Below, piece after piece: positions 1 through 45,493 of a DNA stretch of 45,493 nucleotides (the stretch's first letter is position 1; each line of letters begins with the position of its first letter). Made by a program: the position numbers and the translations under genes. The DNA is from Bacteroidaceae bacterium (GTDB taxonomy: Bacteria; Bacteroidota; Bacteroidia; Bacteroidales; Bacteroidaceae). The stretch lies in the NCBI GenBank assembly GCA_017464815.1, contig JAFTYI010000032.1, positions 1-45,493 of the forward strand, written 5' to 3'. The notes below the pieces were generated by a model that saw only the letters and a list, made by a program, of their open reading frames with translations, searched no databases and was not told the DNA's origin.

Positions 1-78
1 AATTTTTGAGACTTTCATCAAATACATCCCGCCCGCAAGCCTTCCTGACTTACGGGCGAAATTATACTCAAACAGCCT

Positions 79-306
79 ATGAAGCAACCCCATAATGACA
101 ACATAACTCCTTTACGCAAGTACATCGCCATCGGCTATGCGATAATCGCTCTGCTGATAGGCGGAATTGTCTTTATCTACCTGCATGAATGGCGAGAGCT
201 TGAACGTATTGAAGCCGAGAGCAAGGAGATAAGCTTGCTTAATCTATGCCGAGGTGCGAAGGAGGAAGACAAAGTCAACGCATTGAAGCTGAAAGCAAGG
301 AGATGA
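79..306 (+). pseudogene. N-terminal fragment of a membrane-anchored (sensor-kinase-like) protein
   Basis: This is a 75-residue frame with a basic start (PLRKY), one clear transmembrane helix at about residues 17-34, then a charged helical stretch (EWRELERIEAESKEI). It resembles the amino-terminal anchor of membrane sensor kinases carried by Bacteroides conjugative elements, but that resemblance is from memory and not proven. No catalytic domain follows. The DNA around 202-230 (encoding RIEAESKE) is nearly repeated in another frame around 280-310, which suggests rearranged debris. A 9-bp imperfect hairpin (31-39 with 49-57) precedes the start. It could also be a real small membrane protein. 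Confidence 0.35.
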
Positions 307-433
307 AGACTATAACGATTTTTACATCAATGTTTCAGCTTGGAGTAGAAAAGGATAGTGTTTATTCTGATATATCACGTTCATTTTCCAGTTGGATAAG
401 AATACCACCCTTATGCTGACGGGTTCTGTTTTT

Positions 434-901
434 TTAATCTCTTTTTCCTGGCAATTTATCGATAAAAGCCTCCTTTACCATGGCATAAGCTCTTTGTGGG
501 TCAAATTTATCTGTACCTGCACGAAGAAGAATATCCGTGTCATCAAGAAATTCGGGGTCTTGAAGTTTCAGCTCCATGTTCTGCACAAATTGCTTATAGG
601 TCGGTGCTTTCTCTACCACAAAATCCATATACATGCTGTAGCATTCAAGCGTTTTTTCGACATTTATGTTTCCATGATCCAACGCTACCTGCATATCAAA
701 AAGGTCACGCCCCTTCTTTCGCTGATATAAAGCTCTCAGTTTCGTACCCATCAATTCGTCAAGGGCATAGGTTGTTATCTCACATTTGCCGCTGAACCAC
801 TTGTTGTTTACCTCGAACGGAACTTTGTGGAATCCCATTACGCTAAAATGCTCCTTACAGTTTATCTCTACCTTTAATCGTATAGGTTGTACCGGAGGTA
901 T
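434..901 (-). pseudogene. AbiEii/AbiGii-type toxin remnant, N-terminal half deleted
   Basis: The frame encodes the carboxy-terminal half of an AbiEii nucleotidyltransferase toxin: LGTK-like DELMGTKLRALYQ followed by KKGRDLFDM. The match continues upstream of the first ATG (838) through codons reading PIRLKVEIN and stops at an in-frame TAG at 902-904. Intact family members have roughly 280-300 residues, with the nucleotidyltransferase GS-x9-DxD site in the first third. Here only about 155 codons remain and that site is absent. An ATG at 908-906 overlaps the abiEi stop, as expected for the ancestral toxin start, but it now reads out of frame and ends after 17 codons. A deletion therefore joined the start region to the middle of the gene. 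The product, if made, should lack toxin chemistry. Confidence 0.8.
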
Positions 902-904
902 CTA

Positions 905-1702
905 TCATAATTCATCAATTTCAATGTCAATATTCATGTTTACTCTCCATCGGTTACTCTCTGTATCATCCGATGCCGGGTGTTCGGAACTCATAAGCAC
1001 GGCATTAAAATAACCATTCCGCTTTTTCATTATGTCGTATAATTGGTCTGCCTTATCTTGCTCAAATAAGACAAACTCCAACAAGTATCCCAACCGTTGC
1101 ATTGCGGTTGTTGTGGTATATGGAAGAATCCTTTCCATTTTTGATATATCAAGTACATCTGCCAATTCGGCAAGAACGGTGGCTGCCCTTTGATAACCTC
1201 CAATGTTTGATGCAAACTGAACAATATCCACTGCTGTCAACTCTGCCGATGAATAGTTTATTCGTCCCATTTCTGCATTCCGACTTTCAATCAGTTCATT
1301 TGGTATCTGCTGACGGTAATTCCAGTCCAAAAGTGAGTGCTTATTTGAGGTTCTTGGTCTTGGCCCTGTAGTTACAATTTGAGTCTTCATAGCTCTTTGG
1401 TGAGAAGCACCATATATGGCAGCAGCAGAAAGCAATCCCACATAGTAAGGCTTACCAAGATACTCCATCAGTTCATTGATGTAATAAGTCGGTGGCACTA
1501 CTCCCTTTAACTGATATTGGGTAGGGATGATTACATAAAAACCTTTATATACGTTTTGAATCCTCTTAGACAATGTAAGTCTGTTGATATCTGTTTTCAG
1601 CGTCTTCTCAGAACGTTCATCAAACACACATCGGATTTGTTGAAAAGAGAATGCGGTAATTCCTCTTTGTTCTTGCTCTTTTATCCAATCATTCAAACTC
1701 AT
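905..1702 (-). CDS. AbiEi family antitoxin (type IV toxin-antitoxin regulator)
   Basis: The 265-residue product resembles AbiEi antitoxins. It has an amino-terminal winged-helix-like region (SLNDWIKEQEQRGITAFSF through the LTLSKRIQNVYKGFYVI segment) and a carboxy-terminal domain with GYLLEFVLF and an ending IDIEIDEL. AbiEi proteins repress their own promoter and counter AbiEii without direct protein contact. The start was set at the ATG at 1702. A TTG at 1732 is in frame, but a promoter -7 box (TACCTTTG) lies between the two, so translation from 1732 is unlikely. The partner toxin downstream is truncated, so this is now an orphan antitoxin or regulator. Base composition is AT-richer than the neighbouring core genes, in keeping with acquired DNA. 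Confidence 0.82.
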   Translation of the reverse strand: MSLNDWIKEQEQRGITAFSFQQIRCVFDERSEKTLKTDINRLTLSKRIQNVYKGFYVIIPTQYQLKGVVPPTYYINELMEYLGKPYYVGLLSAAAIYGASHQRAMKTQIVTTGPRPRTSNKHSLLDWNYRQQIPNELIESRNAEMGRINYSSAELTAVDIVQFASNIGGYQRAATVLAELADVLDISKMERILPYTTTTAMQRLGYLLEFVLFEQDKADQLYDIMKKRNGYFNAVLMSSEHPASDDTESNRWRVNMNIDIEIDEL

Positions 1703-1716
1703 ATTCGGTTTATTTG

Positions 1717-1751
1717 TTGCAAAGGTAAACAAAAAACGCTTACCTTTGCAA
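1717..1751 (-). promoter_or_regulatory. abiEi promoter with perfect 12-bp inverted repeat (probable operator)
   Basis: Bases 1717-1728 (TTGCAAAGGTAA) and 1740-1751 (TTACCTTTGCAA) form a perfect inverted repeat with an 11-base spacer. On the minus strand TACCTTTG (1727-1720) fits the Bacteroidota -7 box, and a TTG at 1751-1749 lies 21 bases upstream, fitting -33. The repeat therefore spans the core promoter. AbiEi proteins are known to bind inverted repeats in their own promoters, so an operator role is a reasonable inference. Confidence 0.6.
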
Positions 1752-1812
1752 TATTTTCAATGAATTTTATTATCTAAGTGTGACTTTATTACAGTTTCAT
1801 CGAGTTTCCTCC

Positions 1813-1864
1813 ATGCAACAAATCATACATATAAAAATCGTGCGATGCAACATTTCATACATAT
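1813..1864. repeat. Two direct 20-bp repeats upstream of abiEi
   Basis: ATGCAACAAATCATACATAT (1813-1832) and ATGCAACATTTCATACATAT (1845-1864) match at 18 of 20 positions and are 32 bases apart, about three helical turns. They lie upstream of the abiEi promoter on the same face of the helix. They may be binding sites or remnants of a mobile-element end. No function can be assigned. Confidence 0.5.
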
Positions 1865-2082
1865 GATTTTCTGAAAAGATGACAAAGTGGGGCATTTGTG
1901 AAGCCTATGAATGGTGGTGAATGGGCTTGCGTTCACAGAAAGCAGGTGTGGGTCAGTGGGTTACGAGGGTGTGAAGGCTGTGAAGGGTGGTTTGGGGATT
2001 ATGGTGTAGGGGGTAGGGAGCTGGTTTTTAGACAATGGCTATTTAACATACGGTCGATGAGGCTTGAAGATACGGATGTTAA

Positions 2083-2108
2083 GCGCTGAAGATTTAAATC
2101 TTCAGCGC
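2083..2108. terminator. Perfect 26-bp palindrome after the GH2-GH43 gene
   Basis: Bases 2083-2095 are the exact reverse complement of 2096-2108 (core GAAGATTTAAATCTTC, flanked by GCGCT and AGCGC). It sits about 50 bases past the stop of the minus-strand GH2-GH43 gene and may act as a terminator or RNA-end stabiliser. There is no T-run, so an interspersed palindromic repeat is an alternative. The rest of 1865-2155 is G-rich on the plus strand and shows no credible gene. Confidence 0.5.
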
Positions 2109-2155
2109 GTTTCGAACCATTCTTTATTTTGCTTCTGCTTGTTCCTTGAAACCAG

Positions 2156-5100
2156 TTACCTTTCCTTGTTGAAATGTTCCGCGGGTTTCCACGCATCCAT
2201 CCATTCGATGAAGGGGGTGCCGTCGGTGCGGAATTGGATGGGTAACCAGATGTAGCGGCCGTCGATGTGGCGCTGGGGACGCCACTGGTCAGCCATGAAG
2301 ATGAAGCTGTCCTTCTTGCCTTGCACGGGCAGGATGTAGGTGCTCTGTCCGCCAAAAGTGAGGTTGGCTCTTGGGCCTACGCAGGGGTTGGGGTGCTTTG
2401 TCCACGGGCCGTAGATGTTGTCGGCCGAGAACATGCGTGCTTCGTTGGGATCCCATCCTGTGCAGCCCGAGGTTATCATCCAGTATTTTCCATCCTTCTT
2501 GAAGATGGCCGGCGCTTCGTTGTGGCCGGCTGGTGCCAGACGAACGTACTTGCCGGTGTGGCTCAGGTAGTCGTCGGTGAGTTCGGCGATGTGCAGGGTC
2601 AGGTTGTCCTCCGAGGAGTAGATGTGGTAGGCTTTGCCGTCGTCATCCACGTAGAGGGTCATGTCGCGCGACATCTGGCCGCCCTTCAGGTCGCGTTTCA
2701 CAAAGAGTCCCTTGTCGATGGCTTTGTACCACGTGGGTGTCCACCACTCTTGGTAATCGTCGGGGTTCAGTGCTTGCAGGGCGGTCTTTTCTTCCTCCGT
2801 CATGTTGAAGGGGAGGATGCCGGGATTCACTCGCCCGCTGCGGATGAACTGGAAGGGGCCTGTAGGCGAGTCGCTCACGGCTACGGCGGCACGGGCGGCG
2901 GCATAGCCACGGTCTTTCAGTTCGAGATGGAACCACAGGACGAATTTTCCTGTCTTCTTGTTGTAGATGACCTTCGGACGCTCCATCACACATCCGGCGG
3001 TGATGTCGCTTTCGGGGTTGTCGCTCACTCGCAGCACGGGACCTTCGTTTTTCCAATCGGTCAGGTTCTTCGATGAGTAGCACATCACGCCCACCAGGGC
3101 TTTGCTGGTGTGTTCGCTCTTGTGCTCGCCGTACCAATAGTAGGTGCCGTTGTGGTAGAGCACGCCGCCGCCGTGGGCATTGATGTGGGTGCCATCGGTG
3201 TCGGGCCACAGTTTGCCTGGGGCGATGGTGCCCTGCTCGCGTGGCAGGGTCATCTCCACTTCGGCCACAGCCTCTTTCAGCAGGGGCGACGAGCAGTGTA
3301 TGCGTATGGTGCCTTCTTCACCCGTACTCTGCACATAGGCTAACAGGCGGCCTTGGTAGACGCGCTGCTGGCGGTCGCGGTGGTTGGTCATGTCGGTGTT
3401 GTCAGAGTTCTCCAATCCCAACAGGCGGCCGGGACCCTGCACCGTGCAGGTTATCATGTTGTCGGCCAGTTTCACGACGACGCCGTTTTCATCTACAACT
3501 TCGATGAGGACGTGGGCAATGTTCTGTTCGTTGCCCAACACCTTCTCTTCCACCTGTGCACGGATGGCATAGGGACGGCCCGATGTCTCTATCGTGTAGG
3601 CCGATTCCACTTGACCTTCGGTATTGCATCCCTCGGCAACCAGCTTGCCCGGTTTGTAGGGAATGTCCCAATGGATGATGCCCGTTGCATCGTCGTAGGG
3701 CTTCATTTCGCCCACCACTTCACCGTTGAGCAGGAGGCGTGCTTGGGGTGAATTGGTGTAGCACACCACGCGGATGGTCTGTCCGTCGCGATAATTCCAC
3801 AGGTCGTTCGCATCGATGGACAAGTGGTTGCCTCCGCCACGTCGGCCGGTTCCCTGTCGGCGCATGGGGTAGGTGCCGATGTAGGTCAGTGGCTTTTCGC
3901 TCCACAGCGAGGCGCGGAACCATCCGCGGGGTTTCTTGAAGCTGCCGAAGTCGAGCAGTCCTGTGTGGAGACCACGTGAAGGCCAACGGCCCGATTCGCC
4001 CAAGTAGTCGGTGCCCGTCCAGATGAATTGGCCGAAGATGTGTTCGCGGTCGCGCACAGCCTTCCATGCTTCGTAGGACGAGTGTGTCTCGCTGCCATAG
4101 ATGATGCGGTCGGGGTAGGTCGCATGGTCTTCGTCGTAGCGGTTCTCGGTGTAGTTGTATCCCACCACATCCACCGCGCCAGGGTAAGCCGTCTGGTTCG
4201 ACATCACCACACCGGCCAGTGCTCCTGTCACGGGACGGCTGGTGTCGACCTCCTTCACACGGGCTGTCAGCCGCTTGGCAATCTCGCCGATGCGCATGGC
4301 ATCGGGGGCATCGGGCTTGTAGCCGCCAAACATGGGTTGGTTGATGGTCGTCCCATCGAGCACGGGGTGTGAGTAGGGGTCGTTGGGGTAGTCCACCTCG
4401 TTGCCGATGCTCCACAGGATGATGCAGGGGTGGTTGCGGTCGCGGCGCACCATGTCGGTCACGTCTTGCTCAATCCACTCTTCAAAGAAGTCAAAGGAGC
4501 CGTCGAAGCTGGGTGTGCCCACGTTCCAGCCTTGCATCCACTTGCGCTTGGGAAATTCCCATTCGTCGCTCGCCTCGTCCATCACCATCAGTCCCAGTTC
4601 GTCGCACAGGTCGTACACGTCGGGTGCTTGCGGATTGTGGCTCATGCGGATGGCGTTGGCGCCCATCTCCTTCAGATTGCGCAGGCGACGTTCCCACACG
4701 TCGCGGGGCACCACGCTGCCCAACACGCCGGCATCGTGGTGCAGACAGACGCCCTTCACCTTCATCCACCGTCCGTTCAGGGCAAATCCCTTATTGGCAT
4801 CGAACTGCAGGGTGCGAAGGCCTACACGGCATGTCGAACTGTCGACCACTTTGCCGTCGGCCACAATCTCGGTCTTCAGTGTATAGAGGTAGGGGTTGTC
4901 CAGCTCCCAACGCTTGGGCTTGTTGACCTTTAAGTTGATGGTCTGCTTGATAGTTGGCGAGTTGGTGAGTTGACGAGTTGACAAGGGCTTGGTGCCACTG
5001 GCCACCAGTTTTCCGCTAGCATCGTACATGGTGGCGCGTACTGACATATTCTTGTTTGCAGGGCTATCTATGCTCCTCCCTTGGGAGGGGGTAGGGGAGG

Positions 5101-5737
5101 AGCCGTCATTCACCACCTCCATGTCCACCTGCACCGTTGCCTGTGAATGGCTTATCTTGGTAGCCTGCCAACCCACGCCCCACTGGGCAAAGTGGATGTC
5201 GCCGGCCTTTATCATCCACACGTCGCGGTAGATGCCCGACCCGGTGTACCAACGGCTGTCGGCATAGCGGCTGTGGTCCACTCGCACGGCCAGTACGTTT
5301 TTCCCCTTCTTCAGGTGTGGTGTCATGTCGTACATGAAGGAGATGTATCCGTTGGGGCGCTTGCCCAGCAGTTCGCCGTTCAGGTAGACTTCGCTACGGT
5401 TGTATACTCCCTCGAAATAGATGTAGTGGCGTTGGTCAGTGTCGCTCACTTCAAATGTCTTGCGATACCATCCGATGCCGCCGGGCAGATAACCCGTACA
5501 GCTGGCCAGCGTGGGAGACATCTGTCCCTCGATGCTCCAGTCGTGTGGAAGGTCGAGCTTCCGCCACTTGCTGTCGTCGAAGGTCGGACCGGCCGCTTTG
5601 GCGTCGTCGTCCAAGGCAAAGAGCCAATCGTTGTTGAACTTTTCGGCTTGGCCGAAGGATACCTGTGCTTTCACAGTCTCTCCTCCCCACATAAGTGCCA
5701 TGCAGAGGAGGCATAGATTAAGGATTTTGTGATTCAT
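2156..5737 (-). CDS. Secreted GH2 beta-galactosidase-like / GH43 two-domain glycosidase
   Basis: The 1193-residue protein starts at the ATG at 5737, which gives a clean signal peptide (MNHKILNLCLL to VKAQ). Residues about 30-190 form the GH2 sugar-binding domain (GGIGWYRKTF). An Ig-like domain follows, then the TIM barrel (about 320-620) with the acid/base glutamate in SIGNEVDYPND (about E447) and the nucleophile in YGSETHSS (about E550). DUF4982/Ig-like domains come next. A GH43 domain (about 838-1190) opens with PDTDGTHINAHGGG, resembling the GH43_24/GH43_34 branch, where exo-beta-1,3-galactanases occur. Substrate inference: beta-galactan or arabinogalactan, both active sites on one periplasmic or surface chain. 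No SusC/SusD neighbours are visible. Two intergenic-type repeats lie inside the coding sequence (4952-4983 and 5072-5104). Confidence 0.9.
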   Translation of the reverse strand: MNHKILNLCLLCMALMWGGETVKAQVSFGQAEKFNNDWLFALDDDAKAAGPTFDDSKWRKLDLPHDWSIEGQMSPTLASCTGYLPGGIGWYRKTFEVSDTDQRHYIYFEGVYNRSEVYLNGELLGKRPNGYISFMYDMTPHLKKGKNVLAVRVDHSRYADSRWYTGSGIYRDVWMIKAGDIHFAQWGVGWQATKISHSQATVQVDMEVVNDGSSPTPSQGRSIDSPANKNMSVRATMYDASGKLVASGTKPLSTRQLTNSPTIKQTINLKVNKPKRWELDNPYLYTLKTEIVADGKVVDSSTCRVGLRTLQFDANKGFALNGRWMKVKGVCLHHDAGVLGSVVPRDVWERRLRNLKEMGANAIRMSHNPQAPDVYDLCDELGLMVMDEASDEWEFPKRKWMQGWNVGTPSFDGSFDFFEEWIEQDVTDMVRRDRNHPCIILWSIGNEVDYPNDPYSHPVLDGTTINQPMFGGYKPDAPDAMRIGEIAKRLTARVKEVDTSRPVTGALAGVVMSNQTAYPGAVDVVGYNYTENRYDEDHATYPDRIIYGSETHSSYEAWKAVRDREHIFGQFIWTGTDYLGESGRWPSRGLHTGLLDFGSFKKPRGWFRASLWSEKPLTYIGTYPMRRQGTGRRGGGNHLSIDANDLWNYRDGQTIRVVCYTNSPQARLLLNGEVVGEMKPYDDATGIIHWDIPYKPGKLVAEGCNTEGQVESAYTIETSGRPYAIRAQVEEKVLGNEQNIAHVLIEVVDENGVVVKLADNMITCTVQGPGRLLGLENSDNTDMTNHRDRQQRVYQGRLLAYVQSTGEEGTIRIHCSSPLLKEAVAEVEMTLPREQGTIAPGKLWPDTDGTHINAHGGGVLYHNGTYYWYGEHKSEHTSKALVGVMCYSSKNLTDWKNEGPVLRVSDNPESDITAGCVMERPKVIYNKKTGKFVLWFHLELKDRGYAAARAAVAVSDSPTGPFQFIRSGRVNPGILPFNMTEEEKTALQALNPDDYQEWWTPTWYKAIDKGLFVKRDLKGGQMSRDMTLYVDDDGKAYHIYSSEDNLTLHIAELTDDYLSHTGKYVRLAPAGHNEAPAIFKKDGKYWMITSGCTGWDPNEARMFSADNIYGPWTKHPNPCVGPRANLTFGGQSTYILPVQGKKDSFIFMADQWRPQRHIDGRYIWLPIQFRTDGTPFIEWMDAWKPAEHFNKER
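4952..4983. repeat. Four AGTTGxxx octads inside the GH2-GH43 coding sequence
   Basis: Four tandem octads AGTTGGCG, AGTTGGTG, AGTTGACG and AGTTGACA occupy 4952-4983 and are followed by AGG. The intergenic stretch 9319-9337 carries AGTTGATG, AGTTGACA and AGG, the same family. Here the repeat is translated on the minus strand as part of the segment around QLTNSPTIKQ. Confidence 0.65.
5072..5104. repeat. GC-rich inverted repeat inside the GH2-GH43 coding sequence
   Basis: GCTCCTCC at 5072-5079 pairs with GGAGGAGC at 5096-5103 around a CCTTGGGAGGGGGTAGGG-like core. It looks like a short form of the long G/C hairpin at 36200-36288, normally an intergenic element. Here it is read as protein (near SSPTPSQGRS, about residues 211-222) in the Ig-like domain. 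Confidence 0.55.
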
Positions 5738-5789
5738 TGCTTGTCTTTCTTTTCTTCGTTTATTCTTTTTTTTATTTCTCTCATTTGTC

Positions 5790-6590
5790 TTAATCCAACA
5801 CAAACTCTACCTCTTTGAATCCGAAGGTGTGCATCTGGCTCTGAGTGTCTTCGAGCACCAGATGGCCGTCAGGCTCAATGCAGCGGATGCGCGCGTCAAA
5901 CTCTTCGCCGCCAGGCAGACGGAACTTGTGGAAACCCACGCGGCGGAACAGCGACTTTTCGTAATAGTCGATGAGGTCATGCGTGTCGCCTTGCTTGATT
6001 TGTTCGTAGTAGAAGGAGAAGCGTTGCATGATTTTTTGCAGGATGGTGAGCGGCTCGGTGGTGTGACCCGTTATCTGCCACACACTCACGGGATTGGGCG
6101 CATTGCTGGTGAAGTGCTCCTGGTTCAAGTTTACTCCCACACCAATGATGCAGCGGTCGATGTTTTTCCCCGTCAGGTCGTTTTCGATGAGGATGCCTCC
6201 CAGCTTCTTCTTGTTCCAATAGATGTCGTTGGGCCACTTGATGCGTGGGTGAGGGGCACGCACGTAGTCGTCCAGCACCTCCTTGATGCTCAGCGCGATG
6301 GCTTGCGAAAGAATGAATTGTTGACGGGCTTCTATGAAGGTGGGGCGAATGAGGATACTGAACGTCAGGTTCTTGCCCGGCTCGCTTTCCCATGAGTTGC
6401 CTCGTTGGCCTCGTCCGGCCGTTTGGCTTTTTGCCACGGCCACCACAATTTCGTTTTTCACTTCGTCAGCTGGCAAGCTGCGCAGGTAGTTGTTCGTAGA
6501 ATCCACCTCCTTGAGGGTGATGATTTGCACGTTGTCCAAGTTGGCACCATCGTATCCGTGGCCGTGCAGGGGATGATTCTTCTTTTTCAT
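5790..6590 (-). CDS. birA: Biotin--[acetyl-CoA-carboxylase] ligase
   Basis: This 266-residue enzyme activates biotin to biotinyl-AMP and transfers it to carboxyl-carrier lysines. The biotin-binding signature GRGQRGNSW follows EVDSTNNYL, and the catalytic KWPNDIYWNKKKLGGILIE segment is present, with the small carboxy-terminal SH3-like domain at the end. There is no amino-terminal DNA-binding domain, so it is a class I ligase that cannot repress transcription the way E. coli BirA does. It lies 10 bases after the YjbR-like gene on the same strand and 52 bases before the GH2-GH43 start, so co-transcription with the upstream gene is likely. Confidence 0.94.
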   Translation of the reverse strand: MKKKNHPLHGHGYDGANLDNVQIITLKEVDSTNNYLRSLPADEVKNEIVVAVAKSQTAGRGQRGNSWESEPGKNLTFSILIRPTFIEARQQFILSQAIALSIKEVLDDYVRAPHPRIKWPNDIYWNKKKLGGILIENDLTGKNIDRCIIGVGVNLNQEHFTSNAPNPVSVWQITGHTTEPLTILQKIMQRFSFYYEQIKQGDTHDLIDYYEKSLFRRVGFHKFRLPGGEEFDARIRCIEPDGHLVLEDTQSQMHTFGFKEVEFVLD

Positions 6591-6600
6591 ATGCGGTTTT

Positions 6601-7008
6601 TTAAAAGGTTGTCTGTCGGTCCTTTAATCCTTCTCCAGTTCTTCTTTCATCTTGCGGGTGAATTTCCAGTTCTTCTTTCATCTTGCGGGTGAATTTCTTC
6701 ACCACTTCGTCGTAAGAATGGTCAATCAGTTGCCGGATGAGGTGGTCAGGGACATCCCCCTCGGTGGCCACTTGGTTCCAATACTTCTTGTTGAAGTGAA
6801 AGGCTCCTTCAATGCCCATGTAGCGTTCGCGTAACTCCAGGGCGTATTCGGGGTCGCACTTCAAGTCGAGCCACTCGGGATTGTTTATGTCAATGCAGGC
6901 AAACATCTTTCCCATCACCTTGAAAACAAGGGTGGTCTCGTCGAAAGGAAACTCCTCTGTTGTTGCCTTCTTGCTGATGCAGTATTCTCTTATCTCTTCA
7001 ATGTTCAT
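6601..7008 (-). CDS. MmcQ/YjbR family protein with duplicated, frameshifted C-terminus
   Basis: The 135-residue protein carries the YjbR double-wing fold pattern: FPFDETTLVFKVMGKMFA, then a WLDLKCDPE strand, HFNKKYWNQV and HLIRQLIDHSYDEVV. Family members are typically about 115-120 residues and of unknown function, with a DNA-binding-like fold. A perfect 31-bp tandem duplication at 6634-6695 shifts the frame after KMKEELE. The tail reads IHPQDERRTG and on to DRQTTF. Removing one copy gives KMKEELEKD and a stop, 117 residues, matching the family. The core is intact, so activity may survive with a roughly 20-residue foreign tail. Confidence 0.9.
   Translation of the reverse strand: MNIEEIREYCISKKATTEEFPFDETTLVFKVMGKMFACIDINNPEWLDLKCDPEYALELRERYMGIEGAFHFNKKYWNQVATEGDVPDHLIRQLIDHSYDEVVKKFTRKMKEELEIHPQDERRTGEGLKDRQTTF
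6634..6695. repeat. Perfect 31-bp tandem duplication in the YjbR-like gene
   Basis: Copy 1 is 6634-6664 and copy 2 is 6665-6695, each starting TCCAGTTCTTC and ending GGGTGAATT. They are identical over 31 bases, with two further matching bases after copy 2. Because 31 is not a multiple of three, the second copy is read in another frame. Identity of the copies points to a very recent event, or to a reversible phase-like slippage. Confidence 0.95.
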
Positions 7009-7038
7009 AGTTCGTAGGTTTGATATGTCTTGCTCCCC

Positions 7039-7407
7039 CTATCGCCACAGCGGAGGGAAAAAGGCGTCGGGGATGTGTTCAATTTCGTAAGGAGGCTCGA
7101 CCCCTATCACGGTGATGATGTCGAAACGGATAGGCAAGTCTATCATATATCGGTGAACATACGCATTGGCTGATGACACGATGCGGCGTATCTTTGAGTC
7201 ATCGACGGCGTCCTCAGGGCGACCGTAAAGGGTGTTTTGGCGCGTCTTCACCTCCACAAAGGCAATTTCTTCACCATCGCGTGCCACAATGTCCAATTCT
7301 TTCTTCCCACACCGCCAGTTGCGGTGCATGATGTAGTAACCCTTTGCTTCCAGAAACTTGACGGCCTCGTCTTCGCCTCTTTTCCCTAAATCGTAATGTT
7401 CACTCAT
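7039..7407 (-). CDS. YraN family protein (UPF0102, nuclease-like fold)
   Basis: The product is 122 residues, normal for YraN. The conserved start GKRGEDEAVKFLEAKGY is followed by NWRCGKKELDIVARDG and IAFVEVKTR. The E-LD and EVK residues correspond to the Holliday-resolvase-like PD-(D/E)xK arrangement. The cellular function is not settled in general. It is transcribed divergently from the ribbon-helix-helix/tadA pair from an overlapping promoter region, and the YjbR-like gene starts 30 bases after its stop. Confidence 0.92.
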   Translation of the reverse strand: MSEHYDLGKRGEDEAVKFLEAKGYYIMHRNWRCGKKELDIVARDGEEIAFVEVKTRQNTLYGRPEDAVDDSKIRRIVSSANAYVHRYMIDLPIRFDIITVIGVEPPYEIEHIPDAFFPPLWR

Positions 7408-7462
7408 GGCTTCAAAATGCAGCTTCGGCCTCTTTTATCGAGACACTATTATGTAATAATCG

Positions 7463-7512
7463 CAAAAATAAGAACTTTTTTCTTGTTATTCAACTTTTTC
7501 GCATTATTTTTG
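7463..7512. promoter_or_regulatory. Overlapping divergent Bacteroidota promoters
   Basis: Plus strand: TTG at 7483-7485, 19 bases, TATTTTTG at 7505-7512. Minus strand: TTG at 7493-7491, 20 bases, TATTTTTG at 7470-7463. Both fit the -33/-7 consensus of Bacteroidota. The two -33 boxes lie within the 11-base TTGTTATTCAA, so the promoters should compete. The plus promoter predicts a start within about 1-5 bases of the ATG at 7521. Confidence 0.75.
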
Positions 7513-7520
7513 CAGTTGAT

Positions 7521-7757
7521 ATGAGAAAGAGTGGAAAAAAACGGGTGTTGGTTTCTTCAACAGAGCCTAAGCGCCACCAACGGATGGTTTGTCTGGTGAG
7601 CGAGGAAGAGGCGATGATTGTAGACAATTATCTGAAGAAATACAAGATAACCAACAAGGGCCGCTGGATGCGCGAGACCCTGCTCTCCTTTATCCGTCGC
7701 AACATGGTGGAGGAGGACTATCCCACACTCTTCAACGAACATGAGATGCGAAGATGA
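7521..7757 (+). CDS. Small ribbon-helix-helix-like protein upstream of tadA
   Basis: This 78-residue basic protein has a strand-helix-helix pattern: RMVCLVSEEEAMIVDNYLK, then KGRWMRETLLSFIRRN, like MetJ/Arc or relaxosome accessory proteins. It ends NEHEMRR. The stop overlaps the tadA start (ATGA at 7754-7757), implying translational coupling. The -7 box ends at 7512, so the mRNA would begin almost at the ATG and may be leaderless. Role unknown. A DNA-binding regulator is an inference from fold pattern only. Confidence 0.75.
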   Translation: MRKSGKKRVLVSSTEPKRHQRMVCLVSEEEAMIVDNYLKKYKITNKGRWMRETLLSFIRRNMVEEDYPTLFNEHEMRR

Positions 7758-8185
7758 CCGATAACCAATACATGCAGATGGCTTTGCACGAAGCCCGGCG
7801 TGCCTTTGATGAAGGCGAAGTGCCCGTAGGAGCCATAGTGGTGTGCAAGGACCGGGTGATTGCCCGTGCACACAACTTGACTGAGACCTTGAACGACGTG
7901 ACAGCTCATGCCGAGATGCAAGCCATCACCGCTGCTGCCAATGCCTTGGGCGGCAAATACCTGGTAGATTGTACGCTCTATGTCACCGTAGAACCCTGTG
8001 TGATGTGTGCCGGCGCTATAGCTTGGGCACAAGTGAGCCGTGTAGTCTTCGGCGCGGCCGACGACAAGCGTGGCTATCGCCGTTATGCCCCCGATGCCCT
8101 GCACCCCAAGACCGTGGTGGAGCATGGTGTGATGGCCGACGAAGCCGCTGCATTGATGAAGGATTTTTTCAAACAGAGACGCTGA
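7754..8185 (+). CDS. tadA: tRNA-specific adenosine deaminase (TadA-type nucleoside deaminase)
   Basis: The 143-residue zinc deaminase has HAEMQAI (His52, catalytic Glu54) and PCVMCAGAI (Cys82, Cys85), the full H-A-E / P-C-x-x-C zinc site. Members convert A34 to inosine in the tRNA-Arg anticodon, allowing CGN decoding. Length and the EVPVGAIVV start fit TadA better than cytidine deaminases, though a guanine deaminase cannot be excluded by motif alone. It is coupled by a 4-base overlap to the preceding small gene and ends 37 bases from the convergent aroC. Confidence 0.9.
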   Translation: MTDNQYMQMALHEARRAFDEGEVPVGAIVVCKDRVIARAHNLTETLNDVTAHAEMQAITAAANALGGKYLVDCTLYVTVEPCVMCAGAIAWAQVSRVVFGAADDKRGYRRYAPDALHPKTVVEHGVMADEAAALMKDFFKQRR

Positions 8186-8222
8186 TTAGGTATTTGCATA
8201 CCATAATTATTTGCCTTTGTGA

Positions 8223-9302
8223 TTATAACAGGGTAGTTTTGTTGAGCAAATAGTGGTCTAACAACACCATGGCGGCCATTGCCTCGACAATGGGGACGGC
8301 ACGGGGAAGTACGCAAGGGTCGTGACGGCCACGGGCTTTGACAATGGTGTCGTTGCCTTGCATGTCGACGGTGGATTGTTCCATCAACAGGGTGGCTACG
8401 GGTTTGAAGGCTACACGGAAGTAGATGTCCTGCCCGTTGCTGATGCCACCTTGTATGCCTCCAGAATGGTTGGTGTGGGTGTCGATACGACCATGATTGT
8501 TGAAGAATATGTCATTCTGCTCTGAACCTCGGGCCGTGACACCAGCAAATCCTTCTCCATATTCAAAGCCTTTGACGGCATTGATGCTGAGCATGGCACT
8601 TCCCAATGCGGCATGTAGCTTCCCAAAGGCGGGTTGTCCTAATCCGACGGGGCAGCCCTTGATGACACAGGTGATGATGCCACCGATGGTGTCGCCTGCG
8701 GCTTTTACGTCGGCAATAAGTTGCTCCATTTCGGCTGCTTTGGTGTTGTCAGGGCAACGCACGGCATTGCTTTCGGTTAGGGAAAGATCATACTTGTGGT
8801 AGTCGTTCTCTAATGCAATGGCTCCAACTTGGGAGGTGTAGGCCTGTACGGTAATTCCTAATTGATTCAGTGCCAGTTTGGCCAAGGCTCCACCTACGCA
8901 ACGGGCAATGGTTTCGCGAGCTGATGAACGGCCGCCGCCACGATGATCGCGCAGACCATACTTCTGTGTGTAGCAGTAGTCGGCATGCGAGGGGCGGTAA
9001 AGATGGCGCAGGTTTTCGTAGTCGTTAGAGTGCTGATTGGTATTGCGTACGAGGAAACCGATGGGGCATCCGGTGCTTTTCCCTTCGAATATGCCTGAGA
9101 GAAACTCTACTTGATCGGCCTCTTTGCGGTCGGTCGTAATCCGGGACTGGCCGGGTTTGCGTCGGTTGAGTTCACCTTGAATGAAGGTCATATCCAACTC
9201 GATGCCTGCGGGGAAACCGTCGATGACTCCCCCGATGCCTGCACCATGTGACTCTCCGAATGTGGTGAGGCGGAAGATGTTGCCGAATGTGTTGTTGAAC
9301 AT
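8223..9302 (-). CDS. aroC: Chorismate synthase
   Basis: The 359-residue enzyme performs the last shikimate step, converting 5-enolpyruvylshikimate-3-phosphate to chorismate using reduced FMN. Motifs are FGESHGAG (residues 15-22), [17 protein letters not shown] and the carboxy-terminal [20 protein letters not shown]. The start was set at the ATG at 9302. An upstream in-frame extension overlaps the slyD-like tail and a hairpin and has no family similarity. It is separated from the slyD-like gene by an octad-repeat hairpin and may therefore be separately transcribed. Confidence 0.96.
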
Positions 9303-9318
9303 ATAATATGGTTGATAA

Positions 9319-9357
9319 AGTTGATGAGTTGACAAGGTCTTTGAATACCTTGTCAAC
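9319..9357. terminator. Octad repeats and 11-bp hairpin between slyD-like gene and aroC
   Basis: GTTGACAAGGT (9328-9338) and ACCTTGTCAAC (9347-9357) form a perfect 11-bp stem with an 8-base loop. Its left arm overlaps AGTTGATG and AGTTGACA octads (9319-9334) of the family also found inside the GH2-GH43 gene. On the plus strand a T-run follows; on the minus strand (gene direction) it does not, so it may be an attenuating or processing site and not a full terminator. Confidence 0.6.
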
Positions 9358-9364
9358 TTTTTAA

Positions 9365-9949
9365 TCAATGGCAGTGTCCGCCGCAACCGCCACAGCCTCC
9401 ATCGTGGCCGTCGCAATCACCGCCGCAGCTGTCGCATCCACAACCGCATCCTCCACTGGTAAGCATGTTGATTATGCTTTGAATCTCTTCGTTTGTGGCG
9501 GGACGGTTTTCTACTACCTCGCCTACAAACATCAAGTCTTTACCTGCCAAACGGTCGTTGAGGTCGATGATGACTTCGGTCTCTTTTACTTCGACCACCA
9601 ATCCTTGAAAATGGTTGCCGTCTTCGTTCACCAAAGGGACGTAAGCTCCAGGGTAGATATACTCTGATTGGAACTTCCCGTCGCGACAAAATACCTGCTT
9701 GTCGAGCTTGACAACACGCTCTTGCTCGTATTCGCCGTATGCTTGAGCGCAAGGGATGACGAAATCGAACGGGTCGCCGGGATTCAAATCTTGTACTTGG
9801 GCTTCGAAAGCATCCAATGAGATGCCCATGCCTGAGATGAATTGGTAGGGGTGGGCTTTGGGTGCCTCTTCTACCAACTCTTTTTTTCCTTCGTTCATCA
9901 CATAGAGCTTGTAAGCTACGGTGATGTATTTGTTGGTTTGGATATCCAT
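9365..9949 (-). CDS. FKBP-type peptidyl-prolyl isomerase, SlyD-like, with metal-binding tail
   Basis: This 194-residue cytoplasmic foldase has the SlyD domain order: FKBP half ([24 protein letters not shown]), insert-in-flap chaperone domain ([15 protein letters not shown] to [10 protein letters not shown]), FKBP return ([18 protein letters not shown]). The last 30 or so residues are almost entirely Gly, Cys, His and Asp ([16 protein letters not shown]), the nickel/zinc-binding tail of SlyD. It likely helps fold proteins and store or deliver metal ions. It follows the GH28 gene by 34 bases. Confidence 0.9.
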
Positions 9950-9983
9950 ATACCTTATTAATTATAATGGTTATTTTATGAAT

Positions 9984-11327
9984 TTACTTTTGCAGGTTGA
10001 CATTCTTTACAACGAATCCTTCTACGTATTCCTGGTTGAAGGCGGCGTTTTTCTTGACTTTGATGTCCAAGTTCTCGAAGTGGAAGTTGGAGAGCTTGTA
10101 CTGGTCGTCCTGACGCTTGACGTTGAAGAAGGTTCCTACCTCCATTTGGCAGTTGCGCATGGTGATGTGGTCGCTGTATGACATGGGGGGATCCTTGCGG
10201 TCTTTCAAATCGTAGAACTGTGTCCAAGGTTGGATGTAGATGAATTGTCCGACGCTGCCAGTGATGTTCTCTACGGTGATGTATTCATAGCGTTGTGGAG
10301 TGTCGGGGCGCATCTTTAACCACAACAATCGGGCAGCTTCGTCCACATGAATGCGGCGCAGGATGATGTTGTGGTTGTAGATGGATTCAGAGCCACAAGT
10401 GAGACATCCGTGACAGAAACCATATGTGCAATCTTCAATGATGACGTTCTCGTTGCCTCCATTACCTTCACTTTTGGTGGGGTCGTCGGCCCAAGGACCT
10501 TTACCACCCTTCATGGCGATGGCGTCGTCGTTGACTGACATGTAACATCCCTTCACCAACACATTCTTTACCACATCAAGGTCGATGGCGTCGGTGCTGG
10601 GCCCCTTGGCATGGTTGGGCTTTGACAATGAATAGATGGAGAGATTCAGCAATTTTACATTCTCGCTATTGTAGATATGAGTGGTCCAGAATGCTGAATT
10701 TTGGAGCTTGACACCCTCAATCTGTACATTCTTACAATTGGAAATATACACCAAGCGTGGACGCTGTTCATCTTTATTGGTGCACTTAGGATTCCATTTG
10801 CGACGCAACCAGAATTGTTTGTGATAGCGCAAACCGTTTCCGTCGATAGTGCCTTTGCCTGAAATGGTAAAGCCATCTAATCCGTCAGCATTGATGAGAG
10901 CACCAAAGTAGGTGCAGGTTTCGCCTTCAATGCGGGTTTTTCCCAAAGGATAATCACCAATGAAGTCGGAGCCCATCAAGGTGGCACCATCTTCCAAATA
11001 AAGGTGGGTGCCTTGTTTGAACATCAGACCGCCTGTCATATATGTACCGCGGGGGATGACAATGACACCACCGCCATTAGCTGCAGCTTTATCTATCAAT
11101 GCCTGTATTTCTTCTGTGTGGAGACGTCCGTCGGCAAATATCTCATAGTCGGTCAATACGTACTTTTTCCCTAATTTTTCAATATTCACCGGATCGTTTT
11201 GTCGAAACCATTCTGGAATTTCTGTTCCATCAGGGAATACGTCGATATTTTTCTTTGCTTTTTTTGCAGCAAATCCCATGGGACATACCAGTAGAATGGT
11301 TAGTATAAATAGCATTAATCTCTTCAT
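9984..11327 (-). CDS. Secreted GH28 polygalacturonase-like glycosidase
   Basis: The 447-residue right-handed beta-helix enzyme begins at the ATG at 11327 with a signal peptide (MKRLMLFILTILLVCPMGFA). GH28 marks are present: STDAIDLD, NDDAIAMKGG (paired catalytic Asp), the His region CHGCLTCGSES and the substrate-binding Arg/Lys in LWLKMRP. These enzymes hydrolyse alpha-1,4 galacturonic acid links in pectin, endo or exo. The standard GHG appears as CHG, and exo-type or rhamnogalacturonan specificities are possible. No pectin utilisation locus is visible around it. It is separated from the PpiD-like gene by a strong terminator. Confidence 0.92.
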   Translation of the reverse strand: MKRLMLFILTILLVCPMGFAAKKAKKNIDVFPDGTEIPEWFRQNDPVNIEKLGKKYVLTDYEIFADGRLHTEEIQALIDKAAANGGGVIVIPRGTYMTGGLMFKQGTHLYLEDGATLMGSDFIGDYPLGKTRIEGETCTYFGALINADGLDGFTISGKGTIDGNGLRYHKQFWLRRKWNPKCTNKDEQRPRLVYISNCKNVQIEGVKLQNSAFWTTHIYNSENVKLLNLSIYSLSKPNHAKGPSTDAIDLDVVKNVLVKGCYMSVNDDAIAMKGGKGPWADDPTKSEGNGGNENVIIEDCTYGFCHGCLTCGSESIYNHNIILRRIHVDEAARLLWLKMRPDTPQRYEYITVENITGSVGQFIYIQPWTQFYDLKDRKDPPMSYSDHITMRNCQMEVGTFFNVKRQDDQYKLSNFHFENLDIKVKKNAAFNQEYVEGFVVKNVNLQK

Positions 11328-11381
11328 GATGGATATATGTTTAATGTTTATGGTATAGTTCTTTCTGTTCTGTTTGTCTTG

Positions 11382-11417
11382 AAAAAAAGAGGGTGTATCT
11401 TTACTTGACACACCCTC
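11382..11417 (-). terminator. Rho-independent terminator after the PpiD-like gene
   Basis: On the minus strand GAGGGTGT (11417-11410) pairs with ACACCCTC (11396-11389) and is followed by a run of seven T (11388-11382). It sits 40 bases after the stop of the PpiD/SurA-like gene and separates it from GH28. Confidence 0.88.
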
Positions 11418-11456
11418 ATTCTTTTATTTTTAATGATGTCTGTCCTTTAATTGAAT

Positions 11457-13598
11457 TTAGAAGAACAGATAACGCTCATCTGTAACATTGGCACCCATGT
11501 ACAGGTCATTCATGAAACGTGTGGCAGCACGGGCTGCAACAGCATTCAGCTTGCCTTCTTCGGTTGCAACATCGAATTTTCCTGTATGTGCGTGATCTTC
11601 CTTGCTGATGACCTGTACAACATAAACACCTGCATTACCCTTGATGGGGGCACTCACCTCGTTCAACTCAGCATTGGCTGCATAAGCTCCAAGTACAGGT
11701 TCGCTACCGCGAGTGATGGATACGTAAGCGGGAGCTGAGAATGTTACATGCTTGATAGTGTCAGTGACAACGTTCGCAATGGCCTTGGCATCGTTGATGC
11801 TCTTCACATTCTTCAACTCAGCCATCAGTTTCTCGGCTTTCTTGTTGCGGAGAACCTCTGCTCTTAATTCATTCTTAACCTTTTCGATAGAGGGATATCC
11901 CACTTTATTGATGTTGGTAACTGCAACGACGAGCATGTGGTTGTTTTCGCCACACTCATAAAGAGGAGATACTTCACCTTCTTCGGCTTCGAATACCCAC
12001 TTCAACGCTTCACGAGTGCCAGCAATATTGCTTACATTATGTTCGTTGCTCATGAAGTTCTTGCGCTCGAGCAGACGGTAACCATTCTCTTCTGCATTGG
12101 CTTCAAGGTCGGCCAATGTTTTGTTTGCAGCAACGAACTGACTGAAATTGTTGTATGCCTTGTTGTAGGTCTCTTTGCTGAAATCAACAGGACGCTTAAC
12201 TACTGCTACCTGATACTTGTCAGTCATGGCTTTGCGGTCGAGAACTTGGAGTATGAGGTTTACTTGACCGAGGTCGAGATTCTTCAATTCGTTCTTGCTC
12301 ATGTTGTTCAAGGTGTTGATGAGTGTAGCATTTTCTGCTTCCACAGGTACACCTTCATACTGTGCTCCAGAAACCCACATGCTCTGTCCTTCCTGACCAT
12401 ATTTCTTTGCTAATTCTGCAAAATCAGCTCCTCCCTTGATGGCAGTGTAGATGCTGTCAGCCAAAGTGTTAGTTGCAGCTTCGTCAGCAGCAGCAACTTG
12501 GATTATACGGTATTGAACAGAATCGGGTTCGTTGACTTTTGCAATGACCTTGAATGCATTGAATGAATCGTCTGCACGGTTATAATAGGGTGCAGACACT
12601 ACGCCAATCTTTGCAGTGTCGAGTTTGTTTGCAATGTCGCGAGGATAAGCGCTGCTCTTCACAGGAACCTCCGAAAAGAGAACTGTAGAACCTGTACTGC
12701 GGATGAATGGAGCCAGTTCAATATCGGCAGCGGCCAATTGTTGGGCGTATTCAGCAACTTCGCTTTCTAATTGGTTGCGGTCCTCTTGGCTGGCTGTTAC
12801 CAATACATCGATGTACTTGATGTCACGTGTTTCGGCATATTGCTTGTACATTTCCTTCTTCTCTTTGTAGAGGCTCTTGATGTCGCTGTCGCTAACGCTG
12901 ACAGTAGAATCGGCAACAGCGCTATAAGGAATGGCTGCAACGAGCAAATTCATGCTGTTGTTTGTGCTGTTGTAAGATTCCTTAGCTGCCACAGGGTTGG
13001 AAATCATAGAGTTGCTGATGAGCGCTTGGTACTTTTCCATCAACAGGCTTTGACGAAGTGTCTTTTCAATGAAGTTCCAATAGTTGCTCATTGACAAATA
13101 GTACTCAGCATACTGTTGAGGCAATTGGCTCATGTCCATGGTTGCAACCTCGTTCAAGAATCTTTTCAACATATCAACGTCAAAAGCTCCTGTCTGAGGA
13201 TTCTGGAAGGGTGTCTGCTGTAACAACGGATGGTTTCCTGTTGCGAGAACTGCTTTCATTTCAGCATCGGTCACTTTCAAACCAAGTTCAGCGGCTGCTT
13301 TTTCGATGATTCTTGAGGAAACCAGAGTGTTCCACACCTCGTCTTTAATTTGGGTGAGCTCTGCATCGCTGACAGCGCTAGTTTGGCGAGTAAACTTATA
13401 CACCTCGGTGTACTCGTCTACCAATTTTTGGTAATCCTGAGCTGAAATCTTTTCACCGTCGATTTCACCAACGTCCTGTTTGCCTGTGTGAGGCTGCAAT
13501 GCTTTCCATGCATCTCCTGCTACGAAGGCAAAGAGTGCAAGACCAATGATAATGACCAACAGGGGGCCTTTGCTTCTAATCTTTTGTAATGTTGCCAT
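11457..13598 (-). CDS. Membrane-anchored peptidyl-prolyl isomerase, PpiD/SurA type
   Basis: The 713-residue protein starts at the ATG at 13598 with MATLQKIRSKGPLLVIIIG, a short cytoplasmic start and one transmembrane helix (about residues 12-30), then a long periplasmic part. A SurA-like amino-terminal chaperone region (VGEIDGEKISAQDYQKLVDE) precedes a parvulin-like PPIC domain (DSVQYRIIQVAAADEA to GADFAELAKKYGQ) and a second degenerate one. It matches PpiD in layout and should chaperone outer-membrane and secreted proteins, fitting the nearby lptC, barrel and PorE-like genes. Upstream, 13599-13704 separates it from the CorC-like gene. Confidence 0.9.
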   Translation of the reverse strand: MATLQKIRSKGPLLVIIIGLALFAFVAGDAWKALQPHTGKQDVGEIDGEKISAQDYQKLVDEYTEVYKFTRQTSAVSDAELTQIKDEVWNTLVSSRIIEKAAAELGLKVTDAEMKAVLATGNHPLLQQTPFQNPQTGAFDVDMLKRFLNEVATMDMSQLPQQYAEYYLSMSNYWNFIEKTLRQSLLMEKYQALISNSMISNPVAAKESYNSTNNSMNLLVAAIPYSAVADSTVSVSDSDIKSLYKEKKEMYKQYAETRDIKYIDVLVTASQEDRNQLESEVAEYAQQLAAADIELAPFIRSTGSTVLFSEVPVKSSAYPRDIANKLDTAKIGVVSAPYYNRADDSFNAFKVIAKVNEPDSVQYRIIQVAAADEAATNTLADSIYTAIKGGADFAELAKKYGQEGQSMWVSGAQYEGVPVEAENATLINTLNNMSKNELKNLDLGQVNLILQVLDRKAMTDKYQVAVVKRPVDFSKETYNKAYNNFSQFVAANKTLADLEANAEENGYRLLERKNFMSNEHNVSNIAGTREALKWVFEAEEGEVSPLYECGENNHMLVVAVTNINKVGYPSIEKVKNELRAEVLRNKKAEKLMAELKNVKSINDAKAIANVVTDTIKHVTFSAPAYVSITRGSEPVLGAYAANAELNEVSAPIKGNAGVYVVQVISKEDHAHTGKFDVATEEGKLNAVAARAATRFMNDLYMGANVTDERYLFF

Positions 13599-13704
13599 TT
13601 TGATTTTAATGTTTTTATTGTTATTGTTTTCTCTATTTCTGCAATTAGCGCACGAAGGTACAAAAAACCATTCATGTAACCTACATTTTTGAAGAAAAAA
13701 TGCA

Positions 13705-14964
13705 CTAATTGGCCACTTTAAGGCGTACAAGTTCTATTTTTGTGGCTGACATTTTGATAATTTTGAAATGGAAGCGGTCAATTTTTACCAATTCGTGCAG
13801 TTTGGGAAAACTTTGCTCGTGGTGAAGAATGAGACCGCCAAGTGTGAGGTAATCGTCGCTCTCGGGAAGTTCCAAATCGAACATTTCGTTGATCTTCTCA
13901 ATCTCTAACCGGGCGGAAAGAACATACTCCTCCTCTCCCAATTTTTTGGCGATATAGTTGGATGTGTCATGCTCGTCTTCTATTTCACCTAAAATCTCCT
14001 CTACTAAATCTTCCAAAGCTACGATTCCGGAAGTACCTCCAAATTCATCAACTACGACGGCCAATGTCTTTTTCTGTTGCATGAAGAGCTTCATCAACTT
14101 TTGGGCTGCCATGGTCTCAGGCACGAAAGGAATTTGGCTGATGTGCTCCTTCCAATTTTCTGCATGGCGAAACATCTCTGACGAATGGATATATCCAATG
14201 ATATTGTCTATGCTTTCTTTATATACGATGATTTTGGAGATGCCTGACTCGATGAAGTGAGATGTCAACTCATCCAATGAGGCTTCGATGTCTACAGCAA
14301 TAATTTCGGTGCGAGGGACAATACAGTCTCGTATTTTGATGCTGGAGAAATCGAGCGCATTCTGAAAGATTTTCACCTCTGTCTCTATATCTTCTTCGCT
14401 TTTGCTTTCTATGCTTGATTGTATGAAATAGTCAAGGTCTACTTTTGTGAAAGCAATGTTTGAGGTGTCTTTATTTACGCGTACCCCTACAATGCGTAAG
14501 ATCCCATTGGAAAGTAATGAGGCAAATCGGGAAATGGGGAACAGCACAATGTAGCAGATGAATGCAGGTATAGCAAACAATTGTAATGTCTTGTTGGGAT
14601 TGATTTTGAATAAGGTCTTAGGCATGAACTCGCCCGTTAGCAGAACAATGAGGGTGGATATAATTGTTTGGCTCAATACCAATAAAAATTCGTTCTCGAT
14701 GATGCCTTTCAGCAAATTTTGTTCAATAAGTTCAGCCATCAGAATTCCATAGATGACGAGAGCAATGTTGTTGCCTACCAACTGTGTGGAGATGAAATCG
14801 TTGGGGCGTCGATAGAATATGGAAAGAATCTGTGAGGTGATATTACTATTGGTTTTCTCCAATTCAAACCGCAGCTTGTTGGATGAAACAAATGCAATTT
14901 CCATACCTGAAAAGAAGGCTGAAAATGCTAATGTGATGATGACTTGTATGATGATGTCTCCCAT
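13705..14964 (-). CDS. CNNM/HlyC-CorC family membrane protein (GldE-like)
   Basis: The roughly 419-residue protein has a DUF21/CNNM membrane domain (FSAFFSGMEIAFVSSNK; four hydrophobic segments to about residue 165), a CBS pair (about 205-330; VPRTEIIAVDI, VVVDEFGGTSGIVALEDLVEE) and a carboxy-terminal CorC_HlyC domain. Relatives include Mg/Co-efflux CorC-type proteins and GldE of gliding bacteroidetes. Transport direction and ion are not determinable. The ATG at 14964 (second Met) was preferred over 14970. It starts 9 bases after the lptC stop, so both belong to one operon. Confidence 0.88.
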   Translation of the reverse strand: MGDIIIQVIITLAFSAFFSGMEIAFVSSNKLRFELEKTNSNITSQILSIFYRRPNDFISTQLVGNNIALVIYGILMAELIEQNLLKGIIENEFLLVLSQTIISTLIVLLTGEFMPKTLFKINPNKTLQLFAIPAFICYIVLFPISRFASLLSNGILRIVGVRVNKDTSNIAFTKVDLDYFIQSSIESKSEEDIETEVKIFQNALDFSSIKIRDCIVPRTEIIAVDIEASLDELTSHFIESGISKIIVYKESIDNIIGYIHSSEMFRHAENWKEHISQIPFVPETMAAQKLMKLFMQQKKTLAVVVDEFGGTSGIVALEDLVEEILGEIEDEHDTSNYIAKKLGEEEYVLSARLEIEKINEMFDLELPESDDYLTLGGLILHHEQSFPKLHELVKIDRFHFKIIKMSATKIELVRLKVAN

Positions 14965-14973
14965 GTGCAAATC

Positions 14974-15603
14974 CTAAATAGTGTCATTCCTTAGAGTGTC
15001 TTTTGTCTTTTCAGGGGAATCCTCTTCAATATAAAAGATACCCTCTGTGTTGTGTATGGTGTAATCGGTCAATTGCTGATTTGATTCAAAACCGTAACCG
15101 ATAATAACTTTGTCAGCTTGCTCGATGCGTATTTTCTTGTCGGAGTAAACCTCTTGTTTGTATTCGTCCCAAAACAAGAGGTCGGTGTCGAATTTTTCTT
15201 GTTTCTGATTCTCTATGTGCACATTACTGCGCAATTCCCATAGCTTCTTTTTGTCGTAATAATATGCTGTGTCGGCTTTAATGGTGGCTTCTGCCGTGAA
15301 TTCTTCATCAAATTGCTCAAGATAGATTCCTTTTTCAAAAGCCCAAAAAGGAGGATCCAATTTGTCGTAGATAATCCATTCTTCGGCAATAATCTTGTAA
15401 CGGATTACACCCGAATCGGAAATAAAGCTCTCTACTCCCACCGTTCGCATGACTGGCAGCGAATCGCGGTTAGTGGCAGGCGCTTTTTTGTGAGATTCCA
15501 TTCCGCTGCATGCGGGAAATAAAAGAAACATAACAGTGACCCATGTGGCCACTGTTATGTTTAAGCATATTCTGAATAAATTTATCCGCTGTTGGATTAT
15601 CAT
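14974..15603 (-). CDS. lptC: LPS export system periplasmic protein LptC
   Basis: The 209-residue protein starts at the ATG at 15603. A hydrophobic leader ends in a lipobox-like LFPACSG, so it may be a lipoprotein and not bitopic as in E. coli. The LptC jelly-roll pattern is seen: GVIRYKIIAEEWIIYD, WAFEKGIYLEQFDE, DTAYYYDKKKLWELRSNVHIEN and KIRIEQADKVIIGYGFE. It would pass LPS from the LptBFG complex to LptA. It follows the TPR gene by 22 bases. Confidence 0.88.
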   Translation of the reverse strand: MIIQQRINLFRICLNITVATWVTVMFLLFPACSGMESHKKAPATNRDSLPVMRTVGVESFISDSGVIRYKIIAEEWIIYDKLDPPFWAFEKGIYLEQFDEEFTAEATIKADTAYYYDKKKLWELRSNVHIENQKQEKFDTDLLFWDEYKQEVYSDKKIRIEQADKVIIGYGFESNQQLTDYTIHNTEGIFYIEEDSPEKTKDTLRNDTI

Positions 15604-15625
15604 AAATAATATAGGTAAGATTGAC

Positions 15626-17017
15626 TTATCTGATAGTAGTGGTTTCGCCAATCCATCCACCGATGGTGACATTGTCGCCCTTCTTCAAGCCGAGGAAGAA
15701 CAAGTCTTCAGGCTTCGGAGTATATGCAGAATAGGCTCCGATGAGTTTGTTGGCTTCTTCTGTTACACTGGGGTCTACGGCCTTTGCGCGTTGGAACTTA
15801 TCGATAGCTGCAAAATATGAACATTTGTTCATGGCAGGCTCGTCACTCCATTTAGGGCTTGAAGCATACATCTGTCCAATCAGTATGTAAGGGGCACCAT
15901 AGCTGTTGTTCAATGAAATAGCCTTGTTTGCATAACTTTTCGCCTTGCTCAATTGCTTGATAGTGAAAAGAATCTGAGCTGTAGTGAAACAATACTCAGC
16001 TTTCTTTATGTCGTCAGTTTCCAACTCAATTGCTTGGTTCATGAATTCAATGGCTTTTTCTGATTCGCCTCTCTTGAAATAGCGATTGGCGCAACCTGCG
16101 GCAGAACCTGCTGTCGGTTCGATATTGTGAGCGTATTCAGCAGCAGCCATATAGGCTTCTTGATCCTTGCAACCAATTTTGACCATTACGGTGATAACCT
16201 GCTTCAGGTAATCCAGATTTTCTTTGTTGGCTTCTACCAGAGGTGCATAGATGGCTTGAAGACTTTCGCAATTGGCAGCTCCACTGTTGATGAAATAACC
16301 GTCGATGTTTGTCTTAACCTTATCCCACATGTCGGCGATCTTTTCATAAGTTGCAGCGTTGGGGCCTCCCTTAGCTGCATTTTCCTTAGCATTCTTTATG
16401 TTGGTTGCAGCCAATTCTGAAGTTAGCAAGTAGTCATTGATAACTTGTTCCTTATGAGTCTCTTTTTTCTTGGCAATAGCAGACGAAACCTGCATCAAGT
16501 CCAACATGATCTGGTGTCCGGCATTGGCGGGGTCGATGTTCAGAGTTTCCAGTAACATCGCGTGAGCCTTTACCATGTCAAGAGGCTTGGTGTACACAAT
16601 GTAATCGTGTGCTCTACTTTCCAAAATGCTTGCTTTGGTCAGAGGGCGTTTGCGGAAAGCGTTGACAGCATCCAAATATTCGATGTGTCGGTCATATGTG
16701 CCTAACAATTCTTGAACCAGAGCTTCTTTTTTTGTTGCATCTGTTTCAGCTTTGATGAGGGCATGCAAGATGTCTGCACCGATAGAATACATGTCAATTC
16801 GTGCTGCAGGGTGGTTGTAGAATACATCTTTCCAAGGACCATACGCCTCTGCATAGTTCTTGGCTTTGATATGTTCTTGGTACATGCTGATGTTTTGAAG
16901 ACACTTGATACTGTCTTCGCCATGACCAAATCTGTCAGCTTCTGCGATTTGTTGCGCAAAAGCACTTGTTGCACCCATTGCTAATGCGAACAAGAAGGTT
17001 GTCATCTTTTTCTTCAT
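15626..17017 (-). CDS. Exported tetratricopeptide-repeat protein
   Basis: The product is 463 residues with a signal peptide (MKKKMTTFLFALAMGATSAFA). The mature part is alpha-helical with TPR-like units, clearest at about residues 290-400 (ANRYFKRGESEKAIEFMNQA, AEYCFTTAQILFTIKQLSKA, YANKAISLNNSYGAPYILIG). No enzyme motif is visible. It lies between an outer-membrane barrel gene and lptC in one minus-strand run, which suggests an envelope-assembly scaffold, but its role is unknown. Confidence 0.85.
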   Translation of the reverse strand: MKKKMTTFLFALAMGATSAFAQQIAEADRFGHGEDSIKCLQNISMYQEHIKAKNYAEAYGPWKDVFYNHPAARIDMYSIGADILHALIKAETDATKKEALVQELLGTYDRHIEYLDAVNAFRKRPLTKASILESRAHDYIVYTKPLDMVKAHAMLLETLNIDPANAGHQIMLDLMQVSSAIAKKKETHKEQVINDYLLTSELAATNIKNAKENAAKGGPNAATYEKIADMWDKVKTNIDGYFINSGAANCESLQAIYAPLVEANKENLDYLKQVITVMVKIGCKDQEAYMAAAEYAHNIEPTAGSAAGCANRYFKRGESEKAIEFMNQAIELETDDIKKAEYCFTTAQILFTIKQLSKAKSYANKAISLNNSYGAPYILIGQMYASSPKWSDEPAMNKCSYFAAIDKFQRAKAVDPSVTEEANKLIGAYSAYTPKPEDLFFLGLKKGDNVTIGGWIGETTTIR

Positions 17018-17054
17018 ACTTGGATTATTGTTTTTTAATGTTATGTTTGTTTTC

Positions 17055-18347
17055 TTATCTCACTTTTTGTTTTACAAACCAACGCTCATTGAACGTCAAG
17101 CCTACGCTCAGACGGAGGTAGTTTTCTGTCAGCACTCCTTTGATTTTTGGGTCAATCTTTACCCATTCTCCACTGATGCTGATGATGGAGCGTTGAGTCA
17201 TCCATCCCCATGTGCTGATAGGGAAAGTGATACCTGCTCCTATTCCATATTCATGTGCAGCCTCTTGTCCATTCACTTTGACGTAGGGTTTGGAATAATA
17301 AGCTCCAGCACGATATTTCATCTGTTTGAAGAAGTTGTTTGACGTAGGGTCGGGGTAATATTGGGCTCCTACTGAGCATTTCAAGCGGTCGGCCAATTGT
17401 CCCTCCCTTCCGAAGAAACGGGTTTCACTGAATTTTTGCAGTAAGACGTCTGCACCGATTGTAAGGCGCTCGTCGTGCTCATAGGTGGCTCCAAATCCAA
17501 AAGCATGAGGAAGTTGGAATGCTTTATTGATTTTGGTCACACTGTCAGAAATGACCACACTCCCATTTAATTTCTGTTGTGAGATGTAGGAGTTGATAGC
17601 ATGCAAATCTTTCCCCAACGAATAGGTGGCGCCCAAGGTCAGCTGATCTTTCTTGCCCAGTTTCAAGGAATACTGTGCTCCGAAGTCTAACTTGATGTCG
17701 CTGATTTCTGCATAATAAGTACGTGCCAACGGATAGATATTGGCATCACTGAAATTGGCTGATACCTTGTGGGTGAAATTGCCGAACAGGTAAGATACAT
17801 TGGCCCCGACTGATAGTTTGGGAAGCACCTCATAACCTACTCCGACGAAAGCCTGATGCAAACCTCCAGTTCCGTTGTACGAACGGCTTACAGTTGTCGG
17901 GTCGTCCCAAATGCTTTGTGAAGGCAACTCTTCTGTTGAACTGAAACTATATCCAACGTTAGAATAGGGGAGAAATCCCAACGTCATACCCATTCCCTTG
18001 AACAAACGGAATTGCATAGCCAGATAATCAAAACTTGAATTCTTTGCATTCAATTTGGTCGTCCCGTCGCTGAAATTCGCATTTTGCATAGTGAATCCCG
18101 TTTCAAAGAGGAAAGACAACGAATCTACGGCAGTATATGAGGCGGGATTGCTTACGTTAATCTGAAGTCCTGAACGTAATCCGATGCCTATTCCTCCCAT
18201 AGCTTTGTTGCTTCCTAAACTCTGGTCAGACAATTGTCCGAAACCATAGCGGGTAAGCGGAGAGTTTGCTCCATTCTGTCCCCAACAATAAGGGGATGTC
18301 AGAAAGATTAATAATATCGCAATAAGCGTTTTACGACAATGTATCAT
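17055..18347 (-). CDS. Outer-membrane beta-barrel protein of unknown function
   Basis: This 430-residue protein has a signal peptide ending at YCWG. Alternating polar/hydrophobic strands run through the whole chain (for example LSVGANVSYLFGNFTHKVSA, DQLTLGATYSLGKD, LRLSVGLTFNERW), and an amino-terminal NSPLTRYGFGQLSD segment recalls FadL/OmpP1-like Bacteroidales proteins. A channel or assembly factor is likely, but no substrate can be named. Its start overlaps the end of coaX by 17 bases, showing tight co-expression. Confidence 0.82.
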   Translation of the reverse strand: MIHCRKTLIAILLIFLTSPYCWGQNGANSPLTRYGFGQLSDQSLGSNKAMGGIGIGLRSGLQINVSNPASYTAVDSLSFLFETGFTMQNANFSDGTTKLNAKNSSFDYLAMQFRLFKGMGMTLGFLPYSNVGYSFSSTEELPSQSIWDDPTTVSRSYNGTGGLHQAFVGVGYEVLPKLSVGANVSYLFGNFTHKVSANFSDANIYPLARTYYAEISDIKLDFGAQYSLKLGKKDQLTLGATYSLGKDLHAINSYISQQKLNGSVVISDSVTKINKAFQLPHAFGFGATYEHDERLTIGADVLLQKFSETRFFGREGQLADRLKCSVGAQYYPDPTSNNFFKQMKYRAGAYYSKPYVKVNGQEAAHEYGIGAGITFPISTWGWMTQRSIISISGEWVKIDPKIKGVLTENYLRLSVGLTFNERWFVKQKVR

Positions 18348-19062
18348 TATAGTTTAATATTCTATTTAATCCTCTTAGGACAAGATTCTTGTCCATAAAG
18401 ATGTTATTTCTCTCATTTTTGCAGAAAGCAACACCATCTCCTCCCGTCAGAAAGACGGAAAGGGAGGGATGTTTCTCTCTTGTCTGTTGGATATACCCCT
18501 CAATTTCCTTGCTGACTCCATGAATTACGCCTGCGCGGATAGCCGTCTCTGTTGTATTCCCCCAGAGCGGAGTTTCTCCTTCTTGCATTACAAGGGGTAA
18601 CTTGTCCGTGAATTCATGTAAAGCCTTCAGCCTCATGCGTACACCTGGCGAGATGTTTCCACCCCAATAGATGCCTTTCGCATCGATGAAATCGTAGGTG
18701 ATGCAAGTGCCTGCATCGATTACCAACAAATCCTTTCCAGGCATCAGTTCATTAGCTGCAACAACGGCAGCCAGCCGATCCATGCCCAATGTTCGCGGGG
18801 TCTTGTATGAATTGACAATCGGTATGGGAGTGTCAGCGCCGACGCACAACATGTCAACATTCAAGGCATCCAACTGGTTGCGGATGGCGTCGGTCAAGGT
18901 GATGACGGAGGCAATGATTCCTTTTCGTAGCGGATATTTCTTTGTAATTTCCGGCAACTCACTCAGGGATTGGTTATTTCCGTGGATGGTTTCTACCAAT
19001 TTTGTCTCGTCAAACACCGCTATTTTTGCGGCTGTATTCCCTATGTCGATAACTAAATTCAC
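18331..19062 (-). CDS. coaX: Type III pantothenate kinase
   Basis: The 243-residue ASKHA-fold kinase phosphorylates pantothenate in the first step of CoA synthesis. It is insensitive to CoA feedback. Motifs: phosphate-binding DIGNTAAK (residues 6-13), GMDRLAAVVAANEL, adenosine-binding VIDAGTCITYDFID and GGNISPGVRMRLKALH. It heads a minus-strand run (coaX, barrel, TPR, lptC, CorC-like) and follows a 166-bp gap after the PorE-like gene. Confidence 0.95.
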   Translation of the reverse strand: MNLVIDIGNTAAKIAVFDETKLVETIHGNNQSLSELPEITKKYPLRKGIIASVITLTDAIRNQLDALNVDMLCVGADTPIPIVNSYKTPRTLGMDRLAAVVAANELMPGKDLLVIDAGTCITYDFIDAKGIYWGGNISPGVRMRLKALHEFTDKLPLVMQEGETPLWGNTTETAIRAGVIHGVSKEIEGYIQQTREKHPSLSVFLTGGDGVAFCKNERNNIFMDKNLVLRGLNRILNYNDTLS

Positions 19063-19124
19063 CTAAGTCCCTTTGATTTCGCCTGCAAAGTAAACGAAAA
19101 TTTGCCATAAATCGGCTATGTTTG

Positions 19125-19159
19125 TGGGGTAAATCACAAAAATTAATCTTTTTACCCCA
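19125..19159. terminator. Possible terminator between PorE-like gene and coaX
   Basis: TGGGGTAAA (19125-19133) and TTTACCCCA (19151-19159) are perfect complements around a 17-base AT-rich loop. It lies in the gap after the PorE-like gene. No T-run follows on the minus strand, so termination there is uncertain. Confidence 0.4.
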
Positions 19160-19228
19160 TTTAGACATAAGTTTTAACGAACGGAGAGCCTATTTTGAGG
19201 CTTTTTGAGTGGACGGATTATGACTTTC

Positions 19229-21217
19229 TCACTCATACAACTTATAAGTCGTGCGCAAAACCTTGAATTCAGTTCGCCGGTTTAGTGCGTTGCAGATTTC
19301 TTGTTGTTCTTCGTTAAGCGTCAAGATGAATGATTCGGTAAGGATGTCACCCTCGTTCAAGAAGCCCAGTTGGGTAGCCAGCTTCTTGCGCAAGACTTTA
19401 GGAGCCGATTCGCCATATCCCTTGGGGACGAGGCGCTCGGCGGAGATGCCTCCTTTAATCAGGTAATCCACTACGGCCTCTGCCCGTCGTTGCGAGAGGC
19501 GTTCGTTATAACTTTCGCTTCCTTTGTAGTCACAATGGGCGCCCAGCTCGATGGTCACGTTGGGGTTGTCATTCAGCAATGTTATCAGCGAGTCGAGCGA
19601 AGCGGTGGATGCTTCAGTAAGTGTCGCTTTGTCGAACTCGTAGAAGATGTTTTCCAACAACACCGGGTGGGTCATGGATGAAAGGGGGAATTGTAGCACG
19701 TGATCGGTCGATTCGTTCAAAGTGTCTACTCTTAACTCCTGCTTGTAGTTGAGGAAACCTTCGCAGGTCCCTAATAGCACGTAGTTTACCCCTGCTTCCA
19801 CCTGCTCGGTGAACGAACCGTCCATCTTTACGCTCAATTTCTTGTTCGTGCCGTCTTCGCCTACCAGGTGGACAATGGCGTCGGGCAGTTCGTATCCCTC
19901 TTTTTCGTACACCCATCCGGTGATGGTCTTGATGATTTCGGGCAATTCGAAGGTGTAGAGGTGATCCCATCCGCGTGCATCGCCTCGGCTCGACGAGAAG
20001 AATCCCCGGTTATAGGGGCCTTCAAAGGTCATTCCGAAGTCATCGGCTTGTGAGTTCATGGGGAATTGCAGGTTCTCAATGCTCCACTTCTCCGTCTCTT
20101 CATCCCAAGTGGCTTTGAACAAATCCAATCCTCCCATGCCCGGATGTCCGTTGGAGGAGAAGTAGAGTTCACCATTCGGGCGGAAGGTGGGAAACATTTC
20201 ATTTCCTGCACTGTTGATGGGCGCTCCTAAATTCTCCACCCAATCAAATCCTCCATCCCCGATGTGTGCCCGCCAAATGTCAGTTCCTCCTAATCCGCCA
20301 GGCATGTCGGAGGTGAAGTAAATCCACGCTCCATCGGGCGATACGGCCGGGTGAGCCACCGAGGAGAGTGTGTCGTTGATGATTTCGCACTTTTGCGGAG
20401 CCCCCCATGCGGCGTCCGAGCGGGCCGACTTGAAGATTTCAGCATAGCGCGGGTAGTCGCCATCCATCTGACAACGGGTGAAGTACATGGTTTTTCCGTC
20501 GGGGGTGAAGGCGCATGCTCCGTCTTCAAATTCGCTGTTCACTTCCGATTCAATCGGCTCTGGCTTTTGCCATTTCCCCTTGTCATCCTTGCGCGCCACG
20601 AAGATGTCGGGCGCCTTCATGCCTGTGATACCGCTCAAGTCTTCGCCTTTCACCCCTTCGCGTGTCGAGGTGAAGAAGAGTTGCTCCGTGTCTTCGCCTG
20701 CATACATGGGTGAATACTCTGCACGCCGTGAGTTGAACAAGGCGAACTTCTTCACGATGTAGCGATTGGGGTTTTTCTTCCATACGGTGGCCTCTTCGCA
20801 TGCTTTCAATCCGTTGCCCGCCTTTTCGTCATCGGGGTGTTGCTCGAGGTAGAGCTGGTAGTTCTTGATGGCTCCCTTGTAGTCGCCTGTCATGCGTTGC
20901 ATGTCGGCCAGGTGGAGGAGGGCGATATCCTCGGGATATTTGTAGCGCACGGCATTCTTGTAAGCTCCCACGGCGCGGCTGGCATAGTTGATGCGGCGGT
21001 AGCATTCGGCCATTTTGAAAGCCCGTTCGCCCCGCTTGTCGCGCTCCTTCACCTTTGTCTTCGAATAGGCCTTCTTGTAGTGCTTGGCTGCTTCGAAGTA
21101 TTCGCCCAAAGCCTCGGCTTGTTCAGCTTTGCGCAATGCCTTCTCGGCTCCGCACGACCATAGGCATACGGCGGTGAAGGTGCATAATATAATATGTAGT
21201 AAACCCGCTTTTTTCAT
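19229..21217 (-). CDS. PorE-like OmpA-family lipoprotein (TPR, PD40 propeller, OmpA)
   Basis: The 662-residue lipoprotein (lipobox LWSC, Cys22) has four parts: TPR helices (about 25-150, ALRKAEQAEALGEYFEAAKHY), a PD40-type beta-propeller (about 155-430, CAFTPDGKTMYFT, AVSPDGAWIYFTSD, FRPNGELYFSSNG), a carboxypeptidase-regulatory-like beta-sandwich (about 432-510), and a peptidoglycan-binding OmpA domain (about 525-662, ELGAHCDYKGSESYNERLSQ). This is the PorE layout, which anchors the type IX secretion machine to peptidoglycan in Porphyromonas. T9SS core genes are not in view, and homologues may act outside T9SS. Confidence 0.87.
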   Translation of the reverse strand: MKKAGLLHIILCTFTAVCLWSCGAEKALRKAEQAEALGEYFEAAKHYKKAYSKTKVKERDKRGERAFKMAECYRRINYASRAVGAYKNAVRYKYPEDIALLHLADMQRMTGDYKGAIKNYQLYLEQHPDDEKAGNGLKACEEATVWKKNPNRYIVKKFALFNSRRAEYSPMYAGEDTEQLFFTSTREGVKGEDLSGITGMKAPDIFVARKDDKGKWQKPEPIESEVNSEFEDGACAFTPDGKTMYFTRCQMDGDYPRYAEIFKSARSDAAWGAPQKCEIINDTLSSVAHPAVSPDGAWIYFTSDMPGGLGGTDIWRAHIGDGGFDWVENLGAPINSAGNEMFPTFRPNGELYFSSNGHPGMGGLDLFKATWDEETEKWSIENLQFPMNSQADDFGMTFEGPYNRGFFSSSRGDARGWDHLYTFELPEIIKTITGWVYEKEGYELPDAIVHLVGEDGTNKKLSVKMDGSFTEQVEAGVNYVLLGTCEGFLNYKQELRVDTLNESTDHVLQFPLSSMTHPVLLENIFYEFDKATLTEASTASLDSLITLLNDNPNVTIELGAHCDYKGSESYNERLSQRRAEAVVDYLIKGGISAERLVPKGYGESAPKVLRKKLATQLGFLNEGDILTESFILTLNEEQQEICNALNRRTEFKVLRTTYKLYE

Positions 21218-21273
21218 AACGTTACATTGGATGATAACTGAAAAAAGCGAGTTTTATTGTCTTTCGATGTGTT

Positions 21274-22029
21274 TTATTCACTTACGACGGTCAAGTTTTC
21301 CGATGTGAAATCTTCCGCCTTTTCCTCAGTTTCGCCCGACAATGTGCGGTAAGCAAGGATAAGCATGAAGTAGGTGATGATGCTTGTCACCAACACACCC
21401 ACGCAACAACATATCAATCCTAAGATGCTCAATAAAATGGCTATGATGCCCAAGAGGAATAGGTTCCAGAAGTTACCCTTCGTGATTTGCCATGATTGCG
21501 CAAAGCATTCTTTGAGCGAACGTTCGGGGTGTAAGGCGGCAATTATTGGGGCAAACACGAAGCGCACACCTAAGAAGATACCAGGAAGGAGGCAACATAT
21601 CGTGCCGAGCCAGATGGCGAATATGTACACGATGTCGGTAATCAAGAATAATCCGAAGCCACGAAAACCGTCTTTTAATCGAGCTGATAAATCGGGTTCT
21701 TCACCCTTTGCGGCATCGTTGGCCAATCGATAGAAAACGATGGTTGGATACATTTGGATGATGAGACAAAGGATGCCTGCGAAGATGGCCGTTAATTGCA
21801 TACCAGATGCGGCAGACTCCAACATGATTCGCTCGGCCATAGCCGGGTCGCCAGTTGACATGAGGACTTTCATGTAATCGATGTATTGGATGCCCGAGGG
21901 AATGCCGCCGATAATTTGTACTATGATTGTTAGCAACAAAAATATCAGAAAATGCTTCTTTGTCAATCCCCACGCTTGTGAGGTGATGTTGTCAATGCTG
22001 AGTTGACGTACGTCGTTTGTCTGTTTCAT
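21274..22029 (-). CDS. Polytopic membrane protein, DUF975/YciC-like
   Basis: This 251-residue protein has about six hydrophobic segments (FLIFLLLTIIVQIIGG, TAIFAGILCLIIQMYPTI, LFLITDIVYIFAIWLG, CLLPGIFLGVRFVFAP, NLFLLGIIAILLSILGLICC, LVTSIITYFMLILAYR). The motif LPGIFLGVRFVFAP followed by SLKECFAQSWQITKGNFW is typical of the DUF975/glycerophosphodiesterase-membrane-domain group. No function is established. It is 56 bases upstream of the PorE-like gene on the same strand, so co-transcription is plausible. Confidence 0.75.
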   Translation of the reverse strand: MKQTNDVRQLSIDNITSQAWGLTKKHFLIFLLLTIIVQIIGGIPSGIQYIDYMKVLMSTGDPAMAERIMLESAASGMQLTAIFAGILCLIIQMYPTIVFYRLANDAAKGEEPDLSARLKDGFRGFGLFLITDIVYIFAIWLGTICCLLPGIFLGVRFVFAPIIAALHPERSLKECFAQSWQITKGNFWNLFLLGIIAILLSILGLICCCVGVLVTSIITYFMLILAYRTLSGETEEKAEDFTSENLTVVSE

Positions 22030-22072
22030 AATGTCTATCTTTTTAGTTGATTATTATTATTCGGATGCAAAG

Positions 22073-22447
22073 CTATAAAAACTTTTCCATATTGCGAACA
22101 ATTCCCCATAAAAAACTTACAATGAGGTATAAAAAAAGTGCTTTGTCGGTGAAAAGAACTCTTCCTGTCGCGTGTGGATGGCGTTCGGCCATTTGAGGAA
22201 AGAGCAGGCGGAAACCTCCAAGTAACAACAGAGGTAAGGCACACATCAGCAACGGGTTATGAGCAAATGCAGTGCTTGCCTCTCCGTGCATCAAGGCCTG
22301 CATCATCCGTTGTGCGCCACAGAAGGGACATTGCCATCCTGTCCATTGGTAGAGGGGGCAGGAGAGCATCCACCAGCTGCCAGGCATAAATGCCCATAAG
22401 GCAAGAAGTGTGAGGAGTGTCGCGATGTAAAATAGTCTTATTTTCAT
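22073..22447 (-). CDS. DUF2752 family small membrane protein
   Basis: This is a 124-residue protein with three hydrophobic segments and the DUF2752 signature around SCPLYQWTGWQCPFCGAQR, followed by MMQALMHGEASTAFAHNPLL. The conserved cysteines (CPFCGxxR) suggest a metal or redox role, but none is known. It lies 37 bases after topB and 43 bases before the DUF975-like gene. Confidence 0.85.
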   Translation of the reverse strand: MKIRLFYIATLLTLLALWAFMPGSWWMLSCPLYQWTGWQCPFCGAQRMMQALMHGEASTAFAHNPLLMCALPLLLLGGFRLLFPQMAERHPHATGRVLFTDKALFLYLIVSFLWGIVRNMEKFL

Positions 22448-22484
22448 ACCTCTTTACCTAACCTTGAACTTTAAACTTTGAACC

Positions 22485-24536
22485 TCATTCAAACGGCACC
22501 CTGTACGTGCATCCGTTTCGCCACTCTGAGCAACCGAAGGCGGTGCGTCCGCGGATGATGACTCCTTTGCCACACAATGGGCAAGGCATTCCCTCGGGAT
22601 TTTTTTTCTCAGGTTGGGGAGAAATTTTTTCCTCGTCGGGCAAAATTTTCTTCTCCGTTTTCTCCTTTTTGGAGGTAGGTTTCGATGCCGCCTTGCGAGC
22701 CTTCTTTTGTGCCGCCTTGGCTTCAATCTCCTTGGCTGCATCCACGGGTGCTTCGATGGTGATGCGCCGGTTGGTGTTGTCGCTCAGCACTTGGTGCACG
22801 ATTTCGCCCACCATCTGCTTCAACTCGTCGATGAAGGTGCGCACGTCGTAGTTGCGTCGTTCAATCTCGCGCAACTTCTTCTCCCAAAGGCCCGTCAGTT
22901 CGGCCGACTTCAGCAGGTCTTCGTGGATAATCTGTATCAGCTCCACACCCGTGGGAGTGGCTATCAGGCTCTTCCGCTCCTTGCGTATGTAGCGGCGCTT
23001 AAACAGGGTCTCGATGATGGCCGCGCGGGTGGATGGGCGTCCGATGCCGTTCTCCTTCAGTGCGTCGCGAAGCTCTTCATTCTCCACCAGTTTGCCTGCC
23101 GTCTCCATGGCTCGTAGCAGGGTTGCCTCGGTGTAGGGCTTGGGCGGTTGTGTCCACTTCTCGTTCAAGTCGGGTGTGTGAGGGCCGCTTTCTCCCACGG
23201 TGAAGAGGGGCAGTGTGCGTTCCTCTTCATCGGGTTTCTCGTCGGGCGACGGTTGGCCGAAGACGACGCGCCATCCGGCATCGGTTATCTGCTTGCCCGT
23301 CACCTTGAACTCTATCTTTTCCACCTCGCCAAGCACTGTGGTGGTGGAGAATTTACAATCGGGATAAAAAGCAGCGATGAACCTCCGCGCCACGAGGTCG
23401 AACACGCGGCGCTCCATATCCGTCAGGTTTTGCGGGTGCACACCCGTGGGGATGATGGCGTGGTGGTCGGTCACCTTCGACGAGTCGAACACCTTCTTGC
23501 TCTTCGCCAACTTCTTCCCTTCGAGCGGGGCGGTCAGTGTGGCGTAGTCGCGCAATCCTTTTAATATAGTGGGACATTTCGGATAGATGTCGTCGCTCAA
23601 GAAGGTGGTGTCCACGCGCGGATAGGTAGTTATCTTCTTTTCGTAAAGCGATTGGATGAGGCGGAGTGTGTCGTCAGCCGAATATCCGAACTTTTTATTG
23701 CACTCTACCTGCAGGGAGGTGAGGTCGAACAGGCGCGGAGGCGCTTCGGTGCCCTTCTTGGCCGAGACGTCGGTGACGGTGAAGGGGGCCGTCTTTACCG
23801 TTTCCAGAAATTCCAATCCCTCCTCCTTCGAGGTGAACTTACCCTTTGTGGCCGAGAAGGTTGTCTCTCTGTACACCGTCTTCAACTCCCAATATGGCTC
23901 GGGCTTGAAGTTCTCGATTTCCAGTTGTCGGTTTACGATGAGGGCGAGGGTGGGGGTCTGCACACGTCCGATGGAGAGCACCTGCCGGTTTTGTCCGTAT
24001 TTCAGCGTGTAGAGGCGCGTGGCGTTCATGCCCAGCAACCAGTCACCGATGGCGCGGCTGAGGCCTGCTTCGTACAAGGGTTGCTTCTCGCTCTGGTCGA
24101 TGAGGTTGTTGAATCCCTCGCGGATGCTCTCCTCGGTGAGCGAGGATATCCAGAGGCGCTTCACCGGGCACTTGGCTCCCGCCTTCTGCATCACCCATCG
24201 CTGAATCAGCTCTCCCTCCTGGCCGGCATCACCGCAATTGATGATTTCGTCGGCCTGCTCCATCAACCGTTGGATGACCTTGAATTGTTTCTCGATGCCC
24301 GGGTCGGCTATCAGTTTGATGCCGAAGCGTGGCGGAATCATGGGCAGGCTTCCCAGGCTCCAACTTTTCCACGAGGGGGTGTATTCGTGCGGTTCCTTCA
24401 GTGTACACAGGTGCCCGAAGGTCCAGGTCACTTGATACCCGTTACCCTCGATGTAGCCTTCGTGTCGGTTTCGTGCGCCAAGCACATCGGCTATTTCCTT
24501 TGCCACACTGGGCTTCTCGGCTATGCAGACAATCAT
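22485..24536 (-). CDS. topB: DNA topoisomerase III (type IA)
   Basis: The 683-residue enzyme opens with the Toprim segment MIVCIAEKPSVAKEIADVLG, has GDAGQEGELIQRWV (Toprim acidic pair region), and the active-site Tyr in TTYPRVDTTFLSDD (about Y305). The GRPSTRAAIIETLFKRRYI helix is typical of type IA enzymes. A lysine-rich linker leads to a zinc-finger-like tail (PCPLCGKGVIIRG to FGCSEW). It decatenates single-stranded or nicked DNA and unlinks recombination or replication intermediates. The start at 24536 is supported by a promoter whose -7 box is at 24565-24558. Confidence 0.95.
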   Translation of the reverse strand: MIVCIAEKPSVAKEIADVLGARNRHEGYIEGNGYQVTWTFGHLCTLKEPHEYTPSWKSWSLGSLPMIPPRFGIKLIADPGIEKQFKVIQRLMEQADEIINCGDAGQEGELIQRWVMQKAGAKCPVKRLWISSLTEESIREGFNNLIDQSEKQPLYEAGLSRAIGDWLLGMNATRLYTLKYGQNRQVLSIGRVQTPTLALIVNRQLEIENFKPEPYWELKTVYRETTFSATKGKFTSKEEGLEFLETVKTAPFTVTDVSAKKGTEAPPRLFDLTSLQVECNKKFGYSADDTLRLIQSLYEKKITTYPRVDTTFLSDDIYPKCPTILKGLRDYATLTAPLEGKKLAKSKKVFDSSKVTDHHAIIPTGVHPQNLTDMERRVFDLVARRFIAAFYPDCKFSTTTVLGEVEKIEFKVTGKQITDAGWRVVFGQPSPDEKPDEEERTLPLFTVGESGPHTPDLNEKWTQPPKPYTEATLLRAMETAGKLVENEELRDALKENGIGRPSTRAAIIETLFKRRYIRKERKSLIATPTGVELIQIIHEDLLKSAELTGLWEKKLREIERRNYDVRTFIDELKQMVGEIVHQVLSDNTNRRITIEAPVDAAKEIEAKAAQKKARKAASKPTSKKEKTEKKILPDEEKISPQPEKKNPEGMPCPLCGKGVIIRGRTAFGCSEWRNGCTYRVPFE

Positions 24537-24557
24537 TCTTCGTTCATTTTTAAGTCG

Positions 24558-24589
24558 CGAAGATACGTCAAACTTGGTGGAGTGCCAAA
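24558..24589 (-). promoter_or_regulatory. topB promoter
   Basis: On the minus strand TTTG (24589-24586), 20 bases, TATCTTCG (24565-24558) match the -33/-7 pattern with one change in the -7 box. The same TATCTTCG form occurs at 31928. It predicts a leader of about 18-20 bases. Confidence 0.65.
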
Positions 24590-24860
24590 TTATTTGCCGT
24601 TTTTTTATCGCTCTTTTCAATTCGGCAAGGGAAAGTAAGGTGCGTCAAAAATAAATTTAGGTACGTGTTTTTTCGCCTTGTTCAAGGGCCTTTTCATCCA
24701 ATTACACGCTATGATGTAAACATATTGTCACGCGGAGTGTAAGGAATTAGCAAAAAACACCCCTTTTGCCTGCATTATTTCAAGGCTAAGTCGGCCTTGT
24801 TTCAAAGCGAAGATAGGCTTGATTCAAGGTTGATAATCAATCACTTAGTCGCCGAGTGAG

Positions 24861-25246
24861 ATTTTGCCCATTTTTCGTACGAAAGAAAATCTGCGTGCAT
24901 ACAGACGATTCTCGTGCGGTCGGTTTTGCATAAATATACGTCCACTGTATATTTATACATTTTCCGGTCGGGAAAACCAAGTAAAAACCGCCTTCTTCCT
25001 ACCCTTTAGCCGCTAAGGTGCCGAGAGGTCAGCCGCTAACCTCTCGAGAGGACACGGGCTAACCTCCGGACACCTTAGCCGCTGACCACTTGAGAGGAGA
25101 CGGGCTAACCACTTTGTGCCTTGTCTCACCCCCACACCTTCATATTGTATATATATGCAATTATGCACCCCTCACGCCATCTTTCCCTCTGACGAAATAG
25201 AAACGAAATAGAGGTGCGTGATTTATTACTGAAGGATGTAAAAGAA
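24861..25246 (+). repeat. 386-bp dispersed intergenic repeat, copy 1
   Basis: This stretch matches 35815-36200 at roughly 85% by eye over its full length, starting ATTTTGCCCATTTTTCGT and ending near TTTATTACTG..TGTAAA. Internal structure: an AT hairpin (TGCATAAATATAC with GTATATTTATACA), a TTTTCC/GGAAAA hairpin, a GC-rich block of AGCCGCTAACC/CCACTTGAGAGG units with CCTCTCGAGAGG, and an inverted repeat GCTAAGGTG...CACCTTAGC. No open frame is shared. It lies between topB and rsfS, which diverge. The flanking 24621-24860 shows only a CAAGGC/GCCTTG hairpin at about 24781-24799. Confidence 0.85.
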
Positions 25247-25370
25247 AGTTTGAATTATGACACACGTTCGGCCTTATCCCTAAGCGGTGATTTTGGGCTT
25301 TTTCTCTTAAAAATAGTAAAAGTTAATAAGATTCGCGCGTGAAAAGTGCGTGCGTGCGGAGAAAAGAATG

Positions 25371-25378
25371 TATCTTTG
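25371..25378 (+). promoter_or_regulatory. -7 box of the rsfS-ftsH-cdsA operon
   Basis: TATCTTTG is a perfect TAnnTTTG match about 60 bases before rsfS. No clear TTTG is found 19-22 bases upstream, so the promoter is partial by consensus. Confidence 0.6.
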
Positions 25379-25438
25379 CAACCTTTTTAAGGAGTCGATT
25401 GTATAAAACAAGTAAATTCAAGAATAGAAAAAAGAGAC

Positions 25439-25798
25439 ATGAACGAAACAAAGAACTTGGTTCAGAAGATTGTAGAAGGCATTCAAGAAAAGAAAGGAAA
25501 AGGCATCGTGGTGGCCGACTTGACGGCGATTCACGACACGATATGCAAGTATTTTGTCATCTGCCAGGGTAACTCTCCCTCGCACGTCAGCTCCATCGTG
25601 GACGAGGTGTGGGATTACGTGCGCGAGCATGAGGGCTCGAAGCCCTCGGCCATCGACGGACAGACCAATGCCCAGTGGGTAGCCATGGATTACTCCGACG
25701 TGATTGTACACGTCTTCTTGCCCGACGTGCGCGAATTCTACAACCTCGAGCACCTGTGGGCGGATGCTAAACTGGAAAGGATTCCCGATTTGGATTAA
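25439..25798 (+). CDS. rsfS: Ribosome silencing factor
   Basis: The 119-residue protein has the RsfS/YbeB/Iojap pattern: KGKGIVVADLTAIHDTICKYFVICQGNS, then the conserved WVAMDYSDVIVHVFLPDVREFYNLEHLWADA. It binds ribosomal protein uL14 and blocks joining of the subunits when nutrients are short. It is the first gene of a tight plus-strand operon, with 12 bases to ftsH. Confidence 0.95.
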   Translation: MNETKNLVQKIVEGIQEKKGKGIVVADLTAIHDTICKYFVICQGNSPSHVSSIVDEVWDYVREHEGSKPSAIDGQTNAQWVAMDYSDVIVHVFLPDVREFYNLEHLWADAKLERIPDLD

Positions 25799-25810
25799 AA
25801 GCTAAGGATT

Positions 25811-27826
25811 ATGAGCGAAAACAATCAGAATAACAATCAGAGAAATGGCCAACGCCCGATGGGCGAGCCGAAGATGCCGCCCATGCCAAAGTTCAAGCTG
25901 AATTGGCTGTACATCATCATCGGTGTGGCACTGGTGGTGCTCTGGCTCAATGGTGGCAATGGCGGAGCCGTGGTGAAGGAGGTGGCTTACGACCCTCAGT
26001 TCAAGGAGTACATCAATCAAGGCTACGCCAGCCGTGTGGTGGTGTACGACGACCGCACGCTGAACATGTATCTGAAACCCACCTGTGTGAAGGAGGTCTA
26101 TGGCCCCGATGCGGCCAAGATGGGGCCTCACCCCTACGTGACCGTGCAATACGGTTCGGAGGAGAGCCTCGAGCAATTCCTTGAGAAGGAGAAGGCCGAG
26201 GGCCGCTTCGATGGCTCCATCGAATACGACAAGCACGAGGACTACTGGGGAGCACTCATCGGAAGCCTGTTGCCCATCATCCTGCTGATAGCCGTGTGGA
26301 TTTTCATCATGCGACGCATGAGTGGCGGAGCCGGCATGGGGCCTGGTGGCGTCTTCAGCGTGGGCAAGTCGAAGGCCCGGCTGGTGGATAAGGACCAACC
26401 CGACCGCATCACCTTCAAGGACGTGGCCGGACAAAAGGAGGCCAAGCAAGAGGTGGCCGAAATCGTGGAGTTCTTGAAGAACCCCAATAAGTTCACCGAG
26501 TTGGGAGGAAAGATTCCCAAGGGCGCCCTGCTCGTAGGCCCTCCGGGTACAGGTAAAACCCTCTTGGCCAAGGCTGTGGCCGGTGAAGCCGATGTGCCTT
26601 TCTTCTCACTCTCCGGCTCCGACTTCGTGGAGATGTTCGTGGGCGTGGGAGCCAGCCGTGTGCGCGACCTCTTCCGTCAGGCAAAGGAGAAGGCGCCGTG
26701 CATCATCTTCATCGACGAGATTGATGCTGTCGGCCGTGCCCGTAGCCACGGAGCCACCATGGGAGGCGGCAACGACGAGCGCGAGAGCACCCTCAACCAG
26801 CTGCTTACCGAGATGGATGGCTTCGGCACCAATAGCGGAGTCATCATCCTGGCCGCAACCAACCGTGCCGACATACTTGACAAGGCATTGCTCCGCGCCG
26901 GACGATTCGACCGTCAGATACACGTCGACCTGCCCGACTTGAACGAGCGCAAGGAGGTGTTTGCCGTACACCTGCGCCCCGTGAAGGTGGACGACACGGT
27001 GGATGTCGACCTCTTGGCGCGTCAGACACCCGGCTTCAGTGGAGCCGACATCGCCAACGTCTGCAACGAAGCGGCCCTCATCGCCGCCCGTCACGACAAG
27101 AAGTCGGTGAGCAAGCAGGACTTCCACGATGCCATCGACCGCATCATCGGAGGTCTTGAGAAGAAGACCAAGGTGATGACCACCGACGAGAAGCGCACCA
27201 TCGCCCTTCATGAGGCGGGACACGCCACACTCTCGTGGTTCCTCGAATATGCCAATCCCCTCATCAAGGTCACCATTGTGCCTCGTGGCCGTGCCCTCGG
27301 TGCGGCATGGTATATGCCCGAGGAACGTCAGATAACCACCAAGGAGCAGATGCTCGACGAGATGTGTGCCACCCTTGGCGGACGTGCGGCGGAGGAACTC
27401 TTCGTCGGACGCATCTCCACCGGTGCCATGAACGACCTCGAGCGCGTCACCAAGCAGGCTTATGGCATGATTGCCTACGCCGGCATGAGCGACCGCCTGC
27501 CCAACCTCTGCTACTATAATAATAATGAATACTCCTTCCAGCGTCCCTATAGCGAAAGCACCGCCCAGCTCATCGATGAAGAGGTGAAACTGATGGTGAA
27601 CGAGCAGTATGCCCGCGCCAAGCAACTCCTCGACGAGCATCGCGAGGGACACGCCGCCTTGGCCGACCTCCTGATGACGCGCGAAGTCATCTTTGCCGAG
27701 GATGTGGAAAAGATTTTCGGCAAGCGTCCTTGGACATCGCGCTCCGAGGAAATCATGGCCGCTGAAGAGGCTCCGAATGAAAAGGCCGAGCGCGTGGAAG
27801 AGGGAGAAGTTAGTGCTGAATTATAA
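25811..27826 (+). CDS. ftsH: ATP-dependent zinc metalloprotease FtsH
   Basis: The 671-residue membrane protease has an amino-terminal cytoplasmic stretch rich in Asn, TM1 ([17 protein letters not shown]), a periplasmic domain and TM2 ([19 protein letters not shown]), followed by an AAA+ domain. Walker A is GPPGTGKT (about residue 243), Walker B is FIDEIDAVG, and the second region of homology is [19 protein letters not shown]. The zinc site HEAGH is at about residue 466. It degrades membrane and regulatory proteins. The acidic, Asn/Ala-rich tail is unremarkable. It lies 10 bases before cdsA. Confidence 0.97.
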
Positions 27827-27836
27827 GTGTTGGATT

Positions 27837-28688
27837 ATGAATAACTTTATCAAACGTACGTTGACGGGCATCTTGTTCGTAGCCGTGTTGGTAGGAAGCA
27901 TTCTTTATAGTACTACCACGTACACCTTTTTGTTTGCCATCATTACGGGATTGGCCGTGTGGGAATTCGGCACACTCATCAACCAGAGTGGGCAAGCCGT
28001 CATCAACCGTCCCATCTGCGGATTGGGTGGAGTCTATCTCTTCTTTGCCCTCACGGGCTTTAGCGAAAACCTCTACGGAGGCGAGGTCTTTGTCCCCTAT
28101 CTGCTGATTCTCATCTATCTGTTGGTGGCCGAGCTTTATCTGCGTCGTCCTAATCCCTTGAACAATTGGGCTTACACGATGATGAGCCAACTCTATGTGG
28201 CCTTGCCCTTTGCATTGTTGAGCGTGCTCTACTTCTATCCGGTGCAAGTGATACAGGGAGGAGCCTTCACGGTGGCCGTCACTCCCGTGTTGCCCCTCTC
28301 GGTGTTCATCTTCCTGTGGGCAAGCGACTCGGGCGCCTATTTGGTAGGTTCGCTCATTGGCAAGCACCGCTTGTTCGAGCGCATCTCCCCCAAGAAATCA
28401 TGGGAAGGCTCCATCGGTGGTGGCGTGTTGGCCTTGGTAGCCGCTTGGGCGTTGTGGTACTTCTTCCCCATCATGACCCTCTGGCAATGGATGGGTATGG
28501 CCTTCATCGTAGTTGTTTTCGGCACATGGGGTGACTTGGTAGAGTCGCTCCTCAAGCGCCAGCTCGGCATTAAGGATTCGGGCAACATCCTTCCCGGCCA
28601 CGGTGGCATCCTCGATCGCTTCGATAGTGCCATGCTGGCCATCCCTGCCGTGGTGGTCTATCTCTACACGCTGGCATTGATTTGGTAA
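27837..28688 (+). CDS. cdsA: Phosphatidate cytidylyltransferase
   Basis: The 283-residue polytopic enzyme makes CDP-diacylglycerol for phospholipid synthesis. Seven to eight hydrophobic segments precede the signature near the carboxy end: DSGAYLVGSLIGKH, ISPKKSWEGSIGG, and KDSGNILPGHGGILDRFDS with its metal-binding Asp residues. The start was set at ATG 27837, 10 bases after ftsH; an earlier in-frame start lies inside ftsH. It is the last gene of the rsfS-ftsH-cdsA operon and is followed by a strong terminator. Confidence 0.95.
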   Translation: MNNFIKRTLTGILFVAVLVGSILYSTTTYTFLFAIITGLAVWEFGTLINQSGQAVINRPICGLGGVYLFFALTGFSENLYGGEVFVPYLLILIYLLVAELYLRRPNPLNNWAYTMMSQLYVALPFALLSVLYFYPVQVIQGGAFTVAVTPVLPLSVFIFLWASDSGAYLVGSLIGKHRLFERISPKKSWEGSIGGGVLALVAAWALWYFFPIMTLWQWMGMAFIVVVFGTWGDLVESLLKRQLGIKDSGNILPGHGGILDRFDSAMLAIPAVVVYLYTLALIW

Positions 28689-28700
28689 GTTCGTATCACG

Positions 28701-28751
28701 AACACGAAAAGGTGCATCCTCCAAGTGAAGGGTGCACCTTTTCGTGTTTTT
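28701..28751 (+). terminator. Rho-independent terminator after cdsA
   Basis: AACACGAAAAGGTGCA (28701-28716) and TGCACCTTTTCGTGTT (28733-28748) form a perfect 16-bp stem, followed by Ts to 28751. It closes the rsfS-ftsH-cdsA operon and is symmetrical enough to work in both directions. Confidence 0.92.
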
Positions 28752-28815
28752 GCCTCTTATTCATTCTGCATCAGCTTGTGTATGATTGTGAGAGATGACA
28801 TTTTGTCTGATATGA

Positions 28816-28848
28816 TTGTCTGCTAAATGTCAATATGTCTTATTTTTG
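28816..28848 (+). promoter_or_regulatory. Probable clpB promoter
   Basis: TTG (28816-28818), 22 bases, TATTTTTG (28841-28848). The -7 box is perfect and the spacing is one base over the usual range. It implies a leader of about 135 bases before the clpB ATG. No heat-shock operator such as CIRCE was seen. Confidence 0.5.
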
Positions 28849-28991
28849 CTTTTGGCAATTTGCTTGTTGAACTTGTGTTGAACGGCATTCACCTACCAAA
28901 AACAAAGGAGGGTTTGAGTGTGTTTGTCGAGTAAAGAACAACTAAGAATCGAGTGATAACAACTAAAGATAAAGAAAGGAGAATAGGACGT

Positions 28992-31580
28992 ATGAACTTC
29001 AACAACTTTACAATCAAGTCGCAAGAGGCGGTGCAAGAGGCCGTCAACTTGACCCGTGCCCACGGACAGCAGGCTATTGACCCTGCTCACCTGATGGCCG
29101 CTGTGATGAAGGTGGGAGATACGGTGACAAACTTCCTGTTTCAGAAATTGGGTGTGAACAGTGGACAGATGACTGCTTTGGTTGAGCGTCAGATGGACTC
29201 GTTGCCCAAGGTGAGTGGTGGCGAACCCTATCTGAGCCGCGAGAGTAACGAGGTGCTGCAGCGTGCTGTGGAGCTGGCAAAGGAGATGGGCGACCAGTAT
29301 GTGGCTCTTGAAGAGCTTGTCCTTGCCCTGTTGATGGTGAAGAGCACCGTAAGCACTATGTTGAAGGATGCTGGAGTGACCGAGAAGGAGTTGCGTGTCG
29401 CCATTGCCGAACTCCGCAAGGGTGGACGGGTGACCTCGCAATCAAGTGAAGACACCTACCAGTCGCTCAGCAAATATGCCATCAATCTGAATGAGGCCGC
29501 CCGTTCGGGCAAGCTTGACCCTGTCATCGGGCGCGACGAAGAGATTCGCCGTGTGCTTCAGATATTGAGCCGACGCACAAAGAACAATCCTATATTAATA
29601 GGTGAACCGGGCACGGGAAAGACGGCCATCGTGGAGGGGCTTGCCCACCGCATTCTGCGTGGCGATGTGCCCGAGAATTTGAAGGACAAACTGCTCTACT
29701 CCCTCGACATGGGCGCCTTGGTGGCCGGTGCAAAGTACAAGGGTGAGTTTGAGGAGCGCCTGAAGGCCGTCATCAACGAGGTTGTCTCATCCGATGGGCA
29801 GATTATCCTCTTCATCGACGAGATACATACCCTTGTGGGCGCTGGTAAGGGAGAAGGTGCCATGGATGCGGCCAACATCTTGAAGCCGGCTTTGGCACGT
29901 GGCGAATTGCGCTCGATTGGTGCCACCACGTTGGACGAGTATCAGAAGTACTTTGAAAAGGACAAGGCGCTCGAACGCCGCTTCCAGACGGTGATGGTGA
30001 ACGAGCCGGATGTGTTGAGCACCATCAGCATCTTGCGCGGATTGAAGGAGCGATACGAAAACCATCACAAGGTGCGTATTCAGGACAATGCCATCATTGC
30101 CGCCGTGGAGTTGAGCAACCGATATATTACCGAGCGTTTCCTCCCTGACAAGGCCATCGACCTGATGGACGAGGCTGCTGCCAAGTTGCGTATGGAGCGT
30201 GACTCGGTGCCCGAGGAGTTGGACGAACTCTCTCGCCGGTTGAAGCAATTGGAGATTGAGCGCGAAGCCATCAAGCGAGAAAAGGACGAACCGAAACTGG
30301 CTCAGTTGAATAAGGAAATAGCTGAATTGAAGGAGCAGGAGACCTCGCTCAAGGCCAAGTGGGAGAGCGAAAAGGGATTGGTGAACAAGATTCAGACAAA
30401 CAAGCAACAGATTGAGCAACTGAAGTTTGAAGCCGAACGTGCCGAGCGCGAAGGCGACTATGGACGTGTGGCCGAGATTCGCTATGGTCGCCTGCAGGCG
30501 TTGGAGGAGGAGATAAAGGATGTTGAAACCGAATTGAAGCAGATGCAGAGTGGAAACGCTCTCATCAAGGAGGAGGTTACGGCCGACGATATTGCCGATG
30601 TGGTGAGCCGTTGGACAGGCATCCCCGTGAGCAAGATGTTGCAGAGCGAACGTGAAAAGCTCCTCCACTTGGAGGAAGAGTTGCACTTGCGTGTGGTGGG
30701 ACAAGATGAGGCCATCCGTGCCGTGAGCGATGCGGTGCGCCGCAGTCGTGCGGGATTGCAAGATCCGCGCCGTCCCATCGGGTCGTTCATCTTCCTCGGC
30801 ACTACGGGCGTGGGAAAGACGGAGCTGGCCAAGGCGCTTGCCGAATACCTCTTTGATGATGAGCAATTGATGACGCGCATCGACATGAGCGAGTATCAGG
30901 AGAAGCACAGTGTGAGCCGTCTTATCGGTGCGCCTCCGGGATATGTGGGTTACGACGAAGGTGGCCAACTGACCGAGGCCGTGCGTCGCAAGCCCTATTC
31001 GGTCGTGCTTTTCGATGAGATTGAGAAGGCTCATCCCGATGTGTTCAACATCCTCCTGCAAGTGCTCGACGACGGACGCTTGACCGACAATAAGGGGCGT
31101 GTGGTGAATTTCAAAAACACCATTATCATCATGACGTCGAACCTTGGTAGCGCCTACATTCAAAGCCAATTTGAACGCCTGACGCCCGCCAACCGCGAGA
31201 CGATTGTGGAGGAAACGAAGAACGAGGTGATGGCGATGTTGAAGAAGACCATCCGGCCGGAGTTCCTCAACCGCATCGATGAAACCATCATGTTTCTTCC
31301 CCTCGACAAGGAGGAGATTGAGCAGATTGTGCGCTTGCAAATCGAGGGCATCCGCCGCATGTTGGCCGATAATGGTGTGACGCTTCAGCTTACCGACGCG
31401 GCCGTGGCCTTCATTGCCTCCACGGGATACGACCCCGAGTTTGGCGCACGTCCGGTGAAGCGAGCCATTCAGCGCTATTTGCTCAACGACCTTTCGAAGA
31501 GATTGTTGGCGCAGGAGGTGGACAGCTCGCGTCCGATTCACGTGGATGTGGCGGGCGACGGTTTGCGCTTCAGTAACTGA
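28992..31580 (+). CDS. clpB: ATP-dependent chaperone ClpB
   Basis: The 862-residue disaggregase has all parts: Clp_N double repeat (about 1-145), AAA-1 with Walker [16 protein letters not shown] (about residue 203), a coiled-coil M domain (about 400-530, rich in Lys/Glu) that binds DnaK, and AAA-2 with Walker [16 protein letters not shown] (about 603) and the [19 protein letters not shown] segment. It threads aggregated proteins with DnaK. The start at 28992 gives the usual [13 protein letters not shown]. No internal second start (ClpB-95 type) was identified with confidence. Confidence 0.97.
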
Positions 31581-31610
31581 ACCTTTTGCGGGTAAAAACG
31601 TGAGGCTGCA

Positions 31611-31672
31611 TCATCCTAGGGTTAAGGCCACCTTAACCTTGGGATGAAGTGACATCATCCTTGGGCTAAGGT
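31611..31672 (+). terminator. clpB terminator-like hairpin with a repeated half-unit
   Basis: TCATCCTAGGGTTAAGG (31611-31627) and CCTTAACCTTGGGATGA (31631-31647) pair at 15 of 17 positions around a 3-base loop. A further half-unit, CATCATCCTTGGGCTAAGGT, follows at 31653-31672. A related unit lies after clcA (35749-35787), so this is a small repeat family placed after genes. Confidence 0.6.
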
Positions 31673-31825
31673 AAGCACAGGCGTAAAATGCATTTTTTTT
31701 GCCTCCGTGGATGAACAAAAGTCCGACAAGGGTGTTATCCTTATAAAATTCTCAGAAAAGGACGTTAGCTTCACAGATAAGGAAAGATTGTTTTTTAAGA
31801 GTTAGATTATTGTTGTGTTAGTTGG

Positions 31826-31861
31826 AGTGAGCATGTCAGTGATGATGTGCTCACTTTTTTG
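31826..31861 (+). terminator. Rho-independent terminator, orphan
   Basis: AGTGAGCA (31826-31833) pairs with TGCTCACT (31848-31855), followed by a run of Ts. It lies in the 360-bp clpB to BNR_4 gap, over 200 bases from clpB, with no gene between. It may end a short untranslated transcript from 31680-31825 or serve as a second clpB terminator. Confidence 0.7.
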
Positions 31862-31905
31862 TAGGATATTGACGGCTCTTTTTTCAAATTCATGGGAGTT
31901 GTTGT

Positions 31906-31935
31906 TTTGTAATTGCAAATAAAAGTGTATCTTCG
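31906..31935 (+). promoter_or_regulatory. Promoter of the BNR_4-type enzyme gene
   Basis: TTTG (31906-31909), 18 bases, TATCTTCG (31928-31935). The predicted start near 31942 makes the ATG at 31968, not 31944, the likely translation start. Confidence 0.6.
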
Positions 31936-31967
31936 CGACGTTTATGCATTTATCAGATACAAAGAGG

Positions 31968-33275
31968 ATGAAAAAGAGAATAGCACACCTTTGTGTGGCC
32001 TTGGCTCTTGCCATAGGAATAGGGCAGGAGGGATATGCGCAAAAGCTAAGTCCCGTTGGCTTTGGATGGAGTCGCAACTCAGTGAACACCACCGTGTTTC
32101 GCAACAATTCGTTGACCACGCATGGCGACATGCAATACATCGCCTACTACGATGCCGATGGCTTCCTCACGCTGGGCAAGCGCCCGGTGGACACTGATGA
32201 TTGGACGGTGCAACGCACCCGGTATAAGGGCAATTGCCGGGATGCACACAACGTCATCAGCATCGGTGTCGACGGGCGGGGCTATCTGCACGTCTCCTTC
32301 GACCACCACAACAATCCCTTGCGCTATTGTCGTGCGACAGAGCCAGGTTCGCTTCAATTAGGTGAATTGCAACCGATGACGGGCGTGGACGAGCGCGACG
32401 TCACCTATCCCGAGTTTTACAACCTCGATGGTGGTGACCTGCTCTTTGCCTACCGTTCGGGAGGCTCGGGGCGTGGAAACTTAGTGATGAACCGCTACGA
32501 TGTGAAGACGGGCAACTGGAGCCGTGTGCAAGATGTACTCATCGATGGCGAGCGCAAGCGCAATGCCTATTGGCAACTCTACGTCGATGCCAAGGGGACG
32601 ATACACGTCAGTTGGGTGTGGCGCGAGACGCCCGACGTGGCCACCAACCACGACCTCTGCTATGCACGTTCAACTGATGGCGGACGCACATGGCAGAAGT
32701 CTACCGGCGAGGCTTACACCCTTCCTATCACCATGGCCAATGCCGAAGTGGCTTGCCAGATTCCCCAACGGAGCGAACTCATCAACCAGACAAGTATGAC
32801 GGCCGACGCCAATGGCCGTCCCTACATAGCCACCTATTGGCGGAGCGTCGATAGCCAGGTGCCCCAATACCGCTTGGTGTGGCACGATGGCAAGACTTGG
32901 CAACAAGAGCAGGTGAGCCGGCGCACAACCCCCTTCAGCCTTAGTGGTGGAGGCACCAAGTGCATCCCCATTGCCCGTCCGCGATTGGCCATCCGCGAGG
33001 TGGACGGTCGCAAGGAGGCTTACTACATCTATCGCGATGTTGAGCGCGGAAGCCGTGTCTCCATGGCTTATACTACTGACCTCGGAAACAAATCTTGGCA
33101 GGTGGAAGACCTCACCAACTTCAGTGTGGAAGCTTGGGAGCCGAGCCACGATACCGAGTTGTGGAAACATCACAACCGTCTGGACATCTATGTGCAATGC
33201 GCCTATCAGGGCGATGGCGAGCAGAGTGTGGCCGTGGATGCACGGCCGGTGTATGTGTTGACGGTGGAGAAATAA
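31968..33275 (+). CDS. Secreted BNR_4-type beta-propeller glycan-active protein
   Basis: This 435-residue protein starts at the ATG at 31968, which gives a signal peptide cut after GYAQ. The mature chain shows repeated propeller blades with sialidase-like Asp-box elements (STDGGRTWQKS) and a conserved RDAHNVISIGVDGRGYLHVS segment followed by FDHHNNPLRYCRA. That His-Asn core is shared by BNR_4 proteins such as PL24/PL25 ulvan lyases, PL42 lyases and GH145 L-rhamnosyl-glucuronidases. A role on uronic-acid-capped plant or algal glycans is an inference; lyase versus hydrolase cannot be decided. True sialidase is less likely: the typical FRIP start is absent. It is followed 12 bases later by tsaC. 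Confidence 0.75.
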   Translation: MKKRIAHLCVALALAIGIGQEGYAQKLSPVGFGWSRNSVNTTVFRNNSLTTHGDMQYIAYYDADGFLTLGKRPVDTDDWTVQRTRYKGNCRDAHNVISIGVDGRGYLHVSFDHHNNPLRYCRATEPGSLQLGELQPMTGVDERDVTYPEFYNLDGGDLLFAYRSGGSGRGNLVMNRYDVKTGNWSRVQDVLIDGERKRNAYWQLYVDAKGTIHVSWVWRETPDVATNHDLCYARSTDGGRTWQKSTGEAYTLPITMANAEVACQIPQRSELINQTSMTADANGRPYIATYWRSVDSQVPQYRLVWHDGKTWQQEQVSRRTTPFSLSGGGTKCIPIARPRLAIREVDGRKEAYYIYRDVERGSRVSMAYTTDLGNKSWQVEDLTNFSVEAWEPSHDTELWKHHNRLDIYVQCAYQGDGEQSVAVDARPVYVLTVEK

Positions 33276-33287
33276 AAGTAACGAACA

Positions 33288-33851
33288 ATGAACGAAGACA
33301 TCAGACAGGCACTGGACGTGCTTAACAAAGGTGGTGTGATACTCTACCCGACCGATACAATCTGGGGCATCGGATGCGACGCCACCAACCCCGAAGCCGT
33401 GAAGCGGGTGTACGAAATCAAGAAACGCACCGATAGCAAAGCCATGTTGGCTCTCATCGACTCGCCGGCCAAGTTGAACTTCTACGTGAAGGACGTGCCG
33501 CCCATGGCTTGGGACTTGATAGAACTGACCACCAAACCCCTGACCATCATCTACGACGGCGCACGCAACTTGGCCGAAAACCTGATAGGCGAAGACGGCA
33601 GTGTGGGCATCCGCGTGACCGACGAGGAATTCTCGCGCCAGCTCTGCTTCCGCTTCCGTAAGGCCATTGTCTCCACATCGGCCAACATCAGTGGTGAGCC
33701 GGCACCGAAGAGCTTTGCCGACATCAGCGACGACATCAAGCAGGCGGTGGATTACATCGTCGGCTATCGTCAGAAAGAGAAAGGGGCAGGCAAAGCTTCC
33801 AGCATCATCAAATTAGGCGTGGGCGGACAAGTGAAAGTGATACGCGAATGA
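33288..33851 (+). CDS. L-threonylcarbamoyladenylate synthase (Sua5/YciO/YrdC family)
   Basis: The 187-residue YrdC-domain protein has the signature KGGVILYPTDTIWGIGCDA (about 14-32), then KRVYEIKKRTDSKAM and the VSTSANISGEPAP motif. These enzymes make threonylcarbamoyl-AMP for the t6A37 modification of ANN-decoding tRNAs. Short TsaC-type length, no Sua5 extension. YciO-like paralogues of uncertain activity have the same motifs. The stop overlaps the clcA start (ATGA at 33848). Confidence 0.9.
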   Translation: MNEDIRQALDVLNKGGVILYPTDTIWGIGCDATNPEAVKRVYEIKKRTDSKAMLALIDSPAKLNFYVKDVPPMAWDLIELTTKPLTIIYDGARNLAENLIGEDGSVGIRVTDEEFSRQLCFRFRKAIVSTSANISGEPAPKSFADISDDIKQAVDYIVGYRQKEKGAGKASSIIKLGVGGQVKVIRE

Positions 33852-35653
33852 AAAAGCATACAAGCGACAGAGAGACATGGATGCAACGCTTCCTCCGGTG
33901 GCGTCAAGAGCATATCAGTGAGAGGCAGTTTATCCTGATTCTCAGTTTCCTCGTGGGCATACTGACGGCCATTGCCGCCCTTCTATTGAAGGGGTTGATT
34001 CACTTGATACAGAATCTGTTGACCGACCACTTCGATGCCACGAGCGCCAACCCCTTGTACTTGATTTATCCCGCAATCGGCATCCTCCTCACCATGCTCT
34101 TCATCCGCTATGTCGTGAGGGACGACATCAGCCACGGTGTCACCAAGATTCTCTATGCCATCTCGCAGAAGAAGGCCCGCATCAAGGGGCACAACATGTT
34201 CTCTTCGGTCATTGCCAGTGCGCTCACCATCGGCTTCGGAGGTTCGGTAGGAGCCGAGGCGCCCATCGTGCTCACCGGCTCGGCCATAGGCTCCAACCTC
34301 GGACAACTGTTTCACATCGAGCGACGCAAGCTGATGTTGCTCGTGGGATGTGGTGCGGCGGGAGCCATCGCCGGCATCTTCAAAGCACCCATTGCGGGAT
34401 TGGTGTTCACCATCGAGGTGTTGATGATTGACCTCACCATGTCCTCCCTCATGCCCCTGATGGTGTCGTGCATCACGGCCGCTACCGTCTCCTACATCTA
34501 CACGGGCACCGAAGCCATGTTCGAGTTCAACATGGATTCCCCCTTTGCCATGGAGCGCATCCCTCACGTCATCCTGTTGGGCATCCTTTGCGGATTGGTG
34601 TCGCTCTACTTCACCCGCACGATGAACCGTTGCGAAAACATGTTTCGCCATTTTGCCCAACGTCCCTACGTGAAGTGGCTTATCGGAGGCCTGATGCTGA
34701 GTGTCCTCATCTTCCTCTTCCCTCCGCTTTATGGCGAAGGTTATAACACCATCACCCTCTTGCTCAACGGCACCACTCCCGATGAGTGGGACACGCTGAT
34801 GAACAACTCCCTTTTCTATGGTTTCGGCGATGTGTTGCTCCTATACCTTATATTGATAATCATCTTCAAGGTGTTTGCCAGCAGTGCCACCAACGGAGGT
34901 GGCGGATGTGGTGGAATCTTCGCACCCAGCCTTTTCCTCGGGTGCATCACCGGCTTTGTGTGGGCACGCATCAGCAATCTGCTCTCTCTCGGAGGCATCG
35001 AGGTCACCGAGAAGAACTTTGCCCTCCTCGGTATGGCCGGATTGATGTCGGGTGTCATGCACGCCCCCTTGATGGGCATCTTCCTGATAGCCGAGTTGAC
35101 GGGTGGCTACGACCTCTTCCTTCCCCTGATGATAACCTCCGTGTCGGCTTACCTCACTATCGTGGTGTTCGAGCCGCACAGCATCTACTCCATGCGATTG
35201 GCCAAGAAGGGCGAGTTGCTCACCCACGACAAGGACAAGGCCGTGCTCACCTTGATGAAGGTCGAGAGTGTGGTAGAAAAGAACTTCGAAACCGTCTATC
35301 CCGATATGGAGCTTGGCCAGCTGGTGGGCGTCATCTCGCGCGCCAAGCGAAACCTCTTCCCCGTGGTGGACAATGGCGGACGCCTGTTGGGCATCGTGCA
35401 GATGGACGACATCCGCCACATCATGTTCCGTCAGGAGCTTTACCGTCGGTTCACCGTCGACCGGTTGATGACCGATGCCCCCTGTCGCTTGAGTGTGAAC
35501 GACTCAATGGAGGTGGTCATCCGCAAGTTCGACGACACGGGCGCTTGGAATCTCCCCGTCGATGATGCCGATGGCAAATACCTCGGCTTCGTCTCCAAGT
35601 CAAAGGTCTTTGCCTCGTATCGTCAGATGCTGGTGGATTTCTCGGAGGAGTAA
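33848..35653 (+). CDS. ClC-family chloride channel/transporter with CBS domains
   Basis: This 601-residue protein has the ClC core (residues about 30-440) with FGGSVGAEAPIVLTGSAIG (a GxExP-type selectivity element), CGGIFAPSLFLG and the LGMAGLMSGVMHAPLMGIF helix. A carboxy-terminal CBS pair (about 455-595) follows, with VVDNGGRLLGIVQMDDIRH and DDADGKYLGFVSKSKVF. It probably moves chloride or a similar anion, perhaps against protons, with CBS gating by nucleotides. The selectivity serine motif appears as GSVGAEAP. It is translationally coupled to the upstream tsaC-like gene. Confidence 0.92.
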   Translation: MKKHTSDRETWMQRFLRWRQEHISERQFILILSFLVGILTAIAALLLKGLIHLIQNLLTDHFDATSANPLYLIYPAIGILLTMLFIRYVVRDDISHGVTKILYAISQKKARIKGHNMFSSVIASALTIGFGGSVGAEAPIVLTGSAIGSNLGQLFHIERRKLMLLVGCGAAGAIAGIFKAPIAGLVFTIEVLMIDLTMSSLMPLMVSCITAATVSYIYTGTEAMFEFNMDSPFAMERIPHVILLGILCGLVSLYFTRTMNRCENMFRHFAQRPYVKWLIGGLMLSVLIFLFPPLYGEGYNTITLLLNGTTPDEWDTLMNNSLFYGFGDVLLLYLILIIIFKVFASSATNGGGGCGGIFAPSLFLGCITGFVWARISNLLSLGGIEVTEKNFALLGMAGLMSGVMHAPLMGIFLIAELTGGYDLFLPLMITSVSAYLTIVVFEPHSIYSMRLAKKGELLTHDKDKAVLTLMKVESVVEKNFETVYPDMELGQLVGVISRAKRNLFPVVDNGGRLLGIVQMDDIRHIMFRQELYRRFTVDRLMTDAPCRLSVNDSMEVVIRKFDDTGAWNLPVDDADGKYLGFVSKSKVFASYRQMLVDFSEE

Positions 35654-35748
35654 GAGAGATTTGAAGTTTGTAAATATTATGTAATCTGTGATGTAAGGAA
35701 AAAGAAAAATAGCATTCCTTCATTAGCCATATCCGATGATTAAGTCCA

Positions 35749-35787
35749 CCCTATCCCAAGGCTGAGGTTGCCTTATCCATGGGCTGA
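35749..35787 (+). terminator. Imperfect hairpin after clcA, same repeat family as after clpB
   Basis: CTATCCCAAGGCTGAGG, then TTG, then CCTTATCCATGGGCTGA, pairs only partly (about 11 of 17). Its right arm resembles the clpB 3' arm CCTTAACCTTGGGATGA. Function as a terminator is possible. The rest of 35654-35814 is AT-rich with no gene. Confidence 0.4.
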
Positions 35788-35814
35788 GCATCAGCTATTT
35801 ATGGGTCAATTAGA

Positions 35815-36200
35815 ATTTTGCCCATTTTTCGTGCGGAAGAAAACTTGCACCCATATACGCGATTCTCACGCGGTCAGTTTTGCATAAATATACGCTCGCT
35901 GTATATTTATGCATTTTCCGGTCGGGAAAACCAAGTAAAAATCGCCTTTTTCCTACCCTTTAGCGGCTAACCTCTCGAGAGGTCAGCCGCTGACCACTTG
36001 AGAGGACACGGGCTAACCGCCGGACACCTTAGCCGCTGACCACTTGAGAGGAGACGGGCTGACCACTTTGTGCCTTGCCTCATCCCCTCACCTTCACATT
36101 GTATATATATGCAAAAATGCCCCTCTCACGGAGTGTTTCCCTTTGATGAAATAGAGATAAAATAGAAGTGCGGGATTTATTACTGGAGTTTGTAAAGAAA
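35815..36200 (+). repeat. 386-bp dispersed intergenic repeat, copy 2
   Basis: Second copy of the element at 24861-25246, same strand and length. Here the AT hairpin is perfect (TGCATAAATATAC, 7-base loop, GTATATTTATGCA). The GC-rich block forms a near-perfect 30-bp palindrome: AGCGGCTAACCTCTC pairs with GAGAGGTCAGCCGCT at all but one position. It is directly followed by the long G/C hairpin element and then by the probable RNA gene. Confidence 0.85.
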
Positions 36201-36288
36201 AAAGCCCCCTTCGACTCCCCCAAAGGAGAGGGAACTAAGAATGTTTAGTCTTGCTCTCTCCCCCTTTGGGGGAGTTGGAGGGGGCTTT
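36200..36288. repeat. Long G/C hairpin element (intergenic repeat)
   Basis: The arms 36200-36235 (begins AAAGCCCCCTTCGACTCCCC) and 36253-36288 (ends GGAGTTGGAGGGGGCTTT) pair over about 36 bp with few mismatches. An inner ACTAA/TTAGT pairing closes the loop. The form is common between genes in Bacteroidota and could stop transcription from either side, here insulating the downstream RNA and defence operon from clcA. A short version is embedded in the GH2-GH43 gene. Confidence 0.75.
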
Positions 36289-36357
36289 ATTTTATGTTCT
36301 GCAACATATTCTGTGAAATAATTCAGCATTCATAATTCATAATTCACAATTAAAACG

Positions 36358-36365
36358 TATCTTTG
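36358..36365 (+). promoter_or_regulatory. -7 box upstream of the structured RNA
   Basis: TATCTTTG is a perfect TAnnTTTG match. It predicts a start near 36369-36373, at the first base of the 5' closing helix of the RNA. No TTTG is clear at -33. Confidence 0.6.
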
Positions 36366-36368
36366 CCC

Positions 36369-36731
36369 CGTTGCTTCCGCAAAAGGCGTCATGCAAAGGC
36401 ATTGCGCCAGGAGCGATGACATATATGATAAGGCGTTTACTTACGCTTTGGTTTTGACACCCTGAAATCCTAGGAAAATTTCAAAGCAAGTCAGAAACAA
36501 AGCAACGGTGAATGCCCCTTTGGTGTGTATGCTATACAGCCACGGTTGTATGCATGCGCGAGTGTAGCATCTTTTATGGATGTTTAACTTGGCGTATGCG
36601 TGCATTGGTTGTTCATTCTATACATATCAGCGTGGGGGCTTTCGGCGTTGCTCGTCTTCGACTTGCAAGGCCGTTCCTAGGAGCTACAGGGTGTGAAGCG
36701 AGCAACAAGGATTGGGCTTCACGCTTTTTTT
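36369..36731 (+). ncRNA. Structured non-coding RNA, about 360 nt, family not assigned
   Basis: Bounded by a -7 box at 36358-36365 and a rho-independent terminator: GTGTGAAGC (36691-36699) with GCTTCACGC (36716-36724) and seven Ts to 36731. Internal helices: CCGTTGCTT (36368-36376) with AAGCAACGG (36500-36508), closing a 5' domain; ATGCTATAC (36529-36537) with GTGTAGCAT (36562-36570, one G-U); GCCCC (36514-36518) with GGGGC (36635-36639); GTTGCTCG (36647-36654) with CGAGCAAC (36699-36706). CCTAGGA occurs twice. It lacks RNase P, tmRNA and SRP marks. No open frame of note. It could be a stand-alone RNA (a 6S-like or Bacteroidales-specific family) or a leader of the defence operon that starts 113 bases later. 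Confidence 0.6.
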
Positions 36732-36843
36732 GTATGTGTAAGGAAGAGAGAACAAGTAAACAATGAAAACATAACAACCACCGGGTTATAGGAGTCCATA
36801 ACTCATAGACGTAGAGGTGCATAAGCCGCGCCTCCCATGAAAG

Positions 36844-38712
36844 ATGGACAAACATGCCCTGGTAGAAAAGATACGCACCCTTGAGGGATTGACTAACGAC
36901 GAGAAGGCCGACCTGATAGGTCTGTTACGTAGCCACAAAAAGTATGGATTGGTGTGGGAAGAGAAGCCCGAAGAGGTGGAGGAGCGCCTTCGCGACCACC
37001 TGCCCGTGCTGACCGAAGTGAAAGAACGTGCCATCCTCTCCACCGAAGCCGATGCGCCCAATCATATCCTCATAGAGGGCGACAACTTGGAAGCCCTTAC
37101 CGCACTCTCTTATACGCACGAGGGAAAGATTGATGTGATTTACATTGATCCGCCGTACAACACGGGCAACAAAGATTTTACTTACAATGATGATTATGTA
37201 AATAAAGAAAATGAGTTTCGTCATAGTAAGTGGCTTTCATTTATGAGAAGAAGACTCGTTACGATAAAAAGGTTATTAACGAGTGATGGAGTTCTCTTTA
37301 TTTCAATAGGAAAAGAAGAGGTTGCTCAACTTACATTATTGTGCAATGAACTATTTGGTGAGAATAATCAATTAGGTATAGTCAGCCGTATACAAAAGAA
37401 AGGTAATGATAAAGGAAATTTTTTCTCGCCTTCTGTTGACTATGTTTTAGCATATGCTAAAATGAAGGATTATGTAACACCTTTTTTTGTTCCTAATACT
37501 ACTTCCTTCCCTTTAATTGAAACAGAAGGAATCAGGAAAGGAGAATATTATGAAGCAACTAAATCTTTATTTCAAAGTTCTTTAGACCCTCGTCCTAATC
37601 AAAGATATTACATAAAATGTCCTGATGGTAGTTTAGTCATTCCTCCAGGTAATGTTTTCCCTTTGATTAAAGAGGATGCTCAGTTTGTCATCCCAAACTC
37701 CTTGGATGACAAGTGTTGGAGATGGTCTTGGCAAAGTTATATAGAAAAAAGGGATTTGCTAGTTTTTAAAAAAACTAAACGCTCCCCTTTAATCAATCAA
37801 TATGGACTTCAAGCAGAATGGAATGTATATACCAAAAGATACCAAAAAGATGCAGAAGAAAAAGGGAATGTTCCATCCAACTACATAGATGACTGCATCA
37901 ATTCTTTAGGAACCAATCGATTGTCTCTATTAGGACTAGATTTCTCTTTTGCTAAACCTTGCGAATTAATAAAGAGATTAATTCTATTTACTGATAAAAA
38001 CAAAGACATAACGATATTAGATTGTTTTGCAGGTTCTGGAACAACTTTGGATAGTACTATGCAACTCAATGCCGAAGACGGGGGAAACCGCCAATGCATC
38101 TTGGTGACGAACAATGAGAATAAGATTTGCGAAGAGGTGACCTATGAACGAAACAAGCGGGTCATCAATGGCTACACCACACCGAAGGGTGAACAGGTGG
38201 AGGGCTTGAAGCGCAACACCCTGCGCTACTACAAGACGGAACTGTTGAGCCGCGACCGTTCGCCTCGCCACATGCGTGCTTTGGTGAGTGCCGCTACTGA
38301 CCTGCTCTGTATCAAGGAAGACCTCTACACCGAGTTGCCCATGTTTGGCCGATACAAGACACACCCCAAAGCCCTGCGCTACTTTGCCGACGGGAAAGGC
38401 AAGCAGATGCTGGTGCTCTATCGCGAAGAGTATGCCCCCGAGATTGCCGAAGAAATCAAGCAGATGGACTTCGGCAAGGGACGACTGAAGATATACCTAT
38501 TCTCCCCGGGACGCTATGCCTTCGACGATGAGTTCTACGAAGTGCAAGAGAAAGTGCAACTGGTGGCTCTGCCTGCCGCCATCTATGATGCCTACCAACG
38601 GGTGCTCCCCACAAGAAGAGAAAAACTCTTTGAACTGCAAGCCGCTGAGAAGACCGACACCACAGAGATACCCACAGACCTATTCAGCCACGAGGAAGGA
38701 GGTGCACAATGA
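36844..38712 (+). CDS. Type III-like Mod DNA adenine methyltransferase
   Basis: The 622-residue beta-class N6-adenine methyltransferase has the catalytic DPPYNTG (D102-G108) before the SAM-binding FAGSGTT (F395-T401). The roughly 290 residues between hold the target-recognition region. The amino end (MDKHALVEKIRTLEGLTNDE) and the LIEGDNLEALTALSYTHEGKIDVIYI segment are typical of Mod subunits. It likely modifies one strand of a short asymmetric site and guides the Res partner. Bases about 37150-38050 are about one-third GC while both flanks exceed half, so the recognition region appears to have been replaced by recombination. No simple-sequence repeat for phase variation was seen. The gene overlaps res by 4 bases (ATGA). 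Confidence 0.93.
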   Translation: MDKHALVEKIRTLEGLTNDEKADLIGLLRSHKKYGLVWEEKPEEVEERLRDHLPVLTEVKERAILSTEADAPNHILIEGDNLEALTALSYTHEGKIDVIYIDPPYNTGNKDFTYNDDYVNKENEFRHSKWLSFMRRRLVTIKRLLTSDGVLFISIGKEEVAQLTLLCNELFGENNQLGIVSRIQKKGNDKGNFFSPSVDYVLAYAKMKDYVTPFFVPNTTSFPLIETEGIRKGEYYEATKSLFQSSLDPRPNQRYYIKCPDGSLVIPPGNVFPLIKEDAQFVIPNSLDDKCWRWSWQSYIEKRDLLVFKKTKRSPLINQYGLQAEWNVYTKRYQKDAEEKGNVPSNYIDDCINSLGTNRLSLLGLDFSFAKPCELIKRLILFTDKNKDITILDCFAGSGTTLDSTMQLNAEDGGNRQCILVTNNENKICEEVTYERNKRVINGYTTPKGEQVEGLKRNTLRYYKTELLSRDRSPRHMRALVSAATDLLCIKEDLYTELPMFGRYKTHPKALRYFADGKGKQMLVLYREEYAPEIAEEIKQMDFGKGRLKIYLFSPGRYAFDDEFYEVQEKVQLVALPAAIYDAYQRVLPTRREKLFELQAAEKTDTTEIPTDLFSHEEGGAQ

Positions 38713-41063
38713 AACAGATAGCCTATCAACAAAAAGCCGTAAGGGAACTAGTGGACAAAACCATCGACCTGCTGAAACTGAGCGGCAACCGACAACAGTT
38801 AGTATTCAAGGCACCGACTGGTGCGGGAAAGACAGTGATGGCCAGCGAAATGCTAGGCGTACTCACCGAAGAGTTGCAAAGCCGCTCTGACCTGCCCATG
38901 CAAGAGGTGGCCTTCATCTGGATTGCCCCTAACAAACTGCACGAGCAGAGCTACTTCAAGATGAAGAACTACTTTACCGAGACACGCAAGCTGCGTGCCG
39001 TGATGTATGACGAGCTGGACCATACCGACGGCACTATCCGCCCCGGCGAAATACTCTTTGTCAACTGGGCCAGCATCAATAGTGACAACAACGTGATGGT
39101 GCGCGATGGAGAACAAAACCGCTCGCTCTATGAAATCACCCGCCGCACACAGGAGGAACAAGGTACACCTATTATTATAGTCATCGACGAAGAGCATCTC
39201 TTCTGGTCGAAGACCGCCGACAAGTCAAAGAAGGTGCTCGAACGCATCAAGGCCAAGATAGAGATACGCATCAGTGCCACCCCCAAGACACAGACCTACA
39301 ATGTGGTGAATGTGCCCCGCGAGATGGTGGTGAAGGAGGAGATGATAAAGGAGGGAGTCATCCTCAACCCCGATGTGGCCAGCGGATACAACAACGAACT
39401 GGAGCTGAACCAACACCTGATAAAGAAGGCACTCGACAAACGCAAACAACTGGCCGAGGCTTACCACAAACTGGGAATAAACATCAATCCGTTGCTGCTG
39501 ATACAGCTCCCCAACGACACCTCGGAAACCATGACGACAGAGGATGAAGACATTGCCAACCAGGTGAAGGAGTACCTGAATGTGTGCCAAGGCATCAACA
39601 CGGAGAATGGCAAACTGGCCGTGTGGCTCTCGAAAGAGAAACAAAACCTGCAAGGACTGGAAGAGGCCGACAACCTGACGGAGGTGTTGCTCTTCAAACA
39701 GGCCATCGCACTCGGTTGGGATTGTCCGCGGGCTGCCGTGCTCCTCATCTTCCGTAAGCTGACAAGTGACACCTTCACCGTGCAGACGGTGGGACGCATC
39801 CTGCGTATGCCCGAACAGAAGTTCTACACCAACCCCGTGCTGAACAAAGGCTACGTCTATACCGACATCAGCAAAGACCGCATACAGATAGTGGCCGAGG
39901 ATATGGACTACCTGCACACCTCCATGCTACAGGCCGTGCGCCGGTGCGACCTGAAGAATGTGTCGCTCCCCAGTGCCTACGAAGTAAAGCTCAGTGCCGA
40001 CCGTAACCGATTGGGACCAGACTTCAAGAAGGTGCTGACCAAAACATTTGAAGAGTTGTGGTTAGTCAATGGCCAACTTTCACTCTACACGCTGATGGGC
40101 TTTGACGAAGAAACTGACAACAACCGTGAAACAGACACCGAAAGCGTGTTTGCCAAAAACCGACGGGCGGCAGAAAAACTGGGCATCCGATTCGACGTGA
40201 AAAACATCAATGTGGAGATACCCACAGACATCCAGTTCCAAAACGAACTGGGCATCATCGATGCAGGCGAGAGAGTGAAGTTTGCCCGCAGTGCAGGAGA
40301 GGTGAACAGGGTATTCGTAGCCTATTGCCGCTCCTTGCTCGGTAGTTTCGAGCGTGCTCATGGTACAGATGTGCTGGCCAACTACTTGATGGAGGTGATG
40401 GAAACCCTCTTTGAACTCTATGAAAGCGAGGCACAAAAGGTGGTGCTCTACCACACCAACAAGGCCAAATTTACGGACGTGATAGAGAAAGCGCTGAAAC
40501 GCTATGAGAAAGTGCTGAATGAACGACAAGCCGCTGCACGCCAACGCGGATTTGCCAACTACCAATGGGAAGTGCCCGAAGACCGCATCTATCAAGAAGA
40601 GACACACAAGGTGGTGACAGAGATAAAGGATCATGCTCTACTGCCCTATGTGGAGCTGAATGTGGCCTCCAACCCCGAACGGGAGTTTGCCGCCTATCTG
40701 GAAAGTCATGCCGAATACATTGACTGGTGGTATAAGAACGGAGACTCGGGCAAGCAGCACTACTCCATCCAGTATCAGAACCGACACGGAGAAAAGGCAT
40801 TGTTCTATGTCGATTTCGTGGTGAGAATGAAAAACGGGCAAATTTTCCTCTTCGACACCAAAACGGAAGGAAGCGACCCCGAAGCACCCAACAAACACAA
40901 TGCCTTGATAGATTATATCAACAGCGAAGAGAACAAGACACTCGGTTTGAAAGGAGGCATCATCGTGAACAAAGGAGAGAACTGGAAGTATTCGGAATTC
41001 AAGATAGAGACCACCGATGATGCTACCGGCTGGACGGCTTTCTATCCCGAGCAATATAAATAG
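38709..41063 (+). CDS. Type III-like Res: SF2 helicase with PD-(D/E)xK nuclease
   Basis: The 784-residue protein has SF2 motifs: Walker A APTGAGKT (about residues 35-42), motif II DEEH (about D160), motif III ISATPK, and motif VI TVGRILRMPEQKF. The carboxy-terminal nuclease core is YVDFVVRMKNGQIFLFDTK (D702, D716, K718), followed by EGSDPEAPNKHNAL. This fits Res subunits of type III systems, which translocate or slide after Mod recognition and cut DNA. The site DxK in place of ExK is acceptable. It is coupled to mod by ATGA and lies 14 bases before the small gene. All motifs are intact. Confidence 0.92.
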   Translation: MKQIAYQQKAVRELVDKTIDLLKLSGNRQQLVFKAPTGAGKTVMASEMLGVLTEELQSRSDLPMQEVAFIWIAPNKLHEQSYFKMKNYFTETRKLRAVMYDELDHTDGTIRPGEILFVNWASINSDNNVMVRDGEQNRSLYEITRRTQEEQGTPIIIVIDEEHLFWSKTADKSKKVLERIKAKIEIRISATPKTQTYNVVNVPREMVVKEEMIKEGVILNPDVASGYNNELELNQHLIKKALDKRKQLAEAYHKLGININPLLLIQLPNDTSETMTTEDEDIANQVKEYLNVCQGINTENGKLAVWLSKEKQNLQGLEEADNLTEVLLFKQAIALGWDCPRAAVLLIFRKLTSDTFTVQTVGRILRMPEQKFYTNPVLNKGYVYTDISKDRIQIVAEDMDYLHTSMLQAVRRCDLKNVSLPSAYEVKLSADRNRLGPDFKKVLTKTFEELWLVNGQLSLYTLMGFDEETDNNRETDTESVFAKNRRAAEKLGIRFDVKNINVEIPTDIQFQNELGIIDAGERVKFARSAGEVNRVFVAYCRSLLGSFERAHGTDVLANYLMEVMETLFELYESEAQKVVLYHTNKAKFTDVIEKALKRYEKVLNERQAAARQRGFANYQWEVPEDRIYQEETHKVVTEIKDHALLPYVELNVASNPEREFAAYLESHAEYIDWWYKNGDSGKQHYSIQYQNRHGEKALFYVDFVVRMKNGQIFLFDTKTEGSDPEAPNKHNALIDYINSEENKTLGLKGGIIVNKGENWKYSEFKIETTDDATGWTAFYPEQYK

Positions 41064-41077
41064 AGGAGGGGAAGAGT

Positions 41078-41293
41078 ATGCAAAAAGGAATTGACCAGAA
41101 GTTTGTACACTACGGCATCCGGCGGGAAGACCTGACACTGATAGCCGCCATCTGTGAGAAGAACGAAATAGACTTTGACTGGATGAGCGAAAGCATCCTC
41201 CGTGCCTATCATGGCAAGAAGGTGGATGTCATAGAGATGAGCGATGCTGACACAGAGAACATCATCAAAGCCGCTATACAGAAAATAAAATAA
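41078..41293 (+). CDS. Small 71-residue protein of the defence operon
   Basis: The product begins MQKGIDQKFVHYGIRREDLT and continues with LIAAICEKNEIDFDWMSESI, ending in IIKAAIQKIK. It looks mainly helical, is charged, and lacks a signal, membrane segment or known catalytic motif. It has a good ribosome site (GAGGGGAAGAG) and sits 14 bases after res and 21 before the DndD-like gene, so it is surely part of the operon. Small proteins next to DndD-type ATPases have been noted as DNA-modification-system associated proteins. It is shorter than DndE and no DndE motif could be recognised. A regulator, adaptor or ATPase cofactor is possible. Confidence 0.85.
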   Translation: MQKGIDQKFVHYGIRREDLTLIAAICEKNEIDFDWMSESILRAYHGKKVDVIEMSDADTENIIKAAIQKIK

Positions 41294-41314
41294 AGAGAAG
41301 AGGGGAACACGGAT

Positions 41315-43315
41315 ATGATAATCAAGAAAGTACGCATAACGAACTACAAGACCTACCTGTCGCTCGACCTTGACTTGTCGGTGAACGACGAACGCCCCAT
41401 CATCCTGATAGGCGGCATGAATGGCGGTGGTAAGACAACCTTGTTTGAAGCCATCTGCGGCGCCTTATACGGATTGAAGATACACACGAAGGAGGAGTTT
41501 GAAGAACTGTTGAACAACGGAGCCATCCATAGTGTGAAGCCAGAAATACAGTTGGAAGTGACCTTTGTGGGAAGAGTGCTTGGACAGGAGCAGAAGTATG
41601 TGCTCCGCCGCACTTACATTCTCAATCCGCAGGAGAAACCAGTGGAGAGTGTCTATCTGAATATGCAGGGAAACACCTTTGTGTATGGCACGGCCACACC
41701 TGCCGCCCAACGGGCACAATGTGAACAGCAGGTGAACAAAATAATCAAGGCCAACCTGCCACAGGAGTTGAGCAAATATTTCCTCTTCGATGCCATGCAA
41801 TCGAGCGAACTGTTAAAGAAAAATGTCTTTGCGCAAATCATCAAAGACAATATCGAAAATGTGATGGGCTTCAAAAAGTATCTGCAACTGAAACGGGCAG
41901 CAGAGAAATTGCAACAAGAGTGGGCACAACAACGACTGGCGGCTGAAAAAGAGGCTGCGGAGTATAACAACTATTGTACCCAAAAGCAGGATTTGGAGAA
42001 AGTGTTGGAAGAGAGTGAACGAAAACAAGATGACTTGTACAAGTTCATTACTGCCCAGCAAGAAGAATACGAACGCGCCAAGACCGGAGCAGAGAACACG
42101 GCTCATACACAAAAGAAGATTAACGAATTAGTAGGCAAATTGGATGGAGTATCCAAGAAAGCGAAGGATTATACGGAGGATGTCAGAGCTTTTGTCGAAG
42201 AGATAGAGATGTGTGTGTTCCTGCCCAAAATAGCATCGAACATATCGGCAGAGATAGAACAGATACTGCGCACCAAGGAGGAACTGAAGAAAAGCAACGA
42301 GGCAATAGTACCCGTGGAGACGCTGAAAGAGATTACCAACAAGATTATTGCTTACTTGAAAGGACTTTCGCTCTGCTCTCACGAAGTGGATGAGGAGAAT
42401 GTGGTGCAACACATAAAGGCTCTGCAAGAGGCCAACAAGGCATTAGACAGATTTAATTTCTTGGATGAAGAAGAACTGGAAGCCCTACGCAACCTTTTGC
42501 AAAACAGGGGAAGCAACCGCTTCTTGACACTGGACAGAATACGCACTGAACTGAACACAGAAATGGCCAACATCCCACAATGGGAAATGCAGAAAAGTTC
42601 GCTGCAATCCTCTTTAATCGGTGGCAATGAAGCACTTATCAGACAATATGAAGAGGCACAAAAGGAGTTGGAGCGACTGAAAGCAGAAGATATAAAGACA
42701 AGGGGAGAAATCAAACGGTTAGAAAACATCATACATCGCTTTGACGTACAGATTCAGCAAGAACCCGACATCAAGTATGATACCTTGGTGAAACTTAAAC
42801 CCTTCTTCGAAGAGGTGGCCGACGGTTTGCTGAAGAAAAAGAAAGCACAAATAGAGACGGAGATGCAGCAACAACTGAACAAACTGCTGATTTCCTACAA
42901 AGGCTGCGTGGCACGGGTGGAGTTGTCAGACAGCATAGAGAACTTCAACATCAGGATGTATCACAAAGCCGGCAACCTGATTTCGCTCAACCAACTGAAC
43001 GCAGCCTCGAAACAGATATTCATACAGGTGTTGCTGAAAGTGCTCCGCAACCTTGGCGACTACAACCCACCGGTGATGATTGACACCGTAATGGGTGTGC
43101 TGGACAATGAAAGCCGCGATGCACTGATGGAGGAGTATTTCCCCCAACTTGCAGAACAGACCATCCTGCTCTGTACAACTTCGGAGATACGCAAGGATTC
43201 AGACTATATCAAACTGGAACCTTTCATATCGAAAACCTATACGCTACACAGAGACGTGGAAAGCCAAAGCACCACGGTGAGCGACGGATATTTTGGTGTA
43301 ATTTTAAATGCATAA
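41315..43315 (+). CDS. DndD-like SMC/ABC ATPase
   Basis: The 666-residue protein has a Rad50/SMC-like layout. An amino-terminal ATPase half (KKVRITNYKTYLSLDLDLS; Walker A GGMNGGGKTT, about residues 33-42) is followed by a long helical coiled coil (about 170-560, rich in Glu, Lys, Gln). The carboxy-terminal half carries the Walker B/D-loop PPVMIDTVMGVLDNESRDAL (about D589). SLNQLNAASKQIFIQVLL takes the place of the LSGGE/LSAGE signature and is degenerate. DndD acts in phosphorothioation and related DNA-processing systems, binding or nicking DNA. Here it is tied to a methylase, with no DndA, B, C or E recognised. It lies 5 bases before the HerA-like gene. Confidence 0.85.
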   Translation: MIIKKVRITNYKTYLSLDLDLSVNDERPIILIGGMNGGGKTTLFEAICGALYGLKIHTKEEFEELLNNGAIHSVKPEIQLEVTFVGRVLGQEQKYVLRRTYILNPQEKPVESVYLNMQGNTFVYGTATPAAQRAQCEQQVNKIIKANLPQELSKYFLFDAMQSSELLKKNVFAQIIKDNIENVMGFKKYLQLKRAAEKLQQEWAQQRLAAEKEAAEYNNYCTQKQDLEKVLEESERKQDDLYKFITAQQEEYERAKTGAENTAHTQKKINELVGKLDGVSKKAKDYTEDVRAFVEEIEMCVFLPKIASNISAEIEQILRTKEELKKSNEAIVPVETLKEITNKIIAYLKGLSLCSHEVDEENVVQHIKALQEANKALDRFNFLDEEELEALRNLLQNRGSNRFLTLDRIRTELNTEMANIPQWEMQKSSLQSSLIGGNEALIRQYEEAQKELERLKAEDIKTRGEIKRLENIIHRFDVQIQQEPDIKYDTLVKLKPFFEEVADGLLKKKKAQIETEMQQQLNKLLISYKGCVARVELSDSIENFNIRMYHKAGNLISLNQLNAASKQIFIQVLLKVLRNLGDYNPPVMIDTVMGVLDNESRDALMEEYFPQLAEQTILLCTTSEIRKDSDYIKLEPFISKTYTLHRDVESQSTTVSDGYFGVILNA

Positions 43316-43320
43316 AAGGA

Positions 43321-44904
43321 ATGGAAATCTCATTTTATAACGTCAGACAATCAGAGGGAATATTTGATGAACTGAATGTCATCAAGGAAGCCATTGAAAA
43401 CAAACTGAATCTCAATAGGACAGTCGGCAAAGAGAAAAAAGTGATATTGACCAACAACAAGGTGATGCGTATCTGCTTCATGGTAGGATTGAGTCTGAAC
43501 GGGAAACGTAATCTGGAAGAAGTGGCGGAAATACAACTCTCCAAAACAAGTACGCGTTACGTCCCCAGTTTTTTCACCATGAACAATTTGTCTTCACTTT
43601 ATTCGGCTTTGCTAAAATTGCGATACAAAGAATATGACATAAATTGGGCAGACAACAATCCGTTATTATCACGAATCATTGCTTCAGAGATGCTTCGAGG
43701 ATGCAAGCACCTGATGGATGAAAACAATCTGAATGCTTTCCTTTATGCCATAACTACAGGAAACAGGAATGACGGAAATATCCCATCCCTCGAATTGCTG
43801 ATAGGCGAATATGACGAAGACATGGAAGCCATGCTGGACATCAACAGTCGGGCTATCACCAATTCGCAAATATTGGTGGCAGGCGCAACTGGTTCGGGAA
43901 AGACTAATCTGTTGGCGGTACTTATTCAGCAGATACGTTCGCGCTCGGTAGAAACTGCTTACCCTGTGAACTTCTTACTCTTCGATTACAAAGGAGAGTT
44001 CTCAGATATGGCCAACAACCACTGGCTGAGTCTTTTTGAGACAGACCGGTCTTGTATTCTCGACCCGATAGAACGCCCACTTCCATTCACTCCGTTCAAG
44101 GACTTTACAGGAAAGTCCATCAATGAAATCAACCTCTATTCTACAGAGATGGCTTCTGCCCTCTGCGCATTGGACAATGCAAAAATCAGTGCCAACATGA
44201 GCAACCGACTAAGCGAAGCCATCGTGGACTCTTACAAGAAGACGAAAGGAGTACCCATCTCCTTTGACCTGATGCTGACCAACTATCAGCAGAAACTTCC
44301 TAATCCAGACAAAGACGATAGTGTATCATCCATCCTGAAACAACTCGTGCGAAACAAACTTTTTGAAAAGGAGGATAAAGTCAATCTCATCAAAGACTGC
44401 TTCATCGTGAAAATGGATGCTTTTCCCAAAGATGGTCCAATAGCCAAAGCCATTGTTTATTTCCTGATATCCAAACTGAATATTATCTACGAGGAGTTGG
44501 AAAAGCAAGCTGTAAGCGACGAATATGTACAGATACGCCACTTCACCATCATAGACGAGGCACACTATATGTTGGACTTTGACAACCGCCCGCTACGCAA
44601 TCTGATAGCCGTCGGACGTAACAAGGGACTGAGCATTATCCTTGCCACACAAAACATGGCCAGTTTCCAAAGCAAGCACTTCGACTTTTATGCCAATGCT
44701 CAATACCCGTTGATTATGAAGCAACAAACGATTTCTGACTCCGTCATCAAAGACCTGTTTGGTGTCAGTGGTAAGGAATTGCAAGAAATCCGCTCGGAAA
44801 TAGCAGGCCTACAGAAAGGAGAACTCATCATCAAAGACCAAATGGCATTTGCCCTCGACTTAGGAAAGAAATACAAGAAAATCAAGGTAACACATTTAAT
44901 CTAA
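43321..44904 (+). CDS. HerA/FtsK-type ATP-binding DNA translocase
   Basis: The 527-residue protein has Walker A GATGSGKTN (about 187-195), preceded by TNSQILVA, then NFLLFDYKGEFSDMANN. Walker B is TIIDEAHYML (D412, E413), and a sensor-like IILATQNMASFQS follows, the HerA/VirB4-like RecA fold. About 180 residues before Walker A resemble no named domain to my eye. HerA-like pumps appear in Dnd-type restriction (DndH) and in other defence operons, where they move along DNA and load a nuclease. Here it is the last gene, 5 bases after the DndD-like gene, before a strong terminator. Confidence 0.87.
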   Translation: MEISFYNVRQSEGIFDELNVIKEAIENKLNLNRTVGKEKKVILTNNKVMRICFMVGLSLNGKRNLEEVAEIQLSKTSTRYVPSFFTMNNLSSLYSALLKLRYKEYDINWADNNPLLSRIIASEMLRGCKHLMDENNLNAFLYAITTGNRNDGNIPSLELLIGEYDEDMEAMLDINSRAITNSQILVAGATGSGKTNLLAVLIQQIRSRSVETAYPVNFLLFDYKGEFSDMANNHWLSLFETDRSCILDPIERPLPFTPFKDFTGKSINEINLYSTEMASALCALDNAKISANMSNRLSEAIVDSYKKTKGVPISFDLMLTNYQQKLPNPDKDDSVSSILKQLVRNKLFEKEDKVNLIKDCFIVKMDAFPKDGPIAKAIVYFLISKLNIIYEELEKQAVSDEYVQIRHFTIIDEAHYMLDFDNRPLRNLIAVGRNKGLSIILATQNMASFQSKHFDFYANAQYPLIMKQQTISDSVIKDLFGVSGKELQEIRSEIAGLQKGELIIKDQMAFALDLGKKYKKIKVTHLI

Positions 44905-44943
44905 TCGAGGTACTATGCGCGTTTCAAATGCGCAGCTCACAAC

Positions 44944-45024
44944 ATCCACATTACAATGTGGATAGACGAAGGAAGTTTGGACAATATAAAAAGCGGATAC
45001 TTCTTGATGAGGTTATCCGCTTTT
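44944..45024. terminator. Tandem hairpins ending the defence operon
   Basis: ATCCACATT (44944-44952) and AATGTGGAT (44955-44963) form a perfect 9-bp hairpin with a 2-base loop. AAAAGCGGATA (44989-44999) and TATCCGCTTTT (45014-45024) form a perfect 11-bp stem with flanking A and T tracts, acting as a terminator from both sides. A weaker TGCGC/GCGCA stem lies at 44916-44934. The stretch 45025-45191 is AT-rich and shows no gene; ACGTCAGTTCGGGATAAG at 45166-45183 could be a worn IS end. Confidence 0.85.
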
Positions 45025-45191
45025 ATACCAATGTTTTGATGATTATTCGATGCAAATATGGAGAAAACAAATGAAAAAAGATAATTTCTTGGAGAAATAA
45101 AAAGAATATTGTTTCTTTGCAAAATAAAACCCAAATAGAGGAAGGCATAATGAAAACAAAGAATACGTCAGTTCGGGATAAGCCCTCCCTC

Positions 45192-45493
45192 TCAAAACAG
45201 CATAATTTGCCCAGTCTTTTCAATGTGAACCCCTTGTAGCGCTTGTGGTTTGTTGTCAAAGAATGAATAAGCAGCCAAAGTAGCGACCACATTCATGATG
45301 AAATTGTTGACAGACCTGTGCCTCGAATGTACCAGTTGTGCGGTGTTCTTGAGACACCAGCCCATAGTCCCCTTCCCGTCAGTCGCCAGCCCTTTGAACA
45401 CCTTATTGGTGTAACGTCTCAGGTTATGGCATACCGGTATCATTGTGGAATCCACGAAACTAATGCCGGAACAACGCCCGAATGCGGACAGAT
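45192..45493 (-). pseudogene. IS982-type transposase remnant, internally deleted and cut by the window end
   Basis: Reading the minus strand from the window edge gives an IS982-like catalytic start (ISFVDSTMIPVCHNLRRYTN, then KVFKGLATDGKGTMGW). This runs straight into the family carboxy terminus (LKNTAQLVHSRHRSVNNF, then IMNVVATLAAYSF). Intact transposases have over 100 residues between these parts, including further catalytic acidic residues, so an internal in-frame deletion has occurred. The amino end continues beyond 45493. The product should be inactive. Confidence 0.8.

Follow-up and report, generated by a model that had tools for sequence, protein, structure and literature searches.

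A conserved five-gene locus of Bacteroidota links type III Mod and Res to a putative DndD/DndE-HerA core

Introduction

Type III restriction enzymes cut DNA without partners such as the three additional proteins considered in this work. In the Dnd proteins of E. coli B7A, residues 433-482 of DndC are predicted to dock on the head of DndD, the substitutions L458D/E462A/R471A in DndC disrupt DndD binding, and DndE is bound by coiled coil-2 of DndD (PMC12193691). The available part of a survey by Rakesh, Aravind and Krishnan (2024, PMC10853773) describes under the name 'HerA clade 3' a DndD-related ATPase beside a DndE-HerA protein, found in a subset of phosphorothioate (PT) modification systems. 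The same part describes the PbeABCD, or CxC-ABC ATPase, systems, which contain an SF2 nuclease, a small protein, a coiled-coil ABC ATPase and DndE, and sometimes a cytosine methylase.

Here we describe a locus in which type III Mod and Res genes are followed by three more genes, for a small protein, a DndD-like ATPase and a putative DndE-HerA fusion (genes 3-5, called the trio below). The reading that we favour, with modest confidence, is a single five-subunit restriction-modification (RM) machine in which the trio is a re-used phosphorothioate scanning core that aids Mod and Res.

Layout of the locus

The window, that is, the whole stretch of DNA analyzed, comprises 45,493 nucleotides (contig JAFTYI010000032.1 of a Bacteroidaceae bacterium, assembly GCA_017464815.1). 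The five ORFs were confirmed as real, all on one strand (Table 1), with coordinates and spacings that agree with those of a first-pass annotation: the Mod and Res ORFs overlap by 4 bases, and the following gaps are 14, 21 and 5 bases. The strong terminator that the annotation had placed after the last gene was found as well, with a 3' arm ending in UUUU; a simple terminator scan did not have this hairpin among its listed terminators. The promoter scan was uninformative (11 found vs 12.5 expected), and scans for Rfam families and tRNAs gave no hits in the window.

Table 1. Features of the five-gene locus (positions in the window)
Feature	Position	Strand	Remark
Gene 1, Mod, type III DNA methyltransferase	36844..38712	+	622 aa
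Variable part of Mod (aa 201-360), presumed target recognition domain	37444..37923	+	identity drop
Gene 2, Res, SF2 helicase with C-terminal PD-(D/E)XK-type nuclease motif	38709..41063	+	784 aa
Res nuclease motif D702...D716-T-K718	40812..40862	+	all three residues in 46/46 loci
Gene 3, small protein, putative free DndD-docking segment of DndC type (PF20306)	41078..41293	+	71 aa
Gene 4, DndD-like coiled-coil ABC ATPase, altered signature motif	41315..43315	+	666 aa
Altered ABC signature LNAASKQ	42995..43015	+	five other DndD-type proteins: LSxGE
Gene 5, putative DndE-HerA fusion, DNA-translocase-type ATPase	43321..44904	+	527 aa
DndE-like N-terminal domain, about aa 44-139 of gene 5	43450..43737	+	profile comparisons
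Intrinsic terminator, 3' of gene 5	44989..45024	+	hairpin -19.1 kcal/mol, z -5.46

Family scans assigned gene 1 to N6_N4_Mtase (Pfam, 1.1e-27) and MTase_III (PADLOC, 1.4e-77), gene 2 to ResIII (Pfam, 1.8e-14) and REase_III (PADLOC, 2.6e-20), and gene 3 to Pfam PF20306, Sp-DndD (3.3e-9). Gene 4 scored as an ABC ATPase of DndD/PbeC type and gene 5 as an ATPase of the HerA / DndH C-terminus type. The identities of the genes, like their homologies and co-inheritance, are established here by sequence comparison.

The first two genes resemble type III RM systems of the EcoP15I kind in the Mod motifs with a variable recognition region, in the SF2 helicase and PD-(D/E)XK-type motif of Res, and in the 4-base overlap. 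Conservation was followed in 46 loci; 14 of 60 five-gene loci were left out because an ORF was short, contig-cut or broken, and L067, a near copy of L066, was removed from the motif and divergence analyses and kept in the Res tree and the DndC-tail search. Mod carries DPPYNTG at aa 102 and DCFAGSGTT at aa 393, with D102-P-P-Y and F395, G397 and G399 unchanged in 46/46 loci, and its best solved relatives are 6k0w ('Mod'), 7dsu (Mbo45V) and 4zcf (EcoP15I Mod). Mean pairwise identity over the 46 loci is 0.62-0.77 at aa 41-160 and 0.76 at aa 401-440, and falls to 0.09-0.18 in 40-aa windows across the variable region. The helicase motifs of Res lie at aa 35-42, 159-163, 189-192 and 359-366, with K41, D160, E161, H163, R363 and R366 kept in every locus. 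Res had no match to solved structures at 0.01, and Pfam gave no PLD/HKD match at 0.001.

Conservation of the gene set

Loci related to the window were chosen by HerA similarity (best 80 of 184 relatives). Of the 57 in which the DNA upstream of the HerA match extends for 7 kb or more, 56 hold all five genes in order, which is the gene-order count that the first-pass annotation had called for and which rules out a chance neighbourhood. The five-gene loci are mostly from Bacteroidota; in L044, from the commensal Xylanibacter ruminicola D31d, each of the five is full-length. The survey was also made from Res, over 399 family genomes. The trio adjoins 8 of the 11 close Res (46-75% identity; one HerA is cut by a contig end, and the Res fragment L145 is excluded from the 11) and none of the 13 remote ones (31-41% identity), of which L157 and L182 are uninformative, with contig ends at most 0.3 kb from Res or inside it. 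The annotation had considered that the last three genes might be missing beside most close Mod/Res relatives; this is ruled out because 8 of 11 close Res have them. A weak small-protein match (31 aa, E 0.006) in L177, which has a remote Res, was rejected: the 66-aa ORF there is unlike the small protein, and none of the three genes beside that Res had a Pfam family.

On a Res tree of 74 rows, the presence of the trio changes 3 times (0/500 shuffles as low), which fits one gain and two losses, and the five-gene Res form one lineage, from which 15 of the 18 trio-less Res are separate. Pairwise divergences of the genes are correlated (Spearman 0.48-0.87; 0/200 permutations as high), with 0.87 for DndD-HerA, 0.71 for Res-DndD and 0.54 for Mod-DndD. 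Alignments A3 and A4 had 35 and 36 rows. Mod, Res, the small protein, DndD and HerA are thus an evolutionarily stable set, and the window type differs from ordinary type III RM in that its Mod and Res are inherited with three more genes in one Res lineage.

The exceptions bear on another explanation, in which one transcript would carry two separate defences, a type III RM system and a DndD/DndE-HerA system that would act against invaders or arrest the cell once RM is overcome. Three close Res (L150-L152) stand without the trio: L151 and L152 have full-length Mod and Res, L152 showing only 2.1 kb after Res, and L150 has a full-length Res and a Mod split in two ORFs. The phylum survey held four trio-less Res, one of which (L117) ends 0.2 kb after Res. 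Trio-like sets also occur behind another upstream protein, sigma70_r4, in L008 and L010, and in L008 this protein also has an HA domain. Two genomes of the same genus (G283 and G275) have relatives of DndD and DndE-HerA that stand alone without an adjoining Res, with a lone small protein in G283; neither genome was among those listed as having a Res at E<=1e-30, and Mod-like matches were found only in G283. The three close Res without the trio, the sets of L008 and L010 and the lone relatives in G283 and G275 favour a trio that works for itself, but the trio follows one Res lineage, the five genes stay together in nearly all testable loci, and the matches listed for the trio include no nuclease or toxin family. 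We consider two independent defences improbable.

The small protein and the DndC tail

A profile of the DndC tail matched 37 of 51 small proteins at E<=0.01, compared with 2 of 1020 shuffles; the small protein of the window itself scored E 0.019. Conversely, PF20306 matched 5 of 7 DndC proteins at E<=0.01, and its matches in other DndC (430-475, 429-478, 407-451 and 405-448) fall in the place corresponding to the B7A dock. Profile-profile comparison of the small protein with the DndC tail gave P 3.4e-4 and a probability of 38%, against 0.7-4.6% for two unrelated pairs. The reverse search, with the small-protein profile against DndC, was not significant (best 0.094), and the best match of that profile to solved structures had E 0.03. 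Methylorubrum extorquens AM1 (L024) encodes a 380-aa DndC-like protein that lacks the tail, together with a separate 70-aa protein, DndD and DndE-HerA. The 70-aa protein scores as a DndC tail (E 6e-4) and has no Pfam PF20306 match. This arrangement appears to be an in-between state in which the DndC tail is already separate, and gene 3 looks like a free form of the DndD-docking segment of DndC.

The small protein could also act as a brake. The trio, and chiefly the small protein on DndD, would then hold Res off during replication and free it upon infection. In the available part of Rakesh et al. (PMC10853773), the small protein of CxC systems was proposed to be a negative regulator, and the one studied here is conserved fairly well, with a mean pairwise identity of 0.53. 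If the trio restrained Res, its loss should be harmful unless Res were lost too; however, L151 and L152 keep full-length Mod-Res without it, and in L150 it is Mod that lies in two ORFs. Such a restraint is, in our opinion, very unlikely.

The DndD-like ATPase and the putative DndE-HerA fusion

The best PADLOC families for gene 4 were DndD (6.5e-64) and then PbeC (4.5e-57); against TIGR03185 it reached 190 bits, below the cut-off of 245.85, so that the level of a DndD equivalog was not attained. Intact catalytic motifs had been claimed for Mod, Res and both ATPases. This is only partly right because of the ABC signature of the DndD-like protein: the key residues of Mod, Res and HerA are kept in 46/46 loci, and the DndD-like protein has a standard Walker A and a standard aspartate in Walker B, but a non-standard signature (Table 1). 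The altered signature is itself conserved, with N562 in 46/46 loci and A564 and S565 in 45/46. All 46 loci have DTVMG where the compared DndD-type proteins have DTPLG or DTPLA. In a DndD tree that included 31 five-gene rows, the window type sits on a long branch, away from the DndD of PT systems that were compared. The DndD-like protein of the window has no CxC zinc hook, and CxC occurs at aa 250-450 in 2 of 46 loci.

Gene 5 has a Walker A at aa 187-195 and IDEAH at aa 411, with K194, D412 and E413 kept in all 46 loci. It matched Pfam DUF87 (7.3e-10) and the PADLOC DndH C-terminus (1.6e-26), and the nearest solved relative of its family profile is 7ES4, DptH (1.1e-14). It also matched PADLOC mad8 (2.1e-19); no other mad family was among the matches listed (for genes 1 and 4, the best 25). 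Its N-terminus compared with pooled DndE in hhalign gave P 1.4e-4 and a probability of 53% (unrelated pairs, 0.1-0.4%), compared with 7.9% for canonical DndE alone and 0.3% for four fused DndE alone. The pooled DndE profile matched 24 of 48 N-termini at E<=0.01, with 0.0049 for the window, vs 1 of 960 shuffles. The reverse search of the N-terminus against DndE was not significant (best 0.086). Pfam DndE is significant in remote homologues of gene 5 and has no match on the protein of the window. On these comparisons, gene 5 is assigned as a putative DndE-HerA fusion.

Since gene 3 is DndC-dock-like, gene 4 is DndD-like and gene 5 is DndE-HerA-like, the trio can be assigned, by sequence, as the DndC-dock/DndD/DndE phosphorothioation core without its sulfurtransferase, with a HerA motor and beside type III Mod/Res. 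Such a core might serve modification, with the trio scanning self DNA and bringing Mod to its sites, for example for methylation behind the replication fork, while Res acts as usual. The tail of DndC, DndD and DndE are parts of the modification complex in Dnd (PMC12193691), and the DndD/DndE-HerA pair occurs in published PT-modification systems in the available part of PMC10853773. DndE-HerA adjoins DndC-type proteins, beside DndD, in L023 and L024; the motor is therefore not confined to restriction. Of 14 carrier genomes, 13 gave no DndC at E<=1e-10, among them that of the window (79% complete), and one, that of L105, had it; Mod would therefore be the obvious replacement. Against this, the gene order puts the trio after Res, the divergence of DndD tracks that of Res over that of Mod (although the variable region of Mod lowers the Mod figure), and the same part of PMC10853773 places HerA-type ATPases in the DndFGH restriction module too. 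We regard a role in modification as unlikely, though less so than the two alternatives above.

Comparison with known systems

The first-pass annotation had described a composite set that fits none of Dnd, BREX and DISARM. The conserved gene order and the missing membership features bear this out. Its statement that DndA, DndB and DndC are absent holds for DndA, DndB and the catalytic part of DndC, and needs correction for the docking segment of DndC: given the assignments of genes 3 and 5, the Dnd modification core is partly present, as docking segment, DndD and DndE-like domain, and only its chemistry is missing. The likeness extends to the order of the genes, which is that of DndC-DndD-DndE, whereas the differences lie in the absence of the DndC catalytic domain, DndA and DndB from the five genes, in the altered ABC signature and in the fusion of DndE to HerA. 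Plain membership of Dnd was rejected for lack of a DndC sulfurtransferase and for the sub-threshold DndD score.

DndFGH, PbeABCD, BREX and DISARM were rejected because defining genes or features are missing. The ATPase of gene 5 is closest to the C-terminal ATPase of DndH in DndFGH (DptFGH), but the protein aligns to the DndH C-terminus only, and neither DndF nor DndG was among the PADLOC matches listed for the five genes (for genes 1 and 4, the best 25). With PbeABCD, as given in the available part of PMC10853773, the locus shares an SF2 nuclease, a small protein, a coiled-coil ABC ATPase, a DndE-like domain and methylase components; it differs in having Res instead of the HKD-SF2 nuclease PbeA, in the additional type III Mod, in a DndD-like protein without CxC and in the HerA fusion. 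The BREX and DISARM markers PglZ, BrxC and DrmA/B were absent from the listed Pfam, PADLOC and NCBIfam matches of the five genes and four upstream ORFs.

'HerA clade 3' has the same DndD and DndE-HerA pair, and in the available part of PMC10853773 no mention of type III Mod/Res partners was found alongside it. No named system with all five genes emerged from the family scans (among the matches listed) or the literature searched. The pair is thus already published in that part of the survey, and we found no description of its coupling to type III Mod/Res in the literature searched.

Proposed working of the five-gene machine

For the five-subunit machine that we favour, we infer the complex itself, the coupling partner of the small protein, the order of events and the role in defence. 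Mod would methylate self DNA, with a specificity given by its fast-changing recognition region, and Res would be an ATP-driven translocating nuclease. The small protein would dock on the DndD head in the manner of the DndC tail. DndD may hold or loop DNA, its coiled coil carrying the DndE part of gene 5 and with it the HerA ring. This assembly would capture incoming DNA and pump it past Mod-Res, and would license or speed the cutting of DNA that lacks methylation; the small protein would act as coupler. In the first-pass annotation, methylation would mark self and the DndD/HerA pair would sense, load or amplify cleavage. The machine is favoured by the constant gene order, the trio beside most close Res, the Res tree, the parallel divergence of the genes, the likeness of the small protein to the DndC tail, the arrangement in L024, the carrier genomes without DndC and the defence-type genes in flanks and inserts. 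Against it stand the three close Res that have no trio, the lone relatives in G283 and G275, DndE-HerA beside DndC-type proteins, the altered DndD signature, the score of 0.019 for the window's small protein, the non-significant reverse profile searches and the ability of type III enzymes to cut without such partners.

A wider proposal, which we put forward tentatively and consider rather less probable than the machine itself, is that a sulfuration scanning core lost its own chemistry and became a plug-in unit for activation and DNA pumping in type III systems, the freed DndC tail serving as a universal adaptor through which various modifying or cutting enzymes are joined to DndD-DndE.

The association of Mod/Res with the trio suggests a restriction machine larger than the textbook two-gene type III system. 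Methylation-based type III restriction and the phosphorothioate core are taught as separate defence families; the association joins them and offers a testable reason for the occurrence of DndD-DndE cores without sulfur enzymes. Pfam 'Sp-DndD' gains a proposed job, that of a free-standing DndC docking tail. Type III restriction in gut and environmental Bacteroidota is predicted to be under a third layer of control, with possible consequences for gene transfer and phage work in such hosts.

Genomic surroundings

The best places in a plasmid collection had less than 60% identity, and a phage collection held one unverified faecal contig with all five genes. Among 117 flanking proteins there were two pAgo, two PtuA-like, two AbiLi and three GmrSD, as raw counts without a background rate. 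Inserts within the loci include Abi_2 and a YhcG nuclease among defence-type genes.

The five genes and their conserved order

The first-pass annotation had described five same-strand genes with a 4-base overlap followed by gaps of 14, 21 and 5 bases, and a strong terminator after the last of them. The gene positions and spacing were borne out, as was a terminator-type hairpin (-19.1 kcal/mol, z -5.46). The last three genes, coding for a small protein, a DndD-like ATPase and a HerA-type ATPase (gene 5), are called the trio below. Elsewhere the window's genome has the remnant of a second HerA protein, 70 C-terminal residues with 94% identity to gene 5 (G000:C38:12272-12481; L002, L012).

Features of the five-gene set and its flanks
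Feature	Position	Strand	Basis
G/C-rich palindromic repeat upstream of the operon, intergenic, possibly a small repeat element	36200-36290		by eye
Type III Mod	36844-38712	+	family scans
Type III Res	38709-41063	+	family scans
Sp-DndD small protein	41078-41293	+	PF20306, 3.3e-9
DndD/PbeC-type ABC ATPase	41315-43315	+	family scans
HerA-type ATPase, similar to the DndH C-terminus	43321-44904	+	family scans
Terminator-type hairpin	44989-45024		
DDE_Tnp_1_3 transposase fragment past the terminator, truncated by the contig end	45192-45491	-	

Genome contigs were scanned with a three-sequence HerA alignment. Among the best 80 of 184 HerA relatives, 57 loci were testable, having 7 kb or more of sequence ahead of the HerA match, and the order Mod-Res-small protein-DndD-HerA was intact in 56 of them. 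In the single exception (L048) just the DndD end was left; some ordered loci had one gene short or broken, such as L039, with DndD in two ORFs. The carriers included Phocaeicola coprophilus, Segatella copri, Xylanibacter ruminicola, Bacteroides nordii, many MAGs, and members of Flavihumibacter, Telluribacter, Bizionia, Algibacter, Aequorivita and Pontibacter. Four loci assigned outside Bacteroidota (L069, L088, L097, L101) may have been transferred or misbinned.

Insertions within the set were seen in L030, L034, L037-L039, L073, L075, L076, L081, L083, L095 and L104. The six scanned were RhuM (two), Abi_2, YhcG/DUF1016 (two) and Schlafen AlbA_2 types, and others cluster with these. One faecal contig of 15.6 kb (L122, MT835906.1), unverified and filed as 'Bacteriophage sp.', carried the full set.

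Homology of the trio to Dnd proteins

The family of the small protein was reportedly defined by Krishnan et al. in 2020. PF20306 matched the DndC C-terminus at E<=0.01 in five of seven DndC proteins; among these matches L162 exceeded the Pfam cut-off, and L009 exceeded it only in the separate PF20306 genome scan. The DndC-type protein of L023 gave 0.045. A profile of eight DndC tails (E computed for 60 targets) matched 37 of 51 small proteins at E<=0.01, against 2/1020 shuffled copies, 0/51 reversed copies and 0/68 pieces of the window's other four proteins; the window's own small protein scored 0.019. Profile-profile comparison with the DndC tail gave P 3.4e-4 and a probability of 38% (unrelated pairs, 0.7 and 4.6%), and the reverse search of DndC with a small-protein profile was not significant (best 0.094).

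According to a recent article, residues 433-482 of E. coli B7A DndC are predicted by AlphaFold3 to dock on the DndD head, and L458D/E462A/R471A disrupt the DndD contact in pull-down (PMC12193691, 2025). Salmonella DndC has L, E and R at these three positions, and in its alignment other DndC proteins have their PF20306 matches opposite the docking stretch.

The ABC signature of the window's DndD was LNAASKQ, against LSxGE in five other DndD-type proteins and LNAGAKQ or LNSGAKQ in a side group (L153, L156). N562 and DTVMG were found in 46/46 loci, the five other DndD-type proteins having DTPLG or DTPLA in place of DTVMG. The CxC motif was absent from the window's protein. In the DndD tree, 31 five-gene rows and two dispersed rows lay beyond one long, fully supported branch, whose joining point is unsure because long branches meet there.

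Remote gene 5 homologues (L008, L010, L023, L024) carried a Pfam DndE domain before HerA (2e-8 to 6e-15); the window's gene 5 family fell below that model. Compared with 12 pooled DndE, the gene 5 N-terminus gave P 1.4e-4 and a probability of 53% (unrelated pairs, 0.1-0.4%), with 7.9% for eight canonical DndE alone and 0.3% for four fused DndE alone. At E<=0.01, the pooled profile matched 24 of 48 gene 5 N-termini (window 0.0049; shuffles 1/960) and the canonical profile 15 of 48 (window 0.012; shuffles 0/960), and the reverse search of DndE was not significant (best 0.086). In PMC12193691, DndE is located on DndD coiled coil-2.

Methylorubrum extorquens AM1 (L024, NC_012811.1, 4257-9239) encodes, in order, a tail-less DndC-like protein of 380 aa, a free-standing 70-aa protein, DndD and DndE-HerA. 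The 70-aa protein scored as a DndC tail (E 6e-4) without a Pfam PF20306 hit; L024 is apparently a split DndC, a state between DndC and the free small protein. L008 and L010, with a sigma70_r4 protein, small protein, DndD and DndE-HerA, represent a further state. Taken together with the profile matches of the small protein and gene 5, these loci make the trio read as a DndC-dock/DndD/DndE core that lacks the sulfur chemistry and has a motor added. DndC (E<=1e-10) was not found in 13 of 14 carrier genomes, the window's genome being 79% complete; it was present in that of L105.

Association of the trio with Mod and Res

We lean slightly towards a single restriction machine, in which Mod and Res would mark and cut, the head of DndD would bear the small protein and its coiled coil DndE-HerA, and the assembly would capture or pump DNA and so license or speed Res. 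Comparison establishes the homologies, the gene order and the shared inheritance; that the proteins form a complex, what the small protein binds and a role in defence are our inferences. Alternatively, the trio might serve Mod, that is modification. This is less probable, and draws on DndE-HerA also having DndC-type proteins as neighbours in L023 and L024 and occurring in published phosphorothioate systems (PMC10853773). L023 (5726-12512, genome G283) has a DndC-type protein, DndD, a weak GIY-YIG protein, DndB and DndE-HerA.

As the first loci had been picked by HerA similarity, a second survey was started from Res. Of the 399 genomes surveyed in the window's family, 23 had a match at E<=1e-30, giving, besides the window and with one fragment left out, 11 full-length Res at 46-75% identity and 13 at 31-41%. 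The trio followed eight of the 11 close Res (one HerA cut by the contig end) and none of the 13 remote ones, for two of which the sequence stops too soon to decide. Four more Mod-Res pairs (E<=1e-30) in a phylum sample of 395 genomes had no trio adjoining, one lying at a contig end; PF20306 occurred in five of these genomes, four above the Pfam cut-off. The three close Res without the trio count against the single machine: Mod and Res are both full-length in L151 and in L152, the latter with only 2.1 kb of sequence after Res, and L150 has Mod in two ORFs. That the trio restrains Res seems very improbable.

On a 74-row Res tree, in which 56 rows had the trio and 18 lacked it, trio presence required three changes, a count as low being reached in 0/500 label shuffles. 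One 59-row group (support 99) held all 56 trio rows with L150, L151 and L152, L151 pairing with L152. The pattern suggests that the trio was gained once and lost twice, on a quick tree with no root of its own and a long-branch warning for the trio-less rows. Pairwise divergences of the five proteins correlated across 46 loci (the window and 45 others), most highly for DndD-HerA (0.87), small protein-DndD (0.76) and Res-DndD (0.71); this demonstrates shared inheritance, not contact, since relatedness alone yields such correlations.

Relatives of DndD and DndE-HerA were also scattered singly, with no Mod-Res adjoining, in G283 (L011, L021, L120), besides its L023 set, and in G275 (L022, L121), which counts against the single machine. 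Their neighbours look like housekeeping genes. The small protein had one lone copy in G283 and was not detected in G275. Neither genome was listed for Res at E<=1e-30, and only G283 gave Mod-like matches. A trio acting as a separate second defence is, in our judgement, unlikely.

Relation to described systems and variation in Mod

DndD adjoining a DndE-HerA fusion is already known from PMC10853773 ('HerA clade 3'), which also describes CxC/Pbe systems that combine an SF2 nuclease and a small protein with an ABC ATPase and DndE, cytosine methylases being added in some. This article was the one full-text match for DndD, HerA and type III restriction, and 'type III' occurs in its reference list only. 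As far as their available text goes, a BREX-HerA composite (PMC12839542), SIR2-HerA (PMC11514479) and a report of no Dnd in two Prevotella intermedia strains (PMC5608340) differ in subject from the five-gene set. Among the matches listed, partly accessible, we found no description of the set, an unnamed earlier listing, for instance in supplementary tables, being possible. It is worth testing.

Mean identity in Mod was 9-18% at residues 201-360 and up to 77% in parts of the catalytic blocks; judging from this drop, target specificity apparently changes and the remainder is kept. Two loci have a tandem second Mod-like gene before Res (L084, 1788-5387, in two pieces; L093, 1619-5452), perhaps providing alternative specificities.
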